NCBI GenBank assembly: GCA_031296935.1 | Contig: JAVDPD010000025.1 | Location: 22,818 to 86,817 of the forward strand | Length of the DNA stretch: 64,000 nucleotides | Reading direction: 5' to 3' | From: Cerasicoccus maritimus | Lineage (GTDB): Bacteria > Verrucomicrobiota > Verrucomicrobiia > Opitutales > Cerasicoccaceae | Part shown: positions 1 to 64,000 of the stretch, piece by piece | Numbering within the stretch: position 1 is the stretch's first letter | How the letters are laid out: the number at the start of each line of letters is the position of its first letter | Notes under the pieces: generated by a model | What the model was told of the DNA's origin: nothing | The model's database searches: none | Seen by the model: the letters and a program-made list of their open reading frames with translations, nothing else | Program-made: the position numbers and the translations under genes

Positions 1-711
1 TCAGCGCTGACCGATGAGACCGTGTTGGCCAAGGTGCCCAAGGACGCGGCAGACGACTGGACGGACATGGGCTACACCATGCAGGATATGTTTGAGGCCC
101 TCGGCACTCCCGAGCCCGCCCCCGCCGAGCAGGCGGACGACCCGCAGCGCGACCTGTTTGCCGAAGTGTTGGCCGAAGAAAAAGTCTCCGCCAAGGCCAA
201 AACGCCGGAGGAAATTGTCCGCATCGGCATCGAAGGCTGGTACGGCGACTACCTGCGCACCGTTTATGAAAACTGGCAAACGCGCCGCGACGACCTCGAC
301 TCGCTGATCGGCTTTGCCAGCCGCTACGACAACATGACCGAGCTGCTCGCGCAACTCGTCCTCCTCAACTCCGAGACCAGCGACCGCAAGATCGATCCGG
401 ACTCCGAGACCGTGCGTTTGTCAACGATTCACCAGGCCAAGGGGCTGGAGTTTCCCTATGTGTTTGTGCTCGGCTGCGCGGATGAATTGTTCCCGCTCAA
501 GCGCGCCATCGAAGAAGGCGACGTGGAGGAAGAACGCCGTCTGTTTTACGTGGCCGTGACCCGCGCCAAGGAGGAGCTTTACCTGTGCTACCCGAAGGTC
601 ACCGTGACCGGCGGGCCACCCCGCCTACTCCAGCCGAGCCGCTTCCTGCGCGACGTGCAATCCATTGGCGAAGAGTTCTACGAAGCCTTGCATTTTCAAG
701 GCGGCTGGTAG
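1..711 (+). CDS. UvrD/PcrA-type superfamily I DNA helicase, C-terminal part (5' end outside window)
   Basis: This is the C-terminal part of an ATP-dependent 3'-5' DNA helicase of the UvrD/PcrA/Rep family, which unwinds DNA in repair and restart of replication. The reading frame is open from base 1, so the gene begins upstream of the window and the first internal ATG (22) is not a start. Visible family motifs are motif V (TIHQAKGLEF, about base 425) and motif VI (EEERRLFYVAVTRAK, about base 530), which contact ATP and DNA. The protein ends only about 40 residues after motif VI, so it lacks the long C-terminal tail that PcrA/UvrD use for binding partners. The stop lies 7 bp from the stop of the next, convergent gene. 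The family is certain from the motifs; which paralogue it is cannot be told without the N-terminus. Confidence 0.93.
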   Translation, partial: SALTDETVLAKVPKDAADDWTDMGYTMQDMFEALGTPEPAPAEQADDPQRDLFAEVLAEEKVSAKAKTPEEIVRIGIEGWYGDYLRTVYENWQTRRDDLDSLIGFASRYDNMTELLAQLVLLNSETSDRKIDPDSETVRLSTIHQAKGLEFPYVFVLGCADELFPLKRAIEEGDVEEERRLFYVAVTRAKEELYLCYPKVTVTGGPPRLLQPSRFLRDVQSIGEEFYEALHFQGGW

Positions 712-717
712 TGGCAA

Positions 718-2787
718 TTAAGGCTTATCGAGTCGCACACGCTGCCCCTTAAGCGCGATCTTTATCTGCTCCTTCCATACCGCATACGGAAAGTCTGCCG
801 CAAAGCCAAAGCTGGGGTCGAGCACTGCGGCATCGAGGTCAGCTTGCGTCAGATGATAAACAAAGATGGTGTCATTGATGCGCGTGACCGGTTGCATCCC
901 CAGTATGTACATACGCAGACTTTCCGCCCGCAGCACCTCGTAGGAATTCATCACATCCATCCAATGTTTTGGATCGTGGTGCATCACATATTGGAACAAC
1001 GCCTGCGCATTGTTTGATGAAGTGTCTAACTCGCTGATCGCTTGGTGGGCTTTCACATACGCCTTGGCCTGCCTCTCGCTCCAAGGTCGCTCAATATTAT
1101 AGGATATGCCTTGCAGCATCGTGGCACTGAGCGCGTAGTAGCCGGGCTCCAGTATTCCCAAGTGATAAGACTCGTTGTGGTGCGCCCCCATCGACGTAAG
1201 GTAGCGCGCGTCAATGCCCGCATAACGTGGACTCTCGGCACCAAAGTAGCCCAGATAAACTGGCTCTGCATTAGGCTCGGGGTTGTGCTCGGCCAGCCAA
1301 TCCGCCAACGCGTTCAAGTCCTGCCCCCAGTCCAGCGAGCTATCCACGAGCAGGTTGTAACCGTTCTGTGGTCCGCCCACGGCCACATTAAAAAACGATA
1401 AATACCGCGGAAACACCAACGTGCTTTCCAAGGCATACAAGCCCAGCAAAGCACTAATCACGATGCGCCCGAGGCGGCTCTTTCGCCACCAGTAGGCCAG
1501 CGATCCCAACAGCACAATGCCACATACGATGACTGGCATCAGGTAGCGCAAACCAATGTTGAACGCGCTGTTGCTGGCAACCAACGAGTAAATCGCGATA
1601 AAAAAAATGAGCGGCAAGCCTAGCAATAACTTCGCGGCTAGCGCCTCATCGCCCCAAAGACCGCGTCTCCGGCGCTTGATATAAATTAGATAACAAATGA
1701 TTGCGGCGCTAGCCAACACGATCAAGGCCACCGGTGACTTTAAAAGCAGCGCGATGGGAAAATAAACCCACCAACCTTTATAAGCATACTCGCCTAGAAG
1801 AAAAGCGTGGCGCTGCTCACCGCCTCGCAAAATATGCGCCACGCCGAAGAGGTAGGCCTCCGGCAAAAGCCTTGCTTCACGCAGCGAGCTGACGACTTTC
1901 ACGGCCCCAGAGCCATCCCCCAGAGCCCAGTCCCAATCCCAATTTCGCTCAGGTGCAGGCAGCTCAGGATTGAAAGCTTCGTAACGAAATCCATAATACG
2001 ACCACAACACCCCCACGGCCAATACTGCTGCCACGGCCAGCACCGCAAAACGTGCGGCAAAAACGCGCCAAAAGCCGGTCAATTGCCATGATCGTCGCCC
2101 CCATCTCACGCTATATTCACGCCAACCTACACTGGTCGCGATCAATGAAACCACCGCTACCGGAGCAAACAAAGCCGCGTGGTTCTTCGAAACCGTCAAT
2201 GAGCCAACAGCTACGCCGAGCATCAGCACCCGGCCGATGGTTAGCGTTTCCAACAAGCGGCCCAGCCCCCAGAGGCTGAGCAAATACATGGCAGCGCCCA
2301 TCATGTCCGATGTGACCAACCGCCCATGCGCCAGCATTTCCGGATTGAAGGCAAACACCGTCAGCGCGATAAACCCGCCAGCCACACCAAATAATCGCTT
2401 CGCGTAAACATAAATCAGCAGCCCCATTGCAGTCGTCATGAGCAGCATCATCACGCGTCCGCAAAAGAGTATCCACAATGGCTCCGTCTGCATCTGGTAA
2501 AGGTAATACTCCTCGGCGTACCAGCCATCTGGCAAGCGCCACGAAGAGGCCTCCAGCGGAAATGCCGGCGTTTCCAAAAAAAGCATCGGCAGGCTCGCCC
2601 AGCGCTGGGGCAGGTTACCATTTTGCGGATGCAGTCGGAAGTCCTGCTCTGTCCAGAAGGTGTAGCCGCCGATCAGGTGAATGCCCTCATCATAGGTCTT
2701 GGCAGTACTCGGCAGACTATACAAACCTAGCAGGAAATAACTGCCCAACAAGAGCAGCACACCCACAATCTCAGCCTTCCGATTCAC
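718..2787 (-). CDS. Polytopic membrane glycosyltransferase, GT-C (ArnT/PMT-like) fold
   Basis: A 689-residue integral membrane protein with about ten hydrophobic segments, beginning with one at residues 7-27. After the first segment it carries an acidic pair in a periplasmic loop (KTYDEGIHL, about residues 30-38), followed by a long loop and a second cluster of membrane spans. This layout is typical of GT-C enzymes of the ArnT/PMT/DUF2029 type, which transfer a sugar from a lipid carrier to an acceptor on the outer face of the membrane. The C-terminal region (about 480-689) is soluble. The start codon is GTG; no better Met lies near the first hydrophobic segment. It stands alone: the upstream gene is 90 bp away on the same strand. 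Donor and acceptor cannot be deduced. Confidence 0.7.
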   Translation of the reverse strand: MNRKAEIVGVLLLLGSYFLLGLYSLPSTAKTYDEGIHLIGGYTFWTEQDFRLHPQNGNLPQRWASLPMLFLETPAFPLEASSWRLPDGWYAEEYYLYQMQTEPLWILFCGRVMMLLMTTAMGLLIYVYAKRLFGVAGGFIALTVFAFNPEMLAHGRLVTSDMMGAAMYLLSLWGLGRLLETLTIGRVLMLGVAVGSLTVSKNHAALFAPVAVVSLIATSVGWREYSVRWGRRSWQLTGFWRVFAARFAVLAVAAVLAVGVLWSYYGFRYEAFNPELPAPERNWDWDWALGDGSGAVKVVSSLREARLLPEAYLFGVAHILRGGEQRHAFLLGEYAYKGWWVYFPIALLLKSPVALIVLASAAIICYLIYIKRRRRGLWGDEALAAKLLLGLPLIFFIAIYSLVASNSAFNIGLRYLMPVIVCGIVLLGSLAYWWRKSRLGRIVISALLGLYALESTLVFPRYLSFFNVAVGGPQNGYNLLVDSSLDWGQDLNALADWLAEHNPEPNAEPVYLGYFGAESPRYAGIDARYLTSMGAHHNESYHLGILEPGYYALSATMLQGISYNIERPWSERQAKAYVKAHQAISELDTSSNNAQALFQYVMHHDPKHWMDVMNSYEVLRAESLRMYILGMQPVTRINDTIFVYHLTQADLDAAVLDPSFGFAADFPYAVWKEQIKIALKGQRVRLDKP

Positions 2788-2877
2788 GACCTAGAGAGTG
2801 CGCAGAGCGCAACGCGGATCAACCTTCAATTATTCCACCGAATTAATCGTAGTTAACGGCAAAGAACCAGCCTACGC

Positions 2878-3642
2878 CTATCGACGGCGAAAATAAACTG
2901 CCAGTCCAAGCATTGCCAGCCCAGCAAATAAGGCATATGTTGCAGGCTCAGGTACTTGCGACACGGTCACCGCAGCCATGTAGGTGTGTTGATTGCCATT
3001 CGTCCCCTGGCGGCTGGAGAGCACCATAGATACGCTAAGCACGTCATTGGCGCTATCAGGCGTCACCAAAAGCGTGTAGACAATCCCCGCCTTAGGATTG
3101 TTAACGGTGCTAATCAGGCTACTATCAGTATAGGTAGTCGCTCCATCCAAAGTTGCCGTGAATGTGCCCACTGAACCAGCAGATGAATCAAAATAGCCGC
3201 CCGTAAAAATCTTAACTTCGTAGGTATCAGTGGTAGGCAGCGTAATATCTAAGCCTACACCAGCCCCTTCAACGCTTAGTTGAGAATTAAATGCGCCTCT
3301 CAGAGAAGCATCAGCAGACGTCGGACTACTCCCATCCGTATAGCTAATATGAATGTCGGTTAGCGCTGAGCTGCCGGTTCCCCGCAACCCTCCTCCGCCC
3401 ACAGCGTAAAGATCACTTAGAGAACCATTGCCTCCGCTCTTAAAATTAGTCGGCGAGCCATCAAACGAAGAAGCTGTGGTGCTCCAGTATTCCCAATCAT
3501 CCGTTCCTAAAGCAGTAAGATCCCAGGTTGTGCTTTGGGTGGTAGTGACAAAAGAACCATCTAATGTGGCTGCTTGAAGATAGCTAGCAGACACTGCGAG
3601 AAATACTGCGAAGGGGCATATTCCAAACAAACGCATAAACAT
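2878..3642 (-). CDS. PEP-CTERM sorting domain protein
   Basis: A 254-residue exported protein with an N-terminal signal peptide (cleavage probably after SYLQA near residue 24), a beta-rich Ser/Thr/Gly-rich body and a C-terminal sorting tag: a VPEP motif, a hydrophobic helix, and a final YFRRR cluster. PEP-CTERM proteins are handled by exosortase (EpsH/XrtA family) and are usually secreted or cell-surface proteins made together with exopolysaccharide. No exosortase is in this window. The body resembles nothing I recognise. A second in-frame ATG two codons later (3636) is an equally good start and would leave a longer leader behind the candidate promoter at 3651-3679. Confidence 0.88.
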   Translation of the reverse strand: MFMRLFGICPFAVFLAVSASYLQAATLDGSFVTTTQSTTWDLTALGTDDWEYWSTTASSFDGSPTNFKSGGNGSLSDLYAVGGGGLRGTGSSALTDIHISYTDGSSPTSADASLRGAFNSQLSVEGAGVGLDITLPTTDTYEVKIFTGGYFDSSAGSVGTFTATLDGATTYTDSSLISTVNNPKAGIVYTLLVTPDSANDVLSVSMVLSSRQGTNGNQHTYMAAVTVSQVPEPATYALFAGLAMLGLAVYFRRR

Positions 3643-3650
3643 TGTGAATT

Positions 3651-3679
3651 AGTCTAGCGGCAGAGGTCACAACCGTCAA
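3651..3679 (-). promoter_or_regulatory. Candidate sigma-70 promoter of the PEP-CTERM gene
   Basis: On the minus strand TTGACG (3674-3679) and TAGACT (3651-3656) are separated by exactly 17 bp, matching the -35 (5 of 6) and -10 (4 of 6) consensus. The -10 box ends 8 nt before the ATG at 3642 and 14 nt before the ATG at 3636, so transcripts would be leaderless or nearly so. Confidence 0.5.
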
Positions 3680-3699
3680 ATTCATATTCGGAGGAAATC

Positions 3700-3719
3700 C
3701 TGGGTAAATGGATACCCAG
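3700..3719 (-). promoter_or_regulatory. Perfect 7-bp inverted repeat between the deacetylase gene and the PEP-CTERM gene
   Basis: CTGGGTA (3700-3706) and TACCCAG (3713-3719) pair perfectly around a 6-nt loop. There is no T-tract, so it is not a standard terminator. It lies just upstream of the candidate promoter and could be an operator or a 3' stabilising hairpin of the upstream deacetylase transcript. Confidence 0.35.
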
Positions 3720-3745
3720 TAAAGCCCCACGAAACCTACCCAATT

Positions 3746-4681
3746 TCACTGCTTCTGCACGCGGTCCCGCAATTCGCCAAATCGCGCCTGCCAGTGGCGC
3801 GCAATGTCCACCCGCCGCGCAAACCACACGTCTCCCTTCGCGGTGGCATGCTCCAGGAATTTGATCAATCCGCCAATGCGACTCGGCCGCCCGATGTAGC
3901 GCGGATGCAGGCCGATGGACATCATTGCGGGTTGCTCGGCACCCTCCTCCCACAGCGTGTCAAAGCCATCGATGCAGACCTGCGCAAAGTCGTCGGCTGA
4001 GAGAAATTTACCCGCCGGCCCCGCCTGATAACGCATGTCATTCGTGTCGAAAGCGTAAGGCACGATCACATGTTGTCGGCCCGCCACTGTTTGCAGGCGC
4101 GGCAAGTCATCGTCGTAGGCATCGGAGTCGTAGAGGAAGCCCATCTCCGCTAGCAGCCGCCGCGTAATCGGCGACGGCGCGCCCTTGGTGTGCCAGCCCT
4201 GCGGACGCTCACCGCAGGCGTTCTCAATGGCGTCGATGGTCTTTTGAATGATCTCCCGCTCATGCGCTTCATCCATCTGCGAATGGTTTTCCCAGCGGTA
4301 GCTGTGGGCGGAAATTTCATGACCACGCGCCACGATGTCCTGCGCAAGCCAGGGCGCTTTTTCAATCGTGCGCCCCGCCGAGCTAACTGTGCTCTTTACG
4401 CCAAAACGGTCCAGAACGCGCATAATCCGCCAGTAGCCCACACGCGGCCCGTAATCGAAGTGCGACGCCAGGCAGTGGTTGGGCACATTTTCAATCGGCT
4501 CCAAAATCTCGTAAACAGCCTCATTGCGCTCATCGCCATCGGCCAGGGAAAGCTCGGCACCGGCCTCGGCATTTAAAACGACGGACATCGCCACGCGGGC
4601 ATTGCCCGGCCACTGCGGATGCGGCGGTTGCCCGCCATAGCCTTTCAAGTCACGCGGATAGGGAGATGGCTGAGAACACAT
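3746..4681 (-). CDS. Polysaccharide deacetylase-family protein, PuuE (allantoinase)-like
   Basis: A 311-residue NodB-fold protein of the carbohydrate esterase 4 superfamily. The N-terminal stretch (YPRDLKGYGG then WPGNARVAMSVVLNAE) and its overall length match the PuuE group, metal-independent allantoinase-like amidohydrolases, better than chitin or peptidoglycan deacetylases. There is no signal peptide, so it should act in the cytoplasm, and it has the family segments GHEISAHSYRWE (about 118-129), HTKGAPSPITRRLL (about 163) and IGLHPRYIGRP (about 257-267). No purine or allantoin catabolic genes are adjacent, so allantoin as substrate is only a family-level inference. It starts at an ATG, 68 bp from the end of metH on the same strand. 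Confidence 0.75.
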   Translation of the reverse strand: MCSQPSPYPRDLKGYGGQPPHPQWPGNARVAMSVVLNAEAGAELSLADGDERNEAVYEILEPIENVPNHCLASHFDYGPRVGYWRIMRVLDRFGVKSTVSSAGRTIEKAPWLAQDIVARGHEISAHSYRWENHSQMDEAHEREIIQKTIDAIENACGERPQGWHTKGAPSPITRRLLAEMGFLYDSDAYDDDLPRLQTVAGRQHVIVPYAFDTNDMRYQAGPAGKFLSADDFAQVCIDGFDTLWEEGAEQPAMMSIGLHPRYIGRPSRIGGLIKFLEHATAKGDVWFARRVDIARHWQARFGELRDRVQKQ

Positions 4682-4749
4682 ACCGTCAGCATGGCCTCAT
4701 TCCACCGCAGCTTCAAGCCGCTTTCCACCCGATGAAAAGAACGTAACCC

Positions 4750-7700
4750 TTACTCATTCAGGTTCGGAGCGAGCCACTTCGCGGCGACGTCTTCGGTGAT
4801 GCCCTTGCGCTCGGCGTAGTCCTTCAGTTGGTCGCGGCCGATCAGGCCCACGTTGAAGTAGTTGGCGTCCGGGTGCCCGAAGTAGAGACCGCTGACCGAT
4901 GCCGCCGGCCACATGGCGCGGCTCTCGGTGAGCTTCATGCCGGTGCGCGCTTCGACATCGAGCACATCCCAGAGCGTGTCCTTCTCCAAGTGGTCCGGGC
5001 AGGCCGGGTAGCCCGCCGCCGGGCGGATACCGCGGTACTGCTCCTTGACCATCCACACAACGTGCTCATTGACTTCGCCAACTTTGCAATCCAAAGTAGC
5101 TTTGCCAGAGAAAGCTTCCTCTAGGCCAAAGCCCCACTCATCGCGAACCTGCTTGTGCAGCCACTCGGCGCAGGCTTCCGCAAAACGGTCGCCCAGGGCC
5201 TTGATCATGATGCCCGTAAAGTCGTCACCCTTATCTTCGAAGGTCTTCGCGTAGGCGTCGACTTCCTCGCCCGCCGTGCAGGCAAAGCCGCCGAGTACAT
5301 CGATGATGCCGGTTGACTGCGGCGCCACGAAGTCGGCGAGGCACTTGTAGGTTTCGCCCTGGTTGAGCTTCTCCTTTTGCTGACGCAGGAAGTGGAAACG
5401 CGCGAGTTCCTTGGCGTGGTCTTCTGGCGTGTAAATCACCACGTCGTCGCCAACGCTTTGCGCGGGCCACAGCGCCGTCACCCCACGCAGGCGGAAACGC
5501 TGGTTCTTAATGATGTCTTCCAGCAAGCGCTGGGCTTCGTCATAAAGCTTCGTTGCCTCGGCACCGTATTTCTTGTGCGTCAGGATTTTCGGGAAGACGC
5601 CCTTGAGCTCCCACGAATGGAAGAACGGCGACCAGTCAAAGTATTCCAGTACTCGGTCGAGCGGGATGTTGTCCCAACTTTGCAATCCAAAGTTCGCGGG
5701 CTTGGCGGGCTCGTAGCCGCCCCACTCGATCTGCGGTGCCTTCGTACGCGCCTCGGCAATTGGCAGAATTTTCACCTTGTCCTTGCCCTTCTCGAAACGC
5801 GCGCGGTGCTTCTGCTGCTCAGCGGCAAGCTCTTGCAAATACGCGTCGCGCTTCTTCGGGTTGAGCAGATTGTTGCAAACGCCGGTGACGAGCGAGGCGT
5901 CGCCCACGCGGACGATTGGCTGGTCGTAGTGCGGCGCAATCTTGATCGCCGTGTGCGCCGAGCTGGTCGTCGCGCCACCGATGAGCAGCGGCGTTTTGAA
6001 GCCGCGCTTCTTCATCTCCTGCGCGTTGTGAATCATTTCGTCGAGCGATGGCGTAATCAAGCCGGACATGCCGATGATATCCGCGCCCCACTCTTCCGCT
6101 TCCTTCAAAATAGTGTCGCAGTCGACCATCACGCCAAGGTCCTTGACCTCGTAGTTGTTGCACGCGAGCACCACGCCAACGATGTTTTTGCCGATGTCGT
6201 GCACGTCACCCTTCACGGTCGCGATCAGGAATTTCCCCGCGCTGTTACCCGCGCCGTCTTCCTTCTCCGCTTCCATGTAAGGCATGAGGTAGGCCACGGC
6301 TTTCTTCATCACGCGGGCGCTCTTCACCACCTGCGGCAGGAACATCTGACCGGAGCCAAAGAGATCGCCGACGACCTTCATGCCGTCCATCAGCGGACCT
6401 TCGATCACCTCCAGCGGGCGGCCGTATTTTTGGCGCGCCTCTTCCGTGTCGGCGTCGACGTGGGTCGTAATGCCCTTAACGAGCGCATGGCTCAGCCGCT
6501 CCTCGACCGTGCCATTGCGCCAGTCGGTCTTTACGTCAGCCGTTTTTTTTTCCGCTGCGGGAACCGCGCCTGCGCCGCCCTGCAAAAACTTTTCGATGAT
6601 CTCGGGATTCTTCTCCGCGTTGGCGCGCTCGAAGAGCTCTCGCAGCGTGTTCATGCCCTGAATCATGGCCGCGTTGATGCGCTCTTCCGGTGTGCCCGCG
6701 CCGAGCGTGACGCTGCCGTCCTTGACCTTCTCCGCGTATTCGATGAGGCGCTCGGTGGCGTCGGCATCGCGGTTGAGCAAGACGTCCTCGACCATCTTCT
6801 TCATGGTCGCATCCATCTCGTCATACTTCATGAGCAGGCTCGGGTTGACGATAGCCATGTCGAGCCCTGCCGCGCAAGCGTGGTGCAGGAACGCGGCGTG
6901 CATTGCCTCGCGGACCGGGTTGTTCCCGCGGAACGAAAACGAAATGTTCGACAGGCCGCCGCTGGTGCGCGCGCCGGGGCACTTTTGCTTCACTTCGCGG
7001 ACGGCTTCGATGAAGTCCACCGCGTAGTTGTTATGCTCCTCCATGCCAGTCGCAACCGTCAGGATGTTGAGGTCGAAAATGATGTCCTGCGGGTCCATGC
7101 CGACTTCCTCGGTCAGGATCTTGTAGGAGCGCTGAGCGATCTTTACCTTGTCGGCCTGGTTGTCGGCCTGGCCTTTTTCGTCGAAGGCCATGACGATAAC
7201 TGCCGCACCGTAGCGCATAATTTTTTTCGCCTGCGCCTTAAATTCTTCCTCGCCGCCCTTGAGGCTGATCGAGTTGACGATGCACTTGCCCTGCACGCAC
7301 TTGAGACCGGCTTCGATGACTGAGAACTTCGAGCTGTCGATCATGATCGGCACCTTCGCAATGTCGGGCTCCGACGCCACGAGGTTGAGGAAGCGCGTCA
7401 TGCACTCCTCGCCGTCGAGCATGCCTTCGTCGAAATTGATGTCGATGACCTGAGCGCCGCTGTCGACTTGGCTCTGCGCGATGGCGAGTGCGCCATTGAA
7501 ATCGTCGGCCTTGATTAGCTTCTTAAAGCGCGGCGAACCGGTCACGTTGGTGCGCTCGCCGACATTGATGAAGCCCATCGACGGATCGATGTTCAATGCC
7601 TGCAAACCGCTGAGGCGCAGCTTGGGCTCGAAAGTCGGGACCTTGCGCGGAGGCAACGGGGAAAGCTCCTTAACCACAGCGGCAATGTGCGCGGGGGTCG

Positions 7701-8667
7701 TTCCGCAGCAGCCGCCCACCAGGTTCACGAGGCCATCCTTGGCAAATTGGCCCACGGCGCTGCCGGTTGTTTCCGGGGTCTCGTCATAGCCAGTCGGCGC
7801 GAGCGGATTCGGCAATCCGGCGTTCGGGTAAACGTGCACATAGCAATCGGCGACGGCGGACAGCTCTTCGAGGAAAGGCTTCATCAGGTCGGCGCCGAGC
7901 GCGCAGTTGAGGCCAACGCAAAGCGGCTTGGCGTGGCGGATGGAATTCCAGCACGCTTCGACAGTTTGGCCGGACAAGGTGCGACCGGACTTGTCCGTAA
8001 TCGTCACCGACACGATCACCGGAATACGCTCTTCCAGCGTGTCCTGCAAATCGGCAATCGCGTGCAGTGCAGCCTTGAGGTTCAGCGTGTCAAAAGTCGT
8101 TTCCGGGAGCAGCAAGTCAACGCCGCCTTCGATGAGCTGCTCGGCCTGCTCGTAGTAGGCCTGGTAAAGCTCGTCGTAGCTCGTCGCGCGGTATTCCGGG
8201 CGGTTCACGTCGGGCGAGAGCGAGGCCGTGCGGTTCGTCGGGCCCATGGCGCCGGCGACGAACGTCGGGCGGCCTTCCTTCTCGGAAATTTCGTCCGCGA
8301 CCTTGCGCGCCAGCTTGGCGGACTCGACGTTGATATCGCGCACGCGGTGCTCGAGCTTGTAGTCAGCCTGCGCAATCGTGGTGCCGCTGAAGGTATTCGT
8401 CTCGATAATGTCCGCGCCGGCCTCGAAGAACTGGCGGTGAATTTCGCTGATGATGTCCGGGCGCGTGAAGCTGAGCAGGTCGTTGTTGCCCTTGAGGTCG
8501 CCCGGGGCGTCGGCCAGTGACTCGTCACGGAAATCCTTTTCCTGCAGCTTGTATTGCTGGATCATGGTCCCCATCGCTCCATCGAGGAAGACGATGCGCT
8601 CCGCCAGCAAATCGGCGAGGAGCTGACCTTTTTTCGTAAACGGCTTGTTGATTGCAGAATTGGACAT
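4750..8667 (-). CDS. metH: Cobalamin-dependent methionine synthase
   Basis: A full-length 1305-residue MetH, which moves a methyl group from 5-methyl-tetrahydrofolate through cobalamin to homocysteine. Domains in order: homocysteine/zinc-binding (about 15-345, zinc ligands in NCALGAD near 252 and GGCCGTTP near 317), pterin-binding TIM barrel (about 360-640), cobalamin cap (about 735-780), cobalamin-binding Rossmann domain with the lower axial His in DVHDIGKN (about 820), and the SAM-binding reactivation domain (about 985-1305, with [12 protein letters not shown] near 1214). All key motifs are intact. It is divergent from rsmG, with only 49 bp between the metH ATG and the first possible rsmG start; that gap is filled by an 11-bp perfect inverted repeat. 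There is no room for a cobalamin riboswitch. Confidence 0.98.
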
Positions 8668-8676
8668 ATCGGAATT

Positions 8677-8710
8677 AACGCATCAATAAATTCGGATGAA
8701 TTGATGCGTT
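8677..8710. promoter_or_regulatory. Perfect 11-bp inverted repeat in the metH/rsmG divergent intergenic region
   Basis: AACGCATCAAT (8677-8687) and ATTGATGCGTT (8700-8710) are perfect reverse complements around a 12-nt spacer that itself holds a smaller inverted repeat (AATTC/GAATT). It begins 10 bp upstream of the metH ATG and ends 6 bp before the first possible rsmG ATG. The dyad overlaps any promoter that fits here (TTGCAA then TTTATT, 18 bp apart, on the minus strand), so an operator for a metH regulator is the simplest reading. A 5'-UTR hairpin is the alternative. Confidence 0.55.
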
Positions 8711-8773
8711 GCAAGCATGAAGTTGCGGTTTGCGTCGAAGAAAAGCGCTCTACATAACGTGGGATTTCTGACC

Positions 8774-9430
8774 GTGGAAACCATAAAACAGCATTTTCCT
8801 GACATCGACACCGCCACTTGGGACCAGCTAACCGCCTGGGCCGCCCTGATGCGCGACTGGAACGCCAAGATCAACCTCGTTTCGCGCAAAGACATCGAGC
8901 GCCTCGAGGAGAAACACCTCGCGCACTGCCTGATCGTCACCCGCGTGCTCAAGCTGATGAAAGGCGCCCGCGTGATCGATGTGGGCACCGGCGGCGGCCT
9001 CCCCGGCCTCGTCATGGCAATCTGTTACCCGCACGCGCACTTCACGCTGGTGGACTCGGTTGGCAAAAAAATCAAGGTCGTCGAAGACGTCGCCAAGCAA
9101 CTCAAGCTGGACAATGTCGAGGTTCGTAACTGCCGCGCCGAGACAATTAACCGCGAGTTCGACTTCATCACCGGCCGCGCTGTTAAGGAGCTGCCGTTGT
9201 TTTGCAATTGGGTCCGCAAGCTCGGCCGCCGCGGGCAAAAACACTCGCTGGAAAACGGCCTCATCTACTGGAAAGGCGGCGAGTACGCCGAGGAAGTCGC
9301 GAAGCTGAAAATCAAGCCACGCCACGTCTGGAAGGTGAATGACTTCCTGCCCGGCGAAGAGTTCGAGGGTAAATACCTGCTGCACTTCCTGGCGCAAGAC
9401 CTACCACGGGCCGCCAAGCCGCAAACCTGA
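8774..9430 (+). CDS. rsmG: 16S rRNA (guanine-527 N7)-methyltransferase
   Basis: RsmG/GidB methylates N7 of G527 in 16S rRNA using SAM. The Rossmann methyltransferase fold shows the SAM motif VIDVGTGGGLPGLV, the family signature RDWNAKINLVSRKD near the N-terminus, and ITGRAVKELP further on. I place the start at GTG 8774, which gives the usual family N-terminus (short helix ending in F-P-D); an upstream ATG at 8717 in the same frame would add 19 residues absent from the family. Neither start has a clear ribosome binding site. RsmG usually sits beside mnmG or parAB; here it is divergent from metH and followed 7 bp later by another methyltransferase gene, probably in one transcript. Confidence 0.93.
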   Translation: METIKQHFPDIDTATWDQLTAWAALMRDWNAKINLVSRKDIERLEEKHLAHCLIVTRVLKLMKGARVIDVGTGGGLPGLVMAICYPHAHFTLVDSVGKKIKVVEDVAKQLKLDNVEVRNCRAETINREFDFITGRAVKELPLFCNWVRKLGRRGQKHSLENGLIYWKGGEYAEEVAKLKIKPRHVWKVNDFLPGEEFEGKYLLHFLAQDLPRAAKPQT

Positions 9431-9437
9431 GTATTCC

Positions 9438-10193
9438 ATGTCGGCCAACCAAGACATGTATAACCACTTTGGCGCGGACTACCATGCGAAGCGTCAGCGC
9501 GAGGAAGAAAGCGCGTGGAACCGCTACATCGACCATCCGATGATCGAGTCACTGCTCGCCAATGTTGCGCCCTGCCCCGCCGCGGACCTCGGCTGTGGCA
9601 GCGGATTGCTAACAAAATGGCTGGCCAAGCGCGGATTTGATGTCGTTGGCGCGGACTTCTCGGAATCGCTGATTGGGATCGCTCGGCAGGAAAATCCCGA
9701 GCTCGAATTCCACGTGGCCAACGTGAAAAAGACGCCTTTTGCCGACGCCTCTTTCGGGCTGATTGTCAGCGCGCTGGTCCTGCATTATGAGCAAGATTTA
9801 CAGCCGGTTTTTGCGGAGTTTGCCCGACTGTTGAAACCCGGTGGCCAAGTGGTTTTCAGCATGCACCACCCCATGGACGAGGTAACCAGCATGGGCACGC
9901 GTGCGAATGGCCAACCTACGATCCGCCCCTATTTTCACAACGAGCCTTATCGTTTTGAAATGGCAGGCATGGACCTGACAGCCTACCACCACACCTTTGA
10001 AAACATTGCTCAAGCGCAATTCGCGAATGGCTTCGTGGTCGAAGATCTCCGCGAGGGGCGCATGGTCGACGAAGTCAAAGAAAAGTTCCCCGACTACCAC
10101 GCACGCACCAACGCTTACCCGAGCTTTGTGGGCTTCCGTATACGGTTAAATCAAGACACAAAACCAGGCTTTAAAACGACGAAAACGATCTAA
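9438..10193 (+). CDS. Class I SAM-dependent methyltransferase (small-molecule type)
   Basis: A 251-residue Rossmann-fold methyltransferase. Motif I is AADLGCGSGLLTKWL (about 49-63), followed by an acidic residue ending strand 2 (VVGADFS) and the post-motif LIVSALVLHYE typical of the UbiE/Methyltransf_11 group. The C-terminal half contains HHPMDE and a substrate-binding cap. The chosen ATG follows the rsmG stop by 7 bp; the frame is open further upstream but inside rsmG. The substrate is unknown. It is convergent with secA, whose stop is 18 bp away. Confidence 0.85.
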   Translation: MSANQDMYNHFGADYHAKRQREEESAWNRYIDHPMIESLLANVAPCPAADLGCGSGLLTKWLAKRGFDVVGADFSESLIGIARQENPELEFHVANVKKTPFADASFGLIVSALVLHYEQDLQPVFAEFARLLKPGGQVVFSMHHPMDEVTSMGTRANGQPTIRPYFHNEPYRFEMAGMDLTAYHHTFENIAQAQFANGFVVEDLREGRMVDEVKEKFPDYHARTNAYPSFVGFRIRLNQDTKPGFKTTKTI

Positions 10194-10211
10194 AAAGTCT
10201 AGGGTCTGGAG

Positions 10212-13301
<3,090 letters not shown>

Positions 13302-13415
13302 TGGAAAATGGGCAATTTAGCGAATAGGACACCTTGGGAGTCGTTTGGTTCGCCGTCAACGGCGTTTTCCCTTGAATCTATGCATGAAAGCAACCTAGTA
13401 GGTCGTTATATTTAG

Positions 13416-14558
13416 TTACAAATCGATGTCCTCACGTTTGTAGGCGTCTTTTATTTGCTCCGTGAGCCCCTGATAGCTGCGTCCTGCCAGCAGAAGCTGG
13501 CGCGCATCCTGATCACTCGCGCCAGACTCAATTGCCCGCACGTAGGCATAGATGCGTCTCCCTTCGCCCTCCCCGTCAAGGTGCAGGAAGTAATTGAACA
13601 GGAGAAATGCAGATAGATAATAATTTCTGAGCTCATCCGGTGCATTGGCGAAATTTGAATTCCACTCGCTAGCGGACATGGTCATCAGCTCCTCAGGCGA
13701 GACCATCCGAAACAGGCCACGCCGCTGCAAGCGGTCAAATTCATCCACCTTGCGTTTATCAAAGCGAAACTCCCCCTTGCGGTAGGGAACGCTCTCCATG
13801 TAAACGGCCATGCCTTCAATGATCCACGGCGGTAGTTTGCCCAGCCAGTCATGGTGTACCTGGTGGGTGATTTCGTGAATCAACGTGCCGTGGTCGTCAG
13901 AATCATCTAAAGTATAACTGCTGGAAGACTTTTTGACCCCCAAGCTCGCAAGCGGTGTCCAAATTTCGCGTTTTGATGAAAAGTACACACCTCCCGAGTT
14001 AGGCAAACCACCCGCATCGTAATAATCTTGCTTATGTTTGAAGAGACGCGTCACGTATCGGGCTTCGCTGGGGTGCGGTTTCCATTTCAACGGAAAAACC
14101 TGCATCGCGGCATAAGTAGATTCGAAAATCTTGCCAAAATCCCGGACAACTTTCCTCGCTAGCTTTACATCGGAATGAAACTCGAAGTTTGGCGTGCGGT
14201 AAATGTAAACATTGGTCGCATTGTCTTCCTTCACGACCTGGACGTCGTAATTGTCTGGCAGTCCAACCTTACGCGGCCACTGCAAGCCTTCAAATGGCTT
14301 TGCTTCCTGAACAGCTTCTGTTTTACCTGATTCAGAGATGATCTTACGCAGGTAGGCTTGATCCTCCCTCGATAGCGACTCGACCGGAAATAAATAGGTG
14401 CGCCCGTCGCTACTTCTTTTAATCTTCACATGACCGGCTTCTAGCGCAATAAACTCGGCCTCAACCTGACGCCCGGCCTTGTCGGTCCACGTCCTTGGCT
14501 CTCCTCTCGCCAACCAAGGCACCAGGCAGCAAAGGGCGACGTAACCTAACCATCTCAT
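13416..14558 (-). CDS. Secreted SHD1-domain protein with a zincin (HExxH) peptidase-like domain
   Basis: An exported protein of 380 residues. The signal peptide is MRWLGYVALCCLVPWLARG, which decides the ATG at 14558 over a GTG 39 bp upstream. After it comes an SHD1 (SLA1 homology domain 1) module (about 20-72: RTWTDKAGRQVEAEFIALEA, ending with the PVESLSREDQAYL segment), a small beta module common in PVC secreted proteins. The C-terminal part has a gluzincin-type motif HEITHQVHHD (about 231-240) followed by WIIEGMAVYMES, where the Glu is a plausible third zinc ligand, as in DUF1570/peptidase-MA-like families. Protease activity is plausible but unproven. It is divergent from tsaE with 41 bp between start codons. 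Confidence 0.75.
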   Translation of the reverse strand: MRWLGYVALCCLVPWLARGEPRTWTDKAGRQVEAEFIALEAGHVKIKRSSDGRTYLFPVESLSREDQAYLRKIISESGKTEAVQEAKPFEGLQWPRKVGLPDNYDVQVVKEDNATNVYIYRTPNFEFHSDVKLARKVVRDFGKIFESTYAAMQVFPLKWKPHPSEARYVTRLFKHKQDYYDAGGLPNSGGVYFSSKREIWTPLASLGVKKSSSSYTLDDSDDHGTLIHEITHQVHHDWLGKLPPWIIEGMAVYMESVPYRKGEFRFDKRKVDEFDRLQRRGLFRMVSPEELMTMSASEWNSNFANAPDELRNYYLSAFLLFNYFLHLDGEGEGRRIYAYVRAIESGASDQDARQLLLAGRSYQGLTEQIKDAYKREDIDL

Positions 14559-14599
14559 CCAGATATAGAAACGCTGAGACGACAGTTCAGTCAACACCG

Positions 14600-15046
14600 A
14601 TGGAAGACCTTTTCACCCAGCTGAAAACCGGCGTCAACACGACCAGCCCCGAGGAAACCGAGAAGTTGGCAGGCAGTTTCGCTGCACAAATGCCCAAAAA
14701 CTGCACCATCGCACTCTATGGCGACCTCGGTGCGGGCAAGAGCACCTTTACGCGTGGCCTGGCGCGCGCCTGGGGCATTACGCAGCCCATCACCAGCCCA
14801 ACTTACAACCTGCTCAATGTTTATCAAGGCGAACGACAGCTGCTTCACCTAGATGCATATCGCCTGGAGACGCCTGATTCAGCAGAAGACCTTTTGATCG
14901 AAGACCTACAGCGCGATCCTTGGGCCCTGGTCATTGAATGGCCGCAAAAAGTCCCCAGCTATTGGCTGGAAGACGCAATTTCGCTAAATTTTACCATAGA
15001 CGGCGAGCATCGGCGCTTGGAGCTTTTGCCATCGTGCGGTCGTTGA
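14600..15046 (+). CDS. tsaE: tRNA threonylcarbamoyladenosine biosynthesis ATPase TsaE
   Basis: TsaE is the small P-loop ATPase that supports TsaB-TsaD in making t6A at position 37 of ANN-decoding tRNAs. It shows Walker A GDLGAGKST (41-49), the family motifs TSPTYNLLNVYQG and HLDAYRLE, and the closing VIEWPQKV. Length (148 residues) is normal. The ATG at 14600 gives the family N-terminus; the longer open frame overlaps the divergent zincin gene. A tRNA-Leu gene follows in the opposite orientation. Confidence 0.96.
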   Translation: MEDLFTQLKTGVNTTSPEETEKLAGSFAAQMPKNCTIALYGDLGAGKSTFTRGLARAWGITQPITSPTYNLLNVYQGERQLLHLDAYRLETPDSAEDLLIEDLQRDPWALVIEWPQKVPSYWLEDAISLNFTIDGEHRRLELLPSCGR

Positions 15047-15077
15047 TTCTCTTACCTTCAGTTTCGCGCGTTTAAGG

Positions 15078-15163
<86 letters not shown>

Positions 15164-15287
15164 GGGTGCGCCGATCAACTCGACAGGTGTAGGATGAGGC
15201 AGTATGCTACGTTCCGCGGCAGTGCCGACAAGGGAAAATCGCAAAGATTTTACCTGAAAATGATGACTCCGGGCAGACCAAGGGACA

Positions 15288-15878
15288 CTACTCCCCTTGC
15301 TGCTGTTTACTTTCAGCCTTTAGCTCCTCCAACTGTGGCTTAATGACATTTTCGTAGTAGCCGGGCTCGATGCCATGCGAGACCTGGATACCGAGGTGGC
15401 GCTGCATAAATTCCTCGATCGTCTGCCAGCCTTCATCCGGGAAGTTGATCTTCTTCGTATAGCTGCAAATAGTCAGGATGTTTTCCAGCGACTTGATGCG
15501 CGAAGTGCTTTGCAGGATGCGCTCAGCGACACGGAGTCGCATTTTGAGTTGGTTACGGTCGAGCGGCTTGCTGAGGAAATCATCGACGCCAGCGTCCATC
15601 GCGCGGATGTAGTTTTGCTCATCGGCAACGTTGGCTGTGAGCATAATGAAATAGGTGTAGTCCGATTCCGGACGGTTGCGAATACGCTCCAGCAGACCGA
15701 GCCCGTCCAGACACGGCATGAGCCAGTCGCTGACAACGATACGGGTCGGACAAGTATCGTAAATGCGCCATGCTTCTTCACCATCACCAGCGACGGCCAC
15801 ATTGTAACCCATTTGCTGTAGATTCGTCTTCAGCAAGTTTTGGGAGATGGCGTCGTCTTCTGCTATGAGCACATTCAT
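15288..15878 (-). CDS. Orphan response regulator (receiver domain plus short C-terminal extension)
   Basis: A 196-residue protein whose first 125 residues are a CheY-like receiver: acidic pocket E7-D8-D9, phospho-acceptor D51 in VVSDWLMP, T81 in the MLTAN strand, and K104 in FLSKP. The remaining 70 residues are helical with no DNA-binding or enzymatic motif I can name, ending in a polar, Gln-rich tail. It probably acts by protein-protein contact. No histidine kinase is nearby; the neighbours are a tRNA and sufE. Starts at ATG. Confidence 0.85.
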   Translation of the reverse strand: MNVLIAEDDAISQNLLKTNLQQMGYNVAVAGDGEEAWRIYDTCPTRIVVSDWLMPCLDGLGLLERIRNRPESDYTYFIMLTANVADEQNYIRAMDAGVDDFLSKPLDRNQLKMRLRVAERILQSTSRIKSLENILTICSYTKKINFPDEGWQTIEEFMQRHLGIQVSHGIEPGYYENVIKPQLEELKAESKQQQGE

Positions 15879-15970
15879 GACATAGCGGGTTTAGCTCAAT
15901 GACTCCGGATTTGCTAGAATTTTCAGAGGGGGTATATCTGGGCTGTCAATTAGGGGCTATTGACTTGAAT

Positions 15971-16390
15971 CTAGACTTCTTTGAGGCAGTGTTCGGCGAA
16001 GGCCTTAATCTTATTCCACACGTTCGAGAGACCGTTGCGACGGTTAGGTGTTAGATGCTGGGTAACGCCAACTTGGGCGAGGAAATCCGGTGGTATCGCA
16101 ATGATCTCCTCCGGCGCATAACCGCTATAAAGCTGCGTGAGCAGGCCCGCGACGCCTTTAGTGATTACGGCGTCCGAATCGGTCTCGAAGTAGCATTTGC
16201 CGTCTTCGAAGCTCGGCACCAGCCATAGTTGGGACTGACAACCTTCGATGCGGAAGGCGTCGTTTTTGAACTCGTCGGCTAGAGGCTTCTGGCTCTTCGC
16301 GTTGTCGATAATGTATGCGAAACGCTCCTGTGGATCTTCAATAATCGACAGGTCTTCGACCAGTTCATCTCGTTTCTCTTCTAAAGTCAT
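15971..16390 (-). CDS. sufE: SufE-family sulfur acceptor / cysteine desulfuration protein
   Basis: A 139-residue SufE homologue, which accepts persulfide sulfur from the cysteine desulfurase SufS and passes it to the SufBCD scaffold for Fe-S cluster assembly. The catalytic Cys is C51 in the family motif EGCQSQLWL. The N-terminal LVEDLSIIEDPQERFAYII and the C-terminal LTPNRRNGLSNV segments are also typical. No suf operon genes are adjacent, so it works with partners encoded elsewhere. Starts at ATG. Confidence 0.93.
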   Translation of the reverse strand: MTLEEKRDELVEDLSIIEDPQERFAYIIDNAKSQKPLADEFKNDAFRIEGCQSQLWLVPSFEDGKCYFETDSDAVITKGVAGLLTQLYSGYAPEEIIAIPPDFLAQVGVTQHLTPNRRNGLSNVWNKIKAFAEHCLKEV

Positions 16391-16482
16391 GATTAAACAG
16401 TGTATAAGTGCGTGAGTGTGCAGGTGTGTTGAGTTACGTCTATACTAACGACCTACTCACCTAAACGCTTACGAACTTTAAT

Positions 16483-17044
<562 letters not shown>

Positions 17045-17058
<14 letters not shown>

Positions 17059-17770
17059 TTTCGAGCTTTCTGTAAGTAGATGGGAAACGCTTCTTTGCGC
17101 GCTTGAGCGATTTTTCAATGTCGTCGGTCAGCCGGGGAGCGCCGGGTGTGCTGTGCGCCTTCATCAGTAGGGCCACGCAGCGTTTGTCGCGCTCTTCCAG
17201 ATACCAATCGCCCACATAATAATAAATGGTCCGGCGGTAGTTGTCGTCGTAAGTGTTGCTGGATTTCTCCATGTCGGCCAGGAGCCATTCGAAGTCTTCG
17301 GTCGCCACGTCGCCACGGCCAAGGAATCCCGGGCTACGAGCCGAATTGATGCCACGGATCAGGCGCGTGTCCGGGTTGTCGGGGTCGCTGGCAATGAGCT
17401 CGTCAAGGATGGTGTAGCCCTTTTCCACGTAGTCGAGCTTGCTGAAAATGGACACATACTGCGCCTTCATGACGGTGTTGCTCCCGAGCATAGCTTGGGT
17501 CTTGGCGTTGTCGGGATCGACCTTGAGGATCTCTTTGAAGATCACGATGGACTTATCCAGCGCCTGCTCGCTCTCGTCATTCATGGCAACTTCGGTGTAG
17601 GCGATGCCAAGGTCATATTTCACGTCGAGGTTGTTCGGATCTTGGGCAAGTTTCTTTTCCAGACCAGCAATGCTTTGGTCACCACTGGTGTCGGCTTTCA
17701 AGTCCCGCTCGGCGTGCAGGGCACCAGCGGTGATCGCGAGTAGTAATCCGTAATGAAAAGCTCTGAACAT
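17045..17770 (-). CDS. Exported TPR-repeat protein of unknown function
   Basis: A 241-residue protein with a signal peptide (MFRAFHYGLLLAITAGALHA) and helical tetratricopeptide-like repeats across about residues 25-140 (for example NNLDVKYDLGIAYTEVAMND and KTQAMLGSNTVMKAQYVSIF). TPR modules mediate protein contacts, here probably in the periplasm. The C-terminal 70 residues are charged and helical. It overlaps the start of hpt, so the two are likely co-transcribed, but no functional link is obvious. Confidence 0.7.
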
Positions 17771-17959
17771 GAATAAACTTCATAGGGTGCAATTGGACCT
17801 AATGCTGTCAATGAGAACCGCACCTAAACAGCTTGTTATAAAGCGATTTACGGGCCAAAATTCGCGCCAAAAGCCCGTTTGGTAGCATTATTGTGACGCA
17901 AAGTGGGATTTCTTGCGTTTAATTTGACACTTGGCGCCGCATTCGCTGACGTTGCCCGC

Positions 17960-19033
17960 ATGATTGGGGTAAGTGTGCAAGGCGTAATCAAACGCTTTGG
18001 CGAGACAACGGCGCTCGCCGGCATCGATGTTGAAATCGAGCCGGGTGAACTCTTTTTTCTTCTCGGGCCAAGTGGCTGCGGCAAAACCACGCTGCTACGC
18101 TGCCTGGCGGGTTTTTACATCCCGGAGGAGGGGAAGATCCTCTTCGGCGACGAGGATGTCACCAAAAAGGAACCCCACAAGCGCGGCACTGGCATGATGT
18201 TCCAGAGCTACGCGCTGTGGCCCCACATGACCGTGCTTGAAAACGTCGCCTTCGGTCTGGAGCAGCAAAAAGTGCCCAAGGCCGAACGCCTCACGCGCGC
18301 CCGCGAAGCCCTGGCCTCCGTCCAGATGGAGGAATACGGCGACCGCAAGCCCAACGCGCTTTCCGGCGGCCAGCAGCAACGCGTGGCCCTTGCGCGCGCC
18401 CTGGTTATCCGCCCCAAGTGCCTGCTGCTCGACGAACCACTTTCCAACCTCGACGCCAAGCTCCGCAACGATATGCGCCTGGAAATTCGCCGCATCTGCA
18501 AGGAGTACCAGTTGACCACGATTTACGTGACCCATGACCAAAAGGAGGCCCTGAGCATCGCAGACCGGATGGCGGTTTTCTCGCGCGGCGAGCTTCAGCA
18601 GGTCGGCAGTCCGGTGGATGTCTATCGTCGCCCGAAGAACAAGTTTGTCGCGGACTTCATCGGTGAGGCCAACTTCATCCCGGGCAAATTCAAAACGATG
18701 GCCAACGGATTTTATGTGGTCGAAACAGCCTTTGGCGAGCTGCTCGGCTCAGCGCCCGAAGGGACCACGCTTTCGGCGGGCGCCGCGGTCACGATTATGA
18801 TCCGCCCGGAGATGCTGCGTCTCGAAGAAAAGGCTGCCGCCGTGAATGCGATTCCCGCCACGATCGACGGTCTGACTTACTACGGCGAAGTTGCGCACTA
18901 CGACGTTGCACCCACTGCGGGCGGCGAGTCCCTGCGCGTATCGGAAATCAACCCGCAGCACCTCGGCGGCTCCCGTGATGGCCAAATCTACGCTGCCGCC
19001 CGCCCCGAAGACGTAGTCATCCTAACCGATTGA
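17960..19033 (+). CDS. ABC transporter ATPase, iron/polyamine (FbpC/PotA-like) class with TOBE domain
   Basis: The nucleotide-binding subunit of an importer of the Fe3+/spermidine/sugar class. It has Walker A GPSGCGKTT (about 37-45), signature LSGGQQQRVALARAL (about 134-148), Walker B CLLLDEPLSNLD, the switch His in YVTHDQKEAL, and a C-terminal TOBE regulatory domain (about 280-357). ATG 17960 gives the family N-terminus; a GTG 57 bp upstream is in frame but adds an unlikely leader. It is followed by a small lipoprotein gene and then a substrate-binding protein on the same strand. No permease gene is adjacent, so the importer is incomplete at this locus. Confidence 0.92.
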   Translation: MIGVSVQGVIKRFGETTALAGIDVEIEPGELFFLLGPSGCGKTTLLRCLAGFYIPEEGKILFGDEDVTKKEPHKRGTGMMFQSYALWPHMTVLENVAFGLEQQKVPKAERLTRAREALASVQMEEYGDRKPNALSGGQQQRVALARALVIRPKCLLLDEPLSNLDAKLRNDMRLEIRRICKEYQLTTIYVTHDQKEALSIADRMAVFSRGELQQVGSPVDVYRRPKNKFVADFIGEANFIPGKFKTMANGFYVVETAFGELLGSAPEGTTLSAGAAVTIMIRPEMLRLEEKAAAVNAIPATIDGLTYYGEVAHYDVAPTAGGESLRVSEINPQHLGGSRDGQIYAAARPEDVVILTD

Positions 19034-19039
19034 ATTCTC

Positions 19040-19465
19040 ATGCTCAAGAAGTCCATCATCTTAGTTTTGATATTTTCGATGTTCAGTGGATGCAGCGAGC
19101 CGAGTCACAATTTTGTTCGATACGATTTTGAAGAATTGACCGAACGCTGTACGGTTTTCAGTCGCGAAGGTTCAATAGTCGCATTCGCATATCCAATGTG
19201 GAGTCTTATTGAGGTAGGAATGAACGATAACATAACTAAGGTTTCAGTTATTAAGCCAGTGCCCTTCGATCCGGACAGTATTTCTGAAGGAAAGGAACCC
19301 CAATCACCGTTCGTAAAAGAACACTTTATTGAATACGGAAATTTGGCTATTTTTGATTCTGATTGTGAGCTCGTGGGCATCATTAAATTAAATGGTGCAT
19401 CGTCCAAGGAGGAAATAAGAGCACTGCTACTCAGCTCCTTACTGAATTCTCCTGAGCCAGAGTAA
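19040..19465 (+). CDS. Small predicted lipoprotein, AT-rich
   Basis: A 141-residue protein with a lipoprotein signal peptide: basic start, hydrophobic core, and lipobox FSGC with C18 as the lipidated residue. No family recognised. It starts 7 bp after the ABC ATPase stop and ends 6 bp before the substrate-binding protein start, so it is embedded in that operon. Its base composition and codon use (many AAT, TTT, ATA, GAA) are clearly more AT-rich than both flanking genes, suggesting a late insertion between them. Confidence 0.7.
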   Translation: MLKKSIILVLIFSMFSGCSEPSHNFVRYDFEELTERCTVFSREGSIVAFAYPMWSLIEVGMNDNITKVSVIKPVPFDPDSISEGKEPQSPFVKEHFIEYGNLAIFDSDCELVGIIKLNGASSKEEIRALLLSSLLNSPEPE

Positions 19466-19470
19466 TTCTT

Positions 19471-21084
19471 ATGCTGCGTAATTCCATCATCGTCCTGCTC
19501 ATCGCGCTGGTTGTCGGCGTGCCGATTGCGTTGCGCAAGAAGCAGGACATCGTCAAGAATCCCGACGCGACGCTGATCATCATTTCGCCGCACAACGAGG
19601 CGATCCGCTACGAGTTCGAGACGGCTTTCCGCAAATGGTATGAGGCGGAGACTGGCAAGGTCGTCACCATCGACTGGCGCAGCCCCGGCGGCACCAGCGA
19701 GATCGTCAAATACCTAAATGCCGAATACACCAATCAGTTCCGGCTTTATTGGACGCGTGATCTCGGCCGCGAGTGGAGCGCCACCGTCGCCGACGCGTTC
19801 GACAACCGCAAGGTCGCTTTGCCCGACGACCCCGCCGGAGACGACGAAGCGCAGGCCGCGCGCCGCGCTTTTCTGGCCAGCAACGTGGGCGTGGGCATCG
19901 ACCTGTTTCACGGCGGCGGCTGGTATGACTTCAACGTGAAGGCGCAGCAGGGGATGCTCGTTGCGAACAACGTCTTTGGAAAGCACCCGGCTTGGTTCAC
20001 GGAAGAGATGATTCCGCAGACCTTTTCCGGCGAAGTATTCTGGGATAAAGAACACCGTTACGTCGGCGCCGTGCTGTCGAGCTTCGGCATCATTTTCAAC
20101 CGCGATGAGCTGCGCAGCGCGGGTTTCGAGGGCGAGCCGTCTCATTGGCGCGACTTGGCCGACCCGAAGTTCTATGGCAGCGTCGCCGTGGCCGATCCGA
20201 CCAAGAGCGGCTCTATAACCAAGGCTTTCGAAATGCTCGTGCAGCAGCAAATGCAAGAGCTCGTCGCCGCCGGCGTGCCCGAGGAGCAGGCCGTGCCCGA
20301 AGGCTGGATGAACGGCATGCAGCTGATCCAGCTCATCTCGGGCAACGCCCGCTACTTCACCGACTCCGCGACCAAGCCCGTGCTCGACGTGTCCGCTGGC
20401 GACTGCGCTATCGGTATGGCCATCGATTTCTACGGACGCTTTCAGGAGCAAAACCTGGTCGACCGTGGCGGAGGCGAACGCTTCGGCTTCATCATGCCTC
20501 CGGGTGGTTCATCGATCTCAGCGGACCCGATTGGCCTGCTCCGCGGCGCACCGCACAAAGAAATCGCCGAGGCCTTCATCGAATACACGCTTTCGCAGGA
20601 GGGGCAGAAGCTCTGGGACTTCAAGGTCGGCACGCCCGGCGGCCCGATCGAATACGCGCTGCGCCGCTCGCCGATTCGCCGCGATCTTTACGAGCCGCAG
20701 TTTGCGGAATACCGCTCCGACGCCACGGTCCTCCCTTACGATGAGACCGAGGGCTTTGTCTACCAGCCGGCTTGGACTGGCCGCTTGTTCAGCGAGCTGC
20801 GTTTCGTGGTCCGCGCCGCATTCATCGACCCGGGTGAGGAATTGCGCGCCGCGTGGGGTTCGATCCTTCGGGCCCGCGAAGAAGGCCGCACCGCCGACGC
20901 CGACGCCGCATTTGCCGTGCTGAGCGATCTTTCCGCCATCGACTACGAGCAGGCCAAAACCACGATCGATGAAAAACTAGGCGAAGGTGCCCTGGGCCGC
21001 CTGGAACTGTTGACCCAGCTCTCCGGCCAATTTCGCGAACAATATCGCAGCGCCCAACAGATTGCTAACGGAGGCCAGGGGTAA
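19471..21084 (+). CDS. ABC transporter extracellular solute-binding protein (Fe3+/polyamine class)
   Basis: A 537-residue periplasmic substrate-binding protein of the cluster-D (iron/spermidine) type. It keeps an N-terminal membrane anchor (about residues 3-20, IIVLLIALVVGVPIAL) without an obvious cleavage site. The body has the class II fold markers PHNEAIRYEFETAF, PGGTSEIVKYL, VADPTKSGSITKAFEML and GAPHKEIAEAFIEYTLS. The protein is about 180 residues longer than AfuA/FbpA; the extra C-terminal part (about 410-537) is helical. It belongs with the ATPase two genes upstream. The ligand is not predictable, and iron or a phosphorylated sugar are both possible. Confidence 0.85.
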   Translation: MLRNSIIVLLIALVVGVPIALRKKQDIVKNPDATLIIISPHNEAIRYEFETAFRKWYEAETGKVVTIDWRSPGGTSEIVKYLNAEYTNQFRLYWTRDLGREWSATVADAFDNRKVALPDDPAGDDEAQAARRAFLASNVGVGIDLFHGGGWYDFNVKAQQGMLVANNVFGKHPAWFTEEMIPQTFSGEVFWDKEHRYVGAVLSSFGIIFNRDELRSAGFEGEPSHWRDLADPKFYGSVAVADPTKSGSITKAFEMLVQQQMQELVAAGVPEEQAVPEGWMNGMQLIQLISGNARYFTDSATKPVLDVSAGDCAIGMAIDFYGRFQEQNLVDRGGGERFGFIMPPGGSSISADPIGLLRGAPHKEIAEAFIEYTLSQEGQKLWDFKVGTPGGPIEYALRRSPIRRDLYEPQFAEYRSDATVLPYDETEGFVYQPAWTGRLFSELRFVVRAAFIDPGEELRAAWGSILRAREEGRTADADAAFAVLSDLSAIDYEQAKTTIDEKLGEGALGRLELLTQLSGQFREQYRSAQQIANGGQG

Positions 21085-21273
21085 CTCCGCACATTGCATA
21101 CGCTAAAATCATTGCTTCTCCTTAGTTTCGTCGAATTGGTTCTCCGGCAAAGGTCAATTGAGTTTCGACACCGCTCTAGATGGTGATCAAGAAAAGGCCC
21201 TGCACTCCAGCAAGACCTTTTCATGTGGCCAAACCAGGGAATGGGCCGGTTTTCCACTAACTAACTTGGGTCT

Positions 21274-22131
21274 TCAACAGCGCGGAAATACGCTACCAAT
21301 CCCATCCATGATCTCCTGATTAAAAACATCCAAAATGTGCGTGCAGAAGTCATGCACTGTCAACTGAGTGAACATGAGCTCGGTCATGTCCAAAGCGTAG
21401 GTGACGCGCTGCGCATCGTCGGTTGCATGCGAGTCGAAGAAAGTCGCATTAGCCAGACGACGCCCCTCTACCGCGAGGTCGTAACGCTTGCCGCCAACGA
21501 TCTGCGAATCGAAAACACCGTTGAGCGAAGCGGCGAGATTCGGATGCGCATCAAGCGAAAGCAGGAGCTTAAACTGATCGGGTAGCCAGTCGAATCCTCG
21601 CCAAACCTCACAGCCGATCAGTTGCTTCGGTCGCATCGATTCGGGCAGGCGTTTAATTGCCGACAACAGTGCCTGAAAGACACCGATGTGCGTAGCGTGT
21701 TTATCGAGTGGATTGTGTGTGTATACCACCTCCGGCTGTGTCGCTTTGAGAATAGCCTCCAGATCATCGACCATTGCAATGCGCTGGTCGGCATTCTTCG
21801 CGACTGAACTTGGATGCGCGAGCTGCGCCATAAAGGAATACTGCCCGATCACAGAAGCGGTCCGCTGCTCCTTCACGCGAACAGACTTCATCTGCTCATC
21901 GGAGAAAGAGGCATAAGGACCGGTGCGCGCGCTACCAGCGCCGTCAGTGCAAGTCACCCCGCCAAACCAGCGATCAGTGCGCTGAAAACATTGCAGTATA
22001 CCGTGCAAGGCCATGAATTCGAGATCGTCCTGATGGGCGCCCACACCGAGGTGCGTGGTCCGCGTCATGGCCTCTGAGCAGCCTTGAGCATCGGGGACGA
22101 AGAGGTCGGATTTCGCGTGAGTAAAGTTCAT
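21274..22131 (-). CDS. PIG-L family deacetylase
   Basis: A 285-residue zinc deacetylase of the PIG-L/LmbE family, which removes N-acetyl groups from GlcNAc-type sugars. The zinc motif AHQDDLE (about 32-38) carries Gln where the family usually has Pro, but the His and both Asp are intact; the second metal motif appears as HNPLDKHATH (about 140-149). It is the last gene of the amino-sugar operon: its ATG overlaps the stop of the kinase gene as TAATG, indicating translational coupling. A cytoplasmic role in GlcNAc or GlcNAc-derivative deacetylation fits, since no signal peptide is present. Confidence 0.88.
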   Translation of the reverse strand: MNFTHAKSDLFVPDAQGCSEAMTRTTHLGVGAHQDDLEFMALHGILQCFQRTDRWFGGVTCTDGAGSARTGPYASFSDEQMKSVRVKEQRTASVIGQYSFMAQLAHPSSVAKNADQRIAMVDDLEAILKATQPEVVYTHNPLDKHATHIGVFQALLSAIKRLPESMRPKQLIGCEVWRGFDWLPDQFKLLLSLDAHPNLAASLNGVFDSQIVGGKRYDLAVEGRRLANATFFDSHATDDAQRVTYALDMTELMFTQLTVHDFCTHILDVFNQEIMDGIGSVFPRC

Positions 22132-23537
22132 TAGACAGTTGTTTTTAAAGTTGGCAGACTGGCGGCGGCAACTGCCTGGCCATGACGTTTCATTTTCTCA
22201 TCGGGCATGCTTAGAGTCAACCGATCTGCCAACTCTGGATAAACATCCGCCAGCACACGCTCCGCTTGCGCCTGTAGGATCTGCCCGCCCTGCCCCGAAC
22301 TAACACGGCCCAAGAACAACAGGTGTTTAAAGTCGTAGAAATCGCAATAGTGCGCGATTGAATAACCGAAATAAATACCGAGCGTACGGTAAATATCGGC
22401 GGCGCGTTCGTCGCCCAATTTCATCCGATTCTGCACGCATTCAAGCCTCTCTGGCAGCGAAGTATCGCCTGCAATGTCCAAGCCCGCCGGTCGAATCAAC
22501 CGCGCGACGGCTTGCTGCGAGAAATATTGCACACCACAGCCCAAATCACCGCTCCACTCATCCACCGCAGCATTGAAAGCATAGTCCACCGGCGCAAAGG
22601 CGAGCTCATTGAGCCAACCCGTAATATCACCGGAATCATTGATGTAACCCACTGCCTGGCTTGTCCCCATCGACACGCCAAGCACACCATTGGCGCCGAG
22701 TGACATCGCACCTGCGAGCGCGGTTACGTCACCATCATTATGTACGACAAACGGGACATCGCCCCAACGTTTTTGCAGCTCAGTAAATACCGGCCGAATA
22801 CGTAATTGAAAATCCTCTGGTGAGACCCCCCGAAAGAGCGAGGCCACGCGCGGTTCGCTGTTTACATACACGCCGGCGGCGCTGCCACCGATTGCATCAA
22901 CGCGGGGCAAGTGCTTGGCCGCACGCTCCAAACTATCCTGAATACCCGCAATGTGGTAGCTGGGATCACTTTGAAAATACGGGTCCCACTTCACCTCTTC
23001 AGTGAAAACAACTTCGCCATCTATCAACGCCGCGCATTTGCGATCACTACCGCCCAAGTCGAAGCCGATGCGGCAACCCTCCAAATCGCGCGTGGCAGAT
23101 TGCTCCAGCGACACCTTACCGGCATCGTCAGCCAACTCGTTCACCGCTTCGACTCGGAAATCCGCCAGAAAGCAGGTCTGCCCCATGAATCTGTAGTCAA
23201 AAGCTCTGGTGCCCTCCGGCGAGTAATCAGCTTTTAACTGAGCCACCACTTCCGGCGCGCCTTGGATGAAAACTTCATTGCCGCCCCATGCCCATAGGAG
23301 AAATTTTACGATGCGCTCAAGGCAACGGTAGTTGAAAGACTGGTAGCTTGCTTCCGCTGGCAGCATCGATAAACGATACGTCCAATGCGCACCATCGGGA
23401 CGGCGGATACACACCGCGACCTCCCGCTTATTCAGGTTCTCGGCAACTTGCTGTTGGTAGTGATCGTGCCAAACCTTTGCAGGCAAAAATGTCGGGTTTA
23501 AAACCGGTCGGTGTAGGTAGCTTCCATAGGCCATCAT
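22131..23537 (-). CDS. ROK/ASKHA-type sugar kinase with N-terminal extension
   Basis: A 468-residue protein whose C-terminal two thirds is an actin-fold sugar kinase: phosphate-1 motif IGFDLGGSDRKCAAL (about 154-168), NDGDVTALAGAMSLG (about 275-289) and an adenosine-type segment GVSMGTSQAVGYI. The first 150 residues are an extra domain I cannot assign. The start is fixed by a perfect Shine-Dalgarno AGGAGG seven bases upstream of ATG 23537, which overlaps the NagB stop as TAATG; the frame's earlier Met codon lies before that site. Position between NagB and a PIG-L deacetylase suggests it phosphorylates an amino sugar such as GlcNAc or GlcN. Confidence 0.75.
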   Translation of the reverse strand: MMAYGSYLHRPVLNPTFLPAKVWHDHYQQQVAENLNKREVAVCIRRPDGAHWTYRLSMLPAEASYQSFNYRCLERIVKFLLWAWGGNEVFIQGAPEVVAQLKADYSPEGTRAFDYRFMGQTCFLADFRVEAVNELADDAGKVSLEQSATRDLEGCRIGFDLGGSDRKCAALIDGEVVFTEEVKWDPYFQSDPSYHIAGIQDSLERAAKHLPRVDAIGGSAAGVYVNSEPRVASLFRGVSPEDFQLRIRPVFTELQKRWGDVPFVVHNDGDVTALAGAMSLGANGVLGVSMGTSQAVGYINDSGDITGWLNELAFAPVDYAFNAAVDEWSGDLGCGVQYFSQQAVARLIRPAGLDIAGDTSLPERLECVQNRMKLGDERAADIYRTLGIYFGYSIAHYCDFYDFKHLLFLGRVSSGQGGQILQAQAERVLADVYPELADRLTLSMPDEKMKRHGQAVAAASLPTLKTTV

Positions 23538-25462
23538 TAAGCGTCCTCCTTGAGGTTCCATTGTTTGAAGCCTTCAATGGCCTCGTATTCCGGCAAACCC
23601 AGTGCATCGTAGATTTCTGCTGTCGTGCGGTTGAGCTGGCTGGCCAAATTCCATGAGTCGCTAGCGCTTTTACGCAAAGTGCTCGGCGACTGGCTTCGTT
23701 GGGTTTGGTGCTGGTAGATGCCGCGAATTTTATAATCAAACTCGTCAGGAGACAGCGGCACCGCCATATCAATTTCGTGAGTATCCCACTCTGCGCCTGG
23801 GCCTCGGTAGAGCCAAATGCGGCATTGTTTCAACCAATCGCCCCACACACATTGCTGCAAGGATTCGCGCAGAACTTCGAAGCAAATCGCTGGCACCGAA
23901 AGCGGGTCGTGCCCCAAACCGGTAGCAAATATCTGATGTGGCTTCAGCTCCTCCAAGAGCTTCACCATGACGGCAATATCGGCCTCCGTCCGCTTAAAGC
24001 GGCGGTAGCGCCCCTCCTCGTAAAACGGCAGATCGAGGAAGCGCAATTGGCTAGATTCGATCCCCATCAAGCGCGCCGATGAGCGCGTCTCTCCGCGGCG
24101 GATAAGCCCCTTTAAGTGGCGAATGTCCTTGGTGTCTTCACCAAATTGGCCTTTAGCATCAAGCTGAGTTTCGACTTCACGCGCGAAGCCAACATCATCC
24201 TGATTCGAACGCTCTTGGCCAATCTCCATGATCAGCTCAATCGCGCGACGCGCATCGGGGTCCGGCACCGCAAGGTTGCCCGAAGTAGCGTAAGCAACCG
24301 TGACCTCGTGGCCTTGGTTGGCCAAACGGTGTAGCGTGCCACCAAGGCAGAATACATCGTCCATCGGCTCCGGGCTGAGGACCAGCGAACGCTTCGGAAA
24401 GGGGTTAGCCCGCTCAGGGCGGCTGCTGTCATCCGCATGAGGCTTGCCACCCGGCCAACCGGTAATGGTGTGCTGCGTAATGTTGAACAACTCAATGTTC
24501 AGGTTGTATGCCGAGCCCTTCTCGGTAAGCAGATCGGCCATACCGTTTTCCGCATAGTCCTCGTCGGTGAGTTTCAGCAACGGCTTCTCGACCTTGCGCG
24601 CCAACCAAACGACTGATTTGCGCACCATCTCCGGCGACCACTCCACCGGCCCTACGAGCCAGGGATAACGCGCGCGTGTTAAGTGGCTAGCCGCAGCGGC
24701 ATCCAGGCAGAATTCGCAGTCGCTGTGCTGTTGGAGGAAGCTCGCGGGAATGGAGTCAGTCTGCACGCCTTCAACCGACTGCATGATGACCGGCGCCTTG
24801 GCTTCGCCCCAGGCTAACAGGTAAACTTTGCGTGCATCAAGGATCGTGCCCACGCCCATAGTGATCGCGTGGCGCGGCACATTTTCCTCACCCAGAAAGT
24901 CGCGCGCGGCGTCGCGGCGCGTCAGGCTGTCAAGTGTGACCAGACGAGTGCGCGTGGTGGCGTCGGAACCCGGTTCGTTGAAGCCGATGTGCCCAGTGCG
25001 ACCGATGCCGAGGATTTGAATATCGATGCCACCGGCCTCGCGAATCGCCTCTTCGTAGGCTTGGCAGGAGGCGTAAACCTCCTCGCGGGCAACAAGGCCA
25101 TCCGGCACATGGGTATTCTCCGGCTTCAGGTCGACATGATCAAAAAGCTGGTCTTGCATGAAACGGCGATAGCTCTCGGGATGGTCACCTGGCAGGCCGT
25201 AATATTCATCCAAGTTAAAAGTGATGACATTCAAAAAGGATAAGCGATCCTCGCGGTGCATGCGGATCAACTCACGGTATAGCCGGACCGGCGTCGAGCC
25301 AGTCGCAAGGCCGAGAACGGTCGGTTTGCCAGCAGCATTCCGCTCGCGAATGAGGCATCCGATGGCTTTGGCAACGTGGGCGCAGGCCTCATCAGCATCA
25401 GCGTAAATCGTCGTGCTGATGCGCTCGGCTTGGGTATAATCTGAAATAGACGCGTGACTCAT
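23537..25462 (-). CDS. nagB: Glucosamine-6-phosphate deaminase fused to a degenerate PIG-L domain
   Basis: Residues 1-280 are NagB, which converts glucosamine-6-phosphate to fructose-6-phosphate and ammonia: GLATGSTP (51-58), NLDEYYGL (83-90) with D85/E86, and GIGRTGHIGFNEPGS with catalytic H158. Residues about 345-641 have the PIG-L/LmbE fold. This fusion of about 640 residues is known from Bacteroidota and PVC bacteria. In this copy the zinc site is broken: the usual SPHPDD reads SPEPMDD, and the later HxxH-type motif reads GHDPLSVP. The C-terminal domain is therefore probably non-catalytic. It is the first gene of an operon with a ROK kinase and an intact PIG-L protein, and is divergent from an AraC-family regulator. 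Confidence 0.93.
   Translation of the reverse strand: MSHASISDYTQAERISTTIYADADEACAHVAKAIGCLIRERNAAGKPTVLGLATGSTPVRLYRELIRMHREDRLSFLNVITFNLDEYYGLPGDHPESYRRFMQDQLFDHVDLKPENTHVPDGLVAREEVYASCQAYEEAIREAGGIDIQILGIGRTGHIGFNEPGSDATTRTRLVTLDSLTRRDAARDFLGEENVPRHAITMGVGTILDARKVYLLAWGEAKAPVIMQSVEGVQTDSIPASFLQQHSDCEFCLDAAAASHLTRARYPWLVGPVEWSPEMVRKSVVWLARKVEKPLLKLTDEDYAENGMADLLTEKGSAYNLNIELFNITQHTITGWPGGKPHADDSSRPERANPFPKRSLVLSPEPMDDVFCLGGTLHRLANQGHEVTVAYATSGNLAVPDPDARRAIELIMEIGQERSNQDDVGFAREVETQLDAKGQFGEDTKDIRHLKGLIRRGETRSSARLMGIESSQLRFLDLPFYEEGRYRRFKRTEADIAVMVKLLEELKPHQIFATGLGHDPLSVPAICFEVLRESLQQCVWGDWLKQCRIWLYRGPGAEWDTHEIDMAVPLSPDEFDYKIRGIYQHQTQRSQSPSTLRKSASDSWNLASQLNRTTAEIYDALGLPEYEAIEGFKQWNLKEDA
23545..23550 (-). 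promoter_or_regulatory. Strong Shine-Dalgarno that decides the kinase start
   Basis: AGGAGG on the minus strand sits seven bases before ATG 23537 and inside the last codons of nagB. It is among the few perfect ribosome binding sites seen in this window, where most genes lack a clear one. Confidence 0.75.
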
Positions 25463-25469
25463 GTTCTAG

Positions 25470-25475
25470 AGTATA
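25470..25475 (-). promoter_or_regulatory. Candidate extended -10 box of the nagB operon
   Basis: On the minus strand TGCTATACT forms an extended -10 element (TATACT at 25470-25475). It ends only seven bases before the nagB ATG, which would make the transcript leaderless or nearly so. The -35 region (about TGTAAA) is weak, as expected for an activator-dependent promoter under the divergent AraC-type regulator. Confidence 0.35.
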
Positions 25476-25540
25476 GCATAAGCCAATTCGTTTACATTTG
25501 CCTTTTTCGGCATTTTTTTTGACATTTTCGGAACTAAGCC

Positions 25541-26392
25541 ATGAGCAAAATTCTCGAAAGTGGATTTCCTGAAACCTTGCACGAGCCCGCCAGCTACTAC
25601 CGGGGTGTAGAGGCACCAGAGCGTCCACGTGTGAATAACCTCATTACGTTTTTACGCACCAACCGGGAAACTCTCCAGCAAAAGAATTTTTATAACCGTT
25701 CTCACCACCGCAATGTGCTCATCCTCGTACTCAAAACTACAGGATCGGTTATCGTTGATGGTGCCGAGCACCCGCTGAAGCCGGGGCAAGGCTACCTCGT
25801 CCGTCCATTCCAATTTCACCACTACCTGAACCTGCAAAACGAGGAGCTACGCTGGCTGTTTTTCACCTTTGACCTGGAACAAGGCGCAGAGCAGCTCGAT
25901 CACCTCTGCCACAGTATGCTCCAGCCAAACGAAACCGACCTAGAGATCTGGCGCAATATTGTGGACTGCACACGCAGACGTGAAGTCACCGCTCAACGCG
26001 AGGCACTGCCACTGCTCGACACCTTGCTCTACCGACTGGCGAACACCCACTATGGCAACACTACCAAGCACCCACCTGCCACTTGGATTGCCAAAGTCGA
26101 AGGTTACATTGTCGAGTCAGTCAGCGCCGGATGGACCATCGATGAAATTGCCCGCAAGGTGGGCTTAAGCGAACGCCAGCTTCGATCGCGTTTTCAAACT
26201 GAAATGGGTATTAATATACGAGACTACCGCGCAAATTTTCAGCTGAATCGCGCGATCAATTTGCTACGTGATTCCAATAACTCCGTTGGCCAGATTGCCG
26301 AGCTCTGCGGGTTTAATTCCCAGGCCGTTTTCAATCGCTTCATCAAGCGTGAAACCAACCTAACTCCCCTCGCCCTACGCAAACAACTCTGA
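25541..26392 (+). CDS. AraC-family transcriptional regulator of the adjacent amino-sugar operon
   Basis: A 283-residue regulator. The N-terminal half is a cupin-like ligand-binding domain (GYLVRPFQFHHYLNL, about 86-100). The C-terminal 100 residues carry two helix-turn-helix motifs of the AraC/XylS type: WTIDEIARKVGLSERQLRSRF and SVGQIAELCGFNSQAVFNRF. It is transcribed divergently from nagB with 78 bp between the start codons. This is the standard arrangement for a local activator or repressor, so control by an amino sugar or its phosphate is a fair inference. Confidence 0.9.
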   Translation: MSKILESGFPETLHEPASYYRGVEAPERPRVNNLITFLRTNRETLQQKNFYNRSHHRNVLILVLKTTGSVIVDGAEHPLKPGQGYLVRPFQFHHYLNLQNEELRWLFFTFDLEQGAEQLDHLCHSMLQPNETDLEIWRNIVDCTRRREVTAQREALPLLDTLLYRLANTHYGNTTKHPPATWIAKVEGYIVESVSAGWTIDEIARKVGLSERQLRSRFQTEMGINIRDYRANFQLNRAINLLRDSNNSVGQIAELCGFNSQAVFNRFIKRETNLTPLALRKQL

Positions 26393-26550
26393 TCCGGTCA
26401 CTGTTTTTCAGTCACACAAGCGGCCCTGATAAAAGGTGATTCGACTAACTCGATAAGCTGGCCGCACAAACGTGCAATACACCATTTCATGCTGCCAAAC
26501 GTAACTCTATGGCTGGTAATTTCAGATTCTGAAATGAAATACGATTAGAA

Positions 26551-27438
26551 CTAGTCCGGGACAACCTTGTTCAGCGGGTATTCAATGATGCCCTCTGCGC
26601 CGTGTGCCTTGAGGCCAGGGATGATTTCGCGTACGACCTTTTCGTCGAGCACGACTTCCAGAGCCACGTAGTTCTCATCGGTCAGCTGCGAAATAGTCGG
26701 GTTGCGTAGCGCAGGCAACTCGCCCAAGATTTCCGAAACCTTGCTCTTTTCGATGTTCAGCTTGAGGCCGACCTTCTTGTTGGCTTCCAATGCGGAGGTC
26801 AACAGCAGCGCCATGCTCTCGATCTTGGCGCGCTTTTCGGGGTTCGCCCAGGCTTCCTTGTTCGCGATAAGCTTAGTGTTGGTTTCGAGGAGCGTGTCCA
26901 CGATGCGCAGCTTGTTCGCGCGGAGGGAATTGCCGGTCTCGGTCAGGTCCACGATCGCGTCGACCATTTCAGGGACCTTGACTTCGGTGGCGCCCCAGGA
27001 GAACTCGACGTCGGCAGCCACACCATTATCGTCCAAGTAACGCTTCACGAGGTTGATCACCTCAGTGGCGATACGCTTGCCTTCCAGGTCCTTAACCGTC
27101 TTCACGGGGGAATCTTCTGGCACCACGAGCACCCAGCGGCTCTTCACGTTGGAAGCGCGGCTGTAGATAAGGTCACAGACTTCAACGACGTCGGAACCGT
27201 TTTCCACCACCCAGTCATAGCCGGTCAGGCCGCAGTCGAAGAACCCATGTTCGACGTAGCGACTCATTTCCTGGGCGCGGATAAAGCGTCCGTCCAGCTG
27301 CGGGTCGTCAAAGGACGGGCGATAGGAGCGCGAGCTTTTCGCTATCTTGTAGCCAGCCTTGCCGAACAGCGTGAGGGTGGATTCTTCCAGGCTGCCTTTC
27401 GGCAAACCAAGCATAATGAGCGGTTTTTCTGATGTCAC
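26551..27438 (-). CDS. hisG: ATP phosphoribosyltransferase (long form with regulatory domain)
   Basis: HisG catalyses the first step of histidine synthesis, joining ATP and PRPP. The N-terminal [11 protein letters not shown], the [24 protein letters not shown] segment and the PRPP-binding [14 protein letters not shown] motif are present. The C-terminal 75 residues form the ACT-like histidine-binding domain of the long form, so feedback inhibition is expected and HisZ is not needed. The start is uncertain: GTG 27438 is preferred because it keeps the first beta strand ([10 protein letters not shown]) whole; ATG 27414 is shorter and TTG 27477 longer. No other his gene is adjacent. Confidence 0.94.
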
Positions 27439-27551
27439 AACCCCCGCATGACAAACCGCGCTATGCCCCTCAGACAAGCTAATTTTGCTTTGCCTTCGCG
27501 TTTCGGCCCAATAGTCTCCGCTTTAACGACCAATATTAGAATAGTTTTTTG

Positions 27552-28028
27552 ATGAACAAACCCGTTCCATTAGAGCCCGACGCCCAAGCCCCGGCCTTTG
27601 CATTTCGATATGCGGACGGCTCTGCTGGCCACACTGACCAGCTCACTGGGCCCTACCTCGTCTATTTCTACCCGCGCGACAACACCCCCGGTTGCACCAA
27701 GGAAGCCTGCGCCTTCCGTGATGTCTTCGCAGACTACACCGAGGCCGGCATCACGGTGATCGGCGTTAGCTGCGACGACGAAAAGTCCCACGAAAAATTT
27801 CGCCAAAAGTTCCAACTGCCCTTTCCCCTCGCCGCCGATACCGACCAGGTCATCGTCAAAGCCTACGGCGTTTGGGGCCTGAAGAAATTCATGGGTAAGG
27901 AATACGACGGCATCCATCGAATGTCATTTTTGGTCAGCCCGGAAGGCGTCGTGCTCAAGACCTATCCCAAAGTAAAACCGGAGGAACACGCCGCTGAAGT
28001 CCTCCAGGACGCCCAAGCACATCTATAA
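27552..28028 (+). CDS. bcp: Thiol peroxidase of the BCP/PrxQ class
   Basis: A 158-residue peroxiredoxin that reduces hydrogen peroxide and alkyl hydroperoxides with thioredoxin. The BCP motif PRDNTPGCTKEACAFRD supplies the peroxidatic C48 and the resolving C53, five residues apart as in atypical 2-Cys PrxQ enzymes. The ATG at 27552 is preferred to the TTG just before it. A response regulator gene follows after 7 bp, so the two are probably co-transcribed. Confidence 0.95.
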   Translation: MNKPVPLEPDAQAPAFAFRYADGSAGHTDQLTGPYLVYFYPRDNTPGCTKEACAFRDVFADYTEAGITVIGVSCDDEKSHEKFRQKFQLPFPLAADTDQVIVKAYGVWGLKKFMGKEYDGIHRMSFLVSPEGVVLKTYPKVKPEEHAAEVLQDAQAHL

Positions 28029-28035
28029 ACGAATC

Positions 28036-28764
28036 ATGCCTAAAGAAGCCAAGCCTCTGATCTTGATCTGTGAAGACGAGAAAGAAATCGCCGAGATGGT
28101 TGCCGACCACCTCGAGACCGAAGACATGCTGCCCCAGATGTTTCACCGGGGTGAGAACGCCATTCGCTTTCTCAAGAGCAACCATGCCAACCTCATGCTG
28201 CTCGACGTCAACCTTCCCGACACCACTGGCTTCCAGCTGATTGAAGAGCTGCGCCAGAACAATATCCAGGTGCCGATCATCTTCGTCACCGCGCATAATT
28301 CAGAAGTCAGCAAAGTCAAGGGCCTCGACCTCGGTGCCGATGACTACCTGACCAAGCCTTTCAGCCTGCCCGAGCTAACCGCCCGCATCAAGGCCGTGCT
28401 GCGCCGCACCGAGACGGCCAAGGATCAGCACATCACCAACAACGTTGAAATCACGGAAAAGCCGTTCGATTTCTGCGGCTCGAGCGTGAACCCCACCCGC
28501 ATGGAAATCGAATTCCCGGATGGCGGCAGCGAGAAAATCGGCCGCAAAGAGCTCGGTATCATTTCCTACCTGGTCTCCTACCCAAACACCGTGCTGACCC
28601 GCCGCAGCCTGATCCACGCCGTCTGGGGCGTGCATGCCGACGTACGTAGCCGTTCGCTGGACCAATACGTCGTAAAGATCCGCAACCTACTTACCGCCCA
28701 CGAGTGCAATACGGACATCTTCCGCACGGTGCACGGCGTTGGCTACATTTACGACCCGCAGTAA
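28036..28764 (+). CDS. OmpR/PhoB-family response regulator
   Basis: A 242-residue two-component regulator. The receiver domain has acidic residues E13-D14-E15, phospho-acceptor D57 (LLDVNLP), T85 in IIFVTAHN and K107 in LTKPFSL. A winged-helix DNA-binding domain follows (about 145-240, ending RTVHGVGYIYDPQ). No histidine kinase gene is adjacent, so the partner is unknown. The gene follows bcp, so a link to oxidative stress is possible but only by position. Confidence 0.93.
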   Translation: MPKEAKPLILICEDEKEIAEMVADHLETEDMLPQMFHRGENAIRFLKSNHANLMLLDVNLPDTTGFQLIEELRQNNIQVPIIFVTAHNSEVSKVKGLDLGADDYLTKPFSLPELTARIKAVLRRTETAKDQHITNNVEITEKPFDFCGSSVNPTRMEIEFPDGGSEKIGRKELGIISYLVSYPNTVLTRRSLIHAVWGVHADVRSRSLDQYVVKIRNLLTAHECNTDIFRTVHGVGYIYDPQ

Positions 28765-28787
28765 CCCTGCGACCTCCCAAGTCAAGT

Positions 28788-29666
28788 TTAGCCAAGACCC
28801 AAGCCGTAGCGCTCGTAGGCCTGATCGGCCGACTGCTTCATTTCCATCGATTCGAGGAAATCCACCAACTTGCGCATTTCCACTGGCGCACGCGACAGAT
28901 CGCCACAGTCGAAACTGGTATCCAGCGTCACGAGCTTCACGTTGCGGCGCAGGTTTTCGACGTTGGCCGGCAATTGCTCGCGGAAACGTGGCGGCTTGAT
29001 GTCAGCCGCATTCGCTATGGTATTCTCCAGCGAGCCAAATTCATTGAGCCACTTTGAGGCCGTCTTGGGCCCACACCCCTTGAGGCCAGGAATGTTATCC
29101 GATGTATCACCGATCAGTGCCAGGTAGTCTGGCACTAACTCCGGCCCTACACCAAATTTCTCAATAACCCCGACAGTGTCTAGCTTGCGCCAGCCAATGC
29201 GCGGATTTGCAGTTGGCGCTGGTAGCAATTGTGAGACAGTCCCGCCCACGCATTGAGCCAAGTCTTTATCTGCACTTACAATGACAACCTCATGCCCCTG
29301 CTCGGCCAAAATACGCGCCGCGGAGCCGATAAGATCATCAGCCTCAATCCCCATCTGTGAACGCACCGGATAGCCAAGCATTTCCGTCAATTGGCGAATC
29401 AGCGGCACCTGCTGCACCAACGCTTCCGGCGTCTCGTCGCGGTTGGCCTTATAGTCGGGCAATATTGCCAAGTGCCGGTCCGAGCCCCCTTCATCGAAAA
29501 AAACCGCAATCACGTCTGGTTGCTCAAGGTCTTCGAGTTTCCACATCGCCTTAATCCAACCATGCAGCGCGCCAGTCGGCAGGCCGTCAGAGCGTGTTAA
29601 ATCCGGCAGCGCGTAGTAGCTGCGAAACGTAAGATTGTAGCCGTCAACGAGAAGAAATTTAGGCAT
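28788..29666 (-). CDS. Stand-alone 5'-3' exonuclease / flap endonuclease (Pol I N-domain-like)
   Basis: A 292-residue homologue of the 5' nuclease domain of DNA polymerase I, similar in size to ExoIX/Xni. The acidic metal-binding motifs are present: LLVDGYNL at the N-terminus, GIEADDLIGSAAR, VSADKDLAQCV and LIGDTSDNIPGLKGCGPKTA, the last being the helix-hairpin-helix region. It should cut flaps or remove RNA primers. The start at ATG 29666 gives the family N-terminus MPKFLLVDGYN; a Met 48 bp upstream would add a non-family leader. A strong terminator of the upstream pilus operon lies at 29720-29755. Confidence 0.9.
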   Translation of the reverse strand: MPKFLLVDGYNLTFRSYYALPDLTRSDGLPTGALHGWIKAMWKLEDLEQPDVIAVFFDEGGSDRHLAILPDYKANRDETPEALVQQVPLIRQLTEMLGYPVRSQMGIEADDLIGSAARILAEQGHEVVIVSADKDLAQCVGGTVSQLLPAPTANPRIGWRKLDTVGVIEKFGVGPELVPDYLALIGDTSDNIPGLKGCGPKTASKWLNEFGSLENTIANAADIKPPRFREQLPANVENLRRNVKLVTLDTSFDCGDLSRAPVEMRKLVDFLESMEMKQSADQAYERYGLGLG

Positions 29667-29719
29667 AGGCACATGTAAGTCACCTGTCTGAAATTCGGCC
29701 AGCATCGAATTCAACGAGA

Positions 29720-29755
29720 CAAAAAAAGTCCCCGGCTGCCTGAGCAGTCGGGGAC
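29720..29755 (-). terminator. Rho-independent terminator of the type IV pilus operon
   Basis: On the minus strand a 12-bp stem (29728-29739 with 29744-29755, one G-T wobble) closes a 4-nt loop and is followed by seven T. It lies about 20 bp after the secretin stop, so it ends the pilus operon. Confidence 0.9.
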
Positions 29756-29776
29756 CTGAAAGTTTAGCGGTTTAGC

Positions 29777-32512
29777 TTACTCGCTGATTGAGCGACCTAC
29801 GCCACCACCGGGAGTAACCACCACCGGGCTCTGGAATAGCGAGTTGGCTTCAACCGTGCCAATGGACTGGCGAGCCGGCGAGCCCCCGGGGGAGATCAAG
29901 TTGGCAGTAACGAAGATCAGGAGATTGCGCTTTTGAGCGGTTTCACCCTTGTTCATGAACAAACGTCCGAGGAACGGAATGTCGCCGAGAACTGGCACCT
30001 TGTCTTCGATCGTCTTGATCTCTTCGCGGGTCAAACCACCGATAACCACTGTGGCACCATCGAAGATCGTGACTTCGGTGCGAACTTCGCGAGTGGAGAA
30101 AATCGGCTGATAAAAACCGGAAGGAACCGTAACCGTGGTGCCGCTGGCAATAGCGACGGACGGACCGCCATATTCCACAAAGCCTTCGAACTCAGTAACA
30201 CGAGGCTCAAGCTTGAGAGAAATATTGTCATTTTCTTCAACGGTTGGCGTGACTTCCATTTCCACACCAACATTGCGGACTGAGAAGTCTTGCGGTGTGC
30301 CTGCGGTAATTGCTACCGCAGCGGAACCACCAGTGCCACTGTCATCACCACCCGCTTGCGACACTTCAGCTTCGATGTCTCCATAGTTTTCTGGATAGCG
30401 GAGTTCTTGAGCAACCACGATCTGCGCGGTGCGGCCAGAGAGAACGGTCAGCTTAGGAGCGCTAAGAAGGTCACTGCCTTCCTGGCGAGCAAGAGCATTT
30501 ACGGAAACGCTCACATCCACACCTTCAACGATGCCCATGAACGAACCGGCAACGCCACCCAAGGCACCAAGATCGATAATATTCGGTATCTGAGGTGCGC
30601 CTGCCGGCGTGGCAACTCCGTTGATGGTAAAATCGGACTCCTCGGTCTGAGTGCTGAAGACACTCGCCAAAGTTTGGTTATTCGTGCTGACATACTTCTC
30701 AGTCGGATTATTCGGATTGCTGATGCCCCAGTTGAAGCCGAGTTCGTCAAGGTTACCTTGGATGACATCGAGGAACTTCGCTTCGATTTCAACCTGCTTG
30801 GTTTGGTCGTAGCGGCGCAGGATGTTGCGCATTTTCTCGAGGTTCTTCGGGGACTGAGTGACGATCAACTGAGTGCCGTCAAACACGAGGCTGGCACCTG
30901 GTTCTTCGAAGTTGATGCCAGCGCGCTGGAAGAAGTCGCGGATGGATTCTTCTTCGTCGCCGCCAGAAGGACCGCTAGAAGCAACAGGTGTTGCAAACGG
31001 GTCGCTCACAGCTGAAGCGGAGCCACCGCCGCCGCCACCGCCACCGGTCAGGCGAATGATGGTCTGGCGACCAATCGGGAAGAACTCAGTTTCGAGCAAG
31101 CCGCCGCCAGTGGTGTCACCGGGGGAAACAATCACGGTTTCGTCGCTAACGTCCCAGGTGAAACCAACAGACTCCGTGGTGAAGTCGAGAATGCGGTCGA
31201 GGGAGAGGCTACGCAGGGTGATGTTGACCATCGGGTCGCGGCCCTGATTGTTGAAGAGAACAATGTTTACGCCACGGTCCTTATCAGCAACGTCAACGGC
31301 CGGATCATACTCAACCGACAGTTCGGAAAGGGTTTCGATCACGCGGGAGAGCGGAACGCTGGAGAAGCTGACACGTGGGATGTAGATTGACTTCAGTTTC
31401 TCTTGAATAGGGTCAGTGACCTTTTCAAGCTCTCCACCTCCATCGATGTCATAAACCTGCGGACGCTGCCAGCCACGAGCGACTTCTTCGAGCATCTGGT
31501 CGCGGGTCTTACCATGATCGAGCCATGCGGATTTACGCAGTTGCTGCATGATTTCCATCTGCAGGGACTTTGCTTCGGCATTGATGGGGTCGCGGGCTTC
31601 CACCTCACGCAGCTTGCTTTGAGCACCAGCATAGTCACCGTAAAGCATCATCGCGCGGGCAGTCACCAGAAGTTGATCGGTTACGTTTACGCGCTCGACA
31701 TAGTCAGGACTCAGCTTCTCCGGGTCTTGACGCCACGGATCCATCTTCAGTTCCTTCACCTTCTTCTCGTAATCAGCGAGGCGGTCGTCTTCACCGAGCG
31801 TATCACGATAAGCAAGGGCAGCGGCTTCCGCAGCAACTGCATTATGCTCTTTGAGCGCTTCTTCGCCTGCGGCGAGGATGATGTCACCGCGGGCGGTGCG
31901 CAAATCCTGGATAATAACCTCAGTCGCGGTAGATTCCGGGATAGATTCCTGAGCAGCCGCCAAAATTGCGTCTGCTTCGTCAGAACGACCATTTTCCACA
32001 AGAACTTCTGCATCGGCAATCGCCTGTTCGCCACGAGCAATTGCAGCCTGCTGTTCGGTTGCAGCAGCAGCCATCAAATAGTCAACGTCGTCGCCACCGG
32101 TAAGGATCACCTCCGTGGTCGTTTCAGTGCCATCACTGTTGCTCACGGAAACTACCGTAGTCGCATCTGTGGTTGCCACATTACTTGGGGTGTAGTCAGA
32201 TACATCAGCAGCTTGACCGTAAACAGTCGGCTGACCGGCGCCCTGACGCTCAATGTCCTTATTGACTGCATCAAGCAAGCGCTGCACATTCTGGTCGTCC
32301 GGATTCTTCCGAAGCAGTTCTTCCAGATTGGCCTTCGCGGTCATGAGTTCACCGGACTCACGGGCGCGAAGTGCGGTCGCCATTAGGCGGATTTTTTCTT
32401 GGGTTTCGCTGCTCTGAGCATGAACCTCAGAAGTACTGAGGCACGCCGATGCGACGAGCGTTGCAGCGGCGAAGGTTGAGGCGAAGCGATGGAGTTTCCG
32501 GAGTCGTTTCAT
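29777..32512 (-). CDS. Type IV pilus secretin (PilQ/GspD-like; Amuc_1098 type)
   Basis: An outer-membrane secretin of 911 residues with a signal peptide ending near VHAQ. The N-terminal 300 residues are helical, TPR-like and rich in Ala/Glu (for example LRARESGELMTAKANLEELL). They are followed by secretin N-domains (about 370-620, with GGGGGGGSASAVSD as a linker) and the C-terminal secretin pore domain (about 640-880: SVNALARQEGSDLLSAPKLTVLSG, then VVIGGLTREE and VPVLGDIPFLGRLF). It is the last gene of five on this strand. The TTG further upstream is a poorer start than ATG 32512, which directly precedes the signal peptide. In Akkermansia the same position holds the Amuc_1098 secretin. Confidence 0.92.
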   Translation of the reverse strand: MKRLRKLHRFASTFAAATLVASACLSTSEVHAQSSETQEKIRLMATALRARESGELMTAKANLEELLRKNPDDQNVQRLLDAVNKDIERQGAGQPTVYGQAADVSDYTPSNVATTDATTVVSVSNSDGTETTTEVILTGGDDVDYLMAAAATEQQAAIARGEQAIADAEVLVENGRSDEADAILAAAQESIPESTATEVIIQDLRTARGDIILAAGEEALKEHNAVAAEAAALAYRDTLGEDDRLADYEKKVKELKMDPWRQDPEKLSPDYVERVNVTDQLLVTARAMMLYGDYAGAQSKLREVEARDPINAEAKSLQMEIMQQLRKSAWLDHGKTRDQMLEEVARGWQRPQVYDIDGGGELEKVTDPIQEKLKSIYIPRVSFSSVPLSRVIETLSELSVEYDPAVDVADKDRGVNIVLFNNQGRDPMVNITLRSLSLDRILDFTTESVGFTWDVSDETVIVSPGDTTGGGLLETEFFPIGRQTIIRLTGGGGGGGGSASAVSDPFATPVASSGPSGGDEEESIRDFFQRAGINFEEPGASLVFDGTQLIVTQSPKNLEKMRNILRRYDQTKQVEIEAKFLDVIQGNLDELGFNWGISNPNNPTEKYVSTNNQTLASVFSTQTEESDFTINGVATPAGAPQIPNIIDLGALGGVAGSFMGIVEGVDVSVSVNALARQEGSDLLSAPKLTVLSGRTAQIVVAQELRYPENYGDIEAEVSQAGGDDSGTGGSAAVAITAGTPQDFSVRNVGVEMEVTPTVEENDNISLKLEPRVTEFEGFVEYGGPSVAIASGTTVTVPSGFYQPIFSTREVRTEVTIFDGATVVIGGLTREEIKTIEDKVPVLGDIPFLGRLFMNKGETAQKRNLLIFVTANLISPGGSPARQSIGTVEANSLFQSPVVVTPGGGVGRSISE

Positions 32513-32582
32513 GGTTCTTAAGTTAGCAGGCAACGGCAAGTCATTGCGCGTCGATCTTCAAATTTGCAATTAGGAGTATCAC

Positions 32583-33503
32583 TTAATTTTGGAAAATACT
32601 GTCAAAAAGGCCGGAATTTTCTTCCGCCGGTCCAGATTCTTCCGAGGACTCAGTTTCCAGTGAAGCACTGGGCTCAGAGGAAACTGCATTAGCAACGTTT
32701 AGGGTTTCAGTTTTGGTGGGACTGTCATCAGCAAACGTTTTTTCGACGGTTGCCGTTTGGTTGTCAAAATCAAAGTCAAGTAATTTGAATGTTACATCGC
32801 CCACCGTTTTGCTTTGGCCGACCTCCTCCCAGAGAATCATGTCATCACCATAGATGTCGTAATTTTGGAAGGTTAGTTTGTAAGAATTCGGAACATAAAG
32901 GCGTTCTGCAGTCGTTAGAACAATCAGCTCGCCGCTTTCGCCATCCTTGATGGTCACGCGAGGAACGAGGCTAATCAGACCCTGATCATCTACGACTCTG
33001 TTGACCTCAAAGTCGATGATTTCCACATTGTGCTCGGGGAACTTGTCACCCACCTTGCCGCGAAACGCTTCATTACTATTGTAGTCAAAGAGAGAAACGG
33101 TCGCGTCCTTGAAGTCGCCCGAGAGCGCTTCAAAGTAAGCTTCTAGCTGAATGCGGAATAGCTCCTGCTCAACGCCAAGAAACGTAATGCCAAATGGCGG
33201 CGGAGGCGGCGTGCTACCGGGCGCTTCGAAGATAAATTTGCCTTCCTTGGCATCCCACCAGATTTTGGGCGGCGTAAAGACGTCATACTTTTCACGCTTG
33301 GCTTCGTCTTGTGGGATAGGGTCGCCCCACTCTGCTGTGGACGAAGAAAAATCAGCTACTTCCAGTGAGGAATAATCATCGCCAAAAGGCTGCTTGCTCG
33401 CATCACTATTAGCCGAGGCTTTTTGCGTGGCGTAAAATGCTCCACTACCTGCAAGCGCGAGGACGCCCACAGCGAGGATGATTTTGTCGTAAAAGGCATT
33501 CAT
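32583..33503 (-). CDS. Type IV pilus accessory protein (PilP-position; Amuc_1099 type)
   Basis: A 306-residue single-pass protein: membrane segment at about 8-27 (IILAVGVLALAGSGAFYATQ), Pro-rich linker, then two or more small beta domains (about 100-250, for example FGITFLGVEQELFRIQLEA). Its acidic Ser/Glu-rich tail is disordered. Sequence alone gives no sure family, but its place between the PilO-like gene and the secretin corresponds to pilP, which links the inner-membrane PilMNO ring to the secretin. In Akkermansia the gene in this place is Amuc_1099. The stop-to-start gap to the upstream gene is a single base, so they are co-translated. Confidence 0.7.
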   Translation of the reverse strand: MNAFYDKIILAVGVLALAGSGAFYATQKASANSDASKQPFGDDYSSLEVADFSSSTAEWGDPIPQDEAKREKYDVFTPPKIWWDAKEGKFIFEAPGSTPPPPPFGITFLGVEQELFRIQLEAYFEALSGDFKDATVSLFDYNSNEAFRGKVGDKFPEHNVEIIDFEVNRVVDDQGLISLVPRVTIKDGESGELIVLTTAERLYVPNSYKLTFQNYDIYGDDMILWEEVGQSKTVGDVTFKLLDFDFDNQTATVEKTFADDSPTKTETLNVANAVSSEPSASLETESSEESGPAEENSGLFDSIFQN

Positions 33504-33504
33504 C

Positions 33505-34590
33505 TTATAGCTCCTCCTCTCCGTTGAGGGCGTCTGCGGAAGTTGCAGATTTGTCAGTCAGTTTCACCGTGATGTATTCAAGCACGACGGTGAATTCAGA
33601 AACGTTGTCTTCCACGATTGGCTCGCGATCCACTGCTGGCTTGTCCTCAGGCTTATCCTCGGTCACGCCAAAAGCGCCGAAGATGGACATGGGATCGTTC
33701 TTGGCTGCTGTGGAAGCGGTCTTCGTCACATTATCACCTACTGGCACAACTTCGACCGAACGGACAACCAACGGAATTTCGAACTCCTCGATCTGCTTCA
33801 GGAAGGAGCGCAGGTTTTCGGTAATTCCGGTGAAGACAATCTTAAACGGTAGTGTTTCCACGGCACCATCCACCTTGGCCGACTCAGTGCCGATTCGGAA
33901 TTCATCCGCTTTCATGGATGGGCCACTATTCGCGCTGATCCGACCGCTTGTAGGCTTTGGAGCCATCAGAGCTTCGATTTCCGCTGGACTGCGACTAACC
34001 GATACGATGCCAACCGGGCTCGTATTGAAAAGCTTGCGGAGGATGTAAGTCAAAATTTCCTTCTGCTGATTTACCTGAGCGACATCGTCATCCGCAGGCG
34101 GCTCACCAGAGTCGATATAGCGACTGAAGCCAAAGGCGAAGTCGGCCGGAATAGTGGTGCTGGGCAAAGGCTTACCGGAAGCTTCGAGCTTTTCAATTTC
34201 AGCCTGGCTGACGTTGATCGGAACGGTGCGGGAAGCTACCTGGGCGAACTCCTTGCTGTAGGCGCGGAGTTGGAACAGCATTTGAGTGCCACTGGTCGGC
34301 GCAGTCGCCTTGAGTAAATTAGGCTTGGCCCCGAGCGTCGATTTGACACGTGCGTCGAGCGCCTTGGTCAGCAAGTCTACATTCTTTTCGGCGGCCTCCA
34401 GATTTGCCTGAGTCGGTGCCGGGCTGAGCGAGAGAGCCATATTCAGCTGACTCGCAGCGGATTTAACTGCTTTCTTTTCTTTGTCCACCTGGCCCTTCAA
34501 GACGAAGAACATGGCGATACCGCCGATGAACAGCAGTATGAACAACACGACCAACGCGCTGAATACCGGGTTCTGTTTCAATTTATTCAT
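33505..34590 (-). CDS. Inner-membrane pilus protein, PilO-position (Amuc_1100 type)
   Basis: A 361-residue protein with a short cytoplasmic start, one membrane helix (about 9-31, FSALVVLFILLFIGGIAMFFVLK), a coiled-coil (about 32-85) and a ferredoxin-like/PilO-type domain (about 200-300, with FKIVFTGITENLRSFLKQIE). That architecture is shared by PilO and by Amuc_1100 of Akkermansia, the pilus-associated protein known for effects on host immunity and metabolism. Homology to Amuc_1100 is inferred from gene order and architecture, not an alignment. It lies 6 bp after the PilM-like gene. Confidence 0.75.
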   Translation of the reverse strand: MNKLKQNPVFSALVVLFILLFIGGIAMFFVLKGQVDKEKKAVKSAASQLNMALSLSPAPTQANLEAAEKNVDLLTKALDARVKSTLGAKPNLLKATAPTSGTQMLFQLRAYSKEFAQVASRTVPINVSQAEIEKLEASGKPLPSTTIPADFAFGFSRYIDSGEPPADDDVAQVNQQKEILTYILRKLFNTSPVGIVSVSRSPAEIEALMAPKPTSGRISANSGPSMKADEFRIGTESAKVDGAVETLPFKIVFTGITENLRSFLKQIEEFEIPLVVRSVEVVPVGDNVTKTASTAAKNDPMSIFGAFGVTEDKPEDKPAVDREPIVEDNVSEFTVVLEYITVKLTDKSATSADALNGEEEL

Positions 34591-34596
34591 GTGGAC

Positions 34597-36237
34597 TTAA
34601 AGAGGACGTTCGGGGTTGATGACCAAAGAGAAATCGAACTTCAGGATGCGTGGGTTGCTATCATCAAAAGATTGGTCCTTCACATCACTGATAAATTCTG
34701 AAGCTTTGAAGCTTTCCAGTAGTTGATTCACACGCTGATAGGCCTGGTCGTAACTCTGAGTCGGATTTTCCGGGTCCCAGTTCTTAATGAGTAGACGACC
34801 CGATAGATCGAGGTTACCAGAAGCAGCGCGGTCGAGTTTCAAATCTTCAAGCCAGACGTCCTGGACGGCTTGCAGGCGCTCCTGCAAATCGCCGAAGAAA
34901 GCAATCCAGTTGGAACGGGAATTCACCAAACCTTCGAGGTCGGCGATGTTCGCCTTAAGTGCCTTGGCTTTGCTCTCAAGTTCGAGGATCTCGGCGTGCG
35001 TGCTTTGCAGCGACTGCACCGGCATCTTGAGCTCCTTAACTTGCCCGGAATAAGTGTCCTTCGCCTGCAATTGGCCCAGAATCGGTGGAACCGTGGCCAG
35101 CGCAAGGCAGGCGGCACCGATCAAAATAAATGGCTTCTGCTTGGCAAAGCGCATTTTGTCAGCCAACTGCTGCGGAAGCAGGTTGATGCTCACTGCCTCA
35201 GGATCGGTCATGCGCGCGGCCTCGCCGACGACCTCACTGAGCACGTGTTGATGTTCTTCCAGGTAGATTGCGTCAACGCCGTTGCCTACTTCGATGCCCG
35301 AGATCGGATCGAAGAACTGCACCGGCATGCGCTGGGATTGCTCAAGCTGCTCGGCCAGACCAGGAAGCAAGGAACCACGGCCAGTCAAAAGGATGCGCTT
35401 CGGCGCAGCGGCGCTGCGCTGACGGCGGTAGTTGACGATGGAACGCGTGATTTCCTGGCTAAGCTTCTTTTGGAAATTCTGAGCGTTGGTCTGCAAAACC
35501 TGTGCACTGGGGTCATCCGCATCAATGCTCGTTTGACCGGAGAAGAACGCGATTTTGATCTGCTCGGCGTCAACGAAGCTCTTGCCGAGACTGTCCGCCA
35601 AATTCTGGGTCAGCGTGTTGCCGCCCAGCGTAATGTTGCGGATAAAGAAGCCCTGCTCGTTGATGAAGAGCAGATTCGAGGAGCGGGCACCAATGTTGAT
35701 CAGCAGGGTGTCCTCTTCGTCTCCCGGATACGACACTTTGTAAGCGTTGTAGTCCAGGATCGATGCGGCTTCCACGTCAAGCGGAGTGATGCCGGTCTTG
35801 CGCATGTCCGTGCAAAAGCCGTTAATCACATCACTCTTGACGGCGATGACAACCACTTCGGTTTCCACGCCGTCATCGGCGATCACCTGGTGGTCCCAGA
35901 CAACTTCATTCAGCGGGAATGGAATTTTCTGCTGCGCCTCAAAAGCAATGATCTGAGCCCGTTTGGACTCATCAACGTGCGGCACGTTGATAAGCTTCGT
36001 AAGTAGCTGGTAGCCGGGAACAATCAGCGAAGCCTTGTCTCCGCCCTTAACCTGACTCTTGACGCTGCGCACCGCATCCAAGACAGCTGGCAGCCAGCCA
36101 TTTTCGTCAGTGAGGTCGTATTCAAGATCTTGTTGGGCGAAGCCTTCCAGCACTAAGCCGTTGTTGCGTTCGCTAAAAACCGAAGCGGTCACGTGACCGG
36201 CTCCGCAGTTAATTATTAGTTTCTTAGCAGCGCTCAT
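34597..36237 (-). CDS. PilM-PilN fusion protein of the type IV pilus inner-membrane platform (Amuc_1101 type)
   Basis: A 546-residue protein. Residues 1-360 form an actin-like PilM/FtsA fold: ATP-site segments INCGAGHVTASVFS at the N-terminus, LLINIGARSSNLLF (about 183-196) and RILLTGRGSLLPGL (about 280-293). At about 369-388 there is a membrane helix (PFILIGAACLALATVPPILG), then a coiled-coil (about 395-450) and a small alpha/beta domain, which is the layout of PilN. PilM and PilN are separate proteins in Proteobacteria, so this is a natural fusion of the cytoplasmic ring protein to its membrane partner. Amuc_1101 occupies the same place in Akkermansia. Confidence 0.85.
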   Translation of the reverse strand: MSAAKKLIINCGAGHVTASVFSERNNGLVLEGFAQQDLEYDLTDENGWLPAVLDAVRSVKSQVKGGDKASLIVPGYQLLTKLINVPHVDESKRAQIIAFEAQQKIPFPLNEVVWDHQVIADDGVETEVVVIAVKSDVINGFCTDMRKTGITPLDVEAASILDYNAYKVSYPGDEEDTLLINIGARSSNLLFINEQGFFIRNITLGGNTLTQNLADSLGKSFVDAEQIKIAFFSGQTSIDADDPSAQVLQTNAQNFQKKLSQEITRSIVNYRRQRSAAAPKRILLTGRGSLLPGLAEQLEQSQRMPVQFFDPISGIEVGNGVDAIYLEEHQHVLSEVVGEAARMTDPEAVSINLLPQQLADKMRFAKQKPFILIGAACLALATVPPILGQLQAKDTYSGQVKELKMPVQSLQSTHAEILELESKAKALKANIADLEGLVNSRSNWIAFFGDLQERLQAVQDVWLEDLKLDRAASGNLDLSGRLLIKNWDPENPTQSYDQAYQRVNQLLESFKASEFISDVKDQSFDDSNPRILKFDFSLVINPERPL

Positions 36238-36280
36238 GAACGAGGATAAGGGGCCATTTCAAAAAGGATTAATGTAGACG

Positions 36281-36306
36281 CAAGCGAGAACAAAAGCCTT
36301 CGCTTG
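36281..36306 (-). promoter_or_regulatory. Inverted repeat upstream of the PilM-like gene
   Basis: CAAGCGA (36281-36287) and TCGCTTG (36300-36306) pair perfectly around a 12-nt loop in the 94-bp gap between the first and second pilus genes. There is no T-tract. It may set relative expression of the two genes, or be chance. Confidence 0.3.
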
Positions 36307-36331
36307 CGAAACTTATATCACTAGCAGAGAA

Positions 36332-36955
36332 CTAATTCTCTTCAATTCTCACAAAAGGTGGGCGATTTTGCCCACTTTCGCGGTATCCGTTACCCGAGAG
36401 ATAGCCAGGCAACATAATGCCCTTGGTGGGGCTTCCTGCCATATTGCGCATCGAGGCAAGACTTTGGGGGTTCAGTGTCCGCGAAGCACGATTGCCGATG
36501 TTTTGTTCAGTCACAGGAATATCAGTGCCGTTCACCGCAAGATCGATCACCCAGTATTTGGGCTCCTTGCTAAGGTTGTCGCGTTGGGCAATGTCGTAAG
36601 GAATCCAGAACGCAATTTTGCGGGACTTCTTCACTTCCATGGTCGCAATCACCACGGACGCTTCATGAAAAATGAACGAGTCCTTACCGTCGGCAGGATT
36701 GGGATGCGGGTAGCCGACTAACAGTTTCACTTCAATGTTATCGACGTATTTGGGGTTGATGACACTGGGGTCATTCTTCGGATTCCCCATGGCCTCTACG
36801 TCGATTTCAACCATGTAATCGCCCCAAGGACGCTCCTTAGAGCCGAATTTGACGTTTTTGACAGTCACTCGGTCCGCCTGGGCATTTAGCTGCGACGCGG
36901 AGCCACCTATGATTAAAAATGCTAAGATAAAGAGAGAAGCTATACGGGGATGCAT
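36332..36955 (-). CDS. Exported protein at the head of the type IV pilus operon (Amuc_1102 position)
   Basis: A 207-residue protein with a signal peptide (MHPRIASLFILAFLIIGG, cleaved near LNAQA), which decides the ATG at 36955 over one 81 bp upstream. The mature part is beta-rich with alternating hydrophobic strands (about 25-125, for example RVTVKNVKFGSKERPWGDYM) and a Gly/Asn-rich end. I do not recognise the family. Order and strand relative to the next four genes match Amuc_1102, an OB-fold-like periplasmic protein, so a role in the pilus machine is likely by position only. Confidence 0.65.
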   Translation of the reverse strand: MHPRIASLFILAFLIIGGSASQLNAQADRVTVKNVKFGSKERPWGDYMVEIDVEAMGNPKNDPSVINPKYVDNIEVKLLVGYPHPNPADGKDSFIFHEASVVIATMEVKKSRKIAFWIPYDIAQRDNLSKEPKYWVIDLAVNGTDIPVTEQNIGNRASRTLNPQSLASMRNMAGSPTKGIMLPGYLSGNGYRESGQNRPPFVRIEEN

Positions 36956-37109
36956 CCTCGATGGTAAAAGAGAATCACGGAAGCGAATCAACAAGAAAAC
37001 GTAGGCAATCCCCATGTTGATGGAATATTTCGTCATTTTAATCCTCGATGTGACGAATATTTATGCAAAAACATTGCCGCAGCGGCCCGGAGGCATTCCG
37101 TTAGGCAAT

Positions 37110-37616
37110 GTGAGTGATTCAAGCCCTTCCCTCCCCTTCAAGATCAGCGTCCTCGTGTTTTTGCGTGGCCCCGATGGCCGCCTGCTCATGATTCAGCGCC
37201 GTAAATCGCCTAATTTCGGCTGCTGGAGCCCGATTGGCGGCAAGCTGGAAATGGCGATGGGAGAGTCTCCCTTCGAGTGCGCGGTGCGCGAAGTCGACGA
37301 GGAAGTCCGTTTAAAAATCACCACCGAAGACCTACATCTGTTTGGCTATGTCTCCGAGAAAGGCTTCGAGGGCAACGGCCACTGGCTCATGTTTCTCTTC
37401 GATTGCAAAGCAACGCTCCCCGCCCTGCCTGCCGAAATTGACGAGGGCCGTTTCGCGTTTTTCACCCGCGACGAGATCAACGAAATCAAAATCCCAGCCA
37501 CCGACCACCAGCTCGTTTGGCCCTACTACGACTCCCACCGCGAGCGGTTCGTGGCCCTGAGGGCTGATTGTCATCCCGAGCGAGATTTGGAAATTGTGGT
37601 TGAACAATCTATATAG
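37110..37616 (+). CDS. Nudix hydrolase
   Basis: A Nudix-fold hydrolase acting on a nucleoside diphosphate linked to another group. The Nudix box is present with the metal-binding REVDEE and the upstream Glu, but two residues are inserted after GGKLE and the Gly near the end of the box is Arg. The core starts at PFKISVLVFLRGPDGRLL. I prefer GTG 37110, which begins just before this core; the frame stays open to ATG 37014, which would add a 32-residue leader that looks non-coding and overlaps the divergent pilus promoter region. The substrate is unknown. Confidence 0.82.
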   Translation: MSDSSPSLPFKISVLVFLRGPDGRLLMIQRRKSPNFGCWSPIGGKLEMAMGESPFECAVREVDEEVRLKITTEDLHLFGYVSEKGFEGNGHWLMFLFDCKATLPALPAEIDEGRFAFFTRDEINEIKIPATDHQLVWPYYDSHRERFVALRADCHPERDLEIVVEQSI

Positions 37617-37715
37617 TTTGCGAAACTGCCCCGCTTTCGTCCACAACGCACACTCTATTGTGGCGCGGAAAATACTACTTTCACTAACATCACTCATCCG
37701 AACGCTCACCATACC

Positions 37716-38864
37716 GTGACTGCGAAAAAAAAGTCGAAAACATACACCAAGGCTGAACGCTGGCAGGACGTCGACGTCCACGAGCTGGCCAAGCTGGAGA
37801 TCAACCAACGCCTGAGCGCGGAAGAAAAAATCCGCCTGTTCACCGACATGGTGCGCATCCGCCGCTTTGAAGGCCGAAGCCTCCGCTCCTATCAGGAAGG
37901 CAAGATCGGCGGCTTCCTCCATCTTTACGAAGGCCAGGAAGCCTGCGCCGTCGGCACCATTTCCCTGCTCGGCGCAGACGACCACGTGATCACCGCCTAC
38001 CGCGACCACGGTCACGCCCTCGCCGTCGGCATGGGCATGAATGAGTGTATGGCCGAAATGTATGGCAAGCACACCGGCTGCTCCAAGGGTAAGGGCGGCT
38101 CGATGCACTTCTTTGCGCCGGACAAAAATTACTGGGGTGGCCACGGCATCGTCGGCGGCCAGATCCCGCTCGGCACCGGCCTCGCCTACGCCCTCAAGTA
38201 TCAGGGCAAGAAGGGTTGCTGCCTCGCCTACATGGGCGACGGCGCGATCAACCAGGGCGCAGTTCACGAAGCCTACAACTTGGCTTCGCTCTGGGACCTG
38301 CCCGTGATTTTCATCATCGAGAACAACGCGTACTCGATGGGCACCAGCCAGGCCCGCTCCTCCGCCTACCCGGAATGCCTCGCCCAGCGCGCCGAAGCCT
38401 ACGGCATGGATTGGGACACCGTGAACGGCAACATCCTTTACGACGTCCGCGCCAAGACCTACGAGGCCATCAAGCGTGCCCACGAAGAGTCCCGCCCGAC
38501 CGTTCTCGAAATCTTCACCTACCGCTACCGTGGTCACTCCGTGGCCGACGCCAATGCGGAGAAGTATCGTTCCAAGGACGAAATCGCCGACTACAAGGAA
38601 AACAAAGACCCGATCACCCTCCTGCGCAAGCAGCTCGTGGAAGAAGGCGTCCTGACCGAAGAACAGGCGAAGGAAATCGACAAAGCCGCCAACGCAGAGG
38701 CCACCGCTGCTGCTGAATTCGCGGACAAGTCCCCCTTCCCGCCCGCCGAATCCATCCTTGAGGACACCTACTGGAGCATGGACAACAAGGGCCAGGACCC
38801 GGCAATCGACGAACTCAACCAAGGCCGCTTCATCTTCGAAGACGGCGGTATCTTCGACAAGTAA
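37716..38864 (+). CDS. pdhA: Pyruvate dehydrogenase E1 component, alpha subunit
   Basis: The alpha subunit of the heterotetrameric, thiamine-diphosphate-dependent E1 that decarboxylates pyruvate and passes acetyl to lipoyl-E2. The TPP motif MGDGAINQGAVHEAYNLA (about 170-187) followed by LPVIFIIENN is complete, as are the phosphorylation-loop-like MGTSQAR and YRYRGHSVAD segments. The start is GTG with a Lys-rich beginning; the family core begins near residue 30. A 45-residue acidic C-terminal extension follows the core. pdhB comes 19 bp later in the same operon, and no E2 or E3 gene is adjacent. Confidence 0.95.
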   Translation: MTAKKKSKTYTKAERWQDVDVHELAKLEINQRLSAEEKIRLFTDMVRIRRFEGRSLRSYQEGKIGGFLHLYEGQEACAVGTISLLGADDHVITAYRDHGHALAVGMGMNECMAEMYGKHTGCSKGKGGSMHFFAPDKNYWGGHGIVGGQIPLGTGLAYALKYQGKKGCCLAYMGDGAINQGAVHEAYNLASLWDLPVIFIIENNAYSMGTSQARSSAYPECLAQRAEAYGMDWDTVNGNILYDVRAKTYEAIKRAHEESRPTVLEIFTYRYRGHSVADANAEKYRSKDEIADYKENKDPITLLRKQLVEEGVLTEEQAKEIDKAANAEATAAAEFADKSPFPPAESILEDTYWSMDNKGQDPAIDELNQGRFIFEDGGIFDK

Positions 38865-38883
38865 CCTTTAGACAGAACTAGCA

Positions 38884-39858
38884 ATGGCATTAATTACTTA
38901 CCGCCAAGCCATCAAAGATGCGCTCGCCGAAGAAATCGCCCGCGACCCGAATGTGTTCGTGATGGGTGAAGAAGTCGCGCAATACAATGGCGCTTACAAG
39001 GTCACGGAAGGCCTCTGGGAAAAATTCGGGGACAAGCGCATGGTCGACGCCCCCATTAGCGAAGCCGGCTTCATCGGCCTCGGCATCGGTGCTTCCATGC
39101 TCGGCATGCGCCCCGTCATGGAGTTCATGTTCTGGTCCTTCTGCTACGTGGCATTTGACCAGCTGCTGAACAACGGCTCCTTCTGCCGCTACATGTCCGG
39201 TGGCTTGATGAATGTGCCGATCGTTGTCCGCGGTCCCGCCAACGGCGGCACCAATGTCGGCGCAACGCACTCCCACACACCGGAAAACCTTTGCGCCAAC
39301 CATCCTGGCATCAAGGTCGTCTGCCCGTCCAACGCTGCTGATGCCAAGGGCCTGATGAAGACTGCGATTCGTGACAACGACCCGGTCTTCGTCATGGAAA
39401 ACACCCTGCTCTACGGTCAGAAGTGGGAAGTCCCCGAAGAGGAATACCTGATCCCAATGGGCAAGGCCAACATCCTCAAGGAAGGCACCGACATTTCGCT
39501 GATCGCTCACGGCCGTGGTGCCATGACCGCTCTTGAAGCCGCCAAGCGCCTCGAAGAAGAGTACGACATCAACGCCGAAGTCCTCGACCTCCGTTCGATC
39601 CGCCCGCTTGACGTGGATGCGATCCTCGAAACGGTCAAGAAGACCAACCGCGTTGTCTACGTCGAAGAGAACAAGCCGTTCTCCAGCGTTGGCTCGCAGA
39701 TCATCAGCATCATCCAGGAAGAAGCGTTCGACCACCTCGACGCCCCGATCAAGCGCGTCAACTCCATCGATGCGCCGCAGATCTACTCGATGCCGCTTGA
39801 AAAGATTCAGATCCCGGACGCCGACCGCGTCATCAAGAAGGTTCTGGAAATCTGCTAG
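38884..39858 (+). CDS. pdhB: Pyruvate dehydrogenase E1 component, beta subunit
   Basis: A 324-residue beta subunit that completes the E1 active site with PdhA. The start MALITYRQAIKDALAEEIAR, the TPP-contacting segment FVMGEEVAQYNGAYKVTEGL, the GPANGGTNVGATHSH loop and the C-terminal transketolase domain with VLDLRSIRPLD are all typical. An ideal terminator follows 24 bp after the stop, so the E1 subunits form a two-gene transcript and the E2/E3 genes must lie elsewhere. Confidence 0.96.
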   Translation: MALITYRQAIKDALAEEIARDPNVFVMGEEVAQYNGAYKVTEGLWEKFGDKRMVDAPISEAGFIGLGIGASMLGMRPVMEFMFWSFCYVAFDQLLNNGSFCRYMSGGLMNVPIVVRGPANGGTNVGATHSHTPENLCANHPGIKVVCPSNAADAKGLMKTAIRDNDPVFVMENTLLYGQKWEVPEEEYLIPMGKANILKEGTDISLIAHGRGAMTALEAAKRLEEEYDINAEVLDLRSIRPLDVDAILETVKKTNRVVYVEENKPFSSVGSQIISIIQEEAFDHLDAPIKRVNSIDAPQIYSMPLEKIQIPDADRVIKKVLEIC

Positions 39859-39882
39859 AGGTCAGTCTGATCCAATTTACTC

Positions 39883-39913
39883 AAAGCCCGGCCAGCGCGC
39901 CGGGCTTTTTTTT
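39883..39913 (+). terminator. Rho-independent terminator after pdhAB
   Basis: A perfect 10-bp stem AAAGCCCGGC / GCCGGGCTTT (39883-39892 with 39899-39908) closes a 6-nt loop and runs into eight T in all. It is the strongest terminator in the window. Confidence 0.95.
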
Positions 39914-40082
39914 GAAAAAAGCCTAATTCTACTTAGTTAGAAAGAATAGATCGCCACAATAAGGCGCAAAAGAGCGCGAGACCAGTAGGTAGCGCAGCAA
40001 GTATTTGTGTTTTTTGAGCCTTTTTGCGGCCATTTCCACCTCATGAACCTTCCTGAGTCGGTTCTAAATGAGTTTAACGAAG
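39914..40082. other. Intergenic stretch without recognisable features
   Basis: Between the pdhB terminator and the 23-bp repeat array I see no ORF with coding character, no hairpin with a T-tract and no repeated motif. Confidence 0.6.
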
Positions 40083-40266
40083 TAGTCCTAAGTAGCTTAT
40101 TCGAAAACAACAGTGCGGTTGTCTGAGTAACAACCGAGGCTGTGTTGCCCCAACAACCGAGGCTGTGTTAAGCAAACAACCGAGCGGTTGTTTTGCAGTT
40201 TCCTACGTAGGCTTTTCAAAAACAACCGCATAGGCTTTTCAGAAACAACCGAGTAGGCTTTTATAT
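40083..40266. repeat. Tandem array of eight degenerate 23-bp units
   Basis: Units start at 40083, 40106, 40129, 40152, 40175, 40198, 40221 and 40244, exactly 23 bp apart. Six of the eight begin AACAAC, and five of those AACAACCG. The rest of each unit is one of three types: CGGTTGT (40106 and 40175 units), GGCTGTGTT (40129 and 40152 units) or TAGGCTTTT (40198, 40221 and 40244 units, with a weaker version in the 40083 unit). In the 40175 unit AACAACCG and CGGTTGTT form a perfect dyad. The period is not a multiple of three and no frame is open across it. It lies between convergent genes (pdhB and the SGNH hydrolase). Confidence 0.85.
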
Positions 40267-40299
40267 CTTGGCTCAATGGCCCCCCAAATGGATGCGTGT

Positions 40300-40968
40300 T
40301 CAACCAACGCCCCGCAAACGCGGCTCCAGCTTGGTTAGCTCTTTGGCCACCATTTCGGCCAGTTCCCGAGCGCCACGCTCGGTGAAATGCGTGCGGTCAT
40401 TCGCGCCGGGCACATCCACGTTTTGAGCGGTATTCAGCGTGAAGTATGTGCTCTCCCTTTCGCCGAGTTCCTCGTAGCGCGCGCCGATTAGCTCATAAAG
40501 ATCGACCAGCGGAACTGACATTTTCTGGGCCACCCCACGCATCGAGTCCACGTAGGGCAAGAGCTCGCGCGTGAGTTTGCCATCGGCCTCAAAGGTGCGG
40601 CGATGCGGCGGCGTAACGAGGATCGGCAAGGCACCCGCGTCCCGGCACTCCTGAACGTATCGAGCTAGATTCTCGCGATAGTCAGTGGCCGCATCAGTGG
40701 ACTCGCGTAGCCCCTTCTTGTGCGAATCATTGTGCCCAAACTGAATCAGGACTATGTCCGGCTTCTCCTCCAACAAGGCGTCCCAGAAGCCGTCTTCGCG
40801 AAAGGTCTTCGTACTGCGTCCACAGCTCGCGAGGTTTGCTATACGCACACCGGGCAGCGATTCACCCAGAAACTGCCCCCAACCGCGGGCAATCTCGGAT
40901 TCCTCGTAATCGGCGACCGTTGAGTCGGCCGCGAGCCCAATGCATAGAGAGCCATACGTGTTTTGCAT
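40300..40968 (-). CDS. SGNH/GDSL hydrolase, rhamnogalacturonan acetylesterase-like
   Basis: A 222-residue SGNH-fold esterase. Block I reads GLAADSTVAD (the usual Gly before Asp-Ser is Ala), block III is GHNDSHKKG and block V is NDRTHF, giving the Ser-Asp-His set. This pattern is that of the RhgT/YesT-type rhamnogalacturonan acetylesterases, which remove acetyl groups from pectin fragments. No signal peptide is visible, so it would act on imported oligosaccharides. ATG 40968 is preferred to GTG 40974. It lies just downstream of pgl on the same strand, 27 bp apart. Confidence 0.85.
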   Translation of the reverse strand: MQNTYGSLCIGLAADSTVADYEESEIARGWGQFLGESLPGVRIANLASCGRSTKTFREDGFWDALLEEKPDIVLIQFGHNDSHKKGLRESTDAATDYRENLARYVQECRDAGALPILVTPPHRRTFEADGKLTRELLPYVDSMRGVAQKMSVPLVDLYELIGARYEELGERESTYFTLNTAQNVDVPGANDRTHFTERGARELAEMVAKELTKLEPRLRGVG

Positions 40969-40995
40969 GAACACGTTTAAAAGTGAAAAACAGCC

Positions 40996-41739
40996 TTAGC
41001 CCAAGTCTAAATCCAAACCTTCCGCTGCCGGCGGGTCGAGGAGCCAAAGCGTCTTGTGCGCATGCGCGCGCAGCAGGTGAATCGGTTTCTCCCGCGGGTT
41101 GAAGTCGCCATGGAATGCCTGAAATATCGCGTGCTCCTTGGCGTCACCCCGAACCGTCACCACGATCTGCTTGCAGCGGGAAAGCCCCTCCGGCGTGATC
41201 GTGACGCGCCAGCCTTGTTCCGGCCACTCAATCGCCGCAAAGTTCTCATGGCGCTGCGAGCCGATCAGCGGGCAATGCGGATAAAGCGACGCTGTGTGAT
41301 TATCCCCCCCCATGCCGAGGAAGCAGATATCGAACCCGCGATGCGCTCCAAAGCGCTCATTCCAAAGGTGGTTAAATTCGTCCGCGCATTCATTGGGATC
41401 CAACTGCGTGGGCCAGGGCAGCTTGTTTTCGTCAGCAACTCCCAAGGGGATAAGCATGCCGCGATCCGCATGGCCGAAGTTACTCTGATCATCGTCCAGC
41501 GGCACACAGCGTTCATCACTGGTGCACCAAACCACTTGCTCCTTCAGAGCGGAAGCCAGCGCCTGGTGGTTGGCGGCCCATTCATAAAACGCTTGAGGCG
41601 TGCGACCGCCAGTCAGACCAATCACCACCTCCTCGTTCGCATTCTTCAGGGTATTTTTAATGAGGCGCATCGTTTCGATGTAAATCGCCTCCTTGGGCAG
41701 CACATGCACTTGCCCGAGGTTGGTCTCGAAGGTCTTCAT
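40996..41739 (-). CDS. pgl: 6-phosphogluconolactonase
   Basis: A 247-residue SOL/DevB-type lactonase that hydrolyses 6-phosphogluconolactone, the second step of the oxidative pentose-phosphate path. Motifs seen are GLTGGRTPQAFY (about 41-52), TSDERCVPLDDDQSN and LGMGGDNHTASLYPH (about 141-155). It is not a DUF/NagB deaminase, as the GHIGFNEP motif is absent. It forms a block with opcA just upstream on the same strand and zwf 2.4 kb away on the other strand. Confidence 0.92.
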   Translation of the reverse strand: MKTFETNLGQVHVLPKEAIYIETMRLIKNTLKNANEEVVIGLTGGRTPQAFYEWAANHQALASALKEQVVWCTSDERCVPLDDDQSNFGHADRGMLIPLGVADENKLPWPTQLDPNECADEFNHLWNERFGAHRGFDICFLGMGGDNHTASLYPHCPLIGSQRHENFAAIEWPEQGWRVTITPEGLSRCKQIVVTVRGDAKEHAIFQAFHGDFNPREKPIHLLRAHAHKTLWLLDPPAAEGLDLDLG

Positions 41740-41790
41740 AGCAACGAAGTAATCTGTGTGGGGTGTGGGAGGGGTACTGGGTGGGAGTCG

Positions 41791-42804
41791 CTAGGCAAAG
41801 AACATGGCCTCAGCAAGGGCCTTGTCTCCAGATAGCAATTTGGCCTGCATGGGCGCACTGCGTCGACCTTTGCCAAAGTCAGCCGTCACTTGCGCGCCAG
41901 AGCCGTCAGCCTGCAACGTCCAAAACAGGTGCTTCCCGTCGTTGTAGGTCCATTCCAGCTCGAGTAAATGTTCTTCCGGGCAATCGCCGGTTGCAAATTC
42001 CACGCTCAGCTCCGCGCCCTTGGCGCAGCTTGCCAGGCATTCGCGGCACCATTTAACCAGGTTGGCCGCCTCGCCCTGATGGCTCACCTTGCCCCGGGCT
42101 TCTACCTTCTGCAGACCATCGATCAAACGCGACGGCTCCACCGAACTCAAAAATTGCCCGAGCGACTGACGTACCGGCAGCAAACGAGCCCAAGCCAAGT
42201 CGATCACGCCTTCCTTGCGCGGCCAGTCAATGCCAGTCAGGTCGTTACCGTCCTCCATTTCGATGGAGGAGTCGTAGATCACCCGGCGGCAGCGCTTCAC
42301 GAAGTCCATGTGCATCTCGGTAATGCGCTCAGCGGGGATGCGGTTAAACCAGTGGTAGGTCGGCAAATCATTTTCCAACCAGATCGACACTTGGCTGCTG
42401 AGGAAGCCGGCTTCTCGCGTCGGGTAGCCGAGAATGACCGCCTCCGTGCAGCATTGGTCGCGCATGGACTCGCCAATATAGCACAGACTGAAAATCTTAC
42501 CCTGAAGCAGGCGGTCGCTGCGCTCGCGGCCCATCGGACAAAGCGTGATGATGCGGCAGGGATATTTCTGGGCAAATTCGATGGCGTCGTCGAACCGCGC
42601 TTTGGCTTCTTCGAGCGAAGTTTTGAGGCCGAAATGGAGGATGATGTTCATCTGCGACGCGCGGAATTCGCTGGCGTTGCCCGCGGTCGGGTCAAACTGC
42701 TCGCTCCACATTGAGGAGAGCATGGGCGAAACTTCGGAGACCGGCATTTGCTGGCCTGGCATGACGTCGAATATAGTAGGCGGTTCGGCGGTGGTCATAA
42801 GCAT
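41791..42804 (-). CDS. opcA: OpcA-like glucose-6-phosphate dehydrogenase assembly protein
   Basis: A 337-residue cytoplasmic protein with the OpcA features: an N-terminal domain with RIITLCPMGRERSD, the CTEAVILGYP strand, and the IWLENDLPTYHWFNRIP segment (about 138-154), which corresponds to the OpcA/PF10128 core. OpcA activates and assembles Zwf in cyanobacteria and actinobacteria. Linkage with pgl and zwf supports the call here. GGAG lies six bases before ATG 42804; a second ATG two codons later is also possible. Confidence 0.82.
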   Translation of the reverse strand: MLMTTAEPPTIFDVMPGQQMPVSEVSPMLSSMWSEQFDPTAGNASEFRASQMNIILHFGLKTSLEEAKARFDDAIEFAQKYPCRIITLCPMGRERSDRLLQGKIFSLCYIGESMRDQCCTEAVILGYPTREAGFLSSQVSIWLENDLPTYHWFNRIPAERITEMHMDFVKRCRRVIYDSSIEMEDGNDLTGIDWPRKEGVIDLAWARLLPVRQSLGQFLSSVEPSRLIDGLQKVEARGKVSHQGEAANLVKWCRECLASCAKGAELSVEFATGDCPEEHLLELEWTYNDGKHLFWTLQADGSGAQVTADFGKGRRSAPMQAKLLSGDKALAEAMFFA

Positions 42805-42879
42805 AGCCTACTCCAATAACCTGCCCGACGACAAGCATTTGTGAGGTTTTTGGGCTTAAAATTTTCGTCTAACCCCTGG

Positions 42880-43532
42880 CTAGTGAATTGCATCAATACT
42901 GAAGTTCAGCCAATCCATTTGGGTCACCAGCCCACGCGGCTCCGCAAAGTCCGCCAAATAAACTCCATTTCGGTAGATACGCACCCAGACCCCAATCAGG
43001 GCGTCACGGCGCTCGGCGCGTTCCTTCAAATCGATGGCGTCCGTTTTAAACTCCATTTCGACACGCGGCTTCAAGTCACTGATTTTCACGACCCGATCGA
43101 GCCAGAAATAAAATTTTCACTGCCATCAACCCGACCATCCAGCCAGTAGAGCTTGTACTGAATTTCGAGGCCGTCGAGCTCAACAGGCGCACGATTCTCA
43201 ATCTCGATGCCATAGAAAACCCGCTGAAAGGTCTCCCCCTTCGCATCCCGCTGACTTTCACGAGTGGGAGTGCCGATCCGGACATCCAAGCCTCCCTTCC
43301 GAATATACTCATTCGCTGTCCAATCCAGAATGTCCTTACGCGATGTTTCTGAAAAACGGCTAATCGGCAAAGAATAGCGCTTAGCGTTGATAACAAACGT
43401 CACATGACCATCCCGATAGTCCACCAACTCACATTCAATGCTCCTGCCATCGGTATCGGTCAGCACATAAATATCGGCAGACGCAATGACGGTGGAAAAG
43501 AAAAAGATAGCCAGGGAGAGGAGCACTTTCAT
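42880..43532 (-). pseudogene. SHD1-domain secreted protein, reading frame broken by one base at 43110-43116
   Basis: The 5' part (43532 down to stop 43086) has a signal peptide ending near VIASA and an SHD1 module (ADIYVLTDTDGRSIECELVD, then SLPISRFSE), followed by a beta-rich domain (FYGIEIENRAPVELDGLEIQ). Just before the stop the sequence turns implausible (ISGSIGS). A -1 shift at GAAAATTTTA restores a long frame through to 42880 (ENFYFWLDRVVKISDLKPRV and onward to WVRIYRNGVYLADFAEPRGL), giving one protein of about 217 residues with coherent strands. The junction heptamer A-AAT-TTT is a textbook -1 slippery site. The break is therefore an indel in a T-run, a sequencing error, or programmed frameshifting. 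Confidence 0.75.
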
Positions 43533-43730
43533 CACTGGTCAAATACTTTGCCCCGATCCACACATAGCAATCATTATTTGTCGCCCAATAGATGTGAGCT
43601 GAGAATTCTTATTACCACTTGTAATCGATACGCATAACCAGCATTCATCCCAAGTATGAAAAACATTGCAGTCCGGTTAGCCTACTTGACCTTGCCACTG
43701 GCCACGCTAAGCTCGAAATATTACCGGTTT

Positions 43731-44150
43731 ATGCTACAACGCCTACGACAGCTCATCACGCCCAAGGACGCGCCCAATGAACGTGCGGCGCGTGGCGCAA
43801 TGGGCGAACGTGAGGCGGCCAAGCTCTTAAAAAAGAAAGGCATGCGCATCCTGCACCGTAACTGGCGCGCGGGCAAAGACGAGCTGGACCTGATTGCCGT
43901 CGATGGCCAGACCTTCGTCTTCGTGGAGGTCCGCAGCCGCGCTGCCAAAGCGCTCGTCAGCGGCTACCACAGCGTCACGGCGAAGAAAAAGGCCTGCCTG
44001 CTACGCGCCTGCCGTGCATTTTTGCGCCAACAGCGCCCCCGCCCTGCTCACTTTCGCTTCGATATAGTTGAAGTCAGGCTTGGCATGGATAAGGATTTCT
44101 CTATTCATCATTACGAGAACGTTCCGCTGTTCCCGAACAGCTTCATCTGA
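43731..44150 (+). CDS. UPF0102 (YraN) family endonuclease-fold protein
   Basis: A 139-residue protein of the YraN family. The restriction-endonuclease-like motif is clear: GEREAAKLLKKKGMRILHRN, then DELDLIAVDGQTFVFVEVRSR, where the Asp, the Glu of VEV and a following basic residue make the PD-(D/E)xK site. The family is linked genetically to DNA recombination and repair, but its role is not settled. ATG 43731 fits the family length; the frame extends to ATG 43656, whose extra 25 residues look like a spurious leader. It lies 13 bp before zwf and probably shares its transcript. Confidence 0.85.
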   Translation: MLQRLRQLITPKDAPNERAARGAMGEREAAKLLKKKGMRILHRNWRAGKDELDLIAVDGQTFVFVEVRSRAAKALVSGYHSVTAKKKACLLRACRAFLRQQRPRPAHFRFDIVEVRLGMDKDFSIHHYENVPLFPNSFI

Positions 44151-44163
44151 AAAACCACTCACT

Positions 44164-45717
44164 ATGTTAAATACGGACGCTTCCGACCGTCACCCTTTCC
44201 TGCAAGGTTTGAGCAAACACCGCGGCGCACCACCGACCGCGATTGTCATTTTTGGAGCCTCGGGCGACCTGACGGCCCGCAAGCTCATCCCAGCGCTCTA
44301 CAACCTGGGCCTCGACAACCTGCTCCCGCGCGACTTCTACCTGATCGGCTATGGCCGCAAGCCTATCCCCGATGAGGATTTCCGCAACGATTCCGAGGCC
44401 GCGCTGAAAAAGTTTTCCCGCCGTCCACTGAATGACGAGCTCTTCCAGCACATGCGGCCGAACATTTACTATCACGATGGCGGTTACGACGACCTCGCAG
44501 CCTTCGAGTCCCTGCGCGAGAAAATGCTCGGCATCGAAAAGGACCTCGGCCGCGACGTGCAGTTCATGTTCTACATTTCGACGCCGCCGTCGGTCTTTAA
44601 GCCAATTCTGGAAAACCTCGGCGCCAGCGGCCTCGCCAAGCACGGCGAAGGCACCGACTTGGCCTCCAAGGTGGTCATCGAAAAGCCCTTTGGCCGCGAC
44701 CTCGCGACCGCGCAGGAGCTCAACCGCATCATCACCAACCAATTTGACGAAAAGCAGGTCTACCGCATCGACCACTACCTGGGCAAAGAAACCGTCCAGG
44801 ACCTCATGGTGCTGCGCTTTGCCAACAGCATTTTCGAGCCGCTTTGGAACCGCAACTACGTGGAGTGCGTGCAGATCACCGTGGCGGAAAGCCTCGGCGT
44901 GGGCACGCGCGGCGGTTACTACGACCAGTCTGGCGCGACCCGTGACATGCTGCAAAACCACACTATGCAGCTCCTCGCGTTGACCGCCATGGAGCCGCCC
45001 GTCTCGTTGTCCGCCGAGGACATCCGCGACGAAAAGGTGAAGCTGCTCAAAGCCATTCAGCCGATGAAGACCGGCCCGGATGGCGATGTTGTCCGCGCCC
45101 AGTATGGCGAAGGCCTCATCGACGGCGAACGCGTCCCCGGCTACATGAACGAGAAGGATATTCCGGAGACTTCCGCCACGGAAACCTTTGCCGCGCTGCG
45201 CATGTCGATCGACAACTGGCGCTGGCAGGGCGTCCCCTTCTACCTGCGTAGCGGCAAGCGCCTCGCCCGTCGCGTTTCGGAGATTGCGATTCAGTTCAAG
45301 CAGCCTTCGGGCAGCTTGTTCAGCGACCCGTCCCGCTTTGACTTGGCCTCGAACACGCTGGTCATCCAAATCCAGCCGGACGAAGGCGTGACCTTGCTGA
45401 TGAATTCCAAGATTCCGGGCCTCGAAACCCGCACCCAGCCGGTCAAAATGCACTTCCGCTACGCGACGACCTTTGGTTCGAACACGCCGGAAGCCTACGA
45501 GCGCCTCATCCTCGACGCGATGGTCGGCGACTCCACGCTCTTCATCCGTGGTGACGAAACCGAGACCTCGTGGAAACTTTACACACCGGTGCTTGAGCAC
45601 TGGGCAGAGTGTGGTCGCAAGGGTCTGGAAGAATACACTTCCGGCTCCTGGGGCCCTCTCGCCGCCGACCGCCTGCTCTGGCAGCGCAAGCACGAGTGGC
45701 GTCGCGCCGGCCCGTAA
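44164..45717 (+). CDS. zwf: Glucose-6-phosphate 1-dehydrogenase
   Basis: A 517-residue enzyme that oxidises glucose-6-phosphate with NAD(P)+, opening the oxidative pentose-phosphate path. The dinucleotide-binding IFGASGDLTARKL (about 28-40), the substrate motif RIDHYLGKE (about 201-209) and EKPFGRDLATA are intact. ATG 44164 gives the normal N-terminus. Upstream open frame belongs to the overlap with the UPF0102 gene. pgl and opcA lie 1.4-3.2 kb upstream on the other strand, so the three make a functional cluster with zwf transcribed separately. Confidence 0.97.
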   Translation: MLNTDASDRHPFLQGLSKHRGAPPTAIVIFGASGDLTARKLIPALYNLGLDNLLPRDFYLIGYGRKPIPDEDFRNDSEAALKKFSRRPLNDELFQHMRPNIYYHDGGYDDLAAFESLREKMLGIEKDLGRDVQFMFYISTPPSVFKPILENLGASGLAKHGEGTDLASKVVIEKPFGRDLATAQELNRIITNQFDEKQVYRIDHYLGKETVQDLMVLRFANSIFEPLWNRNYVECVQITVAESLGVGTRGGYYDQSGATRDMLQNHTMQLLALTAMEPPVSLSAEDIRDEKVKLLKAIQPMKTGPDGDVVRAQYGEGLIDGERVPGYMNEKDIPETSATETFAALRMSIDNWRWQGVPFYLRSGKRLARRVSEIAIQFKQPSGSLFSDPSRFDLASNTLVIQIQPDEGVTLLMNSKIPGLETRTQPVKMHFRYATTFGSNTPEAYERLILDAMVGDSTLFIRGDETETSWKLYTPVLEHWAECGRKGLEEYTSGSWGPLAADRLLWQRKHEWRRAGP

Positions 45718-45743
45718 ATTCTGGCAGCGATTTCTTTTAACAG

Positions 45744-45775
45744 ACGGGAGCGGTCATTGGCCGTTCCCGTTTTTG
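45744..45775 (+). terminator. Rho-independent terminator after zwf
   Basis: ACGGGAGCGG (45744-45753) pairs with CCGTTCCCGT (45761-45770), including one G-T pair, around a 7-nt loop, followed by a T-rich tail. It starts 26 bp after the zwf stop. Confidence 0.85.
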
Positions 45776-45844
45776 TTATAAACAAGTGGCGACTGCTGTA
45801 ACGATTTGACGGGAATACGGTCTAAAGTTAATTACTCTAAATTT

Positions 45845-47032
45845 GTGCGTCAGATTCTTCCATTCATCGCCTGTGCAAGCTTGGCCTTCGTTGCCCAGGC
45901 CGCTGACTCGTGGGAAGATCTGGAGATCACCATTAAGATCATCGGTGGTGGTGACGCCAAAGACGGCGAGTATCCGTGGATGGTCGGCGTGATGGATCGC
46001 ACCGAACCAGATAATTACTACGCCCAGTTCTGCGGCGGCGTGTTGATCCATCCCTACTACATCCTCACTGCCGCCCACTGTGCTGAAGGCGAAACGACAT
46101 CGAGCATGAATGTTCTCGTCGGCACGGACGACCTCGACTCCGGAGGCAGACGGGTAAACATCAGCCAGATCATCATTCATCCTCAATACGACAACGTAGA
46201 GCTGGACTACGACATTGCGTTACTGCGCCTGGCAACGCCCGTAACCGACATCGAGCCCATCGATATCTGCGATCAGGAAGACTGGCAACTTGAAGGAACC
46301 CTGGCCCGAATTGTTGGCTGGGGTCAGTTCACCCTCGATGAAACCTATCCCAGCTTTCTGCAGGAAGGCGACGTGACGATCCGCAACTTCGGCCAAGCCA
46401 ACGAAGACTGGTTTAACACGCTAACCGACCGCATGATGCCAGCAGTGGGCAGCGGAGGAACACCCGACAGCTGTAGTGGTGACAGCGGCGGACCCCTGCT
46501 TGTTCGCCGCCCAACTGACAACGCATGGGTTATCGCTGGCATCACCAGCTTTGGCCATGAATGCGCAGTTGAATCACCACCGGCCATCTACACCCGAGTT
46601 TTCCGGCTGCGTGATTACATCTACGGCTACATTTACCCGGACTTCACCACCTACGCCGCAGGCTATAATCAATTTGCCCTTGGAGCCGACACCGATGGCG
46701 ACTCCTTCAACCTTTTGGAGGAATATGGCTTCAACATGAGCCCGAACAGTGGCCAGCTCGACGGCTTACCCGATGCCGGCACAATCGAGATCGACTCCGA
46801 AACTTACGCCACGATCACGTTCAACCGGCGCCGCAACATGGACGACTTCGCATTCAATCTGCTACAGGCCCCCACCCCCTCCGGCCCTTGGGAAACGCTA
46901 TCGCTTGGCGCGAATACTCTGTCCACCACGACACTCGATGCGAACACCGAGTCCATCACCGCACGCGCCAGCAATCCGATCAGCGAGGCTGCCTACCTGC
47001 GCTTGGAGCTAACACCGACTGGCAACCTTTGA
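45845..47032 (+). CDS. Secreted trypsin-like serine protease (family S1)
   Basis: A 395-residue exported protease. GTG 45845 is chosen because it begins a clean signal peptide (MRQILPFIACASLAFVAQA); the upstream TTG adds a non-signal leader. The mature N-terminus follows a short pro-peptide (activation site near KIIGGGDAKDGEYP). The catalytic triad is H78 (TAAHC), D123 (DYDIALL) and S214 (GDSGGP), with Cys pairs at the usual places. After the protease domain (to about 255) comes a segment with a calcium-loop-like DTDGDSFNLLEEY (about 281-293) and a beta-rich C-terminal domain, the kind of tail frequent in Verrucomicrobiota secreted proteins. Confidence 0.92.
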   Translation: MRQILPFIACASLAFVAQAADSWEDLEITIKIIGGGDAKDGEYPWMVGVMDRTEPDNYYAQFCGGVLIHPYYILTAAHCAEGETTSSMNVLVGTDDLDSGGRRVNISQIIIHPQYDNVELDYDIALLRLATPVTDIEPIDICDQEDWQLEGTLARIVGWGQFTLDETYPSFLQEGDVTIRNFGQANEDWFNTLTDRMMPAVGSGGTPDSCSGDSGGPLLVRRPTDNAWVIAGITSFGHECAVESPPAIYTRVFRLRDYIYGYIYPDFTTYAAGYNQFALGADTDGDSFNLLEEYGFNMSPNSGQLDGLPDAGTIEIDSETYATITFNRRRNMDDFAFNLLQAPTPSGPWETLSLGANTLSTTTLDANTESITARASNPISEAAYLRLELTPTGNL

Positions 47033-47154
47033 GCGCCGTGGGTCCGCCGCCTTTCTTGAGCGACGATCATAAGCGATAGCCTAGCTCTAGCGTTAACGAT
47101 ACTTCGAATTTCGGCTGGCGACCTGCCAAAGCCTTTTTATATTTTTCCTTTTCC

Positions 47155-48471
47155 ATGGCTATCAAACAACTACTGCGCCGTGAAGTGATCATCGTTAGCT
47201 TGGTCACCATCATCACTACAAAGCTTTGGCTAATGGCGAAATTTGCCACCGTCCAACCCGACGACCTTTGGCCGTGGCGTGCGCCGTCGCAATTGCTCGG
47301 ATTGCTGTCGCTGGTTTACATGGGAATAGCGCTGATGGCTGGCGCGCGCAGCCGCAGCTTGGAAGCTATCTTTGGCGGACTCGACCGCGCGGTGAGGCTT
47401 CATAAGAAACTCGGTCGCTGGGCGATGATCATCCTGTTCATCCACCTGTTGATGCTCATTCCTCCGTGGCATGCCGCAGGCAAACCTGTTGGCGATTTGT
47501 TCATCCCCTGGTATTCGCCGACCGCGCGCACGCCGGACATCCTTGTCACCTATGCACTCTTCCTGCTGGCATTCCTAGCCTACAATAAGAGCCTGCCCTA
47601 CGCGCGATGGCTGGGGATTCACCAGCTTTTCGGAGCACTCTATTTCTTCTTTTTTATCCATATTATTTTCGTGCCCGGCTCGATCACCGAGTTCGAGCCG
47701 CTCAGCACATGGATCGTTCTCATCGGCGCTGCGGGTAGCCTGTCCTGGCTTTACCGCATTCTGTTTTTCAAGCGCTTTGGCCCACGCTATCGCTACCAAG
47801 TCGAAGCGGTGAAAGATACGGCCAACGAATCCTTCGACCTCGTGCTGCTGCCCACCGAGCGACGTATGAATTACGATCCCGGCATGTTCGCATTTATCTC
47901 CGCCATCGAGCACCCTACTCTGCCTGCCGAGCTGCATCCCTTCACGATTTCATCAACGCCGGTTAACCGCGAGCTACGCTTTTCGATTCGTGCGATCGGC
48001 GACTACACCCAGGCCCTGCGTAAGATCGAGTCCGGCGCAGCAATGGATATTTACGGCCCCTTTGGCGGCTTCACTCCAAATCATTTTGTGCGCTATCGAC
48101 GACTTGTTTTGATCGGCGCGGGCATTGGCATCACGCCGTTTTTATCGATGCTGGCCTACGAGCTGACGAACAACGACTTCCGCCGCATTTGGCTATACTA
48201 CATCGTCCGCAATCCCGAAGACGCTGGCTACGATGAGGAAATTCGCTCGCGCTATCAGCAAGCAGATTCCTATATCGACTACGAACTTTGGATTACAAAG
48301 CAAAAGGGACGTCTCACCGCTAAACAGATTCATGAAAACATTGGCGACATCGACGACTACGCGGTCATGCTTTGCGGCACCACGCCATTCAATAAAGCCT
48401 TAACGAAGCAATTCCTCGAACTCGGCATTCCCCGAGAGCGCATCATCTCCGAAGACTTTGCCTTCCGTTGA
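47155..48471 (+). CDS. Membrane ferric-reductase-like flavoprotein (NADPH-oxidase/ferredoxin-reductase fold)
   Basis: A 438-residue protein. The N-terminal 210 residues hold five or six membrane helices of the ferric-reductase domain with His residues for haem (for example LHKKLGRWAMIILFIHLLML). The C-terminal part is an FAD/NAD(P) module: FAD motif HPFTISSTP (about 262-270), LVLIGAGIGITPFLSML for NAD(P), and a closing AVMLCGTTPFNKAL. It should pass electrons from NAD(P)H across the membrane, to Fe3+, another metal or oxygen. It is preceded and followed by the same 13-bp sequence (CTTGAGCGACGAT at 47055 and 48521). Confidence 0.85.
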   Translation: MAIKQLLRREVIIVSLVTIITTKLWLMAKFATVQPDDLWPWRAPSQLLGLLSLVYMGIALMAGARSRSLEAIFGGLDRAVRLHKKLGRWAMIILFIHLLMLIPPWHAAGKPVGDLFIPWYSPTARTPDILVTYALFLLAFLAYNKSLPYARWLGIHQLFGALYFFFFIHIIFVPGSITEFEPLSTWIVLIGAAGSLSWLYRILFFKRFGPRYRYQVEAVKDTANESFDLVLLPTERRMNYDPGMFAFISAIEHPTLPAELHPFTISSTPVNRELRFSIRAIGDYTQALRKIESGAAMDIYGPFGGFTPNHFVRYRRLVLIGAGIGITPFLSMLAYELTNNDFRRIWLYYIVRNPEDAGYDEEIRSRYQQADSYIDYELWITKQKGRLTAKQIHENIGDIDDYAVMLCGTTPFNKALTKQFLELGIPRERIISEDFAFR

Positions 48472-48476
48472 AGCAG

Positions 48477-48533
48477 GCAGCCTACGGCTGCACCCATAGA
48501 TTTTCGCGGTGCGAAAATGGCTTGAGCGACGAT
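48477..48533. repeat. Two-hairpin intergenic element, copy 3 (divergent)
   Basis: Stem 1 GCAGCC-TAC-GGCTGC (48477-48491), linker ending in ATAGA, stem 2 TTTTCGC-GGT-GCGAAAA (48501-48517), then a tail. The plan is the same as the copies at 56432 and 58420, but both stems carry paired base changes that preserve pairing. Confidence 0.65.
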
Positions 48534-48536
48534 TGT

Positions 48537-50729
48537 TTAGAATGGGAAGCCCAGCCCCACTTGGAAGCGGCCGTCCGGGTCGATGGGGCGCTTCTTCACG
48601 TTGTAGCCGTATTCAAAGCGCAGTGGGCCGACGATGGTGCGAATGCTGATGCCGCCGCCCACGCTAATCAACACCTCGTTAAACGGATAGTCGCTGATCT
48701 GCGCCGCATTGCCCACCGTATCGACAAAGGCGACGATGGAGAACGTTTCATTGATGCGCTGTTCGAGCTCCGCTTGAAAAAGCATGTAGCTGACGGCGCC
48801 GATCTGCTGGCCCTGCGCATTGACCGGTGAGGCCTGGTCGCGCTTGTAACCACGAACTGTATTTTCACCACCCAGGAAGAAGCGGCGGTTGACCGGTATT
48901 TCCTGCGAGGGCGAACCACTGGTCGTGATGACGCCATGCTTGAACCCAAGGTGCCCCGTTAAACCGAAGTCGCCCAAGGGATGGTGGTAAGCACCGCCAA
49001 ATTCCAGGCTGTCGTAGTTTACATCGCCACCAAAAAATGGGCGGGCAAACTCAGTAGAAAAATACCAATGATAGCCATCCGTTGGAAACACCGGGCTGTC
49101 TAAATCACTCTGCACGAATTTAAAGCCCAGGGCGCCAATGCGCGCTTCCAGCGGTCCCGGCGGAACGAGAAAGTCGCGGTTCGTCGCCTTAACATTCTCC
49201 AACGAATAGCTAACCGAACTGTTGATGTTCAGAGCCTGAATAAAGTGCTGAAATCCAGCTCGCGCGCCCCATTCTTCACGATCAAATGTGAGCTCCTTTC
49301 GATGCAGGTAATTAATGTTGGAGAAGAAATCCAAGTCCTGCCCAAAGAGCTGCGGTATCCAGTAATCGACGTCGCCGTAAGTTGCTTTAAACGACTGCAC
49401 CACCCGCAAATCCGCCCGGTGCGCAATGCCCCAAAGATTGTTGCGCTCTACTTCAAAACCACCACGCACGATATCGAAGCTGCCAACGCCAAATATCAAA
49501 TCGACTTCGGTCTTTCCCTTAGGCGTGAGTTCATAAATAACGTCCCACTTACCCGGTTCAACTTCCTCATAATTAATCTGCACCCGTCGAAAGATGCCCA
49601 GCCTGCTGAGGCGACTACGCCCTTCTTCAACCGCAGTACGATTGAGCGGCTGCCCCGGCGTGCCATTAGCCTGTTGTTCAAGCAACCAGGGCGCAACATC
49701 TCCGGCGCCTTCAAAGCGCACGCTATTCAGTTCAGCATGTGCGCCAGGATACACGCTGAGGATCAGCTTACCAAACACCCGCTCCTCAGTTTCCTCAACC
49801 ACTTCGAAATCCACTTCCACATGCGTCTCGGGAAAGCCCTTGGCAAACCCCTCGCGCCGCAGAGTCTGAACCTCCAAAACCACCCAATCCGGCGTGAGGC
49901 GCTTCTCAGCAAAGCTGTCGTCACGCGTATGTTGGACTTTACCCTCCACGGCATTTTCGACCTCATCGTCACTCATATCATGGACGACATTTGCCGGAAC
50001 ATTCTCTTCACTAAGATCTGTAGTTTCAGCCTCTTCGGGATAATAGAACAACACCTCCATTTCATTGGTGTAAAATATCGGGCCAGGCTTCACCGTCGCT
50101 GAGCAATTAACCTGCCCTGTTTCATCATCGATCTCGTAGCGTTTGGCCGTCACTTCGACTTTGCGATAGCCGAGGTCTTTCAGCGTTTGCACGATGCGAT
50201 TCAAGCCAGCTTGGAATCGACCTTCCGTAAAGTAGCGGTCTTTCTCACTGACGACCAATTGATCCGTCGTGTAGAAATAGCTGGCAGCTCTGGAGGGCAT
50301 ATCAGCAGGCAGACCTTCGACTGTAATTGTGTTGAAATAGTAGAGTAATCCGGCACGAACACGGAAATCCACTTCATCGCCCTCTACATCTCGTGGAGGA
50401 TTTGGCTCCAAATCTCCGTCGGTCCAAACTGACTCAAACACCACCTCGCCGTCCTTCATCAACTGAATATCGAGCTCAGGCTCCAGGTAGCCCTTTTGTT
50501 TAATTTCACCAGCAAGAATCCAGACCGCGTCTTCAAGAAAAAGTCCGTCGTAGGTCTTTCGCTCATCGCCTTCGACATCGAGGATTTCCAGTGAACGCTC
50601 CAAATATAAATCCGAGAAGTAGCCAAAGCCGCTGACCGTTACGTTCGGATCGCCAATCAGCCCAAACAGCGACCCAGCACTGAGAATCCCCGGTGCCAAG
50701 AGCAGGCAAAGTAGCAACAGGCGTTTCAT
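48537..50729 (-). CDS. tamA: Omp85-family outer-membrane protein, TamA-like
   Basis: A 730-residue outer-membrane protein with a signal peptide (MKRLLLLCLLLAPGILSA). The N-terminal 330 residues contain POTRA-like beta-alpha-beta modules (for example YYFNTITVEGLPADMPSRAA and ELNSVRFEGAGDVAPWLL). Residues about 400-730 form the 16-strand Omp85 barrel with the conserved segment FLGGENTVRGYKRD and a terminal Phe (GLGFPF), the outer-membrane insertion signal. It follows the tamB-like gene with stop and start codons adjacent (TAAATG), so the pair is translationally coupled. TamA-TamB move lipids or outer-membrane proteins between membranes. Confidence 0.9.
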   Translation of the reverse strand: MKRLLLLCLLLAPGILSAGSLFGLIGDPNVTVSGFGYFSDLYLERSLEILDVEGDERKTYDGLFLEDAVWILAGEIKQKGYLEPELDIQLMKDGEVVFESVWTDGDLEPNPPRDVEGDEVDFRVRAGLLYYFNTITVEGLPADMPSRAASYFYTTDQLVVSEKDRYFTEGRFQAGLNRIVQTLKDLGYRKVEVTAKRYEIDDETGQVNCSATVKPGPIFYTNEMEVLFYYPEEAETTDLSEENVPANVVHDMSDDEVENAVEGKVQHTRDDSFAEKRLTPDWVVLEVQTLRREGFAKGFPETHVEVDFEVVEETEERVFGKLILSVYPGAHAELNSVRFEGAGDVAPWLLEQQANGTPGQPLNRTAVEEGRSRLSRLGIFRRVQINYEEVEPGKWDVIYELTPKGKTEVDLIFGVGSFDIVRGGFEVERNNLWGIAHRADLRVVQSFKATYGDVDYWIPQLFGQDLDFFSNINYLHRKELTFDREEWGARAGFQHFIQALNINSSVSYSLENVKATNRDFLVPPGPLEARIGALGFKFVQSDLDSPVFPTDGYHWYFSTEFARPFFGGDVNYDSLEFGGAYHHPLGDFGLTGHLGFKHGVITTSGSPSQEIPVNRRFFLGGENTVRGYKRDQASPVNAQGQQIGAVSYMLFQAELEQRINETFSIVAFVDTVGNAAQISDYPFNEVLISVGGGISIRTIVGPLRFEYGYNVKKRPIDPDGRFQVGLGFPF

Positions 50730-53700
50730 TTAGTCGCGGTAAATCGTGTATTCAAAGTCGAGGTAGTAGGCGTCGTATTTGTCGTAGGCGCCAACGACAT
50801 CCCAGTCGTCATTCAGCTTGTAGCGGATATTAATCGTATCCTTGCCCGATGTGGAAACATCCTCGCCGATATTAACCGTCAGTACGTCGTCCAGCGGATC
50901 AATCAACCCAAGGTCCACTAGGAAGCTGCGCCCAATGTAAATCCCGATACCGCTCAAGCGGCTTTCCGCCGAGCGGTCGTGGTTCGGGATTTGCCCTGAG
51001 GTGACCATTAAGATAATGTCTGACTGCTCCAAACTCGGCGTCGAAGTAAAGGCGATGATCGGCTCGTTCGCCGTCCCAGTAACGCGTAGTTGAATGTCGT
51101 AACCATATGCACGCCCACTGGCAGTGATGTTCAACATCGGAACATCCGGGTCATTCTGCGGTATCTCAACCGCACCGCCATCCACGCGCAAGGTCGCAAA
51201 CGGGAACATGATGATGCCGTGCTCCAGCTCGGCTTGGCCATACATCAGCGGACGGCGCAACGGGCCGCGCATATCAAAGTCTGCCGATACCACACCTTCA
51301 AAGGTCGGCACGCGCACGCGTAGGAAGCGGTCACCCTCAATCTTTAAGTGCAGCCGCCAATCGGCCAGTGGTTCATCCTCAATTGAAAAATACGGAGGCC
51401 GCATGGAGCCTCCTCCAGCCGAAGAGCCACCCCCGCCCCCTTGTTGAAACGAAGCGAGGTCTTTGGTGAAGAAGCTTTCGTTCAGCGCCACCACGCCGCC
51501 AATCGTCGTGATGCCCTCGCCGTCGGTTTTGAGCGTGATGCTCGGCGAGGCACGGAGAATCAATCCAGGCGAGCGCGCCAACGGCACATTCTCCCCCGAC
51601 AGCTTCAAATCAAACAGGGGCTTCCATTGCTCGCTAAGATTCACGACTCCAGAAATCCCGATTGGCGCGCCGCCCACCACAGCATCCGCCTGCTTAACCG
51701 ACAAGGTGCGCCCTTCCATACGGAACGATGCATTGATGTCGTTGATCGATCCCAACTGCGCGAGGGGTCGCGTCTTCACACCTTCGATGTCCAACCCGCC
51801 TTGGATGTTCTGCCCCGCTGACAATTTACCCGTCAGAGACAGCGTGCCTTCATCACGTAAGACATCCGGCAAGAAATCGGTAAAGGCATTCAACGGCACA
51901 TCGGTAAAACGCAACTCTCCGGTAGCCTCAGACCAATCTGGGATCGCGCCTTCGTTAATCAATCCTTCCCACGATGTGCGCCCCATTGGCAATTGAGCAA
52001 CCAGCGTAAAAGGTCGGCCCGCAATGTTCACCTCCCCGCGGCTAATCGCAATTTGCTCTGGTGACAGGTTGACCACCACGTTCGCCTTCTGCACCTGCGG
52101 CAACTTGCGCTCGGAGTCCGTCATGGCTTCCAGCGCGTCGAACTTCAGGTCAAGCCTGCCCACTGGTTCCGAGACGTTGCCCGAAATTTGAAAATCAATG
52201 ATCGGGTGAATGAAGTCCACAGCGACCTGCTCCTCAAACCAGTTCCAGATTGGCGAATCATCAGGCTCAGCGAATAATGTAAAATGAATGGGCGCATCAT
52301 CTTCAATAGTCCAGTAATGCGGGCCGGCTGGAGTCACGAGGAGCGAAGCTGCCCCCTTAGCCTCCATCAACGTAAATTCGCCTTGCATGACCCGGAGGTC
52401 TGGCAGCGCGAGATGGCCATCCTGCAACGACAGGTCAACCAACAATTCAACTTCATCCTGATTCTCAGGAAAGAGCCCAGCATCGATTTTCAGCTTTGCT
52501 TCCAGCGGACCTCCATTCCATGACGCCTGCACCAGCAAATCATCCAACTTAACCTGGTAAGGCAGCGGCTCACTCAAAACCAAGTCCAGCCAAACCGCCT
52601 TCACGTCTTTAGCTTCCAACTGCACCTTGCCATGGTGCGGATAATCCACCACGCCAGAGAGCTCAAGCTTGGAGCCCGCTTCACCTTTAAGACGGATCGG
52701 GGAAATGCTGATCGCGCCAGCGTCTTCTTTCACGGTAAAAGGTGCCTCGAGGTTAAGCTCAGGTTGCTCACGCACATCGAGCAGCAGTTTGCTAATTTCC
52801 ACCGAGCGTACTGGCCCACCCAGCGAAGCGCTTCCCTTTAAATCGATGCCGCTTTGCTCGTTCTTTAGTTGTATGGCCAAGAGAGAAAACTCGAGCCAAT
52901 CCGCCTCCCAATCTACCGATACATTGGCTGGTGGCCTCTCAGGGCGCTGTAAACCACCGATGCCCATTGTACCAACATGCTTCGGCGTCTCCAGATCACC
53001 ATTCACAGTGACTTTGAGCTCGATGGTATCATAGGTCAGGTCCTCCTGCTCACCGATGAATGGCTCCAACGCCTTTAAGAATTTCGGGTCCGCCACGAAG
53101 TCCAGGTTCAGATCTTCCACTTGATGCTCCTCAACGTCGGCTTTGCCAGTGACCTTGAGCAAGGTCCCCTCACCCGTCGATGCATCGAACTCCTCGATGG
53201 TCAGTTGCGGGTAATCCAGCTCTGCATGAAAAGCGAGCGACTCCAATTGAAACGCATCGTAGCGTAAGCTTTGTCCTGCAAAGTTAGCCGTAATGAGCGG
53301 CCACCCTTCCCCCGGATGGTGATCAACGACCAGCGCGCCTTGCAAGCGCCCATCGAGCTTTTGCTCGGGAATGTCGCTTAGGTTCAGGTCCACGGTCAGC
53401 TCGGCGTCCGGCAAATCCTTGAGGTTGTTCAACTCCACCCGCAGCGGCTTAGATAAAGATACGTGGCTCGACCACGCATCCACCAGCAACTGCTCCACAT
53501 TGACCACCTGATCGTCGCCGTGCGCTTCCAAAGCAACCTTGAGCGGCGGCAGATCTGTTTTCTTCGGCACCGCCTCAGCGTTGAGCGAGATGTCCGCCTT
53601 CGCGCCATCCCAGTCGGCTTTCAGGTTGATAGTAGGCTGCTCGTAATCCGGCAGGTCATAGATGTTCGCCGGGAAGATGAAGTTTGTCGTCTCGGCGTGC

Positions 53701-54473
53701 GCGCTGGTCGGTATGTAGCCTCCGGGACCGACAACCGCTGAAAACGTCAGTTTGTTCGAAGTCTTTTCGATCTGCAGATCGCCAGTGAGCTCAATCTGAT
53801 CGCTGACGGCCACCTTGCCATGTAAAACTAGCGGCAGTTCCTGCTCAGCGGGTCTCTTGATTTCAAAACTCAATTCCTTCTCTGCGACTCGCTGAACTTC
53901 CAGCGTAATAAGACTAGGTAAGTTGCTACGGCCAGTTTGGAAATAATCTACTCCAATCCGTTGCGCTTCCACACGGACATCAACTGCCTTGACTAGCACG
54001 TCTCCATCCTGGCGATATTCCACGCCTTCAATTGCTACATTGTCGATCCAGCCAAATGCCTCATCCCAATACCCCAGCACATCATTCATCAAAGCTGGGA
54101 GATTCATGCCCGACTCAACGTCACTGACCTCGTGTTTGGGTTCTTCTGATGAAACAACCTTTACCAGGACACCATTCAACTCAACGTAAGCCCCCGCCTC
54201 GTTGCTAAACCACCGCCGCGAAATGAGACGCCAAGGAGTCGGTGCCTTGAGCAAATCGATTTTCGTTTCGAGCCCATCCTCCTGATACCAGACATCCGTC
54301 AGCGTATAATGCCCGTCCTCCCGCGAGATATCCGCAAACGTCACGCCATATTCCTTCAGCAGCGGGCGGACGATTGACGGGGCCCAGAAGTCGGCCGTCG
54401 CCAGCGTGATGAGGAATATCACGCACACAACGGCGATGGTCCAGCCGGCTATTTTCAGTATCTTGCGTTTCAT
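50730..54473 (-). CDS. tamB: TamB-like (AsmA/DUF490) inter-membrane transport protein
   Basis: A 1247-residue protein with one N-terminal membrane anchor (about 8-30, IAGWTIAVVCVIFLITLATADFW) and a long beta-rich body that would form the hydrophobic groove of the repeating beta-groove superfamily. The C-terminal 300 residues are the DUF490/TamB domain: GVVSADFDMRGPLRRPLMYG, ARVTGT-like strands, and IILMVTSGQIPN. The tail (VNIGEDVSTSGKDTINIRYK, then DFEYTIYRD) is the typical closing segment that docks on TamA. ATG 54473 is used rather than the TTG before it. It is divergent from dnaX. Confidence 0.9.
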   Translation of the reverse strand: MKRKILKIAGWTIAVVCVIFLITLATADFWAPSIVRPLLKEYGVTFADISREDGHYTLTDVWYQEDGLETKIDLLKAPTPWRLISRRWFSNEAGAYVELNGVLVKVVSSEEPKHEVSDVESGMNLPALMNDVLGYWDEAFGWIDNVAIEGVEYRQDGDVLVKAVDVRVEAQRIGVDYFQTGRSNLPSLITLEVQRVAEKELSFEIKRPAEQELPLVLHGKVAVSDQIELTGDLQIEKTSNKLTFSAVVGPGGYIPTSAHAETTNFIFPANIYDLPDYEQPTINLKADWDGAKADISLNAEAVPKKTDLPPLKVALEAHGDDQVVNVEQLLVDAWSSHVSLSKPLRVELNNLKDLPDAELTVDLNLSDIPEQKLDGRLQGALVVDHHPGEGWPLITANFAGQSLRYDAFQLESLAFHAELDYPQLTIEEFDASTGEGTLLKVTGKADVEEHQVEDLNLDFVADPKFLKALEPFIGEQEDLTYDTIELKVTVNGDLETPKHVGTMGIGGLQRPERPPANVSVDWEADWLEFSLLAIQLKNEQSGIDLKGSASLGGPVRSVEISKLLLDVREQPELNLEAPFTVKEDAGAISISPIRLKGEAGSKLELSGVVDYPHHGKVQLEAKDVKAVWLDLVLSEPLPYQVKLDDLLVQASWNGGPLEAKLKIDAGLFPENQDEVELLVDLSLQDGHLALPDLRVMQGEFTLMEAKGAASLLVTPAGPHYWTIEDDAPIHFTLFAEPDDSPIWNWFEEQVAVDFIHPIIDFQISGNVSEPVGRLDLKFDALEAMTDSERKLPQVQKANVVVNLSPEQIAISRGEVNIAGRPFTLVAQLPMGRTSWEGLINEGAIPDWSEATGELRFTDVPLNAFTDFLPDVLRDEGTLSLTGKLSAGQNIQGGLDIEGVKTRPLAQLGSINDINASFRMEGRTLSVKQADAVVGGAPIGISGVVNLSEQWKPLFDLKLSGENVPLARSPGLILRASPSITLKTDGEGITTIGGVVALNESFFTKDLASFQQGGGGGSSAGGGSMRPPYFSIEDEPLADWRLHLKIEGDRFLRVRVPTFEGVVSADFDMRGPLRRPLMYGQAELEHGIIMFPFATLRVDGGAVEIPQNDPDVPMLNITASGRAYGYDIQLRVTGTANEPIIAFTSTPSLEQSDIILMVTSGQIPNHDRSAESRLSGIGIYIGRSFLVDLGLIDPLDDVLTVNIGEDVSTSGKDTINIRYKLNDDWDVVGAYDKYDAYYLDFEYTIYRD

Positions 54474-54567
54474 CAAGGCGTTACGCGCCGAGGTTTAAGG
54501 TTTTGCCGAAGAATGTAGATTGGAGGTTGAATCTTCGCAAGCCGGTCTTCAATGTTTCTTCTCTCAA

Positions 54568-56103
54568 ATGGCGCAAGAGGCATATCAAGTCATCGCGCGG
54601 CGCTGGCGCCCCAAGCAGTTCGACGAAATGGTCGGGCAGGAGCACATCGTCCGCACCCTGAAGAACGCGATTGAAACCAACCGCATCGCGCACGCCTACC
54701 TGTTTGTCGGCCCCCGCGGCACCGGTAAGACCACCACCGCCCGCATCTTCGCCAAGGCCCTCAACGCCGAAGGCGGCCCCCAGGTCGCGCCCGACGACTC
54801 CACGCCGATCAGCCAGGCCATCATGAGCGGCTCCTGCATGGACGTTATCGAGATCGACGGTGCTAGCAACAACGGCGTCGACCAGATCCGCGACCTGCGC
54901 GAGGAGTGCCAATACGCCCCTACCCAAGGCCAGTTCAAGATCTACATCATTGACGAGGTCCACATGCTCTCCAATCAGGCGTGGAACGCGCTCCTGAAGA
55001 CCCTCGAAGAGCCGCCCTCGCACGTGAAGTTCATTTTCGCGACCACGGAAGCCAACAAGGTGCTCCCGACAGTTGTCTCCCGCTGCCAGCGCTTTGAATT
55101 CCGCCCAATCCCGGACGTGCAAATCATCGAACGCCTGACGCACATTGCCCAGGCCGACGACATCAAGGTCGACGAAGGCGCCCTGAAAGCCATCGCCCGC
55201 ATGGCCGACGGCGGCATGCGCGACGCCCAGTCCATCCTCGACCAGCTCATTTCCTTCTGCGGCAACGACATCACCGAAGTAAAGGCGCTCGACGTTTACG
55301 GCCTCGCCGCCCCAGCCTCGATCGACGAGATTGTTAAGGCCATCGCGATTGCCGACTACCAAAAGCTTTTTGACGCCATTGAGGCCATCGCCGCCGAAGG
55401 CCGCGACCTCTACCGCGTGCTGCTCGACATCCAGTCCCGCACCCGCGAGGCCATGATCGAGGCCATCCGCAACGGCGGCTCCACCGACAGCCTCGGCGCC
55501 CCGCTCACCGCGGAGTCGCTCACCCGCATGCTCGACGCCCTGCAGTCCGGCGAAAGCCAGGTGCGCAGCGGCCTCAGCCAACGCGTGAACTTCGAGGTGG
55601 CGCTCCTGCGAGCGGTCGACCAAAGCCGCACCCGGGCGATCGACTCGGTCATCAAGGAACTTAGCAATCTCGCAGCCGGCCTCCCACAAGACGCCGGCCA
55701 AAAAAAAATAGAGACACCGGCAACGCCCCCCAGTAACGGGCCGATCCCGCCGCTGGGCGCCATGCCCAAGTCTGCTGCGCCACCCAAAGGCCCCGTTGCT
55801 CGCGCCACCGGGATAGACACCGAGCACCCCGCTGGCGGCGATCACGCCGACGGCCCCACCGAAGACGAGTGGAACCGCAGCTCCGACTCTGCCGAAGATG
55901 AGCCCGAGGGCATGTTTGAAGAAATCCCCGTTGCCCGCTCCAAACGCGCGCTAGACCAGGACGCCGTCAAATACGGCCCCGAGACCAAGGAATTTCAAGC
56001 GGCAATGGAGGCCATCGCCGGTGACACCGAGCACCTCCTCGTCGACCTCCTCCGCGCCGACTTCAAATTCGTCGAAAGCGTGGACCCCGAAGCGCTGCGC
56101 TAG
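54568..56103 (+). CDS. dnaX: DNA polymerase III tau subunit (gamma by frameshift), lacking the zinc module
   Basis: The clamp-loader ATPase. Walker [10 protein letters not shown] (about 49-57), DEVHMLS (about 129-135) and sensor [10 protein letters not shown] are intact in the first 220 residues; the collar domain runs to about 365. The four-Cys zinc module that normally follows the Walker A helix is absent: a segment [13 protein letters not shown] replaces it. At codon 378 an A9 run (55700-55708) offers frameshifting. A -1 shift ends after ten codons at TAA, and a +1 shift or loss of one A ends at once at TAG, giving a gamma-like product of about 380-390 residues; the zero frame gives tau (511). 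ATG 54568 begins the family N-terminus ([13 protein letters not shown]). The usual ybaB-recR neighbours are missing. Confidence 0.96.
55700..55708 (+). promoter_or_regulatory. A9 slippage/frameshift site in dnaX
   Basis: Nine consecutive A after C, read as CAA AAA AAA ATA in the tau frame, contain the heptamer A-AAA-AAA. Downstream, CCCAG and CTGGG can form a stem about 15-40 nt further on. The site lies between the AAA+/collar domains and the tau-specific tail, as in E. coli (translational) and Thermus (transcriptional slippage, also A9). Confidence 0.7.
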
Positions 56104-56175
56104 ATGCGTGCCTGAGAATACCTGAAATCACAGATTCCTGATTCTCTCAGCCCGAATACTCGCGCAAACAGCCCT
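56104..56175. other. dnaX 3' region
   Basis: A weak imperfect hairpin (CTGAGA with TCTCAG, about 56112-56150) without a T-tract follows the dnaX stop. No gene is seen. Confidence 0.4.
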
Positions 56176-56329
56176 CCGCGCCTGTGCGACGCCATCACAC
56201 AGCCTGTGCGATTACTTAACACCGACGCTGCTAAACCTTAGCACAGCCTGTGTCATTACTTAGCACTACCTGTGCTAAACCTTAGCAGCGGCGCTGTCAT
56301 GCCTTAGCACAGTCGCTGAGTCATCCCAA
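56176..56329. repeat. Tandem array of seven degenerate 22-bp units
   Basis: Units start at 56176, 56198, 56220, 56242, 56264, 56286 and 56308, exactly 22 bp apart. Most begin CAC or CAG, continue with CCTGTG or CGCTG, and end CTTAG. The 3' half alternates between TCATTACTTAG-like and GCTAAACCTTAG-like forms. Two units share CACAGCCTGTG exactly, itself nearly a dyad. The period is not a multiple of three and no open frame spans it. It lies 72 bp after dnaX. Organisation (constant half plus switching half, seven or eight units) mirrors the 23-bp array at 40083 though the sequence differs. Confidence 0.85.
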
Positions 56330-56431
56330 GAACTGCCCAGCTCGTTGTGAAATCATCACCATCGCCAGCTCACAGCCTGTTCCTAAGGCAGGAACTGCGC
56401 CTTCACTGGTGGACAACGCTGCGTCATTGCC

Positions 56432-56510
56432 GCCAGCGTTCCGCTGGCCGATAGATTTGCACACCGTGCAAATGCCGACTCCCTCGCAACGGCTACGACG
56501 GAGCGTAGCC
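56432..56510. repeat. Two-hairpin intergenic element, copy 1, with a third hairpin
   Basis: Stem 1 GCCAGCG-TTC-CGCTGGC (56432-56448), linker CGATAGA, stem 2 TTTGCAC-ACC-GTGCAAA (56456-56472), tail TGCCGACTCCCTC. A further hairpin GGCTACG / CGTAGCC (56491-56510) follows in this copy only. A near-identical copy lies 2 kb away at 58420 and a divergent one at 48477. Confidence 0.75.
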
Positions 56511-56796
56511 CTCCAGCCAAATAAACCGCCCGTCCACGACTCTTTCCATGAACGCATTGAAACCATCCACATACTGATGCGAGTTTCTTTTGGTCTGATA
56601 AGCTTGTCATCTTTGTCCCCAACGATTGTAAATTACTATACCGACCTTTAGCTTAGCGTTACTAGATAAATCATGACACAGCCCGCACCAACGTTTCCAC
56701 GACTCCCTGCATCCCCCAGTGCGCCCAAGCTCCCACTGGCCAAGCTTGTTCAATGAACGTTCGCGGCACTTAAAAATACTGTTCTCCGGAAATAAA
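56511..56796. other. Intergenic stretch upstream of the AT-rich orphan gene
   Basis: Composition becomes AT-rich from about 56580. No ORF with coding character and no further repeat is seen. The open frame running back from the orphan gene has no good start here. Confidence 0.5.
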
Positions 56797-57195
56797 ATGA
56801 ATAACATCTTCGTATCATCGGAATCACCAGATGGATCACACCAATGTGTAGTCGAAGGTGACGAGCGAAGCGTATGGGCGTATCTTCACAGCAAAGAAAA
56901 GAAGGAAATCCTTTCAGATGTTCCAGTCTGCAGCCTAACTCCACTGCTCACAGTAAAAGAATTTAAAGAGAAATATTCAGGTGATGGAGCACCACCACTC
57001 GTCGAAGGGTATTTTTTGCAGGACTGTGTTTATCCAAAGCTAGAGAACGAAAGAATAGAAATTGAATGGAGCACAGAAGGTCTAGATGTCTTGGTCGATC
57101 AGCAAGTAGTCTCAAGAATTGAATTTGGAAAGAAGAGAGGGTTTTCTAGCTTTCTCACTCAAGATTGTCCTTGGGGGAGTCCACTCAAAACATAA
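56797..57195 (+). CDS. Small AT-rich orphan protein
   Basis: A 132-residue soluble acidic protein with no signal peptide and no family I recognise. ATG 56797 follows a weak GGA site; an earlier in-frame Met at 56719 would add an unlikely basic leader. Codon use is strikingly AT-rich compared with dnaX and dinB on either side. It is flanked by repeat elements, which supports recent acquisition. Small size and pattern of alternating strands would fit an immunity- or SMI1-like protein, but this is a guess. Confidence 0.55.
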   Translation: MNNIFVSSESPDGSHQCVVEGDERSVWAYLHSKEKKEILSDVPVCSLTPLLTVKEFKEKYSGDGAPPLVEGYFLQDCVYPKLENERIEIEWSTEGLDVLVDQQVVSRIEFGKKRGFSSFLTQDCPWGSPLKT

Positions 57196-57355
57196 AGAGA
57201 ACCAGACAGAAGAGGCAACGCCTAACGGCGCGTCACTACTCGACGTTTCCACTCCCAGCATCGCATCGATTGAGGGAGACCACCGCATAGCATCGGGAGA
57301 CTAGCAGCGAAAGTGCATTGTGCTCGCAGGGATTCCAGCTAATGCTGCGTTGTCA

Positions 57356-58411
57356 ATGTCCACTCCCGAACCAGCGCCGCGCAAGATCATCCATATCGAC
57401 ATGGATTGCTTTTATGCGGCGATTGAGGCGCGGGACAACGCAGCGCTGCGCGGGAAGCCGATTGCCGTGGGCGGCGATGGGATGCGCTCGGTGGTGTGCA
57501 CGGCGAGCTATGAGGCCCGGCAATTTGGCGTGCGCAGCGCGATGCCCATGATGCGGGCCAAGACCGAGTGTCCGGGCCTGATCATCGTGCCGCCGCGGTT
57601 CGAAGCCTACAAAGCGGAGTCGCTAAAGATACGCGCGATCTTCGCTGACTACACGGAGCTCATCGAGCCGCTGTCGCTCGACGAGGCCTACCTCGATGTC
57701 AGCCATTCGCCACGATACGCCAGCGCGCTGGCCAAGGAGATTCGACAACGCATTTTCCAAGAGACCGCGCTGACTGCCTCTGCCGGCATTGCGCCGAATA
57801 AGATGCTTGCCAAGATCGCCAGCGATTGGAAGAAACCGAACGGTCAGTTCACCGTGACGCCGGACCAAGTCGACGCGTTCATTGCCCCGCTGCCCATTCG
57901 TAAGATACCGGGAATTGGCCCCGTCTCGGCCGAGCAGCTGCGCAAGCTGGGCGCCGAAACCTGCGCGGATTTACAAGCCCTCGACATGAGCGAACTTATC
58001 CGGCGCTTTGGCAGTTCCAGCTACTGGCTGCATCAGCGTTGTCGTGGCTTGGACGACCGCCCCGTCGAAGCCAACACCGCGCGTAAATCGCTCAGCACCG
58101 AGCGCACGTTCAGCGAAGACCTGACGAGCTTGGAAGCTTGCCGTACGATGGTGTACGAGCTGCACGACGAGTTACTCAAGGACCTGATCAAGGCGGAGGA
58201 CCGCGCGATCCACAAGCTGGTAGTCAAAGTGAAGTTTGCGGACTTCCAGCAGACGACCAAGGAGTGCGTCCAGGCGACGCCAGACTTGCATGTCTATCAA
58301 AACTTACTGGAAGAAGCCTACGCCCGCAGCGAAGAACCGGTTCGCCTGCTCGGCGTCGGCGTGAAATTTTACGATGAGGAGAAGTATCAACAGCTTCTGC
58401 TCAAGCTCTAG
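57356..58411 (+). CDS. dinB: DNA polymerase IV (Y-family translesion polymerase)
   Basis: A 351-residue error-prone polymerase that copies past damaged bases. The catalytic carboxylates are in HIDMDCFYAAIE (D15, D17) and LSLDEAYLDV (D107/E108); the helix-hairpin-helix IRKIPGIGPVSAEQLRKLG and the little-finger domain complete the family length. The steric-gate aromatic is F19. There is no clear C-terminal clamp-binding QxxLxLF peptide; the end reads YQQLLLKL, a possible variant. ATG 57356 gives the family N-terminus. The stop codon is 9 bp before the second two-hairpin element. Confidence 0.96.
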   Translation: MSTPEPAPRKIIHIDMDCFYAAIEARDNAALRGKPIAVGGDGMRSVVCTASYEARQFGVRSAMPMMRAKTECPGLIIVPPRFEAYKAESLKIRAIFADYTELIEPLSLDEAYLDVSHSPRYASALAKEIRQRIFQETALTASAGIAPNKMLAKIASDWKKPNGQFTVTPDQVDAFIAPLPIRKIPGIGPVSAEQLRKLGAETCADLQALDMSELIRRFGSSSYWLHQRCRGLDDRPVEANTARKSLSTERTFSEDLTSLEACRTMVYELHDELLKDLIKAEDRAIHKLVVKVKFADFQQTTKECVQATPDLHVYQNLLEEAYARSEEPVRLLGVGVKFYDEEKYQQLLLKL

Positions 58412-58419
58412 GCAGCCAG

Positions 58420-58473
58420 CCAGCGTCCCGCTGGACCGATAGATTTGCACACAGTGCAAATGCCGACTCCCTC
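58420..58473. repeat. Two-hairpin intergenic element, copy 2
   Basis: Stem 1 CCAGCG-TCC-CGCTGG (58420-58434), linker CGATAGA, stem 2 TTTGCAC-ACA-GTGCAAA (58444-58460), then TGCCGACTCCCTC identical to copy 1. An inverted single stem of the same type (GCAGCG-GGA-CGCTGC) lies at 58590-58604, so the gap to the next gene is bracketed by opposing copies. Confidence 0.75.
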
Positions 58474-58603
58474 CTCAAAGACAAAACACAGAAACAAGCA
58501 GGCGTGCAGGTGCCAAGACAGCAACAACCAAGCAATCAACTTCGCAAAACTAAGCGCAAGCGCCGGGTTCTTAATAAACATTCGCCGACGCAGCGGGACG
58601 CTG

Positions 58604-59272
58604 CTACATGCCGGAGTAGGCCATGACTTCGAGCAGAGCCTGCTGGATCTTAGCGACGGCTTGGCTGAGGGCTTGGCCGACGAAGTCCATCTTGGCAATG
58701 GTTTCGATACGCTGTTTGTTCGCTGCGCGTTCTTCGTCGGTGAAGACCACGCTACTGAGATCGCAAGCGTCCATGAGGCAAATGATGACCACGTCGCGCG
58801 GATCAGGAATAGCCGAGTGATCAAGCACGACTTCGCGGATGCGGGACTTCACTTCCTGCTCCTCGCTGTCGTCAATCACCGGGTAGCGGCGCTCCTTGAG
58901 GACAAAGAGGAAACGATGCTCTTCCTGCTTGAGAATGCCGCGCTGCTTGAGTTCCTCAAATAAGGCGGTTTTCCAGCCATCGATGTTGGAATTCACCGCA
59001 TTGAGCGCACGCTGAATCGAAAGCGGGCTTTCCTGCGGGACCTTGGCCAGCACGTCGTCAAGCAAGGCGTCGCCGGTCGAATCGCGGGAAATGACGGTCA
59101 CGTTTTTATCGTCGGAATCCAGCACACCAGCAAAGGCGAGCTCCATGATAAGGGCTCCAGAAATAGCGAGGCCGAGCGAGCCCTCCGGCAACGGATGGAG
59201 TTTGCCAGACTCATCGTCCAGCGCGAGCAACAGGATTTCTTCCGCAAATCGTAGAGACATGGTCATCATCAT
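58604..59272 (-). CDS. GPP34/GOLPH3-family phosphoprotein
   Basis: A 222-residue protein of the GPP34 family, the bacterial relatives of eukaryotic GOLPH3/Vps74, which bind phosphatidylinositol-4-phosphate on Golgi membranes. The signature begins FAEEILLLALDDESGKLHPL (about 9-28), followed by LAISGALIMELAFAGVL (about 35-51) and a helical C-terminal half with WKTALFEELKQRGIL and FLFVLKERRYPV. Bacterial members occur widely in actinobacteria and some PVC species, with no settled role. Four clustered Met codons (59272-59260) leave the exact start open, and the TTG at 59290 is less likely. Confidence 0.82.
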   Translation of the reverse strand: MMMTMSLRFAEEILLLALDDESGKLHPLPEGSLGLAISGALIMELAFAGVLDSDDKNVTVISRDSTGDALLDDVLAKVPQESPLSIQRALNAVNSNIDGWKTALFEELKQRGILKQEEHRFLFVLKERRYPVIDDSEEQEVKSRIREVVLDHSAIPDPRDVVIICLMDACDLSSVVFTDEERAANKQRIETIAKMDFVGQALSQAVAKIQQALLEVMAYSGM

Positions 59273-59445
59273 GGGGAACTTTGCTGCCAACAGGAAGATT
59301 AAAAAAGGTGCTGGGGTGTAGAAGTGTGGAGGTGGGGAAGTTGGTCGAAAGATGGGAATTTGGACTCCAAACCGGCGGCGGGTCTTCTGCCCCTGTGTGA
59401 CGCTTTTGCTTGTGAATTGGATAAAAATTCACTCACTGATGCGGC

Positions 59446-60642
<1,197 letters not shown>

Positions 60643-60645
60643 CCC

Positions 60646-61347
60646 ATGCCCTACGTGGAATCATCGAGCTCAGGAAAGCAACGCAAGCGACGCAGCAGTA
60701 GCAGCCGCGCGCGCTCTTCCTCGCGCTCAAGTTCCAATAAAAAAAGCTCAAGCAGCCGGGCCAGGAGCAAGGTCAAGATTCGCGAAGCTAAGGCGCCGCA
60801 GTTCAGCCTGTATTCATCACTGCTCAACCGCATAACAGTGGGCTCCAAACCGGAGCCACTATCGGCAAAGGAAACAATACTACTCTACATCGCTGGGTTT
60901 ACCTGCCTCATTGTCATCTCCCTGGTGGTATTGGCCTGGAACTCCCGCAGCGCGCCAATGCTCGAATGGACGGACGAAACGCAACTCCCCGTCATGTCCG
61001 ACTCCGCGATGGGCGTTAGCAGCGCCGTCGCCCCCGAAGGCGAAGCCTACATCGAGCCTTTCCTCTGCCGAGGTCACGCATAGTTCACACTGGATGCACT
61101 CTACGAAGTACTACAGGCCGACAAGGACACCTTCCGCTATGTACGCCGTGACAACCACCAGATCCAGGCTGTCGCCGTAACTCCCGGCCTCGGCTACAAC
61201 AACGATTTGATCTTCCAGGCCCGTAATAATCCCGAGCGCATCGAAATATACGGAACTGCCCGCATCAGCGTCGGCGATTTCGGAGCCAACCGGGAATACC
61301 TGGAAGGCATACGCCAGCGCTTGCGCGAAGAGCATGTATTGAAGTAA
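60646..61347 (+). pseudogene. DUF1499-type membrane protein interrupted by an in-frame TAG
   Basis: Frame 1 runs from ATG 60646 to TAG 61081-61083, then continues without further stop to TAA 61345. The first part has a Ser/Arg-rich cytoplasmic start (about 7-42), one membrane helix (about 85-106) and a linker. The second part (FTLDALYEVLQADKDTFRYV, ending ISVGDFGANREYLEGIRQRL) matches the C-terminal half of DUF1499, including the closing xxxxDxGxNRxxxExxR pattern. Together they make one protein of 233 codons broken by an amber. The stop may be a true nonsense mutation or a base error; readthrough is possible but unsupported. Confidence 0.75.
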
Positions 61348-61366
61348 GCTACAGAAACTCTCTACT

Positions 61367-62443
61367 ATGATAAATTCTTTCCACATGAAAGGGGGCGGTT
61401 TCTACAACACCCACTCCAGCCCCCAGCGCGCAGCCATGGAGCACTGCTTGCCTTGGTTGCTAGACGCCATCAATGATCTTGAGCTATCTGCCGATCAGCC
61501 AGTTCGCCTCCTCGATGTTGGCTGCTCTCAGGGCGCAAATTCTGTCGCCATGTTACAGCAGGTCATTGAAAAACTCCGCGCATGCGGAGCACCCTGCATC
61601 CAACCCAGCTTAGCCGACCTGCCAAGTAACGATTTTAATTCGGTTTTTGAAAAGCTGTTCCCAGATGGTGAAAACTGCTTTGGCTCTTCAGACGTGCTTC
61701 CAGCCGTCATTGGCGGGTCCGCTTATGAGCGACTCGTACCCGCCAAATCCCTTCAAATCGCCACAACTTTTAATATGCTCGGCTGGCGTCGAGAGCATCC
61801 TAAAGGTCGCATTCCCAACACAGTGGGTGCTTTTTTGCCCACTCCATATGGACCGCAAGACGATTCAATCGATCCTGCGCTGGTAGATGCCGTGAACGCC
61901 GAAGCGAAGCCGGATCTCGTTTATTTCCTCCGTGCTCGCGCCGCGGAGCTCATTCCTGGGGGTAAAATGCTGGTTCAAATTTTTGGGAGTAGTGACGATG
62001 GCGGCAGCACCGCGCACGGCTGGCTTGATGCGCTGAATGACGTAATCCGCGAAATGATCACCGAAGGGATCCTTTGCCAACAGGCATTTGATGATTTCCT
62101 CTTTCCTTGCCTCTGGCGAAAGCTTGATGACCTGCTCGAACCATTGGAGCAAGTCGAGGATTTGCGCACGGCGTTTACCATCGAGAAATCTGCCAGTTGG
62201 GAGGTGCCCACCGATTTCACAGAGCGCTTTGCCGAGACGGGCGATGTCCAGCAATGGGCCGAAGACTATATCGGCCTGCTTCGTGCAGTGACGGAAACCA
62301 CGCTGGCCGATCTGTTTCCCATACCCCAGAGAACAGAGCTGATGGACGACGTTTACAACCGGGTGAAGGCGCGCTTTATCAGCGACCCAGTACGCTACCA
62401 GTTTCACTTCTATTCCATCGCAGTGCTGCTGACACGCAACTAG
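61367..62443 (+). CDS. SABATH-family SAM:carboxyl methyltransferase
   Basis: A 358-residue relative of plant SABATH enzymes (salicylic, jasmonic, gibberellic acid methyltransferases; PF03492). Matching features in order: MKGGGFYNTHSSPQRAAME (about 7-25), SAM motif LLDVGCSQGANSV (about 48-60), the SABATH block DLPSNDFNSVF (about 84-94), and FLRARAAELIPGGKMLVQIF (about 187-206). Such enzymes make methyl esters of small carboxylic acids. The operon supplies amino-acid-like intermediates (carboxyspermidine-type) with free carboxyl groups, so one of these could be the substrate; that is inference. It starts 20 bp after the DUF1499 stop. Confidence 0.88.
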   Translation: MINSFHMKGGGFYNTHSSPQRAAMEHCLPWLLDAINDLELSADQPVRLLDVGCSQGANSVAMLQQVIEKLRACGAPCIQPSLADLPSNDFNSVFEKLFPDGENCFGSSDVLPAVIGGSAYERLVPAKSLQIATTFNMLGWRREHPKGRIPNTVGAFLPTPYGPQDDSIDPALVDAVNAEAKPDLVYFLRARAAELIPGGKMLVQIFGSSDDGGSTAHGWLDALNDVIREMITEGILCQQAFDDFLFPCLWRKLDDLLEPLEQVEDLRTAFTIEKSASWEVPTDFTERFAETGDVQQWAEDYIGLLRAVTETTLADLFPIPQRTELMDDVYNRVKARFISDPVRYQFHFYSIAVLLTRN

Positions 62444-62447
62444 GGCC

Positions 62448-63665
62448 ATGTCCCAAGATCCGACACCGCCACTGACGCCGGAGCGACTGCAAGCGCTGCG
62501 CGATATTCCCGCCACTGCAACACCTTCGCCATGCTACGTGGTGAACCTGGATCGTCTGGAAGACAACTGCCGCATCCTGGCCGACGTCCGCGAGCAATCG
62601 GGCGCTAAAGTCATCCTTGCGCAAAAGGGATTTTCGATGCACGCGACCTATCCGCTGCTCGCGAGCTACCTCGATGGATCGACTGCCAGCGGCCTCCATG
62701 AAGCCTTGCTCGCAGAGGAATATTTCGGCAAGGAAGTCCACGTTTACTCGGCGGCATTCAAGGAGCACGACATCGCCATGCTGGGTCGCTTCGCGCACAC
62801 GCTCGTCTTCAACAGCGTGCGCCAATGGCAGCTCCACAAGCCGACGCTTGATGCCTCGCCACGCAAAGTCGAAGTCGGCCTACGCGTGAACCCCGAGCAC
62901 TCCGAAGTCGAAACCGATCTCTATAACCCGGCCTCCCCCTGCTCTCGCTTGGGCATCACTCGCGCCGAGTTGAATCGCCAAATGGCCGAAGCCGGACTGA
63001 CTGATTTAAGCGGACTCGATGGTCTCCATTTCCACGCACTTTGTGAACAGGATTCTGATGCGCTGGAAGGAGTAGCCAACGCCTTTGCCGAAAAGTTCGG
63101 CGACTTAATTGAGAGTAGTAATTTTGAGTGGCTTAACTTTGGCGGCGGACATCACATCACCCGCCCCAGCTACGACTTGGAGCGCTTGAACCGCATTGTG
63201 CAGGAGTTCCGCGAGCGGTATTCCGTCGAGGTTTACCTGGAGCCCGGAGAAGCCGTTGCCCTACACACCGGCGTCCTCATATCCACGGTGCTTGACGTCC
63301 TGGAAGCTGGGGGCATTCATAACGCAATCCTCGATGTGTCCGCCACCTGCCACATGCCCGACGTCTTGGAGATGCCTTACCGCCCCAATATCCTGGATGC
63401 CGGCATGCCTCACAAACGCGCCCACACCTATCGCCTTGGCGGCCCAAGCTGCCTCGCTGGGGATGTGATTGGCGACTACAGTTTCGACTCGCCGCTACAG
63501 CCCGGGCAGCGCCTCGTGTTCCTTGACATGTCGCACTACACAATGGTCAAGACCTCGACATTTAACGGCGTGCCCCTGCCCTCCATCGCCACCTACAGCA
63601 AGGCCGACGGTCTCCACGTTGTCCGCAAGTTTGGCTACCGCGATTTCGCCGAACGCCTGAGCTAG
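62448..63665 (+). CDS. nspC: Carboxynorspermidine/carboxyspermidine decarboxylase
   Basis: A 405-residue PLP-dependent enzyme of the alanine-racemase fold (fold III) that decarboxylates carboxynorspermidine or carboxyspermidine to the triamine. Visible residues: the PLP lysine in KVILAQKGFSMHA (about 58-70), SGLHEALLAEEYFGKEV, NFGGGHHITRPSYD (about 226-239) for phosphate binding, and LDVSATCHMPDVLEMPYRP, whose Cys is the second-subunit catalytic residue. Only 4 bp separate it from the SABATH gene. With the dehydrogenase it makes the alternative spermidine route that avoids decarboxylated SAM. Confidence 0.95.
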   Translation: MSQDPTPPLTPERLQALRDIPATATPSPCYVVNLDRLEDNCRILADVREQSGAKVILAQKGFSMHATYPLLASYLDGSTASGLHEALLAEEYFGKEVHVYSAAFKEHDIAMLGRFAHTLVFNSVRQWQLHKPTLDASPRKVEVGLRVNPEHSEVETDLYNPASPCSRLGITRAELNRQMAEAGLTDLSGLDGLHFHALCEQDSDALEGVANAFAEKFGDLIESSNFEWLNFGGGHHITRPSYDLERLNRIVQEFRERYSVEVYLEPGEAVALHTGVLISTVLDVLEAGGIHNAILDVSATCHMPDVLEMPYRPNILDAGMPHKRAHTYRLGGPSCLAGDVIGDYSFDSPLQPGQRLVFLDMSHYTMVKTSTFNGVPLPSIATYSKADGLHVVRKFGYRDFAERLS

Positions 63666-63701
63666 CGCATTTCTTCTTAATATAGGCAGATTTAGTAGGC
63701 G

Positions 63702-63717
63702 CCTTTTTGTAAAAAGG
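63702..63717. repeat. Short inverted repeat upstream of the transposase fragment
   Basis: CCTTTTT and AAAAAGG (63702-63717) are perfect complements two bases apart, between nspC and the IS630-type fragment. It may be part of an insertion-sequence end, or the nspC terminator. The second end of any element lies outside the window. Confidence 0.35.
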
Positions 63718-63735
63718 TATTATCGTTCTTAATCC

Positions 63736-63915
63736 ATGAAGAACTTGGACATGGATTTACGGACTCGAATCATAGAGCTTCGCGTTCAGGGCTATAGCGC
63801 TGGTGAAGTTGCCGATCGCCTCCTGATCAGCGAGCGGAGCGTTAGTCGGCTTTGGAGCCAGTATCAAAGCTTAGGGCATGTGGAGGCTAAGCAACGCGGT
63901 GGATATAAGCTGTAG
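63736..63915 (+). mobile_element. IS630-type transposase N-terminal fragment
   Basis: A 59-residue reading frame (MKNLDMDLRTRIIELRVQGY to KQRGGYKL) that matches the N-terminal helix-turn-helix of IS630/Tc1-type transposases: the pattern LRxRIIELRxxGxSAxEVADRLxxSxRSVxRLW followed by GxVxxKQRGG. It ends in two consecutive TAG codons where the family would continue into the linker and DDE domain. The frame after the stops shows no clear DDE motif before the window ends, so this is a remnant or one arm of a two-frame element. Confidence 0.65.
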
Positions 63916-64000
63916 TAGCCACTATCTGATCTGACAGATCGTGCTGTCTGGTCGATTAAAGTGTCAGGCTATTTTCGTTTGGTTGTTGTTGTTGTTGAGG

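Follow-up and report, generated by a model that had tools for sequence, protein, structure and literature searches.

The array of 22-bp units at positions 56176-56329 on the forward strand of the window, i.e., of the whole 64,000-nucleotide stretch of Cerasicoccus maritimus DNA analysed here (G000:C25:22818-86817; genome G000 comprises 4.81 Mb in 66 contigs), is probably a dispersed solo copy of a unit consisting of an HU-DUF4469 gene and an array following its 3' end, and such arrays are predicted to be multi-site binding tracks. Multi-site protein binding had been put forward as a possible function in the original prediction, made from the window sequence, and is now the best reading because an HU-like gene partners the array; this partnership is the ground on which binding is proposed.

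The window array, designated F22a, is real as predicted and comprises about seven units starting at positions 56176, 56198, 56220, 56242, 56264, 56286, and 56308. In the segment 56080-56420 the top lag is 22, with a score of 39.6, the maximum in 200 dinucleotide shuffles being 14.4 (taken over lags 12-40). Each unit can be written as an 8-bp half-word, a 1-bp centre, the inverted half-word, and a 5-bp spacer, TAGCACAG-C-CTGTGCTA-AACCT. The best-conserved core, at 56198-56318 on the forward strand, contains six CACAG-like dyad centres, between which CTAA..TTAG or CATTACTTAG segments are placed. CAC had been ascribed to every unit, which is not so for the weak unit at 56176, devoid of it, nor for the unit at 56286, which starts with CAG. 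The alternation of two kinds of 3' halves, also claimed before, is present with variants in units 2-6, and the last unit decays past CACAGTCGCTG. TRF reported periods of 22 (56197-56275 and 56229-56287) and 44 (56198-56287, 82% matches), the latter corresponding to this alternation. Upstream of the array lies a dnaX-like gene coding for a clamp-loader subunit of DNA polymerase III (54520-56103, forward strand). A hairpin-like GACGGAGCGTMGCCCTCCA repeat adjoins the array at 56420-56525 and recurs in the genus, e.g., with a 48-bp period at L111:3246-3528.

A second solo array of the window, F23a, occupies positions 40083-40269 on the forward strand, downstream of a gene at 38884-39858 of the same strand. 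It consists of seven units in exact 23-bp steps (8+2+8+5), with words such as AACAACCG, AAAGCCTA, AACACAGC, and GTTTCCTA, and has a lag-23 score of 45.8 vs. a shuffle maximum of 11.6. The compositions 8+1+8+5 and 8+2+8+5 place both window arrays in one architecture with different words, the common plan being an 8-bp half-word, a centre of 1-2 bp, the inverted half-word, and a 5-bp spacer. Twenty-four F23 arrays comprise 235 consecutive units with steps of 23 bp in 197 and of 24 bp in 14 of 211 cases, the chaining of units having favoured 23-bp steps. Exact copies of six half-words, AAAGCCTA, AACAACCG, GTTTCCTA, AGTACAGC, AAGAACCG, and AACAACAG, make up 318 of the 470 half-sites; the dictionary was picked after the arrays had been read, so these counts are a description and no test. 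Homotypic units are under-represented in F23a, at 18% vs. 28% expected from dealt-out halves (95 units after near-copies were dropped, 89 of them classed), and a simple homodimer thus does not explain the F23a unit. This suggests that two different protomers share it, or one protomer that reads one of the halves loosely.

When the proteins encoded near 41 arrays were clustered, an HU-like family recurred next to four of them; two other families were found near three and five arrays, the latter dehydrogenase-like on reading. The domains of the partner protein are, by Pfam, HU-DNA_bdg (PF14848) and DUF4469 (PF14734), both present in all five partner proteins scanned, the rest having been identified via DUF4469 or tblastn alone. 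In the genus, matches to the HU-like protein number four in G000, six in G002, and eight in G003 (Cerasicoccus frondis NBRC 105381; Verrucomicrobiota, Opitutia), with none in G001. Sixteen of these 18 matches carry a 22- or 23-bp array at the 3' end; the two that do not, L252 and L254, are also the ones lacking a DUF4469 match. One of this pair has an AT-rich 22-bp repeat (TATCGATA) on its 5' side (L254:2262-2360). Both families of the window match arrays behind HU-DUF4469 genes of the same genome: F22a that of G000:C6:152893-153603 and F23a that of G000:C12:33159-33881.

The 3' association was assessed at 43 DUF4469 loci, two of which run off the contig end, leaving 41, a few gene fragments (L297, L317) among them. 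A gene was scored as having an array when, among lags 12-40, the best one within 600 bp downstream of its stop codon was 22 or 23 with a score of at least 15, a criterion set after most of the 41 loci had been read. By this criterion an array follows 32 of the 41 genes: all 16 Cerasicoccus genes, 4 of 9 from the remaining genera of that order, and 12 of 16 from the order of G179 (Bacteroidales). It starts within 100 bp of the stop codon in 26 of the 32, and on the 5' side an array was scored at 0 of 43 loci. Among control genes, sampled from G000, G002, and G095 only, the criterion picked out 6 of 521, two of which (L197:10244 and L224:9396) are DUF4469 genes themselves, leaving 4 of 519 (Fisher p ~1e-39 for 32/41 vs. 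4/519, homologous loci not being independent). The nine genes lacking an array by this score comprise four with a top lag of 22-24 and a score of 11-13 (L277, L284, L287, L289) and five clear misses (L273, L306, L308, L310, L311). Dyad symmetry is significant (p<0.05) in 29 of 39 gene-linked arrays and not in the other ten.

Gene and array occurrence were also compared across genomes. G001 has neither the HU-like gene nor a match to F22a or F23a, and 100 kb of it contain no lag-22/23 segment; G007, devoid of a DUF4469 gene, also has zero such segments in 100 kb, and G023, likewise devoid of it, a single weak lag-23 segment (15.4) in 200 kb. In G002, with five DUF4469 genes, seven lag-22/23 segments (about six arrays) were found in 200 kb, and in G095, with four, a single array in 200 kb, which was found blind to genes and adjoins one of its own DUF4469 genes. 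Some HU-DUF4469 genes also have a 20-bp-period repeat about 200-230 bp upstream (L237:1236-1299, L238:1220-1269, L240:1213-1272, L244:1221-1284), seen in one group of subfamilies and perhaps an operator.

The association extends beyond the order. Six loci from plasmid and phage collections were fetched once the criterion had been fixed, and five of them pass, all at lag 23: Parabacteroides distasonis NZ_OY725834.1, NZ_OY725757.1, and NZ_OY725747.1, plus two contigs that are labelled as phage and unverified. On one of these contigs (L323) the array begins 490 bp from the stop codon and has no significant dyad. The sixth locus, NZ_OY725766.1, has lag 24. Treponema saccharophilum NZ_AP025290.1 and P. 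distasonis NZ_OY725761.1 (L302 and L303), which had been read by eye before, pass as well, giving a 3' array at 7 of 8 plasmid and phage loci overall. The 3' association is thus found in Verrucomicrobiota and Bacteroidota, with one named example, Treponema, in Spirochaetota. In P. distasonis the DUF4469 genes with their repeats precede large surface-type or other genes (L318-L321; a fimbrillin family gene in L319), and one of them follows a site-specific integrase (L318). A search of virus contigs with the HU-like query protein revealed no relative, and PADLOC gave no match for the three proteins submitted.

A position just past the stop codon, where 26 of the 32 arrays begin, would also suit a structure in transcribed 3'-UTR or intergenic RNA acting as a terminator, a stabiliser, or an autoregulation target of an RNA-binding HU-like protein, with the dispersed copies as by-products. 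The often low folding energies agree with such an RNA, as does the array of Parabacteroides L319, which fills most of the 171-bp gap to the next gene. However, a terminator-like hairpin with a T-run separates the gene from the array at L274, L293, L298, and L309, as judged by eye (at L276, L292, and L305, also by eye, such a hairpin stands behind the array instead), so co-transcription with the gene is not required, which favours action of the array as DNA. Since, moreover, solo arrays occur in many unrelated contexts and heterotypic half-words pair only incompletely within a unit, an RNA function is considered improbable.

The genome-wide family of arrays of one architecture that had been predicted was borne out by six F22a and 26 F23a places. 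A search of G000 with the 56176 array gave nine matches at six places, five of them besides the window, and one with the 40083 array yielded 42 matches, distributed over the array itself and 25 further places, two of the latter being single-unit pieces. Intergenic periodic segments in 590 kb of G000, a sample made up of the window and stretches picked mostly for array matches, peak at lags 22 (9 segments) and 23 (36 segments), any other lag from 14 to 33 having at most three. No count peak appears at lags 22 and 23 in 372 kb of G000 not picked in this way (lag 21: 5, lag 14: 4, lag 28: 3, lag 23: 2, lag 22: 0). One of the two lag-23 arrays there is very strong (L079, score 87.4), and a Markov control of this sample gave zero segments at lags 20-25. 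Confinement of the arrays to sites between convergent genes, which had been named as a point to check, does not hold: by the gene calls made in the present analysis, 19 arrays lie between tandem, 9 between convergent, and 3 between divergent genes, with 1 at a contig end. F23a is present in at least 3 of 177 genomes of the order, all belonging to the genus of the window, in a search that scored no more than four candidates in each genome. A pattern search of wider genome contigs gave 35 matches, 9 of them in C. frondis; those outside it, three in Neisseria dentiae included, are taken for chance. Among RNA families sought at six array loci only a tRNA reached the gathering score; a match to isrJ at L009:1276-1339 (E 0.0076) remained under it and is probably due to chance.

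Growth of each array in place by slippage and partial exchange, as first proposed, is not supported: arrays were copied as a whole to sites whose flanks are for the most part unrelated. Twelve copies of one nine-unit array were found in mostly unrelated surroundings, and eight of the copies (one partially) have a 3' extension in common; leader and tail segments common to all copies were not found. The pairs L054/L060 and L051/L054 share 217-234 bp, roughly the array alone, and the pair L051/L060 shares a further ~150 bp towards the gene. A 1.66-kb duplication (L040:9149-10807 and L041:9390-11027) comprises both an F23a array and a gene for an IS-like transposase, and the IS transposase common to these two array loci is accounted for by this single event.

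REP/BIME-RAYT systems combine a protein gene with linked palindromic repeats, further copies of which are scattered between genes. The arrays, being dispersed, intergenic, and palindromic, might be REP/BIME-like elements moved by a RAYT (Y1) transposase, and their palindromes would then function as hairpins in single-stranded form. A Y1 transposase gene of REP type, now decayed, indeed ends directly in an F23a array (L059:8969-9374, G000:C5:83379), lag-22/23 segments occur in the fetched 6-9 kb at 5 of 12 Y1 loci (L100, L101, L103, L104, L105; at a distance of some 0.7-3.7 kb from Y1), and many arrays fold at low energy as single strands (z across arrays ranging from +0.2 to -7.6). Nevertheless, apart from the decayed fragment abutting F23a, a RAYT gene flanked by the same 22/23-bp repeats was not found at the Y1 loci; G000 contains only two Y1 fragments, both decayed, and at the six Y1 loci examined for repeats the gene is flanked by other inverted arms, ~480-640 nt apart. 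Homotypic, hairpin-capable units are under-represented in F23a, subfamily A folds with z values of -2.7 and 0.2, and the association with the HU gene is tighter. The systems also differ in the partner, an HU-superfamily DNA-binding protein here and a Y1 transposase there, and in the arrangement, the units here being 22-23 bp long, placed head to tail with rigid spacing in an array 3' of the gene. Mobilisation by RAYT is accordingly regarded as very unlikely. Single-strand hairpins as such are disfavoured too: z is often low, which leaves a hairpin role conceivable, yet on one strand the 12-copy subfamily folds almost as random sequence does, and most F23a units are heterotypic. The Y1 transposase genes of C. 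frondis and G002 (L101:3416-6249, L100:3573-4862) have around them long hairpin repeats and repeats of 17-bp and 30-bp period of their own.

The dispersed copies differ from one another in a patterned way. Across eight units of the 12-copy array, half-words have a diversity of 0.034, compared with 0.138 for centres and 0.174 for spacers, i.e., they vary 4-5 times less than the remaining positions, a difference reached in 0 of 10,000 permutations. In the eight copies with the 3' extension, diversity is 0.025 in words, 0.159 at other array positions, and 0.255 in the 3' flank. The low diversity of half-words indicates that they are constrained, either in place or via copies that keep moving. Neutral minisatellites spreading through slippage and recombination, with no binding protein involved, would accommodate the fast turnover of array sites between species and a unit number differing between them by exactly one, but they are hardly credible in view of half-words so much better conserved than spacers within the same copies, a spacing fixed across families, and a 3' position recurring in three phyla.

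Members of the HU superfamily act as dimers, binding and bending DNA. The proposed binding of the HU-DUF4469 protein to the arrays could then operate as follows. The unit is composed of the gene, coding for HU-DNA_bdg and Ig-like DUF4469 domains, and a 3' array of mostly dyad-symmetric sites with a period of 22 or 23 bp. Most likely the protein itself, or two related protomers as a pair, would recognise an 8-bp half-word at each half-site and so two in every unit, and the dimers would align along the same face of the DNA at intervals of two helical turns to form a continuous nucleoprotein track. Half-words are the constrained part, whereas the spacer would merely keep phase, and the gene subfamilies mostly have separate word sets. 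Arrays, at times with a scrap of the gene tail, are copied to other intergenic sites, which would provide the protein with many tracks around the chromosome. Such stoichiometry, and any nucleoid or regulatory role of the tracks, is putative. A broader scheme is put forward only tentatively: HU-DUF4469 proteins of Verrucomicrobiota, Bacteroidota, and Spirochaetota might be diversified chromosome organisers with a gene-specific 8-bp alphabet for each paralogue, different protomers on heterotypic units, and mobile gene-array units seeding the tracks.

Were this true, the arrays would amount to a bacterial counterpart of satellite DNA, complete with a binding protein devoted to it. HU-DUF4469 proteins are annotated merely as DNA-binding or as domains of unknown function, and for many of them the 3' array offers a concrete, gene-specific candidate target, one that opens the way to a direct experiment because the predicted site lies beside the gene itself. 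Gene-linked arrays may also explain a class of orphan intergenic minisatellites. The HU fold is usually regarded as one of low specificity, and if half-words are read by different protomers, the arrays would constitute a natural system of evolving DNA specificity within it. No report of the pairing of HU-DUF4469 genes with arrays was found in the full-text literature, with most subscription journals and all bioRxiv preprints outside the scope of that search.

Direct repeats near 22 bp (~two helical turns) that serve as tracks for an oligomerising DNA-binding protein are known from plasmid iterons and partition-site arrays. The present arrays differ from these in their dyad units, chromosome-wide dispersal, and an adjoining gene that is HU-like and not Rep or Par. 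Burroughs et al. reportedly described in 2017 an expansion of the HU/IHF superfamily in Bacteroidetes, including an HU-HIG clade; HU-DUF4469 proteins belong to the same superfamily as this clade, for whose members we know of no DNA target array. The only solved relative found by sequence is an uncharacterized protein, PDB 4fmr. TDE_2259 of Treponema denticola, which combines PF14848 with PF14734 and is strongly decreased in a trtA mutant, is said to bind DNA non-specifically, and the sections of that report drawn on here mention no array (PMC12724145).

Judged by the parts of its description used here, the closest described repeat is BrickBuilt of Porphyromonas gingivalis, which consists of tandem 23-nt units without spacers between them, is intergenic, occurs in 19 dispersed copies, and changes in unit number by whole units (PMC4596501). 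It is presented as one species-specific MITE with a leader, a tail, and terminal inverted repeats; one copy, BrickBuilt_14, adjoins PGN_0872, annotated as a DNA-binding protein (PF00216), and those parts of the account name no protein partner (PMC4596501). Both are tandem, intergenic, dispersed direct repeats, of 23 nt in BrickBuilt and of 23 bp (F23) and 22 bp (F22) here. The present arrays are set apart, on the description available, by many word families, the plan of dyad half-words, and the HU-DUF4469 gene in cis, and the BrickBuilt leader and tail have no counterpart common to all copies here.

The assignment of words to genes and the travel of the units were followed between genomes. Counterparts with 75-98% protein identity mostly share word sets (L281/L282, L293/L298, L285/L295, L288/L296, and L291/L297, by eye), and different gene subfamilies have different word sets (also compared by eye); an exception is L286, whose protein is 79% identical to that of L282 and whose array words differ. 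Segments of 0.8-1.2 kb are shared between genomes, with no common surroundings in the 16 kb compared, by L255/L256, L262/L264, and L259/L260, and no transposase was seen within them. The part common to L255/L256 is the gene with its terminator, and L259/L260 also share a 0.5-kb piece that has further copies; L266/L268 and L265/L271 have a long shared context instead. Remains of the gene are found in some solo arrays, namely a coding tail of 27 nt (L053) or 20 nt (L050:3495) and 38 nt of terminator (L060). In the left flank of the 12-copy array, two copies match the gene tail exactly over 20 and 27 nt, and three more over 13 nt. G000 contains F22b and F22c arrays although its DUF4469 genes include none of the corresponding subfamilies, which indicates that solo arrays outlive the gene or travel apart from it.

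Eighteen array sites of G000 were matched in C. frondis, with flanks aligning on both sides at 2 of them. No lag-22/23 array was detected at 15 of the matched sites, two have the same family (F22a at L180 and F22b at L181), and one a different family. The F22a array common to both genomes differs in length by exactly one 22-bp unit, which counts in favour of the original prediction. At the 40083 site of C. frondis the terminator of the 38884-39858 homologue is followed directly by a convergent gene, and the array is absent. The site with a different family is that of the window array at 56176, where C. frondis has a AAGTGTCGCCGACACTT 22-bp family 3' of dnaX. In G000 this family, together with another 22-bp family (AGTTCCTCGG..), adjoins an F22a array at L061:9672-10356, the genome being without genes of the matching subfamilies.
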